Assembly: GCF_047948215.1 (NCBI RefSeq) | Contig: NC_134465.1 | Coordinates: forward strand, 49,073,946-49,137,945 | DNA length: 64,000 nucleotides | Source of the DNA: Lycorma delicatula | Lineage: Eukaryota; Arthropoda; Insecta; Hemiptera; Fulgoridae | Direction: 5' to 3' | Shown: in pieces, positions 1 to 64,000 of the stretch | Layout of the letters: each line of letters begins with the position of its first letter | How positions within the stretch are numbered: position 1 is the stretch's first letter | Notes under the pieces: generated by a model | What the model saw: the letters and a program-made list of their open reading frames with translations, nothing else | Told to the model about the DNA's origin: nothing | Database searches by the model: none | Program-made: the position numbers and the translations under genes

Positions 1-157
1 ATCCGTGTAAAAATAATTGGCTTTACTAGGACTTGAACGCTAGAACTCTCGACTTCCAAATCAGCTGATTTGGGAAGACGCGTTCACCACTAGACCAACC
101 CGGTGGGTTACACAAACACAACTTTCTTTTTCCTGTTTAGCCTCCGGTAACTACTTC
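1..157 (-). repeat. SINE-A: tRNA-like head, 16-nt linker, start of a second tail
   Basis: Reverse-oriented tRNA-derived SINE. The head (about 1-108) contains the B-box complement and the CAAATCAGCTGATTTGG block shared by about ten copies in this window. It is followed by a TTACACAAACACAACT linker and then by the tail of a second copy (TTTTTCCTGTTTAGCCTCCG), which stops where mariner sequence starts. The window edge cuts the other side. Confidence 0.8.
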
Positions 158-165
158 ATAAACAG

Positions 166-1125
166 TTGGTTGCTGTTTACGGTGATAATGTAATGAATGA
201 AAAAGACGTCATAAAATGGTGTAAAAGGTTTAGAAATAATAGAATTAATGTGCACGATGAAGAACGTTCGGGAAGGCCCACGATAATTACAGAAGACTTG
301 TTGAAACGCATCAATGATCAAATCAGGAAACATCGTCGCTTAACGATTTCCAACCTGGCCCTTCTTTTTCCTGATATTTAAAGAGCTGTTATCGGTCGCA
401 TTGTTCACGACCATTTATGCTTCGGAATGGTTTTTGCGCATCGAGTGCCGCACGTCTTAACGAAACGTCAAAAAAAAAACCCGAATGGGATCAGCTTTGA
501 ACTTTTTGAAGCGTACACAGAAAAAGGTGATGAGTTCCTTAATTCAATTGTTACCGGATGAAACATGGATTTCGTATTATACGCCAAAGAGAAAAGGACG
601 GTCAAGTGAATGGCATCATCCTCAATCACTAACCAGACCGATAAAGGTCAAGCCGAAGTCATTTTGATGCAAACTGATGGCCCCAATCTTTTGGGATCGG
701 TTTGGCAAACTGCTGATTAATTTCATAACGCGTGGAACGAGTATAAATGCAGAAGACTCTACGTAAGTTACGGCGCGTCATTTGAAATCGGCGACGTGGG
801 GGGGGCTCACAGACGGCGTCGTCCTGCTGCACGATAATGCACGCCCACATGTTGCGGGTCCGATACGTGATTTACTGAGAACATTTGGATGAGAAATTTA
901 CGATCACCCACCATATAGACCGGACCTAGCTCCTTCTGATTACCGTTTGTTTGGGAAATTGAAAGAATTTTTGAGTGATAAACAATTCGCGAGTGATGAT
1001 GAACTTATAAATGCTATTAATCAATGACTAAATGGACTGGCGGCAGAAGAATAAGACGAGGATATATTGAAAATGGTGTATCGCTACGATAAATTTCTTA
1101 ATCCATTTGGCGATTACATAGGGAA
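166..1125 (+). pseudogene. mariner-type transposase, decayed
   Basis: Remnant of a DD34D mariner transposase, the enzyme that cuts and reinserts its own element at TA. Pieces in order: a helix-turn-helix segment at 166-381 (KWCKRFRNN, then ERSGRPT), the first catalytic region at 485-667 (LPDETWISYY), the second at about 815-850 (VLLHDNARPHV), the third at 900-970 (YRPDLAPSDYRLFGKLKEF) and a C-terminal piece ending near 1125 (KMVYRYDKFLNPFGDYI). Several frameshifts and in-frame stops separate these, so it cannot encode an active enzyme. Family calls rest on these motifs. I could not define convincing terminal inverted repeats. Confidence 0.85.
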
Positions 1126-1240
1126 GTAGTATAAGATATGTAGTTTAAGAGAAAAAAAATATTTATAAAGTTTTCAGAATAAATTTTTTTACAATGAAAC
1201 GGTCTTTACTTTAGAGGTAACCTTTCGTATATACTTACCT

Positions 1241-1565
1241 CAATTATAAAACCTAAATTAAAAGGAAGGAGGTTAAAGAAGTGTGCTGCCTATCTCCAGT
1301 CCTATTTAACATTTATTTTTATTATATGAAAAAAAATAAAGGAATCAATGTAGGAAGTAAATACAATAGATTGTACAATGTTCGTAACATTAACAGAAAA
1401 ATAATTGAGAGATAAAAAAAAATGATCCTAACATTTTTAATTATTATGAAGATTTAAGCTTTAAAACAATTGGGAAATAATGTAGAGGATCAAATTATTT
1501 CCATGCTAACATATGCGCGGGTGAGCGCATGTGCGAACAAAATTACATGATAAAATACAACAAGA

Positions 1566-1615
<50 letters not shown>

Positions 1616-1906
1616 GTATATACACACACACGTAGTGTCACCAGATATCATCAAAATGAATGACATTTTAGATAATAAGAGACAGTATTAACAGAACTAC
1701 ACTGTGTACTGTAGGCGGAGGAAATACTGTTTAAAACGTCTATCAAAATTTATAAGTACGACCATTAAAGTTAATATAGCTAACAATAACAACCACAAGA
1801 CTTGTATAAAATACAAAGTATAACTTTACTAATAAGTCATGTATATATATATATATATATGATACTATACTACCCAAATGAAAATAATAATAGAATCGTT
1901 TAAATA
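1241..1906. other. AT-rich intergenic sequence with (TA)n
   Basis: No gene or recognisable element. Contains TA-rich microsatellites at about 1570-1625 and 1842-1860. Confidence 0.7.
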
Positions 1907-1910
1907 ACTT

Positions 1911-2792
1911 TTTTTTTGTCTTCAGTCATTTAACTGGTTTGATGCAACTCTCCGAGATTCCCTATCTAGTGCCAGTCATTTCATTTCGGTATATCCTCTA
2001 CATCCTACAACCGTAACAATCTGTTTTACATATTCCAAACGTTGCCTGGCTGTATAATTTTTTCCTTCTACCTGACCCTCCAATATCAAAGCGATTATTC
2101 CAGGATTCCTTAATATATGATCTATAAATCTGTCTCTTCTTTTAATTATATTTTTCCAAATGCTTCTTTCTTCATCTATTTGCTCCAACATCTCTTCATT
2201 TGTCACTTTATCCATCCGTCTGATTTTTAACATTCTCCTATAGCACCGCATTTCTAAACCTTCTAATCTTTTCTTCTCAGATACTCCGATTGTTCAAGTT
2301 TCACTTCCATATAAAGCGACAATCCAAACGTATACTTTCAAAAATCTTTTCCTGACATTTAAATTAATTTTTGATGTAAACAAATTATATTTCTGACTGA
2401 AGGCTCGTTTCCCCTATGCTATTCGGAATTTTATGTCGCTCCTGCTTCGTCCATCTTTAGTAATTCTACTTCCAAAATAACAAAATTCTTCTACCTCCAT
2501 AATCTTTTCTCCTCCTATTTTCACATTCAGTGGTCCATCTTTCTTATTTCTACTACATTTCATTACTTTTGTTCTTGTTTATTTTCATGCGGTAGTTCCT
2601 GCGTAGTACTTCATCCATGTCGTTCATTGTTTCTTCTAAACCTTTTTTACTCTCAGCTAGAATTACTATATCGTCAGCAAATCGTAGAATCCTTATCTTT
2701 TCACCTTGTACTGTTACTCTGGATTTAAATTGTTCTTTAACATCAATAACTGCTAAGTTCTCCTTTTTGTTTAATTATTCCTAATATATACG
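1911..2792 (-). pseudogene. RTE-type LINE, 5'-truncated copy
   Basis: The 3' part of a non-LTR retrotransposon. On the minus strand it encodes the end of the reverse transcriptase and the C-terminal tail, closing with a variant of the family's terminal SNQSND before a poly(T) tract at 1907-1915. The open piece 1976-2251 carries MRCYRRMLKIR and QRLEYVKQIV, which recur in all RTE copies here. Several bases are lost relative to the copies at 25.1 and 43.6 kb (for example near 2575 and 2755), so the frame is broken. The 5' boundary is near 2790. Confidence 0.88.
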
Positions 2793-2818
2793 TTGCAATC
2801 TGTTCGACTAGTGAACTA

Positions 2819-2932
2819 TTCATGTAAAAATAACTGGCTTCACTAGGACTTGAACACTGGAACTCTCGACTTCCAAATCAGCTGATTTGGGAAGACGCGT
2901 TCACCACTAGACCAACCCGGTGGGTATGGGGG
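2819..2932 (-). repeat. SINE-A head fragment
   Basis: tRNA-like head only, reverse orientation, near identical to the head at position 1. It starts within 30 bases of the truncated RTE copy, so two fragments abut. Confidence 0.85.
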
Positions 2933-2939
2933 TCGTAGA

Positions 2940-4660
2940 GCTAAAAAAGTTGAGAATCACTGCCTTAAATTATCAGAAAATTTATTATTATCGTAAATTT
3001 TATGTACGATAGAAACTTTATAATTGTATTTATTTTAATGATACTAATTAAATACCAGTAAATCAAATCATAATTAAATACACGGTGTTTATTAAAAATA
3101 AACATCTTTGTAATTAAGGTAGATACGACAGAATAGTATTAAATGATAGTACTCAAAAAAAATATTCTATAAAAATTTTTTTTGTCTAGAGGATTTTATA
3201 CAAATGATGTCAAATTTATATAAACAAGTTTAATCTCCCAATAACTGGTTAAACAGTTGGCTTTGTCAAATAGTATATACATCCATGTGACGACTATAAT
3301 GAAGAAATCAGAACAATAACATATCTAGTTCATGTTAATAGCTACACACCCACATTTATAGACAATAATTACATAAAAATGCAGAACAAAATAAAAAAAA
3401 TCATACACACACACCTAATGACGTAATGATAACATTTTAAAACAAGATTCACCCGTAAAAATTCCGAAAATGTTTGGACTTACAGTTTACTGTTTTACTT
3501 TTAAAATTACAAATAAAAAAAAACATAAATCACACGCTAATAATCACTGATAAACATAAAAACTTAAATTTAAAAAAAAATGTAATGAATACAGCAAATA
3601 TTACATTGGACAGACCGGACGGACATTTATCTATAAATACTAAACAAAAAACATAAAAGATAAACATTAAAATATAATCATTTTTAGACAGCACGTAACT
3701 GAAACGGAAAATTGAAGACATTAATTATAATATGTTAATTTATACAATTTAAAGCCACGACCTAAAAAACTTTGTAACAATACGAAATTTGCAAACGTAA
3801 TAAATTAAAAAAAAACCTTTTAAAAAATAGCTGCAAAATACTCGTGGCTCCCCGTTGATGTGTTTTAGAAACACATTTCCATATATATTGAAAAGTGTGG
3901 CGTTTTTTACATTTTATTTTCGATGACTCTTCACTGAACCTAAATCCTTTATGTTTTGCTTGACTTTATATTTTCCTATCTTCTCACTTAATCTCTTTTT
4001 AAAATCTATAGAATTGATGTCTTACAGTATCTGTTGTTACTATTACATACTTCATAATTTTATGTAAAACCATCTCGTGATGTAAAACAAAATAGATTTA
4101 AATACATATAAAAATACAGAATTCTTTTTTTAACAAGACTTTTTTATATTTTTGGATTGAAATATACCTACATACATCGAAATATTTTTAAAATTTGGAT
4201 GGGTCACTTTTTAATCGATAGTAAAAATATTTTTTTCTAATATATATATATATATACTTGTACAAGGATAATTATAAAATAAAAATCCTTTGAAATTATT
4301 TATATTCATAATAATTTCATTTTCTCAGACAAAGTGAAGATGTCACTTGCAGTAATAAATACCTCCTGTGTTTAAGTGAACATAAAATGCTGGTGCAAAC
4401 AGTATATTCGAATTAGTAAAAAAGCCAGTGGGAAACCATTTCTTTCATTCAACTGGGTAAGCAAGACACGGGATAACTGTTATTTGTTTGGATTTTTTAG
4501 AAGTAACTTTGTCTCATTTCAGGTCACTTATGATTATAACGGTTAAAACACCTAACAAATATAATATCCACAGATCATGATTTTTTAACAATCGAAATAT
4601 CCATTTACTTTTATTTTATTTTTTTTTGTGTGGGTTTTCCAATTTATAAATTAATCTAAA
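2940..4660. other. AT-rich sequence without recognisable genes
   Basis: Long A/T-rich stretch. Open frames here are short and low in complexity. No repeat family shared with the rest of the window was recognised. Confidence 0.6.
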
Positions 4661-4789
4661 CTTATACAGGTGAGCAACATAAAATCGAACCGAAAACGTA
4701 ATCGCTGCAGAATCGGTAGGTTATATTGGAATAAAATTTTACGAATGATATGGATAGATTAAATAAGAAAAACATAAAACGTAATTTAA

Positions 4790-5790
4790 ATGTTGAATTT
4801 ATTTACGTTAATGTTAACAAAAGATGTTCAAAATGACCACCCTGGGCATCGATGCACTTATATGCTCGATTGATCACACTGAGAGTCATTTGACGCAAAA
4901 TGTTGTTCATTACGTTGATTTCTCGTTAAATGATCACCTTCAATTCATCAACACTATAGGAATTAGATGCTTAAACTCTCTCCTTTAAGTAGCCCCCCAC
5001 AAAAAAATCGTAAATAGACAACTCTGGGTAACGTGAAGAACACCGTCCTCTGCTGACAGCTCGTTCATTTGTGAAAGGTACATGAACTCGATTCAGTGAA
5101 AAGGTTGATGTGTAAAATGTTGCTCTGTCTTATTGGAAGAAGCTGTATTCGTTTTCTTTTTCAGTTAATTCCGCATAGAATTCTTAAAAAATGGTGAGGT
5201 AAACTTGTGGATTGACAGTCCGGTCAAAAAATATTGGTACCAATATACGATTACCGGAAACGGTATACCAAACACCAATTTTTTCATCGTGAAGTGGACG
5301 CTCGAATATCTCGTGAGGATTCCTCACATCCAAAACCGGGTGTTCTACGAATTAACAACGCCAGATAAATGAAAAAATGCCTCGTCTGACATGAAATACG
5401 ACATCGGGTCTATCTGTCCACCATCAATGTTTTCGAGAAGCCAGTTGTAATTATCAGGTCATTTTGGCTTGTCTATTTCCTTCAGTTGTTGCACAGTTGT
5501 AACGCGATACGGTTTCCATTTTAATTCATGAAGAATTTTACGACAAGATGTTTATTTAATAGCAGCTTGTGGGATAACTTGCGTAGTGATTTTTTTGGAG
5601 TGGTAGTAATTCTCCTTTCAATACCGGCAATGGCCAGTAAAGTCCTAACGGAAGTTGACTACTTCGTTTTCCATTTGAAACCGAACCTGTTATATGCCAT
5701 TTTTTAACTAAATCTTGTTTTCGCTGGGATACAGGCATTCGGAAATTTTTCTACGAATACTTGACGTGATTCTTTAAACGAATATAGGCC
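4790..5790 (-). pseudogene. Tc1/mariner-type transposase, decayed
   Basis: The minus strand reads in pieces as an insect Tc1/mariner-type transposase. Near 5640-5738 is an N-terminal DNA-binding segment (LVKKWHITGSVSNGKRS). Near 5280-5400 is sequence resembling the region after the first catalytic aspartate (TPGFGCEESSRDIRAS). Near 5125-5185 is a stretch matching the usual AELTEEENEYGYFQQDGA region, broken here. Near 4830-4870 is a C-terminal KCIDAQGGHFEHLL. Many stops and frameshifts; inactive. It lies inside the TIRs described for 4667-6350. Confidence 0.75.
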
Positions 5791-5845
5791 TCAACTATAG
5801 CAATCCTTTCCTTGATTGAATACGGTATTTTACACAAACACAACT

Positions 5846-6151
5846 TCTTTTTTCTTCTTTCTTTTTCCTGTTTAGCCTCCGGAAACTACCGTTTAGATAA
5901 TACTTCAGAGGATGAATGAGGATGATATGTATGAGTGTGAATGAAATGTAGTCTTGTACATTCTCAGTTCGACCATACCTGAGAAGTGTGGTTAATTTAA
6001 ACCCAACCACCAAAGAACACCGGTATCAACGATCTAGTATTCAAGACCGTGTAAAAATAGCAGGCTTTACTAGGACTTGAACGTTGGAACTCTCGACTTC
6101 CAAATCAGCTGATTTGGGAAGACGCGTTAACCACTAGACTAACCCGGTGGG
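5846..6151 (-). mobile_element. SINE-A, full length, with 16-bp direct repeats
   Basis: Complete reverse-oriented SINE: tail (TTTTTCCTGTTTAGCCTCCG), body (TCGACCATACCTGAGAAGTG region) and tRNA-like head ending CCCGGTGGG. TTACACAAACACAACT occurs at 5830-5845 and exactly again at 6152-6167, as a target-site duplication would. The same 16-mer also follows the SINE head at position 108, so it may instead belong to a SINE subfamily. Confidence 0.88.
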
Positions 6152-6352
6152 TTACACAAACACAACTGCACTCACAATACTCCACTGCAACAAAACGTAT
6201 ACGACACTGACACGTAACCACCTGACAAATGGCAGCAACAATCAGTAGTAATATATACATCCGCTAATCGCGCTAGTTATGTGAGAATCTTTCATAAATA
6301 GTGTTGGGTAGTGGTTTCATTATGGCTTCGGTTTTATGTTGCTCGCTCTGTA

Positions 6353-6789
6353 TTATTCCATACCGGGGCAGATTTTTAAAATTGCTCTTTTTTTATTTAT
6401 CACTTGATTCAAGTTATTAAGACTGACACGATATAGATACAAGACCACAAAAGATTTCATACGAAATACAATCCAAGTTAATTATGACAAATGATGTATT
6501 CTAAAGTATTTAATTAAACATAATTATTAAATAATAGTATTACATTGTTAATAAAATATTACCAATAGATATTATCAATCTAATACAAGAGAGATAAAAA
6601 AGGGGGAGAACAGGAAAAAAGTGTTGGTAAGGGGGGAGGGGAATATGTAACTGAAACAATATAAACCAAACGCACAATAGCTATTCTATTAAATGATTCT
6701 TATGGGCAAGAAAAAAATTCATTAGAAACACTGTAGGTGGTCGATTTACGCACAAATACAACACACAAGCGGGCGCGCTGACCATACAC

Positions 6790-6851
<62 letters not shown>

Positions 6852-7090
6852 AATACGTTTTATTTCAATTTTAATTATGCAGTTAAAAAAAAAATAGGTA
6901 AATGACTTTGCTAAACTTTCCCGTCAAATATTATTTACTTGTATATTTACCTAAAACCTTTTCAATCTCTATCCTATATACTCGTATTTTTAATTTTGTT
7001 TTAAAATATATTAAATATTTTAAAATATTGTAAAATATAATTTATTTCATAAAATAACAGCGAGAATAGGTCCTAGGTAAAATATTCTAT
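6353..7090. other. AT-rich sequence with (AC)n microsatellite
   Basis: No gene recognised. A nearly pure (AC)n tract runs from about 6793 to 6850, with a G-rich stretch at 6600-6645. Confidence 0.7.
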
Positions 7091-7091
7091 A

Positions 7092-7152
7092 TTTGTAAAA
7101 ATGTCAACCGACATTTTTACAAACATCCGGCGTTCGGATTATTCGAACGCCG
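7092..7152. repeat. two adjacent perfect hairpins
   Basis: First hairpin: arms 7092-7105 and 7110-7123 (14 bp, TTTGTAAAAATGTC), loop AACC. Second: arms 7128-7136 and 7144-7152 (9 bp, CGGCGTTCG), 7-nt loop. The two are four bases apart. No other copy was noticed in the window. Confidence 0.8.
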
Positions 7153-7334
7153 ATTTTTTCCCCGAATATCAAATTATCCGGACTGCTTAAATCCGAAATA
7201 GGACAATTAATTAATTAATTAAATACATTTTTTAAATACTCTAATTAAAAAACTAATATACAGGTGCGGTAGAACCGATTAAGCAGTTTTGACAAGTTAT
7301 AAAAGACAAATGGGGGTATATAGAGAAAAAATGT

Positions 7335-7730
7335 TTTTATTTTCTAAATTAGTAGTACATACCATTTAATAAGCAGTAAATTTTGAAAATAATTTCCTCC
7401 TGACGCCGATCGTTAGCACTGTTGGAAACGATATCTGAAGCTTTGTACAGCCCGTTCACAGATATCGCGGGTTATGCCGTTATTTCTTCAATAATCCGCT
7501 CCTTTATCTCTGGTAAAGTGTGAGGGCGATGTTTAAACACCTTTCCCTTCAAATATCCCCAAAGAACGAAATCAAAAATTCTCAAATCGGGTACATAGGC
7601 CATTTCACATCACTCCTCAGAGGTCAAACGTTCGGGAAAAGTTTCTCACAAAAAATTATTGAATTTCGGGCTATGTGAACTGTAACCCCACCCTGTTAAA
7701 ACTACAAGTTTATCCCCCTGATTCAACAAT
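7335..7730 (-). pseudogene. Tc1/mariner-type transposase C-terminal fragment
   Basis: The minus strand encodes a decayed DDE transposase end: the third catalytic region is seen as YVPDLRIFDFVLWGYLKGKV (counterpart of PRSPDLTPLDFFLWG), followed by HTLPEIKERIIEEI. At least one stop interrupts it. It ends at a SINE-A fragment near 7735, which probably removed the N-terminal part. No TIRs recognised. Confidence 0.75.
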
Positions 7731-7734
7731 CTCG

Positions 7735-7787
7735 AAATCAGCTGATTTGGGAAGACTGGTTCACCACTACACCAACCTGGTGGATTA
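7735..7787 (-). repeat. SINE-A head fragment
   Basis: Short reverse-oriented piece of the tRNA-like head (AAATCAGCTGATTTGGGAAG) directly abutting the transposase fragment. Confidence 0.75.
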
Positions 7788-8166
7788 GAAGAAGTTCAAC
7801 TGCCTACCCCTACCACCAACCGAGTACTGACCCCTCCAAATGGCTTAGTCGGTTATGCCGTACTTTGTACTATTCAAATAAAAAACCTTTCATTCAGCAG
7901 GAAATATATTTTGTCGATCTTTGTCTTGGCTGTGTTTTTTTTAATTGACTTCTTCGCAATTCATTGTAGCGAAAAAAATACATAAATTTAGGACTGTGTA
8001 AAACCAATTAAAAAATTAATTTTTGGAACGATAGATGGAAATACATTAAACTATGATGTTTGTTTTTATTCCCCTGAACATAACAGTAGGTCAAAACAAA
8101 TAACATCGATTTTATATTTTTTGTCTTATTTAAGTTTCATAACTTTATGTAGGGTAGACGGTATAA

Positions 8167-8460
8167 CCCACCGGGTTGGTCTAGTGGTGAACCCGTTTCC
8201 CAAATCAGCTGATTTGGAAGTCGAGAGTTCCAGCGTTCAAATCCTTGTAAATTCAGATATTTTTACAGGGATTTGAATACTAGATCGTGGATACCGGGGT
8301 TCTTTAGTAGCTGGGTTTCAATTAACCACAGATCTCAGAAATGGTCGAACTGAGACTGTTCAGGTCAGGACTACACTTCATTTACACTCCTACATTTCAT
8401 CCTCTGAAGTAATACCTGAACGGTAATTCCCGGAGGCTAAACAGGAAAAAGAAAAGAAAA
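8167..8460 (+). mobile_element. SINE-A, full length, with target duplication
   Basis: Best plus-strand reference copy. Pol III-type box A (TGGTCTAGTGG, 8178-8188) and box B (GTTCAAATCC, 8235-8244) lie in a tRNA-like head, followed by the shared body and an A-rich tail with GGAGGCTAAACAGGAAAAAG. Flanked by AGGGTAGACGGTATAA (8151-8166) and AGGGTAGACGGGATAA (8461-8476), a 16-bp target duplication with one mismatch. Confidence 0.92.
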
Positions 8461-8476
8461 AGGGTAGACGGGATAA

Positions 8477-9840
8477 TTTTTATAATGAAATCACACAATT
8501 TTATTCACTAGGATATTTAGCATATAATACCTTTTAACCTCTATAAAATCACTGATCTTAAGCGCCCCGTATGCATAATTAATTTAAATCTAGTGCTGTA
8601 ACAAAGTTTTATCAATTAAATAAAAAGTAAAAATCTTAGAAAAGTAGAAAAATGGTGTATCGAGTAATTGGTTAGCAAATAAAAACAACGTAGGAACGCT
8701 AATTATTTCAGACATTAATAAAAATGTAAACACCATATTAATTATGTGTCGTAACTCGAGAAAAAAAACGAAGTTATTCCGGGAAGAGAATGAAAAAAGT
8801 ATCAAACGTAGAGGTGGATTTGACACTTACCTGGTTCTTTGTTAAAAAATGATCACTTTGTGAGGCAATTTCTAGATGTATTCTAGTAAATAAAGTCACT
8901 ATTTTTAATGAAAAACTAACTGGAAATAAAAATTTTAAAGTAAATTGGGGTGGCTTCAAAATTTTAAACATTCTCATGAAATTAATTTCCTCCAAATAGA
9001 TTTATTCAACAATTTGATGATTTTTCTGTCAGATTATTTATATCTAGAAAATTATTCACTCAAAGATTTGTGTAAATTCTAATACTTTTATGAGTAAATT
9101 TCTACTAATTGAATATTTACACGATTGCCCAAAAACGAATGTAATAAATTTCGGGGTATGTATGTATATATGTATATTTGTTCCACCGTAGCAGCTCAAC
9201 AGCTGAACCGATTCAGATGTATGACCTCGCGTTGGAACCTTACGTTAACCTAAGTATCATAGGCTATGTAAATATGTATGTGTGTGTGTGTGTGTGTTTG
9301 TGTGTGTATAAGGTTTTTTTGGTTAATGTATTTGTGCATAACCATATTATTTATATTTATTTTAGAGAAAGGGACAGATCAATTGGTTTTTAATAATTAA
9401 TTTCTTTAATCTATATTATTATACAATGACGAAGAGAGTTTTTGTTTGTTCGGGATAAACAAGAAAACTACTCGATCAATCTTAACCAAATTACCCATGT
9501 TTCTAGGTATAACTGAAAAAGTTTTTACATATATTTCACCTCGTAAAAAATATACGCAGTAGTAGGAGATTTACCGGTTGAAGCACAAACTTTAATGAAT
9601 TGAATTAATGAATCGTGAACTGTGAGCCTCAATCACTGTGTGAGCTAGGTTTGAACTGAATGATTAGAACCAATCGAATAAATAGTACTGTAAAAATAAT
9701 AGAATAAAATTAATGTCTTTAAGATAATATTTAAATAAAATGTACCCTATATACTATTACTATGTGATGTACTACTTACTATTATATGTACTATACTATG
9801 TACATGACTGGCTACAACAACTTTTCTTTTTTGCGTAAAC
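8477..9840. other. AT-rich sequence; degenerate interspersed repeat at 9130-9400
   Basis: No gene. About 9130-9400 contains repeat-like text (CCGTAGCAGCTCAACAGCTG) and a (TG)n tract at 9280-9308. I cannot assign it to a family. Confidence 0.5.
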
Positions 9841-9848
9841 TTCAATAC

Positions 9849-11099
9849 TTTTTTTGTCTTATTTTTTGGCTTCAGTCATTTGACTGGTTTGATGCAGCTC
9901 TCTAAGATTCCCTATCTAGTGCTAGTCGTTTCATTTCGGTATACCCTCTACATCCTACATCCCTAACAATTTGTTTTACATATTCCAAACGTGGCCTGCC
10001 TACACAATTTTTCCCTTCTACCTGTCCTTCCAATATTAAAGCGACTATTCCAGGATGCCTTAGTATGTGGCCTATAAGTCTGTCACTTCTTTTAACTATA
10101 TTTTTCCAAATGCTTCTTTCTTCATCTATTTGCCGCAATACCTCTTCATTTGTCACTTTATCCACCCATCTGATTTTTAACATTCTCCTGTAGCACCACA
10201 TTTCAAAAACCTCTAATCTTTTCTTCTCAGATACTCCGATTGTCCGAATTTTACTTCCATATAAAGCGACACTCCAAACATATACTTTCAAAATCTTTTC
10301 CTGGTATTTAAATTAATTTTTGATGTAAACAATTTATGTTTCTGACCGAAGACTCGTTTCGCCAGTGCTATTCGGCATTTTATATCGCTCCTGCTTCGTC
10401 CATCTTTAGTAATTCTACTTCCTAAATAACAAAATTCTTCTACCTCCATAATATTTTCTCCTCCTATTTTCACATTCAGCGGTCCATCTTTGTTATTTCT
10501 ACTACATTTCATTACTTTTGTTTTGTTCTTGTTTATTTTCATGCGATAGTTCTTGCGTAGGACTTCATCTATGCCGTTCATTGTTTCTTCTAAATCCTTT
10601 TTACTCTCGGCTAGAATTACTATATCATCAGCAAATCGTAGCATCTTTATCTTTTCACCTTGTACTGTTACTCCGAATCTAAATTGTTCTTTAACATCAT
10701 TAACTGCTAGTTCTATGTAAAGATTAAAAAGTATCTGGGCTAGGGAACATCCTTGTCGGACTTATCTGGAGCCTAACTTTTTTAAAATGCTGAACATTTT
10801 ATTCCAGTCTACATTATCGAATGCCTTTTCTAGGTCTATAAACGCCAAGTATGTTGGTTTGTTTTTCTTTAATCTTCCTTATACTATTAATCTGAGGCCT
10901 AAAATTGCTTCCCTTGTCCCTATACTTTTCCTGAAACCAAATTGGTCTTCTCCTAACACTTCTTCCACTCTCCTCTCAATTCTTCTGTATAGAATTCTAG
11001 TTAAGATTTTTGATGCATGACTAGTTATACTAATTGTTCTGTATTCTTCACATTTATCTGCCCCTGCTTTCTTTGGTATCATGACTATAACACTTTTTT
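9849..11099 (-). pseudogene. RTE-type LINE, 5'-truncated, with target duplication
   Basis: Minus-strand reverse transcriptase and C-terminus. The piece 10288-10644 includes the catalytic RFADDIVILAE motif followed by KINKNKTKVMKCSRN. The piece 9902-10291 includes MWCYRRMLKIRWVDKV and GRPRLEYVKQIVRDVG and ends in the 3' tail. An internal deletion of roughly 110 bp near 10765 joins the QGCS region to the region after motif A. Flanks AACTTCAATAC at 9838-9848 and 11100-11110 are an 11-bp target duplication, showing that the truncated copy inserted as such by target-primed reverse transcription. Confidence 0.92.
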
Positions 11100-11559
11100 A
11101 ACTTCAATACAGGTTTTTTTAAATTTTAAGGAAAACTGGAAATATTTTTTTCGTGTTGAAATAACAAATGTAATTTAACTTGACTAGTATAACGTAAATA
11201 AGCCGCCGCCTTCACACTGTATAGTTTAAAAATTACATTATAATATTAAGATACGAACCGACATGGCAATTTATTACGGTAACTAGTTCGGTACGAGATA
11301 ATTCAAAACGAAAGTGTGAAATTAAGAAGGGAATTTTCTTTTTAATACCCGAGTGAATAAGGTAACACTGTGTGTGGTCTTCTTTAATTCAGTAAATATA
11401 TATATATATATATACGTACACTTTTACCCTACATATTTTTAATATGCGTAGTAAAAGGAACACAAAAACAACTATAGTGGTTCTACATTACAATAACAAA
11501 TCCATTGAGTTAAAAACAAAGCGATTTTTACATTCAAAATTTTTTATTACAAATATATA

Positions 11560-11905
11560 CAGAGTATCACAAAGTACTCCCGAGACGTTCATAACCTATT
11601 CTAGTCGTGAAAATATTGCAAAAAGATCATATAAACATACGTACTAAAATGCTTCGTTGCGAGTTACGGCTAGTGAAATATTTCGCTCGGATTTCAGCTG
11701 TCCTGATGAAATGAGGTCGTACTGAAATATTTAGGATGTTAATTAAAGAGCAGAAATAGTAATTTATTATGGTTTTTGACCCAAAAAATCGAATAAAATA
11801 GGTCTTAGAACCGTATCTATAGTAGTTTTTGAGAAATATGGGGTGAAAACCAATAAACTGAGGTAAAAAACCCTGTTTTTAAGTTTGAAGTACAATAATG
11901 TTGTT
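11560..11905 (+). repeat. repeat F, left part (interrupted by hAT-like element)
   Basis: Aligns by eye with 20217-20600: shared ACAGAGTATCAC start, CGGCTAGTGAAA, and a matching AATCGAATAAAATA stretch. The right part resumes at 12768. Related sequence occurs at 36.1-36.9 kb and 52.6 kb. It has no coding content I can recognise. Confidence 0.8.
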
Positions 11906-12280
11906 CAGTAGCGGCTCGTAGCTAAAAATAGTGGAGATTCTGCTCCATAAAATTTTTTTCTGGGTGTTTTCAAGGCCCTGGTTAAAGTTTTCTGTAAAGT
12001 AAAGAACCGAAAAAAATGAATCAAATACAGTAGCTGGAAGCAGGGTAATAATCTAATTCTACACTTTATCGCATTTAAGAATATGGTACAAGAATAAGCA
12101 CATTGTACTTAAAAAACGTATTCGGTTTATCCGAATAAATAATAAAATGGCATTACAGATAATATTTTTTAGTATTATTAGATAATAATATATCTGCTTA
12201 AAAACTCTATGCTCCAACGGTATTTAATTTAAATTTCTATGTACAAAGAAACAAATACATAATTAGTTTTTACTAATTAC

Positions 12281-12349
12281 CTTCTCTTTCACCCTTCCAG
12301 CGTGTTTCTGGACAGATCTGGCGATCAAAGAGCCCTTGCTTTCCGCCAT
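12281..12349 (-). CDS. Amph: amphiphysin-type BAR protein, first coding exon only
   Basis: The minus strand gives ATG at 12349 and 23 codons reading M-A-E-S-K-G-S-L-I-A-R then SVQKHAGRVKEK, with a GTAAT splice donor right after the last AAG (12280-12276). This is the N-terminal amphipathic helix of amphiphysin/BIN1 proteins, which bind and bend membranes through a BAR domain. Known members have a closely similar N-terminus (..VQKHAGRAKEK in flies), and vertebrate AMPH and BIN1 end their first coding exon at this QEK/KEK position. No further amphiphysin exon was found to the left down to position 1. Because the exon lies inside an insertion with terminal repeats and target duplication, I infer it is a captured copy, not the native locus. 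Frame, start and donor are intact. Confidence 0.75.
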
Positions 12350-12560
12350 CTTCTGATCACTACTGAAAAAACAACTAAACCGCTTTCATATTCCGTCCAC
12401 CGACTAAACTAGAAAAGGGAACGAACAAGGTACATACACACGCGGAATAAAAATAAAACTATCTTCCACCAGTGTCATCACTGCGGGAACAACAGTGCTC
12501 TCTCTCCCTCGAAGTCTCGCGTGCAGCTTTCTACGTGCGCATGCGTACTACAACCAAGTA
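12350..12560 (-). promoter_or_regulatory. candidate promoter and 5' UTR of the captured exon
   Basis: Immediately upstream of the minus-strand ATG, base composition changes from AT-rich to mixed with CpG-containing words. TGCGCATGCGTA at 12536-12547 matches an NRF1-type site in 11 of 12 positions and is its own near-complement. A pyrimidine-rich GCTCTCTCTCCCTC tract lies at 12497-12510. This fits a TATA-less housekeeping promoter, but transcription is inferred only. Confidence 0.45.
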
Positions 12561-12767
12561 CGCCGCTTGAACTGTGAAGCGCACAGTTCTATACAAAGAT
12601 TTTTGTAGATTTTTTATAAACTAGGGGATCGCTCCTGAAATTAGGCTTAAGGATTATATATTGTACAAGTATAAAGAAAAAAGGACTTATTATATTAAAT
12701 GTTATCAATATCAAGTGGAAATAGGGGGTGCTGCAGTTCCATAGTGTCTATATGCGAGCCGCCACTG

Positions 12768-12880
12768 ATTTTGTTAAATGAGTAATAAACACAAAAAAAC
12801 AAAACTTATAGAGAATTTAATTCAAAAAAATAAAGGTTGTATGTATATAATACAGAATGTTATATAAAATAGGTTTTATT
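12768..12880 (+). repeat. repeat F, right part
   Basis: Continuation after the hAT-like element. AAATGAGTAATAAACAC aligns with CAATGATTAATAAATAC at 20574-20590 (14 of 17 bases), and similarity continues through AAACAAAACTT. Confidence 0.75.
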
Positions 12881-12984
12881 TATTCTAATATAATTATACA
12901 GCGTGTTAACAAAGTATAGCTAAACATAATAATCTTACAGCAGTTACACAGAAAAAAAATTGTTAGTAAATAGTCCTACGAAAA

Positions 12985-13535
12985 AACGATATATTTTTCA
13001 GTATAACACCACACTCCAAGACCCCAAGGGGGAGGTGTAAATCAGAAATGTTAAATAGGAAAAGTAGGATTGTGATACACTCTTTTAAAGGGCATTGAAA
13101 AACAAGTTTTCGGCTATAACAACCCTAATTCAATTACCGGCCATTTAATATTTTTCCCCACTAGTCTCAAAACTGGTCTATCCAACCCCATAAATAACAA
13201 TAAACCAGCAAAAAAAAGTATAAAATACTACAACCCCTCAAAACGATATATTTTTCGGTATGAGACCCCTACTTGGGGTTTACTGTAAACTACTACTTAA
13301 AATAGCTATGAAAAATATTAAATGACTTATATTTTCGGTTAAGGTTGTCATAGCCGGAAGTTGTTTTTAAAAAAAAAAAATTGTTTTTCAATGCTTTTTA
13401 AATAATGTATACCACTCTATACTTTCCATTTAAAACAATTGATTGGATTCCATGAAGCCCCCTGGTTTTGTTGCTTGAGATATGGTCGCCTCTTACTCAA
13501 AAATAGATCGTTTCGAGGTATAAGTTGTTACCACA
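12985..13535. repeat. foldback repeat E
   Basis: Two inverted arms of about 200 bp (roughly 12985-13190 and 13300-13535). Both contain GCATTGAAAAACAA and a CATTTAATATTTTT core, in opposite orientation. The left arm shows CGGCTATAACAACCCTAA and the right-arm complement CGGCTATGACAACCTTAA. A related pair lies at 62.28-62.47 and 63.16-63.39 kb. No coding content. Confidence 0.65.
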
Positions 13536-13559
13536 TATATGCCTAATTTAATATCGGCG

Positions 13560-14400
13560 GATGAACACGGTATAACAACTCATATGTGAGCTGGCACACA
13601 GTATACGGACGCGCTGTTACAAGCATCACTACTGCAGTTCTCCCACTATAGCGGCGCTGCGGCCCCGCCACTCTCAGGCTCCAATAAAAGAGCGTGCACG
13701 AGAGTGAATCTTAAATTCATCGTCCACCACCACCTGGAGAAGATCAAGAAGAAAAAGATGGAAGAAAGAGAAGAAGTTCCCTGGCCGGCCCAACTTGGGA
13801 CCTCCCGGCGGATATCAACATCCCCGCCAGAGTAGCAGGCCCGCCGAGGGAGCCGCTGGACGCGAACGCTACCTTCCCGCTCCAGCTCCAGCTCGCCGGG
13901 TTTCAATCGCCCTTGCCGGCGGACTCAGCAGCAGGAACCGGCCCAGTGTGGGATCGCTCGGGGAGAACCGCCTCGCCCGCGCTGGCGAAGGATGACCGAC
14001 ACTACGGGGCTCTGGGGGCCACCACTTCCACGCTGTAGTGGGGACCCAACTGCCGCTGAGGGAAAGCCCGGTCAGACTTCAATGAACGAGCCGCAACTCC
14101 CCGACTTCGCCGGAGACCAGCTTCCAGACCCAACAACTCTTCTCAGAGCTTACGCAAAAAAAATGGCCCTTTTCAGGGCCACCACAAGGTTATGAATTAC
14201 GAGCCGTCGAAGCTATTCCAAGAAAACAGCCCTTCTCAGGGCTACCAAAAGGTTAGTGATTACAACGAGCTGTCGAAGCCAATCGATGATAAAAACGGCC
14301 CTTTTCAGGACTACCATAAAGTTAAAGTGCCACGTGCCGTTCGAAGCCACTAGGCGACAAAGCACATATTTTTTAGCTGTTGAAAAGTTATTTAAGGGTT
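13560..14400 (+). repeat. unclassified GC-rich block with tandem stem-loops
   Basis: Sharp rise in GC against an AT-rich background. AATAAA sits at 13683-13688. One plus-strand frame from about 13725 to 14350 stays open except for two stops near 14035-14060, with proline/alanine-rich content and then repeated K/E-N-x-P-x-Q peptides. A second frame gives short pieces at 13795-13995 and 13992-14195. I recognise no protein family. It could be part of an LTR retrotransposon or a transcribed repeat. The four stem-loops at its 3' side are listed separately. Confidence 0.5.
14135..14312 (+). promoter_or_regulatory. cluster of four histone-type 3' stem-loops
   Basis: 16-nt stem-loops (6-bp stem, 4-nt loop) at 14135-14150 (one mismatch), 14165-14180, 14228-14243 and 14297-14312 (one mismatch plus a G-T pair). 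The second, GGCCCTTTTCAGGGCC, fits the metazoan histone mRNA stem-loop consensus exactly, is preceded by an A run and followed by ACCAC. The third and fourth also have A-rich 5' flanks and TACCA after the stem. In histone mRNAs this structure binds SLBP and directs poly(A)-less 3' processing. The last three lie in tandem units of about 63-69 bp that share a GTCGAAGC-like end. No histone coding sequence is adjacent. Confidence 0.65.
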
Positions 14401-14479
14401 GTCAGATTTTGTTAACATCATACTACAGTAGCGCAAATTGGAAAAATCATTGGAGATCTCAGAATTAACAGAAAAATAA

Positions 14480-15200
14480 AACTTATTAAGTACAAATTTC
14501 ACATTAACATTTTTATAAAAAAAAAAAATTGAAGAAAAAATATGAAATAAAATTTAACAAATGAATATTTTTAAGCCAACCAATGAAAACTCTGAAGATT
14601 TTTTTTTGATACTTTTTTTACCAAATTCCAATAAATGATCATTTTTTTGTTAAATTCTAATTTACTATCACAAATTATGCTAAAGTAGCCCGCGGTTTAT
14701 CGCGGATAAAAAGAAATATTTTTTAAATTTAAAATTTTTTTTTGAAATCAATTGCAAATTAAAAGGTTTTTAATTTTAACGATTTAAAATTTTGGAAAAC
14801 ATAAAAAAAAGACTGAAAAAATATAGATATTTCTTAAATTTATTTAAAAAGATTTTATTTGACCAAAAAAAACATAATCATATGCTCTGGAGAAGACCGT
14901 CACCGCCTTTCCTACTTTACCCAGTTATATGTTTTAATCCCTTATTTAATTCCTTTTCTTCTATATCATTTGTAATATTTACATTAATCCGTTCACATTG
15001 ATCGTTTTTCTCTGTGATGTCACAACCAATTAATTTTACTATTCTAAACATAATTCTAATTAACCTCCATATTTTTTTACGTTTTTTTTAAAAAATACTT
15101 TATCTATGTAGTCTCATCAACAATTAAAGTCATTAGCGATTTATCAGTGTAATGTAACTTAACTGGTAAATTTGTAGTATTGAACAAACTCAGGTCGACT
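14480..15200. other. AT-rich sequence, no gene recognised
   Basis: A/T homopolymer-rich. Open frames are low-complexity and show no family resemblance. Confidence 0.6.
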
Positions 15201-15205
15201 AATCA

Positions 15206-15395
15206 TGGAGACGTGTAATTAATTAACCCAACCTTAATTAACCCAACCACCAAACAACACCGGTATTCACAATTTAGTATTCAAATCCGAATAAAAACTA
15301 TAAAAAATCTTTATTAGAATTTAAACCTGAGAACTTCGACTTCAAAATCAGCTGATTTACTACCTGTTTACCGCTAGACCAACCCCGTGGTTTCA
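15206..15395 (-). repeat. SINE-A, old divergent copy
   Basis: Reverse orientation. Body (CCAACCACCAAACAACACCGG) and head (AAATCAGCTGATTTACTACC) are recognisable but more diverged than other copies, and the tail is missing. Suggests that SINE-A has been active over a long period. Confidence 0.75.
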
Positions 15396-15399
15396 CTTT

Positions 15400-15890
15400 A
15401 ATTCTTGTTCACTCTTCTCATAACGTTTACAAATTTACTTAAATAAACGTTACCTTTAAAAAAAACCGGTTGAAAAAACTAAAATTAAGAAACTTGCATC
15501 TTGATAAAAATACTAAGAGATTATGACTACCGAGCACGAGATAAGGCTTGTAGAATGGAAAAATGTATATAATTATATTTTCCCTTAATTTTATACTCGT
15601 AAATTTTACTTCAAACTATTATTTATCGTATCATTTTGTTACGTTTCGGGTACGTTAATTCAAATTTTCCAAAATATTTTTTCTATGAAAATACTTTAAA
15701 AAATGTATATAAGATTATATAATTTCGTAAACTAAACCCAGTACTAAGTAATAATAATAAAAATGTAAAAAATATTTTTAATTCATATAAATAGAACAAG
15801 TTTTTTTATTCAAAAAAGATCTTATATTTAAATTACACAAAGATAAAATTTTATCTGCAATTTAAAATTACAGATAAAAAAATGGTATAT
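15400..15890. other. AT-rich sequence, nothing recognised
   Basis: No gene, RNA or shared repeat seen. Confidence 0.5.
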
Positions 15891-16178
15891 TTTCTTTTTC
15901 CTGTTTAGCCTCCGGTAACTACCGTTCAGATAATACTTCAGAGGATGATATGTATGAGTGTAAATGAAGTGTAATCTTGTACATTCTCAGTTCGACCATT
16001 CCTGAGATGTGAGGTTAATTGAAACCCAACCACCAAAGAACACCGGTATCCACGATCTAGTAGTCAAATCCGTGTAAAAATAACTGGCTTTACTAGGAGG
16101 ACTTGAACGCTGGAACTCTCAACTACCAAATCAGCTGATTTGAGAAGACGCGTTCACCACTAGACCAACCCGGTGGGT
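15891..16178 (-). mobile_element. SINE-A, full length
   Basis: Reverse orientation with tail, body and head all present and close to the copy at 5846. Flanks share an A-rich TAAAAAAA word on both sides, but it is too simple to call a firm target duplication. Confidence 0.88.
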
Positions 16179-16568
16179 AAAAAAAAATTGCTGTTCATAC
16201 TATAAATCTTTTTTTTGAAACTGTATAAAAATAAATTTATAATATTTCGTAAAAATTATTCAACCGATCAATTTCATTCTTTTTTTTTAGATTTAGGTCA
16301 AATAATATAAAAGGGCATACATAATATCGACAAATTTAATGAATCGAGTTAATATAATTTTAATGCTGTTATTATTATTATTATTATTGCTGTATTAATA
16401 CAGGTTTGTAAATCAACAAACAAATCATGCGTTTTATTTATAAACAAAAAAAACTGTGAGTAGAATAGTTTTGTTTTCTGTTTTTATAAATGACGTCTAC
16501 TACGTCTACTAATGACGGCCACTGCACCCGGATTTAAAACATAACTATGTAGTACAGGCAAATAATAA

Positions 16569-16604
<36 letters not shown>

Positions 16605-16628
16605 TATATATAAAAACTATATATAAAA

Positions 16629-16695
16629 CGCGCACACAAACACACACAATATATATATATATATATATATATTGTGTGTGTTTGTGTGCGCGCGC
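16629..16695. repeat. long perfect palindrome of microsatellite blocks
   Basis: An arm beginning GCGCACACAAACACACACAA is mirrored after a central (AT)n tract by its exact reverse complement, giving about 66 bp of inverted repeat. It is preceded by another AT palindrome at 16573-16602. Confidence 0.8.
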
Positions 16696-17313
16696 GTAAT
16701 CTAAGTGCATCTGGACAAAGATATAAATAGAAAGCTATCTAATGCAGAACTCATGAGTGCTTAATGTATACTAATATTAGTAACATATACATACAATAAA
16801 TTAACGAATTGAAAATTTTAAAAAAGATGTAGAGCCAGATGTGTCGTTCGAGGGTTTTTTTCAATATAATTATTCTTAAGTTTGCTAAGTAAAAACTGTA
16901 ATTATATTAGTAGTACGTCTCGATGTCTCTTTTTTCTTCCCGTTATACCTACCGTTAATTGTCGAAATATCTTGGCAATAAAAAAAAGTGTATTTTAAAA
17001 GTCTTATGAATTCAAATTTCATATATACATACAGAATATCTCTAAAATGGTAAGTTTAAGTTGGCTACATTTTTGGATTCTACTTGTAAAACTAAGCAAA
17101 AAATTCTTTAAAAAATGACAATTTCTCCTTCGTTCTTCTGTCCGCCATTTTGTTATTTTTATATAAAAATTTATATCTCAAGTTCGGATAGACGAATCAC
17201 ATTAATATTTAGTAAGCGTCTTGGTAATACAATTTTAAAATTATTAAAAAATCAGGACATAAATACTTTCGCAAATTACATAATGGCGGCCATGTTTATT
17301 TTTCAATCCGATA

Positions 17314-17707
17314 TCTATATATATAAAAATGAATGTTTGCCTGTATGTATGTCGTTTATGCCTTCCTAAACCGTTCATCCGATTGCGATGAAACTTTAGT
17401 GAGTTGTTATGCGCACGGTCGCGAAGGTTTCTGAATCAGTTTGGACCCGCTAAGTGGGGCTGGCGTCGATATATTTCGAAAAATTAAATTTATGGTCCGA
17501 TTTACCTCATGTTCAGAATACATGTTACTTACATGGAAAGAATTATCTCTGCAAAAATGGACCGGATAGATGGCGCTGGGGGTTGAATATTCATATTCAG
17601 AATATGAATATTAATTACGTGAAAAGAAATATTTTTGCAAAAACTATACCCGCTAGGTAGCGCCGGTGTCGAGATATTTACGAAACAAACAAATATACAA
17701 ACATACT

Positions 17708-17762
<55 letters not shown>

Positions 17763-18012
17763 TAAATATATAAAAGGCAATGTATGTACGTGTCCGCTAA
17801 AGACCATAAAAATAATGGACCGAAATAAGCGCGGACAAAAGGGAAAAATGGAAAACGAAGGGAAAAGGTGGAAAGAGAAATGGGGAAAACGGGAAAGGGG
17901 AAAAAGTAAAAGGTAAAATTTTGTGAAGTTCCGTAATGTTCAGTTTTTTAATTTTTTTATCAAATTTTCAATTGTGTTCATTTAAACTCTCCCTCCCTCT
18001 CCCTCTCTCTCA

Positions 18013-18076
<64 letters not shown>

Positions 18077-18115
18077 TCAAATCTACCAATAGCGAAGCAT
18101 TGCCGGATCTACTAA
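17314..18115 (+). mobile_element. non-autonomous Helitron
   Basis: 802 bp inserted in the left arm of foldback D. It starts with TC (TCTATATATATAAAAATG) and ends CTAA at 18112-18115 (CTRR), with host A at 17313 and host T at 18116, the typical A|T Helitron target and no duplication. Two uninterrupted counterparts exist: the opposite arm of D near 18520-18550 and the repeat at 60110-60140. It carries a (TA)n tract at 17717-17761, a mixed CT/AT microsatellite at 17990-18074, and no Rep/helicase gene. I see no convincing 3' subterminal hairpin. Confidence 0.72.
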
Positions 18116-18637
18116 TATCTCAATAAATATTAGTTTAATCAAAATGTATGTTTTACTAAAATAATAAGCATTTATTTATTTTAAAAAATGACATTTTTAA
18201 ATCGATTAACAAATAGTCGAGTTATGGCAGAAAATTGATTTTGTAATTATGTGTCTGTTTTCACGTCCTCCACTTTACGTTCAATTCGATGAAATATTAA
18301 TCGTTTTTATTTATTATTAAATCTAGCACTGTAAATTAATATCAAATTCAGTAATAATTTTTTCAAAATAGTAGAACTAATAATTATGACACAAAATTAC
18401 ATCATTTTTCCCCCATAACTCGACTATCTGTCAACCGATTTTAAAAAAATAGTATGTCATTTTCTTTAAAATAAAAGGCTTAATATTTTGGCAAATAACA
18501 TAAATTTTGGTAAAACTAATATTTACGGTGGTATAACGGATTGTAAAATAAACATGCCGGCCATTTTGTAATCTGCGAAGTTAAGTCCGGATTGTTTGCT
18601 ATTTTTAAAACTTTTTTATTAAGACGCTTTTGAAATA

Positions 18638-19976
18638 CAGGGTTATCATAAAAGAATGGTGCGGTTTTGAACATGGTTTAAATTAAAACAGAATTACTTA
18701 CAGTTTATGTTTTTTTGTTTTTCAAATTTGTCGTCTCAAACATTTTTTTACATAATTAATAAATTTCAATATGTGCGCCCTTAGTCGCTCGACAAATGTC
18801 CAAACGATACTCAACTTCTCTCCAAACATTAGTTAACATTTCATCGTTAATGGTTGTCATTGCTTCATTAATCCTGTTTTTTAAGCGGTTTAGGTCGCGA
18901 ATTTTTTGTGTATAAACAACGCTTTTGATGTACCCCCACAAGAAAAAATCATAAGGTGTCAGGTCTGGACTCCTTGGAGGCCAAAGTTCGGGTCCTTACC
19001 GGCCTATCCATCGATCTCCAAATTTTTCGTTTAAAGCGTCCGTGACCGATGCATTGGTCACGTCACGGTGCATTGGTCAAGTGCGGGGGAGCACCATCTT
19101 GTTGGAAATGAAGTCGATTAATATTTTCGAGTTCATCCGGCTGAGGAAAGCAATAATCGGTTAACATGTCAAGATACACAACTCCATTAATTGTTTTTTC
19201 AGCAAAGAAGAAAGGCCCTATTACATGATTTTTCATCATACCACACCAAACATTAACTTTAGGCGAATCGCGTTGATTCTCAATAATTGCGTGTGGGTTA
19301 TCGAGCCCCATATTCGTGAATTGTGTTTGTTAACACATCCATTCACGTGGAATTTCGCTTCGTCTGTAAAAATTATATCGTCTAAAAATGATTCATTTTC
19401 ACAGCGACATTTCAACAGCGAAATTGTAACATTTTACACCATCATCGGGTTTCAATTCCTGCAGTATCTGGATTTTATAAGCGTGTAATTTCAGTTTTTT
19501 ATGTAAAACTTTGTGAACTGTTGATTTTGGAATACCTAATTCGACGCTTCGACGGGGGATGGACTTCCCAGGACTTCTAATCGCCGATCGTCTAATTAGT
19601 TCAACCGTTTTGTCTGGTACACTTGGTCTGCCGGATGATTTCTGTTTCTTAACCGATCCGGTTTCTTCGAATTGTTTCAACCGACGTGTTATGTTATTTT
19701 TGTGTGGTGGATCTCTTCCGAATTCACGTCGAACTAAAATTACGGATTTTAATTCAGCCATCAATAAAACACACTTTGCTTTGTCTTTATCCGAGAACAT
19801 AGTAACTCACTAAATTCATCGCAACAACAATACAAGAACTGATGTTGTGATTACAACTGCTGATAAACAGACTTTTGGGTTGGAGGCTTTCAGGGATACC
19901 AATATAACATCTAGAAATTTCCCTACAATCTTCCTATGAATTAGTGAAACCGCACCATTCTTTTATGATAACTGTG
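18638..19976 (-). mobile_element. Tc1/mariner-type transposon, nearly complete
   Basis: 1339 bp with ~30-bp terminal inverted repeats: both ends share GTTATCATAAAAGAATGGTG and continue CGGTTT, with two mismatches near the tip. TA flanks at 18636-18637 and 19977-19978. The opposite arm of foldback D shows the same target uninterrupted, confirming TA insertion. Contains one transposase gene with a few frame breaks, so a relatively recent insertion. Confidence 0.92.
18756..19800 (-). pseudogene. Tc1/mariner-type transposase with frameshifts
   Basis: Starts at 19800 (MFSDKDKAK) and would be about 345 residues, normal for the family. The N-terminal 133 residues hold the DNA-binding part (RRLKQFEETGSVKKQKSSGR). 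The first catalytic aspartate is in IFTDEAKFHVNG (near 19360), the second in LHFQQDGAPPH (near 19095) and the third in PPRSPDLTPYDFFLWG (near 18960), i.e. a DDD triad, all retained. Damage: an apparent one-base loss near 19400, another near 19309, a short direct duplication of GCATTGGTCA near 19050-19080 and one stop near 19000. It ends HIEIY before the stop at 18756. Inactive as read. Confidence 0.9.
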
Positions 19977-20157
19977 TATTATTGTGATTCGTCTATCCAA
20001 CTTGAGAAAAAAATTTTTATACAAAAATGACAAAATGGTGGACAGGGGGAGAACGAAGGAGAAATTGCTATTTTTCCTAAGGATATTTTTTGTTTAGTTT
20101 TTCAAGTAGAATCTGAAATAGGATTGCAAGCCCACCATTTTAGAAACACTCTGTCTC

Positions 20158-20170
<13 letters not shown>

Positions 20171-20216
<46 letters not shown>
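20171..20216. repeat. (TA)n microsatellite
   Basis: Nearly pure TA tract at the left edge of repeat F. Confidence 0.9.
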
Positions 20217-20221
<5 letters not shown>

Positions 20222-20690
20222 GTATCACGAAGTTCTCCCGAAATTTTCATAACCTACTCTATTCGTGAAAATAATGGAAAAAATTTATATAAAAAATGTC
20301 ATAAAATGCTTCGTTTGCGAGATACGGCTAGTGAAAGATTTCGCCCGGATTTCAGCTACTTCAGTGAAATAAGATCGTACTGAAATCATTAGAACAATAA
20401 TTAAGAGACAGAATTGGTGATTTCTTATGGTTTTTGACCAAGAAAATCGAATAAAATACGTCCCAGAACCGTATCTATAGTATTTTTTTTTTTTAATCTG
20501 GAGTGAACACCAATAAATTGAGAGAAAAATCAGTTTTTTTATGTTTGACAGACAATAACTTTGTTCAATGATTAATAAATACTTAAATATTTTAAACAAA
20601 ACTTTTTGATAAATTAATTCTAACCAAAATAGAGTAAGATAAGTTGAAAAATAAAGAAAAGTTAGAAAAAAATCAAAAATTTATTTAAAA
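20217..20690 (+). repeat. repeat F, uninterrupted copy
   Basis: Same family as 11560-12880, lacking the hAT-like insertion. It supplies the uninterrupted site ACAATAACTTTGTTCAATGA at 20552-20571. Confidence 0.8.
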
Positions 20691-20715
20691 ATATATTAGT
20701 ACATAATATATATTA

Positions 20716-20935
20716 TTAAGGCATCCTGGAATAGTCGCTTTAATATTAGAGGGTCAGGTAGAAGGAAAAAATTGTGCAGGCAGGCAACGTTTGGTATATG
20801 TAAAACAAAATAGTAGGGATGTAGGATGTAGGGGTTATACCGAAATGAAACGACTAGCACTAGATAGGGAATCTTGAAGAGCTGCATCAAACCAGTCAGA
20901 TGACTGAAGACAAAAAAAATATATATATATAATTA
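20716..20935 (+). repeat. RTE-type LINE 3' end ending in (TA)n
   Basis: About 200 bp of the C-terminal coding part (EGQVEGKN, then GYTEMKRLALDRES in sense) and the terminal GACTGAAGACAAAAAAAA, followed by TA repeats. Heavily 5'-truncated. Confidence 0.85.
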
Positions 20936-21549
20936 TGTATTTTCGCGCGCATATGTTATACGAAAAAACTGTGCGTCAAACTTAATTTTTTCGAAAAAAT
21001 AAAAATGTGGGAAATATTTCTAAAAGTAATTTTATTCTTTTTCCAATAATTAACCATCATTCAGAAACTTAAATATATTTTTCCAACTTAAGAATAGGAC
21101 CTTATTTTAATGAAACAAATCGTTTGTAAAACAAAATCATTTACAAAATTTTCACTCGTTCGAGACGGGACGATTCAAGTCTTTATTTTTAATAAGAGAA
21201 CAATATTCAAGGAGACGCAAGGAGTAGATATATAGCAGAACCAATTGGACAATCGACAGAGTAACTCGGTCTCAACGCTGCCAAAGGTTAATAGAAAGAA
21301 ACGATTGAACAGCTGGTTTATCTTCAACGTTGATTCGCTCTGTCAGATACGAAACTAAAATATATTGTCAACACTGCATTTTAGAGTACTTCCGAGTGTT
21401 ACAAAATGAATATCGGGGTTTTAAGGCTATGTAATATTTCTCAAATTTCATGTACACCGACTGAAAATACACGAAATGAAAGAGCAACTCAAACAGTTTT
21501 CAAACAGAGACCATATCGTATACAGCTACTATAATCTTGCGTGCTAGCT

Positions 21550-22890
21550 TTGCAAATGAAATGATGCACCGTGACGATGAAGACTTTATCGTGTCGTATT
21601 CAGTGACGAATCTGCATTTTATTTAATAGAAAAGTAAAAACTCATAATGTGCGTAACTGGGTTTCAGATAATCGTCACGAAATATTGTAGTGTAAACGAA
21701 ACTACCCAAAATTGAATGTTTCTCGTGCCGTATCCCGACGGAAAGTTTGCGAAAGCAAGTGTGTCTGGAATGAACTACTTTGATATGCTTCAACTACGGT
21801 TCTTTCCTCGACTGCAATAAGAACCACAGAACTTAATTTGACAACAAGATGGTGCGCTTTTTCACTGACAACGCTGTACGTGATCGGTTGAATGAAATTC
21901 TCGCCGACTGCTGGATCGGTCGTCGGGGACCAGATGACTGCTTTTTTGCCGTGGCCTCCACGTTCACCCGATCTGACTCCGTGTGATTTTTTTCTTTCGG
22001 GTATATAAAGGATCGGTGAACCAAAGGCCGGTGGACCGTCGTCACATTTCGTGCGTTGAACCGTGGAGGAAATTTGGGGTGCTTACTGGCTCACCCAGTT
22101 TCTGACCGGCCACAGGTGATTTAGGACGTATCTCTACAAGAGACGACGGACTGACGATGAGGAGTACCCATACTGTGGCGAGGTGGACACCTCAGAACAT
22201 GTCATTTTTGACTGCAGTAGATGGGTCAATGAACGTAAGGTGTGCGAGGTGTTGGTGGGTCCACTAAGTATGGAGATATAGTCAGTTCTACACTGGAGAA
22301 TGAACAGCAGTTCTACACAATCTCGAGTTTCATCACCGGGGTGACCCATCCAACGAAAAGATTGGGGAGAGAAGAGATGATGCAAGACCACCTCAGAAAA
22401 ACCTGCGTGCAGATGAAGAATAGGACGGAAGAGCGACGGGGTGAAGGACAGCCTTCTGTGGAGCCATCGTTCGTCCACGCTTGCGAGGATAGGCGATGGT
22501 GATGAGCCACGGGGACTCTGGATCCCCCAAGCTCAAACGCACCTCCAGGAGCTGTGTAATACTTAATTGCGAGTCCGGCCCAGAGAGGGGAGTTGGCTAG
22601 ATAGGAAGTTTAGTCGGTAGGGCGAAGGAATACATACGTACACTTCAACATTTTGCGTAACCTGTTAGCGAGCCCGACACTTCGCCCGTAAATGGAATCC
22701 TTCCGACTCACCAGAAAAAAAAAGAAGTGTATGTGACACAGGTTACAGGCTAATCTACCCTACCTGAGACACAAAATTCAAGCGGCTGTCGCATCAATTA
22801 CTCCAGACTTGCTGATTAAAATATGGGATGAACTCTCCTATCGGCTGGATGTGTGCCGTGTAACGAATGATGCTCATATTTAACACTTAC
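21550..22890 (+). pseudogene. Tc1-type transposase, decayed and split
   Basis: Pieces seen: FANEMMHRDDEDF near 21555, a first catalytic-region remnant near 21600, then at about 21840-22050 AVRDRLNEILADCWIGRRGP and a broken third catalytic region ending FSFGYIKDR. The C-terminus resumes at about 22770 with LRHKIQAAVASITPDLLIK and DELSYRLDVCRVTNDAHI, typical of the family's end. Between the two is LINE sequence, so the gene was cut by that insertion. The N-terminal DNA-binding half is absent. Confidence 0.78.
22065..22740 (+). pseudogene. R1-like non-LTR retrotransposon 3' end
   Basis: Sense sequence reads YWLTQFLTGHR followed by YLYKRRRTDDEEYPYCGEVD, then TSEHVIFDCSRW: the C-x2-C (here Y-C)...H...C cysteine motif that ends R1-clade LINE proteins. 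Stops follow, then a 3' UTR ending CGACACTTCGCCC and an A-rich tail near 22722. The minus-strand copy at 34.5 kb shares the motif and the CGACACTTCG 3' end, so both belong to one family. Confidence 0.8.
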
Positions 22891-23079
22891 AGGAAAAACC
22901 TTTTGAGTAGCTCTTTCATTTCACGTATAACTTATCAATGTAAGTAAAACTTAATAAAAATTACATAACATTAAAACCCCGATATTCCTTTTGAAACACA
23001 TGGAACGGAACGCAAGAATGGCGGGAGTTTCAATATGTCTCCCTACGTATCGCAGAGCCAGGACAATGTCCCTTGCTAC

Positions 23080-23830
23080 TGTATCTTTCTATTATCGGGC
23101 GAATTTCATCGGTTATTTAGTGGCAGTTATAAATTTTAAGTTTTATTTACGGACGGATTTGGTAATTTGCGTTCCTCTCCGTATGGACCATCGTGAAATT
23201 TATTTACTGGTTCTGACCGTGAGAGACTAAGCTTTTGAGCCTAGTAATCCCGGCGTGATTCCCCTTCAGTCTATCCGCTGAAGTACTTTCGGTACCAGCA
23301 CCTATGGGCTAGCAGGAGTGCCCCTAACGGAGCCCTAGTTATTTGAATGGAGAAATGCACCCCGTTCTCCGGAGGGAGTCGCATATGCTGACTAAATGAA
23401 ATTGTGGTCTCCTCGTGGGACGGTGTGGGTTGTTGTCTAGCTTTTTTTAGTTTTAACAAAATTTAATTGCAAAAACGGTCACTTTCGCAGCGCGAATTAA
23501 CGCGTGGTTTCCATTTATAGGTTACGCGATATAGAGGCTCCTAAGCCCGGTTTGTAATTTTTTGACTCTCGTACCGCCTCTTACAGTGGTTCGTTTAATG
23601 CGGCATGAGGCCGTTTTCTTATACCCTGTGGAGTCCTCTCGGCAGATGTCCCGGAGATGGCCGTATTCGGACACGGCCGCTCTCCCGAACAGTCTACGTG
23701 CCTGCGCCACCCCCACTTCGCATACGGTGTTTAGTCCCACATTGTAGCGAAGAGTGACATTTCTGACGAATTGAAACACACCTATTGAACGCAAAACATA
23801 AAGACAGTATTTCATAAAAAAATATTTTAA
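23080..23830. other. unexplained GC-richer block
   Basis: Mixed-composition sequence unlike its surroundings. A minus-strand frame 23522-23854 (110 codons; includes RRLFGRAAVSEYGHLRDI) is the longest open stretch but matches no family I know. The 23230-23450 part is also GC-richer. Could be a 5' region of an LTR or non-LTR element. Confidence 0.4.
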
Positions 23831-24014
23831 ACTATTTAACATGACTTCCTTCAAGAAAAATCCTTATAAATATGATTTTCTTCTTTGTTAAAAAAAATAG
23901 TTTAATTTGGTTTTATAGTATATCATAGATTAGAATCGATAATGTCAAATAACTGTATAAAAATCGATAAATTTTCCTTAAATTGTTTGACTGAATTATT
24001 AACTTGAATGTTTA

Positions 24015-24050
24015 GTTTTTTATGGATGGTGAGATCCATCCATAAAAAAC
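24015..24050. repeat. 15-bp perfect hairpin
   Basis: Arms 24015-24029 and 24036-24050 (GTTTTTTATGGATGG and complement), loop TGAGAT. No neighbouring gene. Confidence 0.75.
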
Positions 24051-24059
24051 GCTAGAGCA

Positions 24060-25125
24060 CACTATATGAATGATTATATTACACTAGAAGAAAAGCGACA
24101 CAAGAAAAATTACACTAAACTAAGACGAGACAGCTTCGTTTTATGTGAAAATTGTGATGGATGGAGCGATTTCTGCTTTCCCGTGTTAAAAAAAAAGAGC
24201 CGCAGAATTCTACTTCCGGATAGGAACGGGTCAGAGGTTAACAGGAAGGGCGGGGATGGCGGGGAGGGTGAAAAGGGAAGAAAACAAAGATGGATGATAG
24301 TCGTCAAGTTAAAGATTTCATTTCGTTTCAGTAACACGAGGACAGAATAATTTTCTACCTTTTTTTTTAAGTCTAACATATTCTCTTCAATCAATCCTTT
24401 TTATTTCGTTTTTTATCCTTCTTCCTCTTTAAGCTTTTAACCTTTTTCTTTTATTTAAAAAAAAAAAATTAATTATAAAATTATTATTAAACTAAAGTAG
24501 CAACTATTTCTGGATCAGTCAGGATGATATTACCTCTGTGGAAGTAAAAAATACTTCCGTAGTTACAGTCCTACGAAAAATATGAAGTTTTATTTTTAAT
24601 TTTCCAAAAACAATTTACTGCGATTTTGACGCTCTTGGAAACTTTTATTCTCATCTTTTAATATTCTCTTTTATAATTTCTTCAGTTTTACGTCTTTTTT
24701 TTGCATTTTTTTGCAATTGGACTTATGTGAACCATTTATTTGCCTAAGTTATATACTTTAGAAGAAATCAAAAATATGTTTGGCCGATCCATTATTATTA
24801 ATTTTAAATAAATGGCAGTAAAATACAATTCATATTTTCCTTATTGTGTCTGACAGTTTTTTTTTCATTTTTAGTATAAAGATTGTTATTTATAATTAAT
24901 TTTACCTGATTATTTTGAAATTTAGGACGTAATTTTTTTTTTTTATTTTCCTTTCTAGATTTTCTAGTTTACCCTTGTTACAAACACTATTAGGGTTTCA
25001 ACTGCTTCCAGTTTTATCACAGTTTTATATTGTCGAAATATTGAGTTTCATGATAAAGACCTGTTCGTTATACCTGTTTTATCTGGAAATCTAATTTCAT
25101 TTTATTACCTCAAACCCTTTTTTAT
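24060..25125. other. AT-rich sequence without recognisable genes
   Basis: Open frames on both strands at 24066-24394 overlap each other and have no recognisable domain. The rest is A/T homopolymer-rich. Confidence 0.55.
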
Positions 25126-25130
25126 CCTTT

Positions 25131-26655
25131 TTTTTCTCTTCGGTCATTTGACTGGTTTGATGCAGCTCTCCAAGATTCTCTATCTAGTGCTAGTCGTTTC
25201 ATTTCAGTATACCCTCTACATCCTACATCCTTAACAATTTGTTTTACATATTCCAAACGTGGCCTGCCTACACAATTTTTCCCTTCTACCTGTCCTTCCA
25301 ATATTAAAGCGACTATTCCAGGATGTGGCCTATAAGTCTGACTCTTCTTTTAACTATATTTTTCCAAATGCTTCATTCTTCATCGATTTACCGCAACACC
25401 TCTTAATATGTCACTTTATGCATCCATATGATTTTTAACAATCTCCTATAGCACCGCATTTCAAAATCTTTTAATCTTTTCTTCTCAGATACTCCGATCG
25501 TCCAACTTTCACTTCCATATAAGCGACACTCCAAACATATACTTTCAAAAATCTTTTCCTGACATTTAAATTAATTTTTGATGTAAACAAATTATATTTC
25601 TTACTGAAGGCTCGTTTAGCTTGTGCTATTCGGCATTTTATATCGCTCCTGCTTCGTCCATCTTTAGTAATTCTACTTCCCAAATAACAAAATTTTTCTA
25701 TCTCCATAATCTTTTCTCCTCCTATTTTCACATTCAGTGGTCCATCTTTGTTATTTCTACTACATTTCATTACTTTTGTTTTGTTCTTGTTTATTTTCAT
25801 GCGATAGTTCTTGCGTAGGACTTCATCTATGCCGTTCATTGTTTCTTCTAAATCCTTTTTACTCTCGGCTAGAATTACTATATCATCAGCAAATCGTATC
25901 ATCTTTATCTTTACATCTTGTACTGTTACTCCGAATCTAAATTGTTCTTTAACATCATTAACTGCTAGTTCCATGTAAAGATTAAAAAGTAACGGAGATA
26001 GGGAACATCCTTGTCGGACTCCCTTTCTTATTAGGGCTTCTTTCTTATGTTCTTCAATTGTTATTGTTGCTGTTTGGTTCCTGTACATGTTAGCAATTGT
26101 TCTTCTATCTCTGTATTTGAACCCTAACTTTTGTAAAATGCTGAACATTTTATTCCAGTCTACGTTATCGAATGCCTTTTCTAGGTCTATAAACGCCAAG
26201 TATGTTGGTTTGTTTTTCTTTAATCTTCCTTCTACTATTAATCTGAGGCCTAAAATTGCTTCCCTTGTCCTTATACTTTTCCTGAAACCAAATTGGTCTT
26301 CTCCTAACACTTCTTCCATTTTCCTCTCAATTCTTCTGTATAGAATTCTAGTTAAGATTTTTGATGCATGACTAGTTAAACTAATTGTTCTGTATTCTTC
26401 ACATCTATCTGCCCCAGCTTTCTTTGGTATCATGACTATAACACTTTTTTGAAGTCTGATGGAACTTCCCCTTTTTCATAAATATTACACACCAGTTTAT
26501 ATAATCTATCAATCGCTTCCTCACCTGCACTGCGCAGTAATTCTACAGGTATTCCATCTATTCCAGGAGCCTTTATGCCATTTAAATCTTTTAATGCTCT
26601 CTTAAATTCAGATCTCAGTATTGTTTCCCCCATTTCATCCTCCTCAACTTCCTCA
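25131..26655 (-). pseudogene. RTE-type LINE, longest copy (reverse transcriptase)
   Basis: The longest RTE copy here. Minus-strand frame 25471-26433 (320 codons) begins inside the reverse transcriptase at IPKKAGADRCEEYRTISLTS, then shows palm motif A FIDLEKAFDNVDW, the GVRQGCSLSPLLFNLY motif and the catalytic RFADDIVILAE, then the thumb region CSRNNKDGPLNVKIGG. The upstream piece 26436-26633 (EFKRALKDLNGIKAPGIDGI) is separated by one frameshift near 26435. The C-terminal tail at 25131-25480 has further breaks. The apurinic endonuclease domain expected N-terminal to this is missing. The enzyme would copy LINE RNA at a nicked target. Confidence 0.93.
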
Positions 26656-26708
26656 AGAGGAAGTTGAGAAGGAAGGAAGAAGGAAGTTGAGGAAGTTGAG
26701 GAGCTGAG
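26636..26708. repeat. inverted/direct GAAGTTGAGG repeats at LINE edge
   Basis: At the 5' edge of the RTE copy, CCTCAACTTCCTC is followed within two bases by its complement and then by three more GAAGTTGAG-type repeats. The RTE copy at 44.87 kb reads straight on at this point without them, so this is a local rearrangement. Confidence 0.7.
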
Positions 26709-26709
26709 A

Positions 26710-27880
26710 ATTTGAATTCTTTTTTATCTAAAGAATTCAAACTGATCAATTCTCTGAGATATTTATCCATTTTCTCTAATTTTTTATTATATATACTAAA
26801 AAATTTAGGCAATTTTATATTAATCCGCTCTTGAACTATGTATGTGAACTTCATGGTACGGAACCTTTCAGTCGAATTTTGAAGCATTTCCGCTTATCTA
26901 TTTGCTCTGAAATTTTTCAAACAGGTTTGCTATTGATGACAACACATTCTAGCAAACATTTTCAAGTCGCTAAGATGCCCCTAAGTTGCTAACTGAAAAA
27001 AATGGCCCTTGAACTTATGCAACCTCGTTTACATGCATATTTTCTTAGTGAAAGAATTATTCATGATTGCAATATTGTCGTTTCAATTGATTAAATTGAA
27101 CGAAAGTATTTTTTCTACGATAAAAAAATTCAAATTTCATATAACCGTTACATTTAATATTTATGTATGAAGATTCATGATACTTATGAGCTAATAAATA
27201 AAAGTACTCCTCTTCGATCATAGGTGAGAATTGCGCAGTTTCCCCGCGAACATTACAAACTAAGATCAAAATCACCTTAAATTACAAAACATCGAAGGCT
27301 CGAAAAAGTAATTTTGCTGTCGACAGAACTTGGAAATTCGATCGCACACACGGTGAAAGAAAATTTCCCGCAACATTTGTTAAATTATGGCTGGAGTTTG
27401 GAAATCCGGAATTTCCTTTGGTGTATTGAGTGACATTACTAACCGGTTCAGTGTATATATTCACGAGAGATTTCAATATGTGAGATTAGGAACCTAAGAT
27501 TCATGCTGTTAGTAATGTTTGAAGTATATATGAGTATATACAATATTATTTTAAGACATATGATCTTTTAAAGCTGTCTGCGGTATTGGAAATTCGAGGC
27601 ATGAAAACTTCCAAAGATCGCTCAAACCTGTACGCTAGCGCAACTATAAAGTATAAACTTATGAAGACTAAAAAGAAAAAAAAACACAGCTAGTAACCGA
27701 AAATACTAAACATTAACATATATAAAGAAATATTCATTCATAAATTTAAAGAGTAGGGGACTAAGGAGAGGGGTGCACTTGCAACCCCCTCTGCAGGCCA
27801 TTGAATTCACATAATGTTACTTATTACCATCAAAGCTTCTTGTCAAATCCATTCTGAGATACCGGGGCGAATTTTGTAAA
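26710..27880. other. AT-rich sequence; start of a foldback-type repeat near 27750
   Basis: No gene. About 27620-27680 (TATAAACTTATGAAGACTAA) recurs at 32145-32165, and 27750-27865 resembles sequence at 32.3-32.5 kb (shared CCATTCTGAGATACCG). Confidence 0.5.
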
Positions 27881-27887
27881 AAATGTT

Positions 27888-28069
27888 GCAAACATAACTC
27901 CTCTTTATATTAATTTCAGTGCATGCGTACATGCTTATATTACCATTTAAAAAAAAAAAAATGCCCCAAAATTCACCGCCTTCCGCAAAAATCAAAGAAA
28001 GTTAAAAAAATTCCATGCCTAACCGGGATTCGAACCCAGGATCTCCGGATGATAAACCGAGACGCTACC
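27888..28069 (-). repeat. tRNA-like module, copy 1
   Basis: About 180 bp repeated at 29299-29474. On the minus strand its end has a T-arm-like CTGGGTTCGAATCCCGG followed by TTAGGCATGG, with a possible anticodon arm upstream. Stems are imperfect and there is no acceptor partner, so it is a tRNA-derived repeat, not a tRNA gene. Confidence 0.7.
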
Positions 28070-28083
28070 TAGAACCCCCACTA

Positions 28084-28375
28084 TTAGCGTTCGCAAACGC
28101 TAATAGTGTTGAACTAGGAGAGTTGAAAACACAATATAAAATTTATTTAAATAATTTTTTGTAAATCATATTAGCGGTCTTCCTTTTTAATAACAATTTA
28201 ATCATAAAGACAGAAGAATTAAATTTATTACAAATTAATTTTTATCGTACGTTTTTATAGTTTTTGAATCCGTTAACTGAAAGCGAAAAATGTAAATATT
28301 AAATAAAATCTATATTCGTATGCGTGGGTACATTTACTACTTTGAATCGTTCTGGGAAATTATTAATTCACATTT

Positions 28376-28407
<32 letters not shown>

Positions 28408-29294
28408 GTGAGAGCTAGAGAGAGAGTAGGAGGGTGGGAGAGGGCGAGATAAGAGTGATCACGTCATGGTGTACGAGTAGCAATACTACTCTTTGAATAA
28501 AAAAGAGACTAATCCAGCATCTGCCGGGATTGATCAAGGAAAACCATGGTAAAATCTTGATTAGAACAGCATCACAAAATACATAATATAAAAAATTAAC
28601 GTTATGAAAGTCCATATTAATTATCTTAAATATAAATATGTCCCTTCGAAGTCTGACGAAATTAAAGAATTATTTTTGACCAGAAGATTTTGAAATTATT
28701 TTCATTGCCTTAAAATTTAAAAAGTAAAAACATTTACCGAATAAAAATAATATTTACAATTTTATTTTTTTAATAAATTTTCTTCAGTAAAGTTATCTCT
28801 AAATCTAATGACCTACTTCAACAAAAGCTAAAATAAGAAAAAGAAAATTTTCAAAAAACTATTGAACTGCATTCTACGTGCGGGGTCTATATAAAAAAAA
28901 AAAAAATAGTAGAAATTTCTTGTTTATATGAAGTATAAACTTTCAAAAAAATTTTGAAAAATTGGAAAAAGAGGACGTGTGAAAGCAAAATAAAAAAAAA
29001 ACAATGTATTTCAAATTTTAAGGGGTGGGGGTTGATTTTTTTAAAATTTTGATTATTTAAAATACCAAAACTTTAAGATATTTTAAACCTTAACACATTT
29101 TGAAAAAATAATATAATAATATGCCCCACATATAGAAATGTTATAGGTGTCGACACTGTTAAATATGAATGGATGGATAGGTTTGCCCACGGGTATAGAA
29201 GAGAAACCTTCTTTTGTCCTTTAAATGTCCTGACAAGATCACCGCGATATTTTTGTTCATTAGAGAGTGACATCCTGGTGAGTAAAGACTTGCT
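28084..29294. repeat. 1.2-kb unclassified repeat, copy 1
   Basis: Nearly identical by eye to 41727-42892. Begins with a hairpin (11-bp stem CTATTAGCGTT, loop CGCA, 28081-28106) and ends AGTAAAGACTTGCT. Noncoding; carries a (TA)n/GAGA tract near 28380-28440. Not recognised as LTR, TIR or Helitron. Confidence 0.8.
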
Positions 29295-29298
29295 GACT

Positions 29299-29490
29299 TT
29301 GCACACATAACCCCTCTATTAATTTCAGTGCATGCGTACATGCTTATATTACCACTTAAAAAAAGTTGCCCCCAAATTCACCGCCTTCCGCAAAAATCAA
29401 AGAAAGTTAAAAAAACTCCATGCCTAACCGGGATTCGAACCCAGGATCTCCGGATGATAAACCGAGACGCTACCGCTCCGCTACGGAATG
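29299..29490 (-). repeat. tRNA-like module, copy 2
   Basis: Second copy of the module at 27888-28069, extending a little further (CGCTCCGCTACGGA), which adds more of the tRNA-like D-arm side. With copy 1 it brackets the 1.2-kb repeat. A much more degraded relative lies at 45085-45135. Confidence 0.7.
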
Positions 29491-29849
29491 GTAAATATTG
29501 TTTCACATTTTTAAACCATGTTTTTTTTATTTTGCTGAATTCTTTTTCTGAGAATTATAATTTCTTTGCACTATATAAAGCTTCTTCTGGAAGTATTACA
29601 GGTTTTACTTATTTTATATTATTTAACCGAATTGTTTCGAATAATTTCCTAGGCATAGTAGTAAAAAAAAAAAAAAAAAAAAATACTTTGGGGGATATAT
29701 TGTGGGTGGAGGGCCGATTAAAGTTTAAAAATACCAATTTTTGAATTTTTCTAAACTTTTGTTGGTTTATTTAAACTTTTAGTAATAATGAGTCTGGCAG
29801 AAATAACTCCCCGATTTCCCACCGGTAATGGTGGAGCGCATATAGTACA

Positions 29850-31370
29850 GAGTGTGTTCGGCACGCCATTTTGTAGCGGATGTCTTGTTATTTCTGTTAC
29901 AACCATGGTGTGGACTGGTGAGCATATTACCAAAACGCAAAGATTATTTTTTCACACTTTTAGCTATGTCGACACCCTATAATAACACAATTCAATTATG
30001 GGTGTCTAATTTTAGAGGTTCAGCTTTGGAGAAGAAACCACCAAGTAGACCACGAAGCGTTCGAACACCCGAAAATATTGGAAGCAGTGAGATAAACATC
30101 CCAAACCCGTAGGGGAAGACACCCGCCTTGTGACGCTTCCAATCGCACCCCCCCCCCCCCATGTTACTAGACTTGATGGGCTATAACGGGAGTCGTCTTT
30201 CGCCGTCTAACTTTTTACATATCATAGTAATAATCCAGGCCTCGTTGGGATCCCACCGATGTAACTGCCTCGGTTGACATTTACATCGGTGATTTTCAAA
30301 CTCAGCTTATGCCTTCGCTGAAGGCCTCGTCTGGATATCTGGAATGTCCTACCGTTGCCTCTGAACTAGCCAACCGAGTTTGCGGAAGCACGAACCCCGC
30401 GCCTAGTTCTACCTTTAATTTGAACCAATTTCTAGTAAATGTCTCGATATACGAGGCAATTTAACAAAAACGTACCACCAGAAATGTTATTCGCAACAAC
30501 GAAATTTATTCCTAGTTCCCTCAGGGAACTCAACTTCAGTTCATATCCCTGACTTAGTGAGACAAGAACAATCTCAACGTCGCTCAGCTCTTTAAATACG
30601 TTGCTGCGTTACAAATTTCTGATAGGACTGTAAGCGAAATTTTACACGCCAACTTACAGTTTTATCTTTACAAAACGATGCTAGTGCAGCAGCTAAATGA
30701 ACGTTACTGGATTAGGCGTATCGCTTCTTGTCAGGCTGTAATGGAAAATATTCCGGTGAACTCGATTGTGCTGTCAAGCGACAAAGCTCATTTTCATTTA
30801 TCGGGTTGCGTTAACAAACAATACTTTTCATACTGAGCAGAAAATAATCCACTCCAACTTAGCCCACTTAATCTGGGGTTAATTGCAGTGGCGCAATTAG
30901 CGCCCACTGCAATCTGAGCGTATTACTGTTTGGTGCGCGGTTGCTGAATTTGAAATAATAGGACCATACGTTTTGAGGAAGAAAAGCAATCGGTTACAGA
31001 CTACCGAACGTTGTGTAAAAATGTTACGCGACTTCTTCCTACCAAGACGTTTGGTTTCCACAAGATGGGGCCACTGCTCACACAGCAAGACAATGAAATT
31101 TCAATGAATTTCTTCAGAGAAATGTTTCCCGGACGTAATATTTCACAACAACGAGACCGGCCCGGTCACCCGATCTTACTACATGTGAATTTTTCCTCTG
31201 GGGTGAATTTTTCCTCTGGGGACATCTAAAGGCTTAAATCTTTAAAAAGAAGCCTAGAACCCTCGATCATTTAAAAGCTGCTATCCATCAACAAATCATC
31301 TCAACATTATTGGAAATGATAGAAAAGTAATGCGGAATTTCAAGGGAAGGTTAAAAACTTGTACAGATAG
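29850..31370 (+). pseudogene. Tc1/mariner-type transposase, decayed
   Basis: Pieces in order: N-terminal DNA-binding region near 29970-30090 (YNNTIQLWVSNFRGSALEKK, then RPRSVRTPENI); after a gap, TVSEILHANLQFYLYKTMLV near 30630; first catalytic region KAHFHLSGCVNKQYFSY near 30785; AENNPLQLSPLN near 30840; third-region remnants near 31110-31200 (NFFREMFPGRNIS). Many stops; the usual second-region QDGA appears only as TQQDNE. Inactive. Confidence 0.8.
30110..30450. other. GC-rich insertion inside the transposase
   Basis: Separates two collinear transposase pieces, starts near a C13 run at 30150 and differs in composition from both sides. Contains a short hairpin (CCGATGTAA). No target duplication found and no family recognised. 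Confidence 0.45.
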
Positions 31371-31429
31371 TGAAAATCGGCGCATATGAACGACATAAAT
31401 TTCAAAAATTAATAAAAGGTATAAAAAAT

Positions 31430-33036
31430 AAAAATGGTAAATAGTGTTCTTTCAGAATATATTTAATTTTTTTTTATAATTTTATAGTAACGTCTACTTA
31501 TTTACATTTCAAATCGGGGAGTTATTTCTGCTGGACCCTATAAAGAATGCTCTATCCTACCTTACTAAATGATATTTGTATGTGTGTCTGTTTGTGCGTC
31601 CCCCTTAGCTCAGTACCGGAATCTAGCGATAACTAGCGGAAAACCCCGATTCGTTTGTACATGTCTCGTAGTGTTCAGGTGTATACTTGTTATATTATTA
31701 TATATCGTTTTGGGGAAAATTTAGTACTTATTAACTGGATCCGAATTTTCGGACGAAAATCGGATTTTTGAAAACGGTCGGTTCTAGCACTCTGAAAAAT
31801 TTTTCGACCCCCCGCTCCTAACCGGTGAATCTGTTCGCTCCCAGTGTTACCCATCGGATGATAATATTCTCAAGTGTCCCCGGTACGCTGTTCGGAAATT
31901 GGGGAGGACTGCGATGGGGTGTCACCGTAATATCTCGGCAACCGCTTGTCCAGTTTTCACAATTCAAATGGCGTATCTATCAACAGGTCGAGCTCTGTTC
32001 AACGCATCAGGTACATTCTTGATCGACCGGATGTTGGTTATTAAATCGTTTAACACTATGTTTTGATTGCATTCACTCACCATTAAACGTACCGATCCTA
32101 TATTTCGCTAAATACCCTCAAACCTGTCCGCTAACGCAGCTGTAAAGTATAAACTTATGAAGACTAAAAAGTAGAAAAAATATATAAAAAAAACTTATTA
32201 AAAACTACTCTTAAATGCACTAAAAAGTAGAAAATAAATAATATGTAAAAAAAATTTAACATCACTTAAATTACACGTACTAAAATGTAAAAAAATAATT
32301 TTAGGAGGTATCTCAGAATGGATCTGACAAGTTTTGATGGTGATATGTAAGATTATGTGAATACAATGGCCTAAAGAGTGGTGTGCTGCAGTACCCTACT
32401 CTTTATTCATCACTCATATGAAAAAACTGGAAAAGACATCAAAGTTCTAATTTGAAGGTATGACTTTCACACAATCTTACATAACACCTTCAAAGCTTGT
32501 TATCAAATCCATTCTGAGATACCGTCATAAAATTATATTTTACATTTTAGTGCGTTTAATTTTAAAACACCTTTGTTTTATATATTTTTTATTTATTTAT
32601 GTGATTGTTTTTCTTCGTAAAATAATGAACTATAACCAAAAAGTAGGCACCGGAAAGTACCGATCACTAGCGGAAAATCCCGATTGGTTAGTATCAATTT
32701 CTAGAGTTAAATTTCTAATTTAACTTTCGTTATACCAATTTTCATCTTTAAAAAAAATATTTTTACACAAGAGGTAATCAGTTTTACATACCAAATAATC
32801 CCATTCCGAGACATCGCCCACCAGGGCAACCCGCTCGGAGGGCCTTGCTGCGGAGGCGTGTCCTAGGCACGCCCTGTAACTAGTGTAAAATAAATGGCAA
32901 ACACTGTTCTTTCAGAATATATTTAATTTTTTTTTTATTTTTTATTTTTATAATTTTGTTGTAATGTCTATTTTATTTACATTTCAAATTGGGGAGTTAT
33001 TTCTGCTGGACCCTATAAAGAATGTTCTATATTAGA
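31430..33036. repeat. duplicated Tc1 3' junction and foldback-like sequence
   Basis: 31430-31560 and 32885-33036 are similar, including both the element's right end (GAGTTATTTCTGCTGGACCC) and the flank TATAAAGAATG after it. Because the flank is copied too, this is a local duplication, not a second insertion. Between them, 32303-32358 and 32461-32522 form inverted arms around GGTATCTCAGAATGGAT. Confidence 0.65.
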
Positions 33037-34394
33037 AATAAAATTTCATCATAATTTAACTCCCCCCCCCCCCTTTCCGGAAAAAAAAATCTTAGGTAAC
33101 TTTTTATTGGATGTACATTTTTTATAGGAGACTCTTCTATTTAACATAATAAACACGGAAAAAATCAACGAACATTCTTTGAACGTGATTTTAGATGTGA
33201 AAGAGTAAAAAAAAACATTAAAAAAACCGATTCTTTTAAACTTTTTTTGATTCATTTATAAGTATAATGATAATTTTACAATAAACCTTCATCATAAATT
33301 ATCCCCACTTCAAAAAAAAACCTTAAGAAACTTATCTCATGAGTCACTTTTCCACTATACTTTGTATAAGAATAAATAACTAATGCCAAGAAATAACATA
33401 TCTAGTTGCCAGCTTTTTTAATTTCTTAAATGAATAGCCGAATAAAAAATATATGGTCGAAATATAAATAACATTATTAGTGATTAAAAAAAATTCTTAT
33501 TATCAGAACAGAACAGTATTTTAATACGCAACATCAGAATAAATAAGCAAACGAGGACGTCCCTCGTTTTGACATAGAAGTCAATAAATTCGATGAAGTG
33601 AACAATTTGTTTTATCTTTTTGACAGATAGAGCTCTAAAAGATGAGTTAAGTGAGTGACAAAAAAAAACAGTTACGAAGGGATAGTTTATATATACATGT
33701 TATATATATATATATATATATATAGGGATGGAATTGATAAAGAAGACCAGAGCTATTCAGTTATTCACCCTTTGTATAAAATGCATACATAAGAATGATG
33801 GGACTAAATCCTTCTTAAACCGACCATTTTGTTATCAAATTCTTTCTCTCTCTCTATATATATCTAGTATTTCTCTATCCTTTATTGTCATTTCTCTTTC
33901 TATCAAAGTTAAGTCTACACGAACGACCCTCATATCTTCATCATAATAATAAAATGTTGATAAAGGGACATACAATTCCTTACAATTTTCATCTTTCTTT
34001 TATTCTTACTTGAATATAACATCCATAGGAAATAACAATGAATTCTTTAAAAAAGTAATGAAATATTCACAAGGGAAAACTAAAAGTGTTACCACCACTC
34101 GATAATAAAACTTTACTTCCCCCCTTTTCACCATCATTAACTTTCTTCTGAGATCTTTTTTTTGTTTCTGTTGTTTTTTTTTTTTTTGTTTCTTTTGACT
34201 TAACTTTTAAACTTTAATTTCGTTGTTATAAGTTTTTATCAAAAAAAAAGTTCAGCATTATTTCTGAACTACACGTAATTTGCATAAAGTTAAGGGTTAA
34301 ATTTTAAACCCTTCCTTTAATGGTAAAATAAATATTTCAATCATCCAATCCTGAACTAAGTTATTCCATCTTAAAGCATTATATATTACTATAA
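33037..34394. other. AT-rich sequence with (TA)n; no gene
   Basis: C12 run at 33061-33072, (TA)n at about 33700-33724. No recognisable coding sequence or shared family. Confidence 0.6.
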
Positions 34395-34480
34395 GCATAA
34401 CGGTCTGGTCCAGTGGTTAACCTGTCGTCGCAAATTTAACAGCTAATTTTCGAAGTTCAAGGTTTTAAGGTTCAAATCCT

Positions 34481-35339
34481 TTTTTTTCTTTTTTTGGGGA
34501 CGGAGGTGGAAATGTATTTAGGCACGAAGTGTCGGACTCCTGCTGGTGGTCTAATCCAACCGCCATCAACAGACTACCGACTAAAACCACCCCTTTTGGA
34601 GTAACCCTACGCATCCCGGAATCACCCCGAGGGATTACTTCGACATGTGTATGCTCCTTACGAACTACAACTTACGAACACGTAGATATATCGGGACTTC
34701 AATAGCAGTCTGCGACTCAACATATTTCTATTACCGTCAACCTTATTGGTAATTATGGATAAAACCTTGCCTCCTCCTCGGTTTTCTTTTTCACTACTGC
34801 CCTGTGACCACGACAGCCCAGGACGTCTCACTTAACATTATCTTTTCGATACTGTCCGGGAAGATGGGATCGCTTGGACTACTTTCATTCTCAGAAGCTC
34901 CCATCTAGGGCACACAAAAAATGTGTGCTCGGCAGAATCGACTCCTGCCTTGCAATACACGGACTCACGGGTGTCTCTCCTCCCCCTCTCAAACAGATAG
35001 GAGTTAAAACAGCCGTATCCACTAAAGAACTGGGTGAGATAGAAGTCCAACTCCCCAAACCATCAATCCACCCAGTTTTGGACTCTAGGCAGCAGTCTTC
35101 TTGTCCATCGCCCTTTTTGGGAATCCTCCCATCTACTCTGCCAGCAAGCCAACAAATCTCGCCTAGTCTCGTTTCTGATCTTGCCCTCCTTCCTCTCCTT
35201 GGCTAGCAGGTCGAAAGGAGGAACCTCGGCAAGGACAATAGCTGCCTCAAACGAAACGGTACGGTAGGCTGAGACCAGACGTATCGCCATTCTTCTTTGT
35301 ATCCGCTCCAGGATATCCCGGCCTCTGGCAATGCACAGC
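34481..35339 (-). pseudogene. R1-like LINE 3' end with target duplication
   Basis: The minus strand encodes, from 35290, AIRLVSAYRTVSFEAAIVLA and EVPPFDLLAKERKE, and then from about 35040 FYLTQFFSGYGCFNSYLFER with the cysteine motif YCKAGVDSAEHTFFVCPRW, all typical of the C-terminal end of R1-clade LINE proteins. A frameshift lies between the two pieces. The 3' UTR ends at a T-rich tract near 34481-34495. GGTTCAAATCCT at 34469-34480 and 35340-35351 is a perfect 12-bp target duplication. Confidence 0.9.
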
Positions 35340-35491
35340 GGTTCAAATCCTAGTAAAAGCTAGTTGCTTTTTTACAGATTTGAATACTACACAGATGTAC
35401 CGGTGTACTTTGGTAGTTGAACTTCAATTAATCTTACCACACATCTCAGGAATGATCTCACTGGGCATGAAGGGGTTGCTTATTGTTCACT

Positions 35492-35790
35492 TTCCTTACT
35501 TTTTCCTGTTTAGTCTCCTGGAATTACCTTTCATATAATACTTCAGAGGATGAATGAGGATGATATGTATGAGTGTTAATGAAGTGTAGTCTTGTACAGT
35601 CTCAGTTCGACCATTCCTGAGATGTGTAGTTAATTGAAACCCAGCCACCAAAGAACACTGGTATCCACGATCTAGTATTCAAATCCGTGTTAAAATAATT
35701 GCCTTTACTAGGACTTGAACGCTGGATCTCTCGACTTCAAAATCAGCTGATTTGGGAAGACGCGTTCACCGCTAGACCAAGCCGGTGGGT
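35492..35790 (-). mobile_element. SINE-A inserted in SINE-B
   Basis: Complete reverse-oriented SINE-A. TTGCTTATTGTTCACT at 35476-35491 and 35791-35806 is a perfect 16-bp target duplication that is itself SINE-B tail sequence, so SINE-A is the younger insertion. Confidence 0.93.
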
Positions 35791-36065
35791 TTGCTTATTG
35801 TTCACTAGTTAAACAAATTGGAACGTACACATTAGGAAAAAATAAACATATATGATAAAGCATAATAAAAATTATCTCAAAAACGTTTGGTCGATTTGGT
35901 AATTTTCTAGTTATTCACGCGGTCGTCCACATAGATATTGAACGTTACGCCATTTTCGTTTTCTTTCCTTCTAATTTTCCTTCTTTATTTTCTTATAATT
36001 ACCCAAGCGATTGGTTTTTTCATCATTTAAACTTTGTAAAAAAATTTCTATTTTTTTAAATTTTT

Positions 36066-36922
36066 ATACAAAGTATCCCAAAAAACTTGCAGGACATGTT
36101 CTACTGGTGAAAATAATGAAAAACGTTCAATAGAAATTATGAAAGAAAAAGACAATTTTCTGTCTATTTTTTTGCCAGTTTTGCTTCAGAAAAAACCATT
36201 TTAAAAGTTTTCATTTAATTTTTATAGGCTGAATATTTTTTTCTTGTTCAGCCTCCGGGAATCATCGTCAGATATTACTTCAGAGGATGATATATATGAG
36301 TGTAAGTGAAGTGTAGTCTTGTACAATCTCAGTCGACCATTCGTAAGATGAGTGGTTAATTTTGAAACTCAACCACCAAAGAACACCGGCATCCAATATC
36401 TAGTATTCAAATCCGTACAAAAGTAAATGCTTTTACTAGGATTTGGACGTTGAAACTCTCGACTTCGAAATAAGTTTGCGAAGACGCGTTCACCAGTAGA
36501 CTAACCCAGTGGGTAATTATAGGCTGTATTTATTCATAATTAAATTCTCTACATTTTAATGAATCTTCCCAATTTATTAGTCATTTAACAAAGCTATTGT
36601 ACTACCAACCTACACAAAAAAAACTTGTTTTTCAACAACAAACTTTATGTTTAACGTCGGATATCGTAAAAACTACACGAGTTACAGTTTTGGGATCTGT
36701 TTTATCCTACATTCTAGCTCAAATTACATAAGAAACCACCAACATTACTCCTTAATTCGGGTCCAAAAGATTACAGTAGGGCTTCTTCTTATTAGAAGAA
36801 CTGAAATCCTGGCGAAATCTTATGCTAGCCGTAATTCGAAAACAAAGTGTTTCCACACTTAAGTTTATACGAACATTTTTCATTATTTTCACCAGTAGAA
36901 CATACCCTGAAATTTCTCTGTT
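36066..36922. mobile_element. repeat F-type element with inverted ends and SINE inside
   Basis: ATGTTCTACTGGTGAAAATA near 36098 is inverted near 36885-36905; the matching arms extend about 40-55 bp through AATGAAAAA-GTTC. The right part resembles repeat F in reverse. A SINE-A lies at 36236-36516. Confidence 0.65.
36236..36516 (-). mobile_element. SINE-A with target duplication
   Basis: Reverse-oriented, slightly diverged. TTATAGGCTGAAT at 36222-36234 and TTATAGGCTGTAT at 36517-36529 are target duplications with one mismatch. Confidence 0.88.
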
Positions 36923-37263
36923 CATTCGTAAGGCATCTTGTACAATAGTTTTTTTTTGTGATATAATAATCAGAAAATTTACTTACTCAAAATTAGATCA
37001 CGTTAATTTTATAGCTACAACTCTAATACTGCAGCAGCAGCATAGCAATAAAGGGAAAGTGTAGATAATGGCCAAAATTTTGGGTATAGTTTTGCAAATT
37101 TTGACATTCAGGAATCTTCTAATAACATATATATAACAAAAATTATAGAAATTTCCAGAAGATAAATATCTCCGGACCGGTTTATCACAAATGATTCGAA
37201 AATAGCTAATAAAAATTAGAACATTGGGGACTGATAGCAGTAAATTTTGAGCAAAATTAAAAA

Positions 37264-37895
37264 ATCTGATGTGGATACTACATCACTTCATTGTACGCCT
37301 ATTAAATTACATATTCACTTTTTTTTTAAGACGGAAACGTACATAAAATTTTATTTCGTTAATAACTTTTGATATTTTATCACTTTTTTTTACAATTAGA
37401 GGTAAATAATTATTAATAAATTTAAATTTAAAAAAAAATTTAAATTGAAGTCTGGTTCGAACCGATGTGCCTTCCCTTGTAAGATCCAAATATTTCATTA
37501 ATTAAAATTTTATTTGGCTATAATTCTGGAACCAATGAAAATAAGTACTACTTATGATATATCGTTGAAAAGCTCTCAATGACAGTTTACTACCACAGTT
37601 AAGAAAAAGTTAAAACATCCAAATTTGTTTTGGATTTAGGGTTTTTATTGGACACTTTTGGTCCAGTAGATTGCAATAAAAAGGGGAGGTGCTCAACTAG
37701 ATGTTACAATAGTTCTAATCCAAAATTTCAATATCCTACAACTAATACTTTTTGAGTTATGCGAGATACACACATACAGACGTCACGCCGAAACTAGTGA
37801 AAATGGATTCAGGGATGGTCAAAATGGATACCTCCATTGAAATCTGTAAACAGAAACTTTTAGCAATCATAATACTCTTTTATTTCGTACAACGA
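37264..37895 (-). repeat. repeat C, full-length copy
   Basis: About 630 bp, reverse orientation. Ends contain inverted ACTTCATTGTACG-like and CGTACAACGAAGT words. Inside are GATATATCGTTGAAAAGCTC and GAACCGATGTGCCTTCC, shared with copies at 38.5, 50.2 and 61.1 kb. Noncoding. Confidence 0.8.
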
Positions 37896-38429
37896 AGTAA
37901 AATGGGGGTTATTTTGAATTTTTATAAACTAATTGAAGAAAATTAAGTTATAATTCGATGAAAGTATTTCTTAAGTTGTTTAAAATTCTAAAGTTTTAAA
38001 TCGATCAGTGTAAAGTTTTAAATCGATTAAGTGTATGGTGATAAACAAAACATTATTTCTAACCAATTATTACCTCATATCTTGAAAGCTACTTGATAAA
38101 AAAAAAATTGAAATTAGGCCACATTATTTTGTTATTCTATATTCCAAATTTGACCTGATTTTTTATCACATTAGAAAGGGAGCATCATGGTACCCAAATC
38201 TTTGTTTAACCATTTTTTATGTTTATCCTTGTTTAATAACATTTCTACAAAGCAGGACGACTGATTGAAAGATATAAATACTGGAATAAATTAACAAGCC
38301 GAAAAACAAGCGAGCTAAAATGAACCTGTTCATAAATTAAATTTTTTTTTAAACTTCAATTTTTAAGATTAAAAATTAAATTGTATCTAGTATTAATTTT
38401 TACGTGGAATTTTTTTTTAAAATGTGATG

Positions 38430-38545
38430 TGGACCCCACATAACTTCTTTATTCGCCTGTTAAATTACATATACAATTTTTTTTTTTAAATTAAAAGTAC
38501 ATAAAATATTATTTCATTAATAATTTCTGTTATTTTTTCATATTT
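38430..38545 (-). repeat. repeat C, truncated copy
   Basis: Only one end remains (GATGTGGACCCCACATAAC). It abuts the next copy head to head. Confidence 0.7.
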
Positions 38546-38548
38546 TTA

Positions 38549-39230
38549 CTTCCTTGAACGAAGTAAAGGAAGTATTGTATCGCGAAAGATTTCGGTTTTC
38601 AGATTTTAATGGAAATATCCGTTTTGACTACACCTGAATCCATTTTGAATAGTTTCGGCATGACGTCTGTACCCTACGTATATATCTCGCATAATTCATA
38701 AACGATTAACCGTGGGGTGTTGAAATTTTGGATTTAGAACTGTTCTAACATCTAGTTGTGCACCTCTCCTCTTGAGTGCAATCGACTGGAACAAAAATGT
38801 TGAAAAAGCCCAAAATCTAAAAACATTTGGATTTTTGACTTTTTCTTAAGTGCAGTAATAAGCCCTCATTGAGAACTTTTCAACGATATATCAAAGTGGT
38901 ACTTATTTTTATTGGTTCCAAAAATATAACCAAATAAATTTTAATTAGTGAAATATTTTTATCTTACATCGGTTCAAATTCGACTTCGTTTCCTTTTTTT
39001 TAACTTTTTTTTTCTATTTAAATAATAGAAATTGATTAGTAGTTATTAACCTATGATTGTAAAAAAGTTACAATAAATATTAAATCAATAATAACAATAA
39101 AAATATATATATATAACAAAAAGTCAGAAGTTATAAGTGAAATAAAATTTTATGTACTTTTAAAAATGTGTATATGTAATTTAATATCCGTACAAGGAAG
39201 TCCTGTGATATACACATCAGAATTTTTAAT
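38549..39230 (+). repeat. repeat C, full-length copy
   Basis: Best plus-strand copy. Starts ACTTCCTTGAACGAAGTAAA and ends near CGTACAAGGAAGT (39190-39203), so the ends are about 13-bp inverted repeats. Contains ATATATCTCGCATAATTCAT and TTCAACGATATATC. No coding potential. Confidence 0.8.
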
Positions 39231-39239
39231 AACATTTAA

Positions 39240-40255
39240 TATACGAAGTTAAACGTACAATGAAACTGAATTAATAAAACGATGTAAAAAATAACAATAA
39301 TAATAATAAATAAATCAGAATTATCCATTATGTTGATAATAGGTTTAGTAACCCCTACAAAAAAACACTGCGTCAATATCTCATATTCTTCACCCAGTTT
39401 TTTTCAATACAGTCAATATAATCGATTCTCCCAAAAACATCGACAAGTAACAATATCGGATTTGATGTGAGGTTTACACAGTTTCTGATATATAATACAT
39501 GCAAAAGCAAAATTAAATATCAGTTGAAAATTTTCTACCCCCTCCCCTCAACCCTTCACATAAACATACACACACACATCCAAAACCGTACATATGAACT
39601 TTTTAAGCATTTTTTTCTACAAATGTTAACTTGTTTCCTGATCACAAAAATAAAAATATGACGTAGAGGGTGGAACATTTCAGACGATTATCATATCATA
39701 TGGTATTTACTATAAGTAAAAAACAAATTATACAACAATTTTGAAAAACTTACAAAAAAAATCGCTTTAATTTTTAAAAATAAAATAAAAACGAAAACGT
39801 TTACAATTAAATAAATATAGCAAAACAACTTCCATACAGGTTAAAAAATTATACTAGAAACCATTTACAGAAGACACACTTTATCGATATGCAGACGGTA
39901 TGGTACCACCAAGCCATAAAAAGTTAAATCAAACTCCATAAAAAGGATAAAAGCTAAATAACATTCCATCACATAATCATTAAAACTGACCATAACTGGT
40001 ATTACGAGGAAATTGCTTCACATACATTATTTATTTAAATAGAAATAAAAATACAATAACATATAGACCTAAACGTATTGCATTAATAAATCATAATGGT
40101 AATTTTTAGAATAAATTAAGAGTTCAAAAAATAATATGAAATATCCTTGATAGAGGTTAACATACGACGTGTTGTGGGATCGATTCCCGTGACGTGCTTC
40201 CGAAATATTTTACTCAAATCATCTGTTATAATAAAAAATCAACTACAGCAGTATA
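39240..40255. other. AT-rich sequence, no gene
   Basis: No family recognised; open frames are short. Confidence 0.5.
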
Positions 40256-40299
40256 CTATTATAAATGTCTTCGAAAACTTGACGCGGCGCCCATTTGAG

Positions 40300-40990
40300 C
40301 GCATAAGTTGGATATGAATAGAGCACTTCTTCAAAATTTATGGAATGCCCAGCGCACAGCCTTAACTGTCTGCACTGGTATTTTTAAAACAACCTCCAAC
40401 GAGGCTACCATCGTATTGGGAAAGCCTCTCCCAATCGATTTAGTGGTAAAAGTTCGAGCAGCCATGTGAAGATTGCGAAGTGGCCGGGAGGCCGAAGTAT
40501 TTGGGATGCGGTTTCGAGCCGGGCCTGTACCGGAGCGGAACTGTGATCACAATGCACCGGATCTAAATTTCGTTCAGTTGCCCATCTTCCGCCTGCGGAA
40601 GAGGCTGCAGAACCTCGCGATGGAAGCATGGAAATTGGAATGGGACACCATGACTGGGAAGATCCTTATATAAATTTATACAATATTTGGGGGATGGTTT
40701 GCCTCGAGCTCGTTTTTAAGGGCAACGGGTGCCCGGGTGCTCACCAACCACGCTAACTTGAACCAATATCTGTTTCGATTCCGCCTGGCAGCTGATAAGC
40801 TGTGCGTCTGCAGGGATGTCCAATCAAATGAACACCTGATGTTTGATTTCCCTGCTCTTGGGGAGGACCAGAGACCGGGTCACCCTGGAACTTAGAGGTC
40901 AAGGGTTCCTTGATGCGGTTGCTTTGTTCAACCGGCATCCGTAGTTTGCTGAAGGGAAAGAATCTTACCGCATTGCCGTGGGAAGCTTAT
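40300..40990 (+). pseudogene. non-LTR retrotransposon C-terminal fragment
   Basis: The plus strand reads RTAALTVCTGIFKTTSNEAT, then VLGKPLPIDLVVKVRAAM, then near 40730 GARVLTNHANLNQYLFRFRL and ADKLCVCRDVQSNEHLMFDF: the C-terminal block of an R1/I-type LINE including the cysteine region (CVC...EHLMF). Several stops and frameshifts. Sequence differs clearly from the R1-like family at 22 and 34 kb, so a different LINE. Confidence 0.75.
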
Positions 40991-41030
40991 TCTGAGTATG
41001 GCTGATCACCAGCCAATAATTATGGTTCCA

Positions 41031-41082
41031 AGCGATATAAAATGGTGGACAGATAAGTATCTGTCCACCATTTTATATCGCT
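41031..41082. repeat. perfect 25-bp inverted repeat
   Basis: Arms 41031-41055 and 41058-41082, only two bases between. Contains AAATGGTGGACAGATA. Part of the arm (CACCATTTTATATCG) is repeated once more directly after it. Confidence 0.9.
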
Positions 41083-41130
41083 CACCATTTTATATCGGCA
41101 TTCAACGACCGGCAACGTGGCAGCGAATTG

Positions 41131-41225
41131 CTGCCTAGACGAAATAAATTTTATTTATTTTGTCTAGGTAGTAGACAGTAGTATTAATTTCGTCTAGGCA
41201 GTATTTATTTCGTCTTTTTAGTAGT
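41131..41225. repeat. imperfect hairpin and direct repeats
   Basis: CTGCCTAGACGAAATAAA at 41131-41148 is followed by a near-complement (TTTATTTTGTCTAGGTAG) and then by further TTTCGTCTAGGCAGTATT-type direct copies. Confidence 0.7.
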
Positions 41226-41726
41226 TGACGGGGGGCGTCAACCCATTTTTGCAAATACATGACAAGTGAGGGGTTGGGACCCGTCAGCCGGCAATGCGCT
41301 TAGTCCGCTCACGTTGTTAGGTAAGCTCTAGGAGCTATGTTAGGATACTGGTCCCTAAACTGTTCGAGGCTCAGTTGCCGTTTGTGGCACAGACATTCGG
41401 TATTATGCTTTAGGACGACCAAATGGGGTGGTGGTGGGAGAAATGCCAAGCAAACCAATATTATTATAAATAAATATTCTATTTTTGATCTATACCAAAT
41501 AATATATTATACTAACTTTTGCCTGCAGCTTCGCTACTTGGATTTTGAATTTGTATTAAGAATAAGTTTGTAAAAGAAACATTCGACTTTAAAGACTGAT
41601 ACCTAAGTGAGAATGTTGGTAAATTGGTATACCTATTTAGGCGAGGAATTTTAGGTCTTGTCAAATTGTTTCTAATGTTTGGCTTTATCAAGTACTTATA
41701 ATGCAGACTATGTTGTCCAGCAGTGT

Positions 41727-42892
41727 TTAGCGTTCGCAAACGCTAATAGTGTTGAACTAGGAGAGTTGAAAACACAATATAAAATTTATTTAAATACTTT
41801 TTGTAAATTATATTAGCGGTAAATTATATAAGACAGTAGAATTAAATTTATTACAAATTAATTTTTATCGTACGTTTTTATAGTTTTTAAATCCGTTAAC
41901 TGAAAGCGAAAAATGTAAATATTAAATAAAATCTATATTCGTATGCGTGGGTACATTTACTACTTTGAATAGTTCTGGGAAATTATTAATTCACATTTTA
42001 TATATATATATATATAGTGAGAGCTAGAGAGAGAGTAGGAGGGTGGGAGAGGGCGAGATAAGAGTGATCACATCATAGTGTACGAGTAGCAATACTACTC
42101 TTTGAATAAAAAAAAGACTAATCCAGCATCTGCCGGGATTGATCAAGAAAAACCATGGTTAAATCTTGATTAGAACAGCATCACAAAACACATAATATAA
42201 AAAATTAACGTTATGAAAGTCCATATTAATTATCTTAAATATAAATATATCCCTTCGAAGTCTGACGAAATTAAAGAATTATTTTTGACCAGAAGATTTT
42301 GAAATTATTTTCATTGGATTAAAATTTAAAAAGTAAAAACATTTACCGAATAAAAATAATATTTACAATTTTATTTTTTTAATAAATTTTCTTCAGTAAA
42401 GTTATCTCTAAATCTAACACCTACTTCAACAAAAGCTAAAATAAGAAAAAGATAATTTTCAAAAAACTAATCTGCATTCTTCGTGCGGGGTTTATATATA
42501 TATAAAAATAGTAGAAATTTCTTGTTTATATGAAGTATAAACTTTCAAAAAATTTTTGAAAAATTGGAGAAAAAGAACGTGTGAAAGCAAAAGAAAAAAA
42601 ACAATTTATTTCAATTTTTAAGGGGTGGGGGTTGATTTTTTTTTAAATTTTGATTATTTATAATACCAAAACTTTAATAAATTTTAAACCTTAACAAATT
42701 TTGAAAAAATAATATAATAATATGCCCCACATATAGAAATCTTACAGGTGTCGACACTGTTAAATACGATTTGGATAGGTTTGCCCACGGGTATAGAAGA
42801 GAAACCTTCTTTTGTCCTTTAAATGTCCTGACAAGATCACCGCGATATTTTTGTTCATTAGAGAGTGACATCCTGGTGAGTAAAGACTTGCT
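41727..42892. repeat. 1.2-kb unclassified repeat, copy 2
   Basis: Counterpart of 28084-29294 with the same starting hairpin core and the same end (AAAGACTTGCT). Differs by small indels, for example a shorter TA tract near 42000. Right side abuts a mariner fragment. Confidence 0.8.
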
Positions 42893-42912
42893 TTCGGTTC
42901 TCGACAGATTAT

Positions 42913-43320
42913 CGATTTCCCAAAATGAATGAAGAAACAAAACAGCAAGTTTGCGCCAAATTTGGTTTTAAAATCGGGTATTCACCTTCGAAGACTTATG
43001 AACTCTTAAGAAACAGATTTCGGGAATAAATGACTGAGACGGTTAACGTTTTATCAGGTTGAACATATTCAAAGATGGCCGCGAATCAGTCATAGATGAC
43101 CCCCCCCCCCATGTCCGGCCGGCTTTCTACTTCGAAAACCAACGAAAATATTTCGAAAGTTCGCGATTTAGTGCGCTCTGACCGTAGACTTACAATTAGG
43201 GAAATGGATAATAAACAGTTAAGTTTTTACCCGGTTCAGCCAATTTTAACTGAAGATCTGAACATGCATCGAGTGTATGGGAAATTCATTCCGAAACCGT
43301 TGTCAGACCAGCAGTAGTAA
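42913..43320 (+). pseudogene. mariner transposase N-terminal fragment
   Basis: Pieces read EETKQQVCAKFGFKIGYSPS near 42930 and, at 43096-43317, SGRLSTSKTNENISKVRDLV followed by RSDRRLTIREM and ILTEDLNMHRVYGKFIPKPL. These match the two helix-turn-helix regions of mariner transposases. The catalytic region is missing after about 43320. Frameshifts near 43090, beside a C run. Confidence 0.85.
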
Positions 43321-43624
43321 CAACACAGACGTATCTTAAGAACTTCTAAATAGAAATTTACTCAGATTTATTAAATAGGGTAATTACAAAAAAAACTAAT
43401 TACAATCACGGATTTATGGGTATTACCCAAAAACAAAGGCACTTGGAAGGGTCCAATTTCGCCAAGACCAGACAGACATGGCCAGGCCACGACCAAGGGG
43501 GCAAACAGTCAACCGGGAATACTATGAAAATTTTTTTCAGTAGATTTGAAAATGTGAGGCATGCACTCTGGCGAGACAAGAATTGGATACTCCACCTTTC
43601 TCGATCGCAGAATGTTTGGCCAAA

Positions 43625-44890
43625 TTCCTGTACTTTCGCATCCATCCATCTGATTTTTAACATTCTCCTATAGCACCACATTTCAAAAGCTTCTAATCTT
43701 TTCTTCTCAGATACTCCGATCGTCCAAGTTTCACTTCCATATAAAGCGACACTCCAAACATACACTTTCAAAAATCTTTTCCTGACATTTAAATTAATTT
43801 TTGATGTAAACAAATTATATTTCTTACTGAAGGCTCGTTTAGCTTGTGCTATTCGGCATTTTATATCGCTCCTGCTTCGTCCATCTTTAGTAATTTTACT
43901 TCCCAAATAACAAAATTCTTCTACCTCCATAATCTTTTCTCCTCCTATTTTTACATTCAGCGGTCCATCTTTGTTATTTCTACTACATTTCATTACTTTT
44001 GTTTTGTTCTTGTTTATTTTCATGCGATAGTTCTTGCGTAGGACTTCATCTATGCCGTTCATTGTTTCTTCTAAATCCTTTTTACTCTCGGCTAGAATTA
44101 CTATATCATCAGCAAATCGTAGCATCTTTATCTTTTCACCTTGTACTGTTACTCCGAATCTAAATTGTTCTTTAATATCATTAACTGCTAGTTCCATGTA
44201 AAGATTAAAAAGTAACGGAGATAGGGAACATCCTTGTCGGACTCCCTTTCTTATTAGGGCTTCTTTCTTATGTTCTTAAATTGTTATTGTTGCTGTTTGG
44301 TTCCTGTACATGTTAGCAATTGTTCTTCTATCTCTGTATTTGAACCCTAATTTTTTTAAAATGCTGAACATTTTATTCCAGTCTACGTTATCGAAAGCCT
44401 TTTCTAGGTCTATAAACGCCAAGTATGTTGGTTTGTTTTTCTTTAATCTTACTTCTACTATTAATCTGAGGCCTAAAATTGCTTCCCTTGTCCCTATACT
44501 TTTCCTGAAACCAAATTGGTCTTCTCCTAACACTTCTTCCACTCTCCTCTCAATTCTTCTGTATAAAATTCTAGTAAGATTTTTGATGCATGACTAGTTA
44601 AACTAATTGTTCTGTATTCTTCACATTTATCTGCCCCTGCTTTCTTTGGTATCATAACTATAACACTTTTTTTGAAGTCTGATGGAAATTCCCCATTTTC
44701 ATAAATATTACACACCAGTTTGTATAATCTATCAATCGCTTCCTCACCTGCACTGCGCAGTAATTCTACAGGTATTCCGTCTATTCCAGCAGCCTTTCTG
44801 CCATTTAAATCTTTTAATGCTCTCTTAAATTCAGATCTCAGTATTGTTTCTCCCATTTCATCCTCCTCAACTTCCTCTTCTTCCTCTATA
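43625..44890 (-). pseudogene. RTE-type LINE copy lacking its 3' end
   Basis: Minus strand. Pieces 44527-44856 (EFKRALKDLNGRKAAGIDGI, IPKKAGADKCEEYRTISLTS), 44276-44542 (FIDLEKAFDNVDW) and 43406-44197 (RFADDIVILAE, then MWCYRRMLKIRWMD) cover the reverse transcriptase with two frame breaks. Unlike the other copies it does not reach the SNQSND end: homology stops near 43640 and the frame continues about 78 codons into unrelated sequence. Confidence 0.9.
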
Positions 44891-44898
44891 ACACCATT

Positions 44899-44932
44899 TT
44901 CTTGTTATACATACAATTATGTATAACAAGAA
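44899..44932. repeat. 15-bp perfect hairpin beside RTE copy
   Basis: Arms 44899-44913 and 44918-44932 (TTCTTGTTATACATA), loop CAAT, at the 5' edge of the LINE fragment. Confidence 0.8.
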
Positions 44933-44999
44933 ATATTTTTTTAGTACGTTATATGTTTAGTATTTAAATATTAATTACAAATATCTAAAAAAAATAATT

Positions 45000-45355
45000 A
45001 GTAGGTAATTTTTTTTTTTTTGGCTTGATAATTTCTCCACAAGCATGTATGTCGCAATGGAAATGAAATTTTTTAGCGTATGAAAAATCCCAAACCTGAC
45101 TGGGACTCAAACTAGGGACCTCCAGATAATTATTAATAAAATGTAATAATAATAATAATAATAATAACCTATCAAAGGTCTGGCATCTTCTTTAATCTTC
45201 AGGCCCAAAAATTCCCTGTACCACTTTGGGGCTTGGACTTGATGCTCCAGTACATCGAGGACCTATAACTTTTTATAACTAATCTGAAAATTTCGGGGCT
45301 GAAGTTAATAATGATATAGATCAGAGGGAGAGAGTGAGGGGTGAGCGAGATAAAT

Positions 45356-45393
<38 letters not shown>

Positions 45394-46600
45394 TGAGTGA
45401 GTAAGACTTATATTGTACACATACAATATAAATTCTATTATTAGAAATTCGACATGAACCAGTATAAGTTCGTAGAACAACAACAGTTAATAAATTGATT
45501 TATAAAATAAAATAACTGGTTAATAAAATAAAAAAATATATATATACATACATTATTTTTATTAACAGTTTTAACTAATGTAACGTATTTTGTATTTTAA
45601 CAGATGACAATGTAACACTACTACACAATTTTTATAAAAAAAATAGTCACGCACACGCATACATACACTTATAAATTCGGAAGGTAGTATAGTATATAAT
45701 CTAGAAACAGATAGAAAAAAAATATGTTATGAAGGCGAGAAAAACGTTATCTGTAACAAATCAATTTGTTAGAGAAAGCTACTGTGGTATAATAATACTA
45801 ATAAAAACGACAGAAGGAAAGCTATCAGACAACTATCCTAACGAAGCAAAACAACCTACTAGTTGTGATTCAAAATCATCGTGCGCGCGTTTGTATTATA
45901 TACATATATATATATATATACTATGAAGCGTAATGCAACGAAGAAATTTTGATGTAAGCGTACACAATTAATAGATTTAAACTTTTGTTAAAAAATTTTT
46001 TTTTTAAATCTACGATGCATATGATACGTGTGATTTTAGGGTTCCATAAAACATTTTCTTCAAAGATAAAAAAAATCCATTGGGAAAGGTATTAATTTTT
46101 AATCGTTATGTAATATTATAATTTATGAGAGTACCTAAAAAAAAAGCAGTATATAAATAAGACGAAATGTACTTTAATACTCTAAAAAATGATGTTACAC
46201 TTTCCAGGCATTAGTTATTTATTCTTGTACAGTGGAAAAATAATGATACAAAAAAGAAGTTTAGAAAATTCGAAAAACCAATATTTTTTACTCTGATCGG
46301 CTCCCTTACCTCCAAAGTATTTTTTGGAGGCCACATGCACTACTCTTCTGCTTAGAAAGACAACAAAAAAATTTAGTTAAAAAAAAAAAGGAATAATTAA
46401 AAGAATAACTTTTCAATTTTCGTAGAAGGGGAGAATTTCAGGGGCCAAAGTTTTTTTTTTAAATGATAAGATAATCATGTACGCATTTAAGCTTAATATA
46501 AAATGGGGTTATGTTTACAAAATGTTGAGAAAATTGACCCCGAGAAATTATCTACCCCATTCCATGAAGATACTGACCCAAAATTTTACCAAAAAATTAC
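45000..46600. other. AT-rich sequence with microsatellites
   Basis: (TAA)n at about 45130-45170, (GA)n at 45365-45395, (TA)n at 45903-45920. 46260-46480 belongs to a degenerate repeat also seen, in the same or opposite sense, at 60.6-60.9 and 61.85-62.2 kb (GATCGGCTCC, CCAAAGTATTTTT). No gene. Confidence 0.55.
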
Positions 46601-46608
46601 CCCATATA

Positions 46609-47845
46609 CGAGTTCTGTAAAAAACTTAACGAGTTCTGAAAAAACTTTTTATTTACAAACCGTGGACTTTATCATCTTCAAAATAGTTCCCTTGGGAAGC
46701 CACGCAACGTTTCAAACGGTTTTCTCACTCTTCATAGCAATGTTGGAACTCAGGAACTGGAATATCCTTTAGATGGTAGATTACATTTTACTTAATGTTT
46801 TCTTCTGTTTCAAAATGTCCTTTGAAATGTTTTGTAAAAGTCGCAGGGGCTCAAGTCAGGTGAATAAGGTGCTGAGGAACTAAAGGAATGTTTTTATTTG
46901 CAAAAACTCATTAGCTGAAAGTGCAGTGAATTGTCATGTTGAAGAAACCAGTTGTCTTTGATAACTGGTCTCACGCGGGCAACTCTTTTCCGCAATCTTT
47001 CAAGAATTTCTCGGTAAACATACTGATTCACAGTCTGTCCTGTAGCAAAAACACCTTTTGGAAAATGCCAAACAAATGCCAAATCACGGTTTTGATGTTT
47101 GATTTTCTCATTTTTATTTTTTGGGACGTGGTGAGTTTGAAGTGTGCCACCCCTTGCTTTGGCGTTTTGTTTCTGGGTCGTACTCAAATATCCAACATTC
47201 ATCACCAGTAATAACATATTTTTAGAAAATCAGGATCCGTTTCAATTCGTCCTAGAAGATCAAATTTTTACCCTGTTGTTTTTCTGTTCAACAGTGAGGT
47301 TTTTTGAGACCAATTTTGCACAAACGTTTTTCACGTCCAATTCGTTTATCAAAATTTCACGGACTGTGATACGGTTCAAATTCAATTGTTCTTCAATCAT
47401 TCTGATAGTTAATCGCCGGTCGTACCGTATCAAGAGTCTGATTCGGTACATTGTCGTCACTTTTTGACGTGGATCAAGGGCAACTGATTCCCTGCCATCT
47501 GAAAATGCTTTAAACCACCTAAAACCTCGGGCTCGTGACATTTCGTTATCTCCATACACCGTTTTCAATTTTGGAAAAGTTTCAGTAGCATTCTCAACGA
47601 GTTTAAGACAAAACCTGATTGTACAACGTTGCTCATATTCAGTATCACTGATTTTTGTAAGGCACAACAAAAACCCGTTTCACGAAACGTTTGTTTACGT
47701 CCCACGTGGGAAAAATAGACTAAAATTATTAATACCTAATATACATTAGCTATTCATATAACCATATGTTTACTAGTAACTTTACAGTGTTGCCACTTTA
47801 GCTGCCAAAAAAATACTAGTTTCATTACTTTATTTACAGACCCCG
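46609..47845 (-). mobile_element. mariner element, near full length
   Basis: 1237 bp between TA dinucleotides at 46607-46608 and 47846-47847. Tips are short imperfect inverted repeats: CGAGTTCTGTAAAAAAC on the left and, in complement, CGGGGTCTGTAAATAAAG on the right. Length is typical of mariner. Confidence 0.75.
46620..47670 (-). pseudogene. mariner transposase, decayed
   Basis: Begins near 47670 or a few codons downstream. The 136-codon frame 47260-47670 carries the two DNA-binding helices (RCTIRFCLKLVENATETFPK; RRLTIRMIEEQLNLNRITVR). The frame 46894-47217 carries YREILERLRKRVARVRPVI and the second catalytic region FLQHDNSLHF (usual HHDNAPAH). Frameshifts near 47250 and after 46890; the last part is poorly preserved. 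Enzyme would act on its own TIRs in the nucleus. Inactive as read. Confidence 0.85.
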
Positions 47846-47849
47846 TACA

Positions 47850-48635
47850 TTTGAATAAAATGATAAATATTTTAAATTGTGTGTGTAACCAGTGCATCAG
47901 AAACAACTGTTGTCAGATTTTTTTTTTTTGTATTAGACATAACTTTTTTTAATGATCGCGATTTATTATCATTTTAAAAATAACAAATTTTATTATACAA
48001 ATATTCTATATACGAATTTTGTACTAAATTATCAGTTAATAGATTTTTTTGTTGATTTTAGCTTTAATTTTACAATCTAAGATTAATTCTAATTTCATTT
48101 AAGGTCATCTGTCAAACTTTTAAAATTAACTATAGTTTTCTTTACCTTTACATCCTAAACGGTATGGTTTAAGTTCCAGTCCATAAATGCTGGAAGTATT
48201 TTGTTAATTTTCTTTATTTTCATTGCTCATGCTGTTTAATATATAAACGAAATATACTTGTAAAAAAAGGAAGACCGATTATCACATTAATTTAACTATT
48301 TAAAAAATGATAATTTTATGAGTAAGTTGTAACTGCTTTTTTTTCCAGGGAGAAGGGACGGTTGAAGCTGTACACTACGTTTAAATTTAATCTGATAATA
48401 AATTTTGTTTTTTATCTTTACATCATAATAAAATATTAAATAAAATATAAGCTTAAAACAGGAAGCATAAATATAATAAAAATACATAATCTACTTTTTT
48501 AATATATAATTCTTAAATCCCCTACTGAGTGGAAATAATGTACATAATACATTTTTTCACAACAGAAAGAGATATAGATTAATCTGTTCTACACACCATC
48601 TATCACGTTTTTTTCTTATGAATATAATGCATGTA
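47850..48635. other. AT-rich sequence, no gene
   Basis: Nothing recognised. Confidence 0.5.
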
Positions 48636-48639
48636 AATC

Positions 48640-48756
48640 AAGAATATGTAAAACAAATTGTTATAGATGTAGGATGTAGAGGGTATACTGAAATGAAACG
48701 ACTAGCACTACGGAGGGAATCTTGGAGAGCTGCATCAAACCAGTCAAATGAGTGAA
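48640..48756 (+). repeat. RTE-type LINE, 120-bp 3' end
   Basis: Only the last coding bases (YVKQIV, GYTEMKRLAL in sense), the GCATCAAACCAGTCAAATGA end and an A run. An extreme 5' truncation. Confidence 0.85.
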
Positions 48757-48964
48757 GAAAAAAAAAATCAGATGAGGTAAAAATAAATGATCTTTTATTC
48801 TGATAGGTACACAATAATACAGTACTATATAAACATATCAGAAATGGATAAATATGCTACTCCTTGCAAAAAAAATTGCCCCAACATATACATACAAAAA
48901 AAAATCAAAAGAAACAATAGTAAAATCTTGATCTTAGTGGCAACACAAAATACACGATAAATAA

Positions 48965-49390
48965 AAAAAAAAAAATACAAAAAAATTACAAAAATATATT
49001 TGATTACATAAAAAAAGCTTTTATTTAACTAAAAGCTATATAATATTAACATTAATAAAAAAAGGGAACAAATTAGAAAAAGTAAAAAATAAGAATTAAA
49101 TCAAATTGAGAATTTTAAACAAAAAAATTTAATATATTAACAAATATAAAAATGCACTGAAAAGTAAAAAACAAATTATATAAATATCTAATAAATAACC
49201 AATAAATAAATGTAATAATTATTAAATTTTAAAATTAAAAGTAATGAAAATATTTAGTTAAATAAAAGCGTGGCGCAGTTTGTTTCTTTTTTTTATTAAT
49301 GTTAATATTAATATTAGTTAAATAAAAGCTTTTTTAAAAAAATGTAATCAAATATATTTTTGTAATTTTTTTTGTTTTTTGTATTTTATT
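48965..49390. repeat. AT-rich foldback
   Basis: Arms about 48965-49070 and 49279-49390 are inverted copies (TATATTTGATTACAT / ATGTAATCAAATATA; AAGCTTTTATTTAACT / AGTTAAATAAAAGCTT). Loop about 200 bp. Confidence 0.75.
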
Positions 49391-49537
49391 TTTATTTTTT
49401 ACTTTTTAGTCTTAATGAACAATAAACTTTTTACATTCAAAAAAAAAATATTCTTAATAATATTTATATCTGAATATTATTGTTTGTTCAGGTTTGTTTG
49501 TTTATTAAGACTAAAAAGTAAAAATATTTATTTTTAC

Positions 49538-50090
49538 ACATCGAAGCTACATACGTGTACGAAATTTCAATCATTTTCATACGATAATTCATGAGAAATG
49601 AAAATTTTCAACTAAATGCATGAATTTATCGTAGGGGTAGCGCGTGGAGGCGAGCCATATCAAATTCCGACACCGTAGTGCTGTATTGTCATCGAAGTTA
49701 CATACGTGTACCAAATTTCATTGATTTTCATACGATAGATCAAAAGATATAGCGGTTGCAAGATTTGATTCCTAAAGCAAGTTAAATAAAAGCTTTGTTT
49801 GTTTAATAAGACTAAAAAAAAGTAAAAATATTTATTTTTACACATCGAAGTTACATACGTGTACCAAATTTCAATCATTTTCATACGATAATTCATGAGA
49901 AATGAAAATTTTCAACTAAATGTATGAATTTAGCGTAGGGGTAGTGCGTGGGGGTGGGGGTGGGTCATATCAAAATGCCGACACCGTAATGCTGTATTGT
50001 CATCGAAGTCACATACGTGAATCAAATTTCATTGATTTTCATACGATTTGCGAGATCTGATTATTCCTAAAGCGAGTTAAATAAAAGCTT
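49538..50090 (+). repeat. tandem repeat, ~150-bp half-units in ~301-bp units
   Basis: CATCGAAG-TACATACGTG recurs at about 49539, 49690, 49840 and 49991. The 301-bp period is more exact than the 150-bp one (TTCATGAGAAATGAAAATTT occurs once per 301 bp). Ends beside AAGCTT-containing AT-rich sequence. Confidence 0.8.
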
Positions 50091-50192
50091 ATAAAAATAA
50101 AAATAGATGCAAATAAAATTCATATTAATTATTTAAAATACAAACTCGTGAAATAATAATAAAAAAATACACGTGAGTATACTAAATACAAA

Positions 50193-50505
50193 AATCTGAT
50201 GTGGATTTAAAAGTACATAAAATTTTATTTCATTAATAATTTCTATTTTTTTAATTGTTATTATTTATCGTAAATTTTTTTTTACAATCGGAGGTTAATA
50301 ATTATTAACAAATCAATATGTTAAAATTAAAAAAAAAGGTTAAAAAAAGTAGATGAAGTCTGATTCGAACCGATGTGCCTCTTGTAAGATCCAAATATTT
50401 CATTAATTAAAATTTTATCTAGCTATAACCCTGGAACCAATGAAATAAGTATCACATGATATATCGTTGAAAAGCTCCCAATTAGGGCTTATTACTGCAA
50501 TTACC
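50193..50505 (-). repeat. repeat C, truncated, joined to a mariner
   Basis: Reverse-oriented partial copy (GAACCGATGTGCCTCTTG, ATATATCGTTGAAAAGCTCC). Its internal end meets the mariner at about 50505, so one of them interrupted or deleted the other. Confidence 0.75.
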
Positions 50506-51105
50506 CCTACTGTTAAAAAAGCAAATCAGCACGGTTTTGATCTTTGATTTGCTTATTCGATATTTTTTCGGTCGAGGAGATGACGGAGTGTGCCACTCTT
50601 CGTTTTGCCGATCATACTCAAATATCCAGGATTCATCACCTGTGATCACGCGATTTAAGAATTGGTCGTTGTCAATCCTCTCAAGATCAACGCACACGTT
50701 TCTTCGATTGTCCTTCTGTTCCGTTGTGAGGTTTTTCGGCACCGATTTCACACAATTCTTTCGCATGTCCAAATCGTCTATCAAAATTTGACGTACGGTG
50801 AAAGTGTTTAAATTGAACTGTTCACACATCGTCCTTATTGTTAAACGACGGTCTGATCTCAGAAGAATCCTCACACGCTCAACGTTTTCGTCAAATTTTG
50901 GAGTTGAAGGTCTCTCTGAGCGAGGTTGATCTTCAACGTGTTCTCGGCTTTCAAAAATTGATATTTGCCAGCGGAAAAATTGTGCTCTTGATAAGCAATG
51001 TTCCCCGTAGGCCTGTTTCAACTTTTCAATTGTCACACTCGCGGATTTCCCAAGTTTAACACAAAACTTGATTGCACAACGTCGCTCTAAATTCCGATCC
51101 TCCAT
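50482..51105 (-). pseudogene. mariner transposase, N-terminal two-thirds, open frame
   Basis: The best-preserved mariner frame here. I start it at the ATG at 51105 (MEDRNLERRCAIKFCVKLGK), where the family usually begins, although the frame stays open further upstream. Helix-turn-helix parts: CVKLGKSASVTIEKLKQAYG and RRLTIRTMCEQFNLNTFTVR. First catalytic aspartate in ITGDESWIFEYDR near residue 155. The frame reaches KTVLICFFNSRG, then runs into repeat C and stops at 50482. The second and third catalytic residues are absent, so no activity is expected. Confidence 0.88.
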
Positions 51106-51296
51106 TTTCGTAACATACAACAAAAACACAAATTCACTGATGGCGCTGTCAAAAATAATGTGTTGGCTGAACGGAGTTGAAACTCGTACTGAGCATGTGG
51201 AAGGGATGAACAAACCGGACTATCACAACCGGTAGACACAGCGTTGCCATATCGCTCACAGTGTTACCATTCTCATTACTTTTCTCACACACCTCG
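50505..51296 (-). mobile_element. mariner element, 3' half missing
   Basis: The outer end at the right reads, in complement, CGAGGTGTGTGAGAAAAGTA next to TA at 51297-51298, a mariner-like tip. The left half is lost at repeat C. Confidence 0.75.
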
Positions 51297-51297
51297 T

Positions 51298-51304
<7 letters not shown>

Positions 51305-51360
<56 letters not shown>
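51305..51360. repeat. (CA)n-(TA)n microsatellite
   Basis: CA tract to about 51347, then TA, right next to the mariner tip. Confidence 0.9.
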
Positions 51361-51362
<2 letters not shown>

Positions 51363-51364
51363 AG

Positions 51365-53140
51365 TTTTCCTTTAAACATTCCACACACACTATCATCAAC
51401 GGCATTATTAATTTGCGGCCGGCCTGATTTTTTAGGACTACGCAGAAAAGATTCCCTGACGTTGTTCAACGTGTTCTTCAGACACCCAAACTTTTCTCTT
51501 TACACATATATCCGGTCGATTCAAACCGATTATGCAAAGATAAATATTATTTTCACTTAACAAGATCTCAAATTTACCAAATCTTAAACTTTCTTCGGAA
51601 TGAATGTTGAACTGTAACAATAGATTAACATTTAGCAAACTGCAAAAACACAAAAGGCTTTCTGTTCAGGAGTGGCCATCTTTATTAGTAGCGTTGTCAA
51701 GCGACGGAATATGTCGGGAAAATTGCAAAGTATCGTCGGCACTTTACAATAAGCTTGATTTTTTCAATTCGCCTACGATATATAAATATAAAGTTTGTTT
51801 ACCTCAAGATTCAATTAACATTAAAAGATATTTAGTTGATATGAAATGTATCATATAAATATTCCATGATTTTCGGCAAGTTACAATTTTTTATTTATTA
51901 TTAGCGAGTAAATTACGAGATTTATATGTATATAAATATATTTTCCGTATGAAAACATTATTTATCCCAGTATATATCCCAAAATATATACTGTATAATA
52001 ATGATTGAGATATAACCTAATCGTATACGTACAGTAAAAACTACTGTACCACTCTTTGCAAAATTATTTTTCTTTAGAAAAAAATAAATTAAAATCAGCG
52101 TTGTTTTTTCGTCTGGTTAAACAGTTGATTTTATTAAGTAATATCTGTCTTAATTTATGTTAAAATATAATCATATTAAATTAAATAAATATGATAATTA
52201 GTAATTAAATTTTATATATATGACAGATAATAATTAACTATAAATAAATCTTTATCAAATACATTAAAATACGGTAATAGTATTTATTACATATTTATTT
52301 AGTTTTTTTTTTTAATATCAATTGAGACTATTATGTAAACCCAACAGTAATTTTTTCGTTAATTATATGCTACTGCATTAATCAACAGACATATTATTTG
52401 AATAATATAAATATTAATGAATAAATTCATGGATTTATTTTTGTCTAGTGAAATAGATTATTAATATCATTTCACTTAAAGAAAAAAAAGAAAATAAAGA
52501 TTTTTATTTTATTATCTCAGGAAACTACTTTACAATGCCTTACTTCACTACTTTTAAAAAATGAAAGAATAATCGGATATTATCAACTGATAACATGTGA
52601 ATATACAGATTTATTCATTACGAACGAAACAAAATTTCAGAATATGTTCTGTTGTTGAAAATAAAGAACGTTCATACGAACGTAACTTCGAAAATGGTTT
52701 GTTGGCTGGCGAAAGATTTCGCCCCGATTCCTGCACCTTCAACATTTTCACGGTCGATTAAACCATTTACTCTACCGTATTAACATCCGGTAATGAATTT
52801 CAACCGGTTTTACACCTTCAATAAATAAAAATCTTATCAAATAATTTTGAAATAATCAAAAAAAGGTTATAATAAAAAAATTCTTTTGGAACAGCTGCCA
52901 TTTTCTATGTCAAGGATTCATACTTGAACATCAGATAGTTTCACTTTATTCTATTAAATAACTTTTCCTTTGGCACAATTTGTTTCTTTAATTATTATTA
53001 AACGACCTTCGTTTAATTTAGGTGATATCAAATCAAAAATAACATTACGAAGATACAAATAACTTTGTTATGTTTCAAATATGTTTTCAATTAAATATAT
53101 ATAATAGTAATTAACAAATTTTTAATATATTATAATTACC
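51365..53140. other. AT-rich sequence; repeat F fragment at 52636-52800
   Basis: No gene recognised. 52636-52800 resembles repeat F (GAAAGATTTCGCC, ATGTTCTGTTGTTGAAAATA). Confidence 0.5.
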
Positions 53141-53142
53141 AG

Positions 53143-53755
53143 CCTACCGGGCTGATTAAGAGTTAAACTCGTTGTCGCAAATCAATTGTTTAACAGGCGA
53201 TTTCGAAGTTCTAAGGTTCGAATACCTTAGAACAGCTGTTCCTAGTAACAGCTATTTGCTTCTACAGGAATTTGAATATTATACAGTGGATACCGGTGTA
53301 CCTCGGTAGTCTTTCTTTTTTTCTTTTTTTTTTTCCTGTTTAGCCTCCGGTAACTACCGTTTAGATAATTCTTCAGAGGATGAATGAGGATGATATGTAT
53401 GAGTGAAAATGAAGTGTAGTCTTGTACATTCTCAGTTCGACCATTCCTGAGATGTGTGGTTAATTGAAACCCAACCACCAAACAACACCGATATCCACGA
53501 TCTAGTATTCAAATCCGTATAAAATTAACTGCCTTTATTAGGATTTGAACCTTAGAACTTTTGACTTCAAAATCAGCTGATTTGCGATGACGAGTTAATC
53601 ACTAGACCAGCCCGATGGGCTAGGAATGATAGGTCTGAGTCTGTACAAGACTACACGTCATTTGCATATCATACATATCCTTATCAGGAAGGGGGTAGCT
53701 TATTGTTCACTAGTTGAACGGATCGCAAAGTACACATTAGGAAAATAAATAATAT
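53143..53755 (+). mobile_element. SINE-B interrupted by SINE-A
   Basis: SINE-B head and part of body at 53143-53310 (CCTACCGGGCTGATTAAGAG; GTGGATACCGGTGTACC), and tail at 53625-53755 (GCTTATTGTTCACTAGTTGA). About 30 bp of SINE-B expected between them is missing and no target duplication is evident, so this join may reflect deletion or recombination as well as insertion. Confidence 0.75.
53316..53622 (-). mobile_element. SINE-A within SINE-B
   Basis: Reverse orientation, tail after a pyrimidine tract at 53310-53335. The head (AAATCAGCTGATTTGCGATG, then CCAGCCCGATGGGC) is partly more like a SINE-B head. Confidence 0.8.
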
Positions 53756-53894
53756 AATGTTACAAAGTCGCTTTTAGGTAGATTTCATAAGAATGCTACT
53801 TATTGTAATGGGTACCATGATTCGACTTCTGGAAAATTTCGACATATATTCGCCTTTCACATTCCCCAGACCCCAAAACCACCGTCAGCTCAAA

Positions 53895-53898
<4 letters not shown>

Positions 53899-53942
<44 letters not shown>
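53899..53942. repeat. (TA)n microsatellite
   Basis: About 44 bp of TA. Confidence 0.9.
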
Positions 53943-53945
<3 letters not shown>

Positions 53946-53949
53946 CTTT

Positions 53950-54655
53950 TTTTTTCTTTTTTTTTTCATTTTCTTGTGGACACAGTAACTGCCATTATTT
54001 TGCTCCAATCACTTTCAAATTGTTCCTTAAAAATAACTCGTCCCAAAATCTCGGTCGAATTTGTTAACGGACAAAATCGGACCATAGGGAAGGAAAAAGG
54101 GGGGATTTTTCGAAAAAAAAAATCGCTATAACTTTCTTCTTAAATAAATTATCAAATTCGTTTAAAGTTCTACTATTTTTTGGATAAGAGTCTAAACTTA
54201 TCTAAGTAAAGTTTTTTGAAACCGTTGGCCAAGGGGGTTCAAAAAATGGGTTTCGAATGCAAAAAAAATCATACTTCCCTTAGTAGGCACAGTATCAAAT
54301 CGGTTTAAAAGTGGTCGTTGGTCCTCTAAACATTACCTAAAACCTTTTTCTGAAAAAATTTTTGATATGACCAACTCTTACGGCATGGGATGAAATGTTG
54401 CTGGAATTGTAAGAAAATGGGGTTTGTCGTATGCTAAACAAGTGAAACTTTTTTTACATGCCACCATTGCCGTATTGAGTAAATTAAAAGTTTTTCTTAA
54501 CTTTAAGGTTGAAATCTTTTTTAACCCCTACTTAGCACCGGTGAAATCTACCTCCGTCTTCCGGGGTGACGAAATGGATTTTTTCTTTTTGTTCCTTTTT
54601 CATATGGTTTTCATTCATTGCTTTATTATTGTCGCCTTTCTTCCGTCCTTCAAAT
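53950..54655. other. unassigned sequence, likely old repeat
   Basis: Mixed composition with phrases usual in insect repeats (CTTTCAAATTGTTCCTTAAA), but no ends or family identified. Confidence 0.4.
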
Positions 54656-54672
54656 CGCATAGATCAGTAGGT

Positions 54673-55589
54673 TTTTTTTGTCTTCAGTCATTTGACTGGT
54701 TTGATGCAGCTCTCCAAGATTCCCTATCTAGTGCTTGTCGTTTCATTTCAGTATACCCTCTACATCCTACATCCCTAACAATTTGTTTTACATATTCCAA
54801 ACGTGGCCTGCCTACACAATTTTTTCCTTCTACCTGTCCTTCCAATATTAAAGCGACTATTCCAGGATGCCTTAGTATGTGGCCTATAAGTCTGTCTCTT
54901 CTTTTAACTATATTTTTCCAAATGCTACTTTCTTCATCTATTTGCCGCAATACCTCTTCATTTGTCACTTTATCCACCCATCTGATTTTTAACATTCTCC
55001 TATAGCACCGCATTTCAAAAGCTTCTAATCTTTTCTTCTCAGATACTCCGTTTGTCCAATTTTCACTTCCATATAAAGCGACACTACAAACATACATTTT
55101 CAAAAATCTTTTCCTGACATTTAAATTAATTTTTGATGTAAACAAATTATATTTCTTACTGAAGGCTCGTTTAGCTTGTGCTATTCGGCATTTTATATCG
55201 CTCCTGCTTCGTCCATCTTTAGTAATTCTACTTCCCAAATAACAAAATTCTTCTACCTCCATAATCTTTTCTCCTCCTATTTTCACATTCAGCGGTCCAT
55301 CTTTGTTATTTCTACTACATTTCATTACTTTTGTTTTCTTCTTGTTTATTTTCATGCGATAGTTCTTGCGTAGGACTTCATCTATGCCGTTCATTGTTTC
55401 TTCTAAATCCTTTTTACTTTCGGTTAGAATTACTATATCATCGGCAAATCGTAGCATCTTTATATTTTCACCCTGTACTGTTACCCCGAATCTAAATTGT
55501 TCTTTAACATCATTAACTGCTAGTTCCATGTAAAGATTAAAAAGTAACGGAGATAGGGAACATCCTTGTCGGACTCCCTTTCTTATTAC
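54673..55589 (-). pseudogene. RTE-type LINE with long open frame and target duplication
   Basis: The minus-strand frame 54684-55619 (311 codons) is open through the whole copy: GVRQGCSLSPLLFNLYMEL, RFADDIVILTE (catalytic DD retained), CSRNNKDGPLNVKIGG, MRCYRRMLKIRWVDKV, GRPRLEYVKQIVRDVG and the complete terminal WRAASNQSND. 5'-truncated within the reverse transcriptase. GATCAGTAGGT at 54662-54672 and 55590-55600 is a perfect 11-bp target duplication. The open frame and exact duplication suggest a young insertion. Confidence 0.94.
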
Positions 55590-55600
55590 GATCAGTAGGT

Positions 55601-56240
55601 AGTGGAGAAATACATACAAATCGTTTATAAAACTTCAAAGAAAAAATCAAACGGGTTTAGATTAGGTAATACCTTAGAAACCACCGCATACAAGCTGTGT
55701 CATCGACTACGTCCCGAACGATTCAGCGATCGGGGAAAACGTCATTCGATCAATCCAAACAGAGTTATGACAATGAGGAGGCGCCGGATGTTGTTGGCAA
55801 ATAAAATTCTCCGAACAATTTTGCATTTGAGGAAAGAACCGTGTACCCAGCAACTTTAGTTACTCTCGCTCTAGCGAAAAAAAAATAACCCGTAAATTTG
55901 CCGTCGGAATATCGCTCAGAAAACATTTATACAACGCTAATATTTATGTCCTGAAAGTTTATACCATTCTTTTTTCTTTCTCTCTGGAAACTTAGATTCT
56001 CGAATCACTTTTCTAAATGTATCTCTCTGTCTTTATATAGATCTTTAGAAATGTTTAATGTTTTTAGATCTCCTTCTATTATTTAAACCGGTGGGTCTTT
56101 GTGGCTCTGTTTATGCAGAAATTAAATATTCGTTTTATCAATCTTTGGTCGTTCATAATTAAGTTGCTTTATTATTATTTCCATAAAATAATAGTAAACC
56201 TTTAACAATTTGTTTTTTTTAACCTTCCCTAAAATGGGAA
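55601..56240. other. unassigned sequence
   Basis: An 85-codon plus-strand frame at 55602-55859 has no recognisable domain. The remainder is AT-rich. Confidence 0.4.
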
Positions 56241-56242
56241 AC

Positions 56243-56570
56243 AGCCCACCAGACTGGTTTAATGGTTAATTCGTCGTCGTAAAGCAATTGATTTAACAGC
56301 TGATTTTCGAATTTGAATGTTCTGAGATTTCCACTAAATGTTAGTTGTTTTTATACTGTTTTGAATAACAGTGGAAACCGGTGTACTTTGATGGTTGGGG
56401 TTCGATTAATCACATATCTCAGGAACGGATGACCTGAGTCTGTACATGACTATACCTCATTTATATGTCATTATACGTATTTATCTTCATCTCATATGAT
56501 CGAGAAGGAGGGTTGCTTACTGTTTAGTAGTAGAACAGATTGAAACGTACATATTGGGAAAAAAATTTTT
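56243..56570 (+). mobile_element. SINE-B, uninterrupted copy
   Basis: Reference SINE-B copy: tRNA-like head (GACTGGTTTAATGGTTAATT), body (GGAAACCGGTGTACTTTGAT) and tail (GTTGCTTACTGTTTAGTAGT, then AACGTACATATTGGGAAAA). No clear target duplication. Confidence 0.85.
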
Positions 56571-56574
56571 TTAA

Positions 56575-57830
56575 ATATTATAATTATATCAGTATCATGG
56601 AACTTTGAATAACCGGACTCCACTCGACTGAAATTCCTGGTTAATTGAAAAATTAATAATCTTATAAAGATCTTTATAACATCTTATAAAGAAGAATATT
56701 TATATTCAATATAAAATGTTTATTATAAAACATACGCTTTTCATTATGCTGAATTCCATTGGAATATTAATTGAAATACGATTGGGTTTACAATCGTAGA
56801 ATGTATTTAAGTAACACACGTGTACCCAATACACTTAAATAATTTATTTAAAGACAAATGAGTCTAGATAAATTCTTCTTCGTTATGACCTTAGAATATG
56901 ACCTTGAAAACGTGTTTATAGTTTTCTGTTCGATGTCAAGCTACCTTCTATTTGATATAATCCTCCCAGTTGGTAAGAGAGTAGTAAACACCTATTATTT
57001 ATTACGTTATTTAAGACAGATGAATTGCGTTGAAAAAAAGTGAAATATGAAAAAAAATATAAATTTACAACAAAAAATGTTAATAAATTAGTTGATTTAT
57101 TAAAAGTATGAAATAAAAAGGTTTTAACACGAATTAGTAGAAAAAAAGGAAAGTTATGGTTTTTGGATCATATACTAAAACATTTTTTTTTTCGCTATTA
57201 GAAGAATCTATACGGATACAGTTGATCAAGACATGAACCAGATAATTTAAACAGTTAAAAGATTATCGCAAAACAGGAAGGAATGAGTAATAGCATGAAA
57301 CCAGATAAGTGTTTGATAAAAAAAAAAATACTAATTTATATCAATAAATTTTTATTTAATGTTTTATTTATGAGGAAATTTTTTTACTGTGTTATTTATT
57401 GGTAATGAAATTCCCCTTTCATATACTATCCGCTGGAGTTCACTTTCATTGCTTACAATTGTCACTTGTCATTTGACCTTGTGAGATACAAGAGATAATT
57501 TTATAGAAGCAATAGTCTGGTGATGATGAATCTACATATTTGTTTAGGTCTTTTGTAATCAAACGGCGATCATATATACATATATATATATATATAGTGT
57601 ACTCATAACGTTCCTTTAAACCCCGTCCCTACTTAAATTATTAACGATCGAAAAAGAACACTCCTCATTAAATAACATAAAAAACTGTTATAAATTAAAA
57701 AAAAATTTCAACTAAAAAAAACAATAAATCAAACTAAAAAAAATGAAAAACAAGGTATCGAAATAAAGGACTAAACATCGTTATGTCAATCAACGAAAAC
57801 ATTTAAATGCAGTCGGGGGGCTCTGAATAG
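56575..57830. other. AT-rich sequence, no gene
   Basis: Nothing recognised apart from a TA tract at 57573-57597. Confidence 0.5.
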
Positions 57831-57833
57831 ATT

Positions 57834-58391
57834 TTTTTCTTTAGTCATTTGACTGGTTTGATGCAGCTCTCCAAAATTCCCTATCTAGTGCTAGTCGTTT
57901 CATTTCGGTATACCCTCTACATCCTACATCCCTAAAAATTTGTTTTACATATTCCAAACGTTGCCTGCCTACACAATTTTTTCCTTCTACCTGTCCCTCC
58001 AGTATTAATGCGACTATTCCAGGATGCCTTAGTATGTGGCCTATAAGTCTGTCTCTTCTTTTAGCTAAATTTTTCCAAATGCTTCTTTCTTCATCGATTT
58101 GCCGCAACACCTCTTTATCCACACGTCTGATTTTAACATTCTCCTATAGCATTGCATTTCAAAAGCTTCTAATCTTTTCTTTTTGGATACTCCGATCGTC
58201 CAAGTTTCACTTCCATATAAAGCGACAATCCAAACGTATACTTTCAAAAATCTTTTCCTGACATTTAAATTAATTTTTGATGTAAACAAATTATATTTCT
58301 GACTGAAGGCTCGTTTCGCATGTGTTATTCGGTATTTTATGTCACTCCTGCTTCGTCCATCTTTAGTAATTCTACTTCCCAAATAACAAAA
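57834..58391 (-). pseudogene. RTE-type LINE, 5'-truncated
   Basis: Minus-strand pieces 58065-58382 (SRITKDGRSRSDIKYRI; FEMQCYRRMLK) and 57841-58122 (EGQVEGKNCVGRQRLEY, ending WRAASNQSND) with a frameshift near 58125. Relative to other copies six bases are missing in the DKVTNEEV region. Confidence 0.92.
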
Positions 58392-58399
58392 TTAATAAA

Positions 58400-58530
58400 T
58401 TTTTTTAAAAACAGTTATATTTTTATTTTTTAGTATTTTCTATAAATTTTATTTTTTTAAGTAATTCTTTTAGCTTTCTAAGTGTGTGTGTGCGTGTCTC
58501 TCTCTCTCTTTCTCTTTCTGTGTTTGTGTT

Positions 58531-58570
<40 letters not shown>

Positions 58571-59054
58571 AAGAAAAGGGATGTTAGTTTTATTTCAATT
58601 TGGTGTCAACTTATAAAAAAAATTTAAAAACTAAAACGAATTTTAAAAACTGTTATATTTTTATTTTTCAGTATTTTCTATAAATTTTATTTTTTAAAGT
58701 TAATTCTTTTAGGTATCTAAGTGTGTGTGTGTGTGTCTCTCTTTCTGTGTGTGTGTGTGTGTTATATGTATATATATAAACGAGAAAAGAGATGTTAGTT
58801 TTCTTTTATTTGAATTTGGTGTCAACTTATAAAAAAAATGTAAAAATTAGAACGAATTTTAAAAATTGTTATATTTTTATTTATTAGTATTTTCTATAAA
58901 TTTTATTTTTTTAAGTTAACTCTTTTAAGGTTTCTAAGCGTGTGTGTGTGTGTGTGTCTCTCTCTCGCTCTCTCTCACTCCCTCACTCTCTCTCTCTCTA
59001 TCTCTCTCTCTGTGTGTGTCTCTCCCTCTCTCACTCACTCTCTCTCTCTCTATC

Positions 59055-59088
<34 letters not shown>

Positions 59089-59100
59089 CGCGCGCCTGTG
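58400..59100. repeat. tandem ~220-240-bp repeat carrying growing microsatellites
   Basis: GTTATATTTTTATTT begins units at about 58413, 58651 and 58868. Each holds ATTTTCTATAAATTTTATTT, then a TG/CT(/TA) microsatellite of different length (58485-58566, 58720-58770, 58938-59097) and, in the first two, GAGATGTTAGTTTT-like sequence and TTGGTGTCAACTTATAAAAA. Confidence 0.85.
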
Positions 59101-59825
59101 CGTATTATATTTTTTCATTTCCATTTTAATTTAGGCTACCTACTAATAATTAATTACGTTTTAAAAAGTAATAAATGCTATAAAAATAATAATATAGTAA
59201 AAAAAAAAGTTCAGAAATAAAATATAGATGTATGTAAGTAGTTTTAACTGTAACTGTTGCTTCTGAACTTTCACTTAGTATAACTTTTTAAATTAAGTTT
59301 TCGTTTGAGGTTGTTAAACCAGCATGATGTTTTATTTATTTATGTATGTATATATGTAAAGAGCTGTAGAAAGTACTTTCGTTTTTTTAATTTATTTTAT
59401 ATTTACTTTTTAAATTAATATTTTTATTATATTACAGCTATTCTTTCGTGTATTAGATTATTATTTTGTGTAGATGGATTAAAAAAGTTTCCTTTTTTAA
59501 ACTGTCAATCAAGTGTCATTTTTCTTGTCATACACTTGATGAAGACTATAGAAGGAAGGTATGTTAACAATTTTATAAATGTTAAAACGCTGAATAAAGC
59601 TTAAAGATAATCAGTTTAATAGAATATACTTTTTATTTTTACTGAAAGAATGAAAAAATAATAATACAGTGAAACTCTTTAAGACGCCATTTCTAATAAC
59701 TGAAATATTTTCTAAACCGTATATTTATCGGCCATTATTTATTTATAATTTTTTCCTTAACAAAAATTATCCTAACCAATTTCTTACTTCGGTAAAAAAA
59801 ATTATTTAATCTGTAGATCTGTGGT
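59100..59825. other. AT-rich sequence, no gene
   Basis: Nothing recognised. Confidence 0.5.
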
Positions 59826-60262
59826 ATTATAAAGACTGTTTCTAAAATGGCAGACTGGCTATACTTTTTCAGATTCTACTTGTAAAACAAAACAAAAAAT
59901 ATCCTTAGGAAAAATGGTAATTTCTCCTTAGTTCTTCCCCTGTCCGTTATTTTGTTATTTTCATATAAAAATTTATATCTCAAGTTCGGATAGAGGAATC
60001 ACGTTAATATTTTGCAAACGTCTTTGTAATAAAGTTTTAAAATTAGCAAAAAAAAAAAATCAGGACTTAAATAACTTCGCAAATTAAAAAATGGCGGCCA
60101 TATTTATTTTTCGATCCATTATATCTCCATAAATATAAGTTTTATCAAAATTTATGTTATTGCTAAAATATTAAACCTTTTATTTTAAACAAAATGACAT
60201 TTTATTTTTTTAAATTATGGTAGAAAATTGATGATGTAATTTTGTGTCTTGTTTTCATGTAT
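59826..60262 (+). repeat. foldback D, single uninterrupted arm
   Basis: Collinear with 17032-17313 plus 18116-18262, without the Helitron. Shares TCTAAAATGG, CAAGTTCGGATAGA and ATGGCGGCCAT. Confidence 0.8.
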
Positions 60263-60299
60263 CGTATATATATATATTTGTTTTTACTTTTCCGGCATC

Positions 60300-61075
60300 A
60301 TAAATCTATACTTCAAGAAGGACATTAATATCTGAAGTAATCAGTCAAAAAAATTGGATAAAAGTTTTTTTGCATTTCTCAACGTTTCATGATTCTGGAC
60401 CCCCCCCCCCCAAAAAAAAAGGGATAATTTTCGTACGTACATATGTACTTATTTTGAATTGTTTGAACCTTAATTACTTTTGAAAGATTTTAATGAAATT
60501 TGACACAGAGAGTAATGTGTATACGTATGAGGCAATATGTTAGAAAAGTTTTGGGGGCATTATCTCCTGCGGGATGGGGTACATAGTTTATTCGCAGTCA
60601 ATTTTCTCAAAATTTTGCAAAGATAACCCCATTTTATATTAAGCTCAATACATAAGTACTTGCTTATCTTACCGTTTAAAAAAAAATTGCCCCTAAATCC
60701 TACCATTCTCCAAAATTCGAAAAACGCCATTTTTTTTAACCGAATTTATTTTTAGTCTTCCTAGGCATAGTAATAGTGCAAGTGACCCATAAAAATACTT
60801 TGGGGGGGGATAATATTAAGAGCTTAGGGAGCCGATCAGTTTAAAACTATTGACTTTTTTTAATACTTTTTTCTTGTATCATTATTTTTCTACTATATAA
60901 AAATAAATTACCAATGCCAGAAAAGTATTATAAACTTTGTTGTCAGTTTTTTTTTTAATTTCTGCTCTAGATCGAGGTGGTATTCAAAATTCTATTGGAT
61001 TACCAAACAAATTCTAAGGGCTAGGCCCTGTGTTAAAAATATTAGTCTCTGTCATTTAATTGAAATAGAAAATAT
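60300..61075. repeat. degenerate repeat with C10 run
   Basis: C run at 60400-60409. 60600-60910 resembles 29.3-29.7 kb (CCTAGGCATAGTA, AATACTTTGGGGG) and, in complement, 46.27-46.5 kb. Noncoding. Confidence 0.55.
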
Positions 61076-61079
61076 TTTT

Positions 61080-61720
61080 TACTTCCTTGTACGAAATAAA
61101 AATAGTATTGTGATTTCAACGGAAATATACATTTTCACCAACCCCGAATCCATTTGACTAGTTTCGGCATGACATCTGTACGTATATATCTCGCATAACT
61201 CATAAACGATTATCCGTAGAATGTTGAAATTTTGGATTTACGACTGTTGTAACATCAAGTTGTGTACCTCCCCTTTTTATTGCAATCGACTAGATCAAAA
61301 ATGTCCAAAAAATCCCAAAATTCAAAACATTTGGTTTTTGGAGTTTTCCTTAATTACAATAATAAGCCGTCATTGAGAGTTTTTCAACGATATATCATAA
61401 ATGGTACTTATTTTCATTGGCTCCACAGTTATAGTCATATAATATTTTAATTAATGAAATATTTGGATCTTACAAAGGAAAGGCATCGGTTCGAGTGCGA
61501 CTTCATTTCCTTTTTTTTAATTTAAATATATTGATTTATTAATAATTATTAACGTCTGATAGTAAAAAACCTATTACAATAAATAATAATACAATAATAA
61601 CAATTAAAAAAAAATGACAAAAACCATAAGTTATTAGTGAAATAAAATGTTACTACTTTTAAAGATTGTATATGTAATTTAATAGACATTATGTGGTATC
61701 AACATCAGACTTTTTTAAAT
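61080..61720 (+). repeat. repeat C, copy 4
   Basis: Starts ACTTCCTTGTACGAAATAAA; contains TTTCAACGATATATCATAAA and GGTATCAACATCAGAC. The inverted word at the right end is eroded. Confidence 0.78.
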
Positions 61721-61724
61721 ATGA

Positions 61725-62275
61725 AAGTCGGTTTGATTAAATCAAATAGTTTTTGTTTTTTAAAAAAAGGTGACAACAAAGTTATCATACTTTCTTAGGA
61801 TTGCTTATTTATTCGTATATAGTGAAAAAATAATGATACATGAAAATATGTTTAAAATTCGATATTTTTAAACTTTGATCGGCTCCGTCACCCCGAATAT
61901 TGTCCCCAAAGTATTTTTTAGGTCACCTGCACAACTACTATGTTTAGGAAGATAATAAAAAAAATTCTGTTAAAGAATATTCAATAAATAAAAAAAAGAC
62001 GTTTTTCGATTTAATGTCGCTTACAAAATGTTGAAAAAAAATTGACCTCCAAAGAAACTATCAAATACACCCCCTGAAGATATTGACCCCCAAACGTTTA
62101 CCAACAATTGCAGCGAATACACGAGTTTCTATGCCAAATTTCATCAAAATCGTTTTATCCAGTCAAAGATTATTAACCTTGAAATACACCAACACAGATA
62201 CATACATACATACCTTACTACAAAACCCCAATTTTTTTTTCGTCGCTGGGTTATGAAACATCGAGACATACAAAA
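61725..62275. repeat. degenerate repeat
   Basis: Contains GATCGGCTCCGTCACC and CCAAATTTCATCAAAATCG, phrases shared with 46.3 and 60.8 kb. No coding content. Confidence 0.5.
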
Positions 62276-63390
62276 AATTCCTTCCTTAAACGATCTATTT
62301 TTTGGTATGAGACCACCCCATCACAAGAATCCAGGATGAGGGCAAATTAAACATTTTAAACGAAAAGGTAGGATTGTGACGTATCATTTTGCGAAGGGCC
62401 AAACATTTTGGCGTGAAAAATTTGAGCTACAACAACCCTAACTAAAATGACGTAGCATTTTAGCACTTTTTGGTTGATTATAGCATTTTTTACTTCTTGT
62501 AATATAGCTCTAAAGCTATAAATTAACACCTAAATACCAGCACATTTATACAGAATGCCCCGGACGATATTGGCCAACTAAAAGACTCGATTCAGGATAT
62601 CAAAATAAAATCATGTGGGCAAATCCCTATTTATGCTTAATTTTCTCTCTGTCCGTTAGTTTGTTACTTAAATAAAAATATATATCTTAGGAACGGACCG
62701 AGGTATTTTAAGGAGAATAACAACCCAAAAGGTTGAGCTGCAAGTCGCGCGCGCGCACACACACACACTTTTTTCAGTAAAAAAGTTTTTTTTTTAAACG
62801 TAGAGCAATCCTTCCATATGACATATATACATCCATGCATATATATATAAATGGAAACCCTTATATATCTTCTCAACATATAAAAATAAAGATCTACTCT
62901 TTCGGTCGAAGTCACCATACTACAAGCATCCACGGGATAATAACAGTAACATTTTAAATGGAGAAGATAGCTTTGAGACAAATAATTTTGAAAAGGACAT
63001 TGAAGAAAAACAATTTCGATGTAATAATCTTGGGTTAAGACGACAACTTTAAGCAAAATGGTAACCATTTATAATATTTGATAATAACATTTGATAATAT
63101 TTCTTAAGTAACTGCTAACTAGTAAAATACTAAAGATGTTTTATGTTATCAAACGTTCCTATCTCAAAACGGTCTAGTTTTCGGTACAAGACTACTTGAA
63201 ATTTACAATATAGGCCACTTTTGAAGAATTTAATATTTTTCACAAAAGTGAAAAATATTAAATTGCCACACTTCGGTTAGGTTTGTCGTAGCTCACATTT
63301 TTTACAACAAAACGTTTGGTTTACAATCTTCGTCACAAAATGGTACGTGATAAACCTACAGTTTCCTTTTAAAATGATTAATTTGCCATC
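62276..63390. repeat. foldback E relative with palindrome
   Basis: Left-arm-like sequence at 62276-62475 (GGTAGGATTGTGACG, CTACAACAACCCTAACT) and right-arm-like sequence, inverted, at about 63160-63350. A perfect palindrome lies at 63227-63264 (17-bp arms AATTTAATATTTTTCAC, loop AAAA). A short GC/AC microsatellite sits at 62747-62769. Confidence 0.6.
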
Positions 63391-63492
63391 ACCTAGGATG
63401 GTCGTGGTGTGGTGGTTTTATTTTGGGGAAGGAGTATTTGTTGAATTTTTTATTTGTATTTGAAACTGTTACTTATGGATTTCAATACTTTT

Positions 63493-63690
<198 letters not shown>

Positions 63691-64000
63691 GAAAGAGAGA
63701 CCGTAATTGGTTAGAATAAAAGAGAAATCAATAACAATGGAAAAAAACATTTAAAAAAAATTATTATGTTAAACAAATAAACAAACTAAATTAAAAGTTT
63801 ACATATGGACGTATTCAATCACCGGTCTCCATGGTAACAGCACTTACAGTGAACCCCTTGAGCCACATGAGAAACAACAATCTCAACCCTGATAGCCATA
63901 CCAAAATGAACAGAGTTGTCCACTGATTTAATTATGAACAGCAATAGATTCTTTAATCTGACATACACATCTGTTTATAAATTTATTATACGTAACCGTA

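What the first reader, a model, noticed from the sequence alone, without database searches (positions are those of the whole stretch)
11906..12767. hAT-like element carrying an amphiphysin first exon with splice donor and promoter-like sequence
Seen: CAG-tipped 15-bp inverted ends (13/15), 8-bp flanking duplication (7/8), and inside, on the minus strand, an ATG-initiated 23-codon exon reading ..SVQKHAGRVKEK with a GT donor at the position where known AMPH/BIN1 genes break. Known: this N-terminus is diagnostic of the amphiphysin BAR family. Inferred: a non-autonomous transposon has captured the promoter, 5' UTR and first coding exon of a host gene (transduplication). If it is multi-copy, it could spread promoters with a start codon, a membrane-inserting helix and a donor that can splice into downstream genes.
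Basis: partly seen in the sequence, partly recalled or inferred. Interest (0 to 1): 0.85.

Follow-up and report, generated by a model that had tools for sequence, protein, structure and literature searches.

The report
Jumping gene carrying amphiphysin's first exon
In the spotted lanternfly, a small cut-and-paste transposon has picked up the start of the amphiphysin gene (start codon, 23 amino acids and a splice site) and copied it to many chromosomal sites, so ready-made gene starts lie scattered across the genome; whether they are used is not known.

Summary
The 862-bp element has hAT-type inverted ends and an 8-bp duplication (7/8). A 40-copy consensus has perfect 13-bp ends and encodes MAESKGSLIAKSVQKHAGRAKEK|GT, the insect amphiphysin N-terminus. 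Duplications fit nTnnnnAn, the Hermes-type hAT target. The native Amph gene lies elsewhere (C9, exon 1 about 319 kb before exon 2). It matches the consensus over 323 bp at 98.5%: 94 bp of 5' flank, exon 1 and 160 bp of intron. So this is a multicopy Pack-hAT (transduplicate). One claim fails: the GC-rich promoter-like block is absent from the native locus and 9.4 kb upstream, so it is not shown to be the Amph promoter. No chimeric protein was seen; no RNA could be tested. Closest precedent: bat Helitron HelibatN3. Promoter or exon-trap activity is inferred.

The parts
11906..12767 (-). whole element, non-autonomous hAT-type; sense direction taken as that of the exon
   Evidence: 862 bp; consensus of 40 copies 901 bp, this copy 91.3% to it; no ORF of 90 aa or more listed inside
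12755..12767 (-). 5' terminal inverted repeat CAGTGGCGGCTCG
11906..11918 (+). 3' terminal inverted repeat (CAGTAGCGGCTCG here; CAGTGGCGGCTCG in consensus)
12768..12775 (.). target-site duplication, right copy ATTTTGTT
   Evidence: 7/8 match to left copy
11898..11905 (.). target-site duplication, left copy ATGTTGTT
12439..12585 (-). GC-rich, CpG-rich promoter-like block, with an NRF1-like TGCGCATGCGCA in the consensus; source unknown, not shown to be from Amph
   Evidence: consensus 195-351 (157 bp there); no significant match in native locus or 9.4 kb upstream; motif name recalled
12586..12595 (-). copy of the 10-mer TGTATGGAAC (one mismatch here) that also begins the captured Amph piece in the consensus (185-194 and 352-361)
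12129..12438 (-). piece captured from the host gene Amph: 5' flank, exon 1 and start of intron 1 (consensus 352-674)
   Evidence: consensus piece 318/323 identical to native locus C9:22363857-22364179 (L158:1407-1729); window coordinates
12281..12349 (-). Amph first coding exon, 23 codons, phase 0
12279..12280 (-). splice donor GT of the captured exon
   Evidence: same GTAATT in native gene; GT kept in 34 of 40 copies
11992..11993 (-). acceptor-like AG after a pyrimidine tract (consensus TTTTATTTTACAG); possible internal intron of 301 bp in the 63-copy consensus
   Evidence: AG kept in 54 of 62 copies with letters there, close to the mean of other AG/GT pairs (84%)

Best explanation
A non-autonomous hAT element acquired 323 bp of the Amph gene (end of the 5' flank, exon 1, donor, start of intron 1) in an ancestor of L. 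delicatula. It was then moved many times by a hAT transposase supplied in trans (a Pack-hAT or transduplicate family). Shown: ends, 8-bp duplications with the hAT target pattern, many dispersed copies, a separate native gene, sharp capture borders. Inferred: capture by template switching or gap repair, an unseen transposase source, one old burst of copying, and that a copy landing upstream of, or in an intron of, a gene in sense direction could act as an alternative first exon by splicing from the carried donor to a host acceptor.
For: The element hits 40 distinct places including itself (40 of 5598 first-look candidates scored), most over nearly its whole length, the others at 79-85% identity to it. 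147 further rows match the exon-1 peptide (residues 1 to about 29; one row 1-43; 150 of 2784 candidates scored). Together they are 179 distinct places after removing 7 overlaps and the native exon. Of 27 exon-1 places fetched as sequence, 26 were element copies and 1 the native exon. Consensus ends are perfect over 13 bp. Duplications of at least 7/8 in 16 of 33 two-ended copies, against 1.7% in shuffled pairings; pooled 26 of 52. T at position 2 in 16 of 26 and A at position 7 in 19 of 26, as in the nTnnnnAn of Hermes (PMC2803484, passages). Native exons 2-4 sit in order on C9, and the annotated Lycorma Amph (P0123) starts with the consensus exon peptide.
Against: No transposase partner with these ends and no exon-less parental element is known: no transposase search was run, and the genome searches for the block and the 3' part did not complete. 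Half of the two-ended copies (26 of 52) lack a clear duplication, expected for old copies but not proven. The native noncoding part is far less diverged from the consensus (3/254) than the copies (6.7%), so one common neutral clock does not fit. For the functional step there is only negative evidence: no chimeric protein.
Confidence: 0.93

Rival explanations
1. The window holds the native Amph gene, and the inverted ends are chance.
For: Exon, donor and conserved peptide look genuine.
Against: Exons 2-4 and a 98.5% matching exon 1 lie on C9; this window is on C11; the same ends flank the exon elsewhere.
Confidence: 0.01
2. The element is a functional mobile promoter / first-exon donor: the GC-rich block drives transcription from some copies and the donor splices into host genes, giving alternative or N-terminally altered transcripts.
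For: Consensus keeps ATG, 23-codon frame and GT donor; 32 of 40 copies keep ATG, a frame without stop, and GT (my count from the per-copy list). Fewer amino-acid changes (117 against 155 +/- 11 simulated, P 0.002), stops (3 against 9.5, P 0.014) and lost ATGs (1 against 7.5, P 0.002) than a neutral simulation. One indel event in the exon, a count that 32 of 792 same-length windows (the exon among them) do not exceed. HelibatN3 in bats makes such transcripts (PMC4778049, passages).
Against: GT loss is at the neutral rate (6 against 5.8, P 0.65) and synonymous changes are too (56 against 52). No chimeric protein seen; no RNA evidence. Copies share some variants, so sites are not independent and the P values are optimistic.
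Confidence: 0.3
3. Dead freight: the Amph piece is a silent passenger and spread only because the ends are good transposase substrates.
For: The exon diverges nearly as fast as the rest (6.1% against 6.9-7.1%, CpG left out); donor and acceptor-like site are kept no better than other AG/GT pairs. Copies are old (88-95% to consensus).
Against: The mild deficit of amino-acid changes, stops and lost ATGs.
Confidence: 0.6
4. Two captures: the GC-rich block is the promoter of another host gene and the Amph piece was added next to it, making a composite promoter-exon cassette.
For: Block is CpG-rich with an NRF1-like motif (name recalled), without a match in native Amph and 9.4 kb upstream; bounded by a repeated 10-mer TGTATGGAAC.
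Against: No source gene found, because the genome search for the block did not complete. The block could be part of the original hAT element, or the native promoter could lie further away or have been lost.
Confidence: 0.4

Closest known systems
HelibatN3 (bat Helitron with NUBPL promoter, six codons and splice donor)
   Same: Non-autonomous element carrying the 5' end of a host gene with start codon and donor; Helitrons in that bat amplified promoter pieces of 15 genes to 4,690 copies (PMC4778049, passages read)
   Different: Helitron there (5'-TC/CTRR-3' ends, insertion between A and T), hAT-type inverted ends with 8-bp duplications here; 23 codons here; native promoter not shown to be carried here; transcript evidence exists there, none here
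Pack-TIRs of animals, including Pack-hAT-N8_XT and Ssk-FB4
   Same: Inverted-repeat DNA transposon carrying a host fragment with a separate parental copy (PMC8277862: start of abstract in listings, passages, section 9)
   Different: The two multicopy cases whose copy numbers I saw have three derived copies (Pack-hAT-N8_XT) and four copies (Ssk-FB4); here at least 179 exon-matching places
Pack-TYPE / Pack-hAT elements of plants
   Same: Captured coding DNA between transposon ends (PMC8903248, search listing with start of abstract only)
   Different: Plants; copy numbers and donor capture not compared here
Hermes/hobo hAT elements
   Same: 8-bp nTnnnnAn duplications (PMC2803484, passages)
   Different: No transposase gene here; end sequence not compared with theirs by any search

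Membership tests
hAT superfamily (non-autonomous) | 8-bp target-site duplication | tested here: met
   26 of 52 two-ended copies at least 7/8, 12 exact; 16 of 33 against 1.7% shuffled
hAT superfamily (non-autonomous) | short terminal inverted repeats | tested here: met
   13 bp perfect in consensus
hAT superfamily (non-autonomous) | target preference nTnnnnAn (Hermes/hobo type) | tested here: met
   T2 16/26, A7 19/26 against an assumed background of 35%; reference PMC2803484 passages
hAT superfamily (non-autonomous) | related autonomous element with hAT transposase and the same ends | not tested
   no transposase search was run; the genome search machine gave no answer
Pack-TIR / transduplicate | host gene fragment inside inverted ends, with a separate parental locus not flanked by those ends | tested here: met
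   native C9 locus matches only the captured piece; end search there 13 and 11 mismatches in 25
Pack-TIR / transduplicate | repeated transposition as a unit (distinct duplications) | tested here: met
   different 8-bp duplications per copy
Helitron (HelibatN3-like) | no inverted ends, insertion between A and T (as in PMC4778049 passages) | tested here: not met
   inverted ends and 8-bp duplications
mobile exon trap / promoter donor | transcripts starting in the element and spliced from its donor into other genes | not testable with these tools
   no RNA data; two limited protein searches showed no chimera
amphiphysin (BIN/AMPH) gene | exon 1 peptide followed by BAR-domain exons | tested here: not met
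   no exon 2 found in the window; exons 2-4 are on C9

The most novel reading that the evidence does not exclude
A composite cassette (a foreign CpG-rich promoter joined to the Amph first exon with its membrane-inserting helix and donor) was assembled inside a hAT element and spread over the genome. Some copies now serve as alternative promoters and first exons, attaching the amphiphysin N-terminal helix to unrelated proteins, and the coding part was kept by selection.
Probability: 0.15. Interest if true: 0.88.

Novelty: new variant of a known kind. Interest (0 to 1): 0.7.

Why it matters
It gives an insect parallel, in a different transposon class, to the bat Helitrons that spread a gene's 5' end. 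For the two multicopy animal captures by inverted-repeat transposons whose copy numbers I saw in the 100-genome survey, these were three and four. Because parent locus, sharp capture borders, consensus and many old copies are available in one chromosome-scale genome, it makes two open questions testable: how cut-and-paste transposons capture host DNA, and how often ready-made first exons with a donor become new gene starts. It also warns annotators: of 27 inspected Lycorma matches to the amphiphysin N-terminus, 26 were transposon copies.

Tried and rejected
Native-locus reading: rejected. Capture of the Amph promoter: rejected as stated, since homology stops 94 bp before the ATG and 9.4 kb upstream holds only weak chance-level matches (E 0.08 or worse). 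Looser scoring runs the native match on to consensus 698 at 95.7%; I read the last 24 bp as chance extension. Nine proteins without a BAR domain that share the exon (P0122, P0125, P0126, P0128, P0129, P0131, P0134, P0135, P0142) looked like chimeras, but all read on after the exon as EKV..., as past a GT, so I take them for genomic read-through in other insects. The scan of viral contigs for a 15-base form of the end gave 96 stretches, 80 listed, which I take for chance matches and did not inspect. Copy number: a hand-made Chapman estimate from the two samples (40 and 146, overlap 7) is about 750; the samples are not random, so it is an order of magnitude only. The padded protein searches admit candidates of about 131-416 and 395-1256 aa that share short exact words with the exon, and scored only 49 and 69 proteins, so chimeras from changed copies could be missed. 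The last result was judged by its Pfam column and names, not by reading sequences. Selection test: suggestive only. Not achieved: source of the GC-rich block, exon-less parent, transposase partner, genome-wide count.

Full report
Observation. The peptide matches Drosophila amphiphysin (1uru) residues 1-23 at E 9e-5. No later Amph exon was found in the window, and no ORF of 90 aa or more is listed in the element.

Host. The window is on contig C11 of a 2.2-Gb, 14-contig genome. An annotated Lycorma delicatula amphiphysin (P0123) comes from a contig of 133,192,330 bases, the exact length of C9, so the host is the spotted lanternfly.

Copies. The element hits 40 distinct places including itself (40 of 5598 candidates scored; one place appears in two pieces), most over nearly the whole length. 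The Amph protein query gives three places for BAR exons 2-4 and 147 rows for the exon-1 peptide (150 of 2784 scored). The union, without 7 overlaps and the native exon, is 179 places on 13 contigs. These are lower bounds set by the tool's scoring limit. I read 40 places of the first set as sequence and 27 of the second, of which L162 repeats L127 and L158 is native: 65 distinct element copies in all. The remaining places are known only as exon-1 matches.

Anatomy. MAFFT of 40 copies gives a 901-bp consensus with perfect 13-bp ends; copies are 88-95% identical to it, mean pairwise identity 86%, no pair above 90%. With 63 copies the picture is the same (of 25 extra copies 2 were dropped by a span filter, the duplicate and the native locus having been left out before; highest pair 91%). 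The consensus exon is MAESKGSLIAKSVQKHAGRAKEK, the canonical insect form; the window's R11 and V20 are changes that also occur in some other copies. Duplications: 16 of 33 two-ended copies at least 7/8, against 1.7% for shuffled partners; 11 of 20 in the second set, the repeat L162 included; pooled without it 26 of 52, with T at position 2 in 16 of 26 and A at position 7 in 19 of 26. That is the Hermes-type target nTnnnnAn (PMC2803484, passages).

Parent locus. L158 (C9:22363951, plus strand) matches consensus 352-674 at 318/323 with no transposon ends. It lies about 319 kb upstream of exon 2 (C9:22683307), in the same orientation, and its peptide begins the annotated protein. So the captured piece is 94 bp before the ATG, exon 1 and 160 bp of intron 1. 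The element's GC-rich block (consensus 195-351) has no significant counterpart in the native locus or 9.4 kb upstream. It may come from another gene, from the original element, or from a promoter the native gene has lost; the search that would decide did not complete. Two junction marks are worth keeping: the 10-mer TGTATGGAAC stands both before the GC block and at the start of the Amph piece, and the 3' border carries an inverted repeat ATTCGGTT/AACCGAAT. Both would fit template switching, which PMC8277862 proposes for multicopy animal Pack-TIRs (section 9 read), but do not prove it.

Evolution. Outside CpG, copies differ from the consensus by 6-7% in every part tested. A neutral simulation from the flanking spectrum expects more amino-acid changes (155 +/- 11 against 117), more stops (9.5 against 3) and more lost ATGs (7.5 against 1) than seen, while synonymous changes (52 against 56) and donor loss (5.8 against 6) are as expected. 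Shared variants make the copies non-independent, so I call this a hint. The native noncoding piece differs from the consensus at only 3 of 254 sites, against 6.7% in copies: native constraint or a lower native mutation rate; unexplained. At one of these sites (position 416 of the 63-copy consensus) 22 of 63 copies carry the native base, so that site may be an old variant.

Function. Splicing from the carried donor into a host gene would add 23 residues; in amphiphysin this N-terminus is known (recalled) to insert into membranes. No chimeric protein was seen among 49 and 69 hits, a limited test, and no RNA is available. I therefore rate active exon donation by at least some copies at about 0.3 and passive freight at 0.6.

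Literature. HelibatN3 in bats carries the NUBPL promoter, six codons and a donor; Helitrons in that bat amplified promoter pieces of 15 genes to 4,690 copies, and some drive transcripts (PMC4778049, passages). PMC8277862 reports 370 Pack-TIRs in 100 animal genomes, four of them multicopy, plus Ssk-FB4 in fly populations (passages and section 9). The listings of searches (open-licence papers, capped lists, titles and abstract starts) name no such family; subscription papers and preprints were not covered. The Lycorma genome paper PMC6791401 (passages) has no occurrence of 'transposon' in its main text.

Noticed in passing
L158 (C9:22362451-), native Amph 5' region: Native 5' flank and intron-1 start differ from the transposon consensus at only 3 of 254 sites although copies differ by 6.7%: unexpected conservation of noncoding sequence around native exon 1.
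   Followed up: partly
G000 C9:22364019-22683307: Native Amph exon 1 and exon 2 are about 319 kb apart; annotated isoform P0123 has ten extra residues (VKSSSLQFRK) between the exon 1 and exon 2 peptides, suggesting a microexon.
   Followed up: no
window 11992-12280, minus: Acceptor-like CAG after a pyrimidine tract 301 bp downstream of the donor in the consensus; splicing there would give a frame open to the element's end (32 of 59 copies open), so the element could be a two-exon unit.
   Followed up: partly
window 10291-10761, 25474-26475, 43409-44275, 54687-55634, all minus: Four pieces of a reverse-transcriptase (LINE-like) family in the same orientation, Pfam RVT_1.
   Followed up: partly
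window 47263-47679 and 50485-51219, minus: Partial Mos1/mariner-type transposase pieces (Pfam HTH_48).
   Followed up: no
window 13646-14195: GC-rich stretch with several overlapping open frames and no Pfam match for the one frame tested (13836-14192); contains GAGTTGCGGCTCG at 14087 (minus), two mismatches from the element's end sequence.
   Followed up: no
L127 / L162 (C9:34221475-34222356): A copy with near-perfect ends and exact duplication ATCACTGG on both sides but a mutated donor (AT).
   Followed up: no
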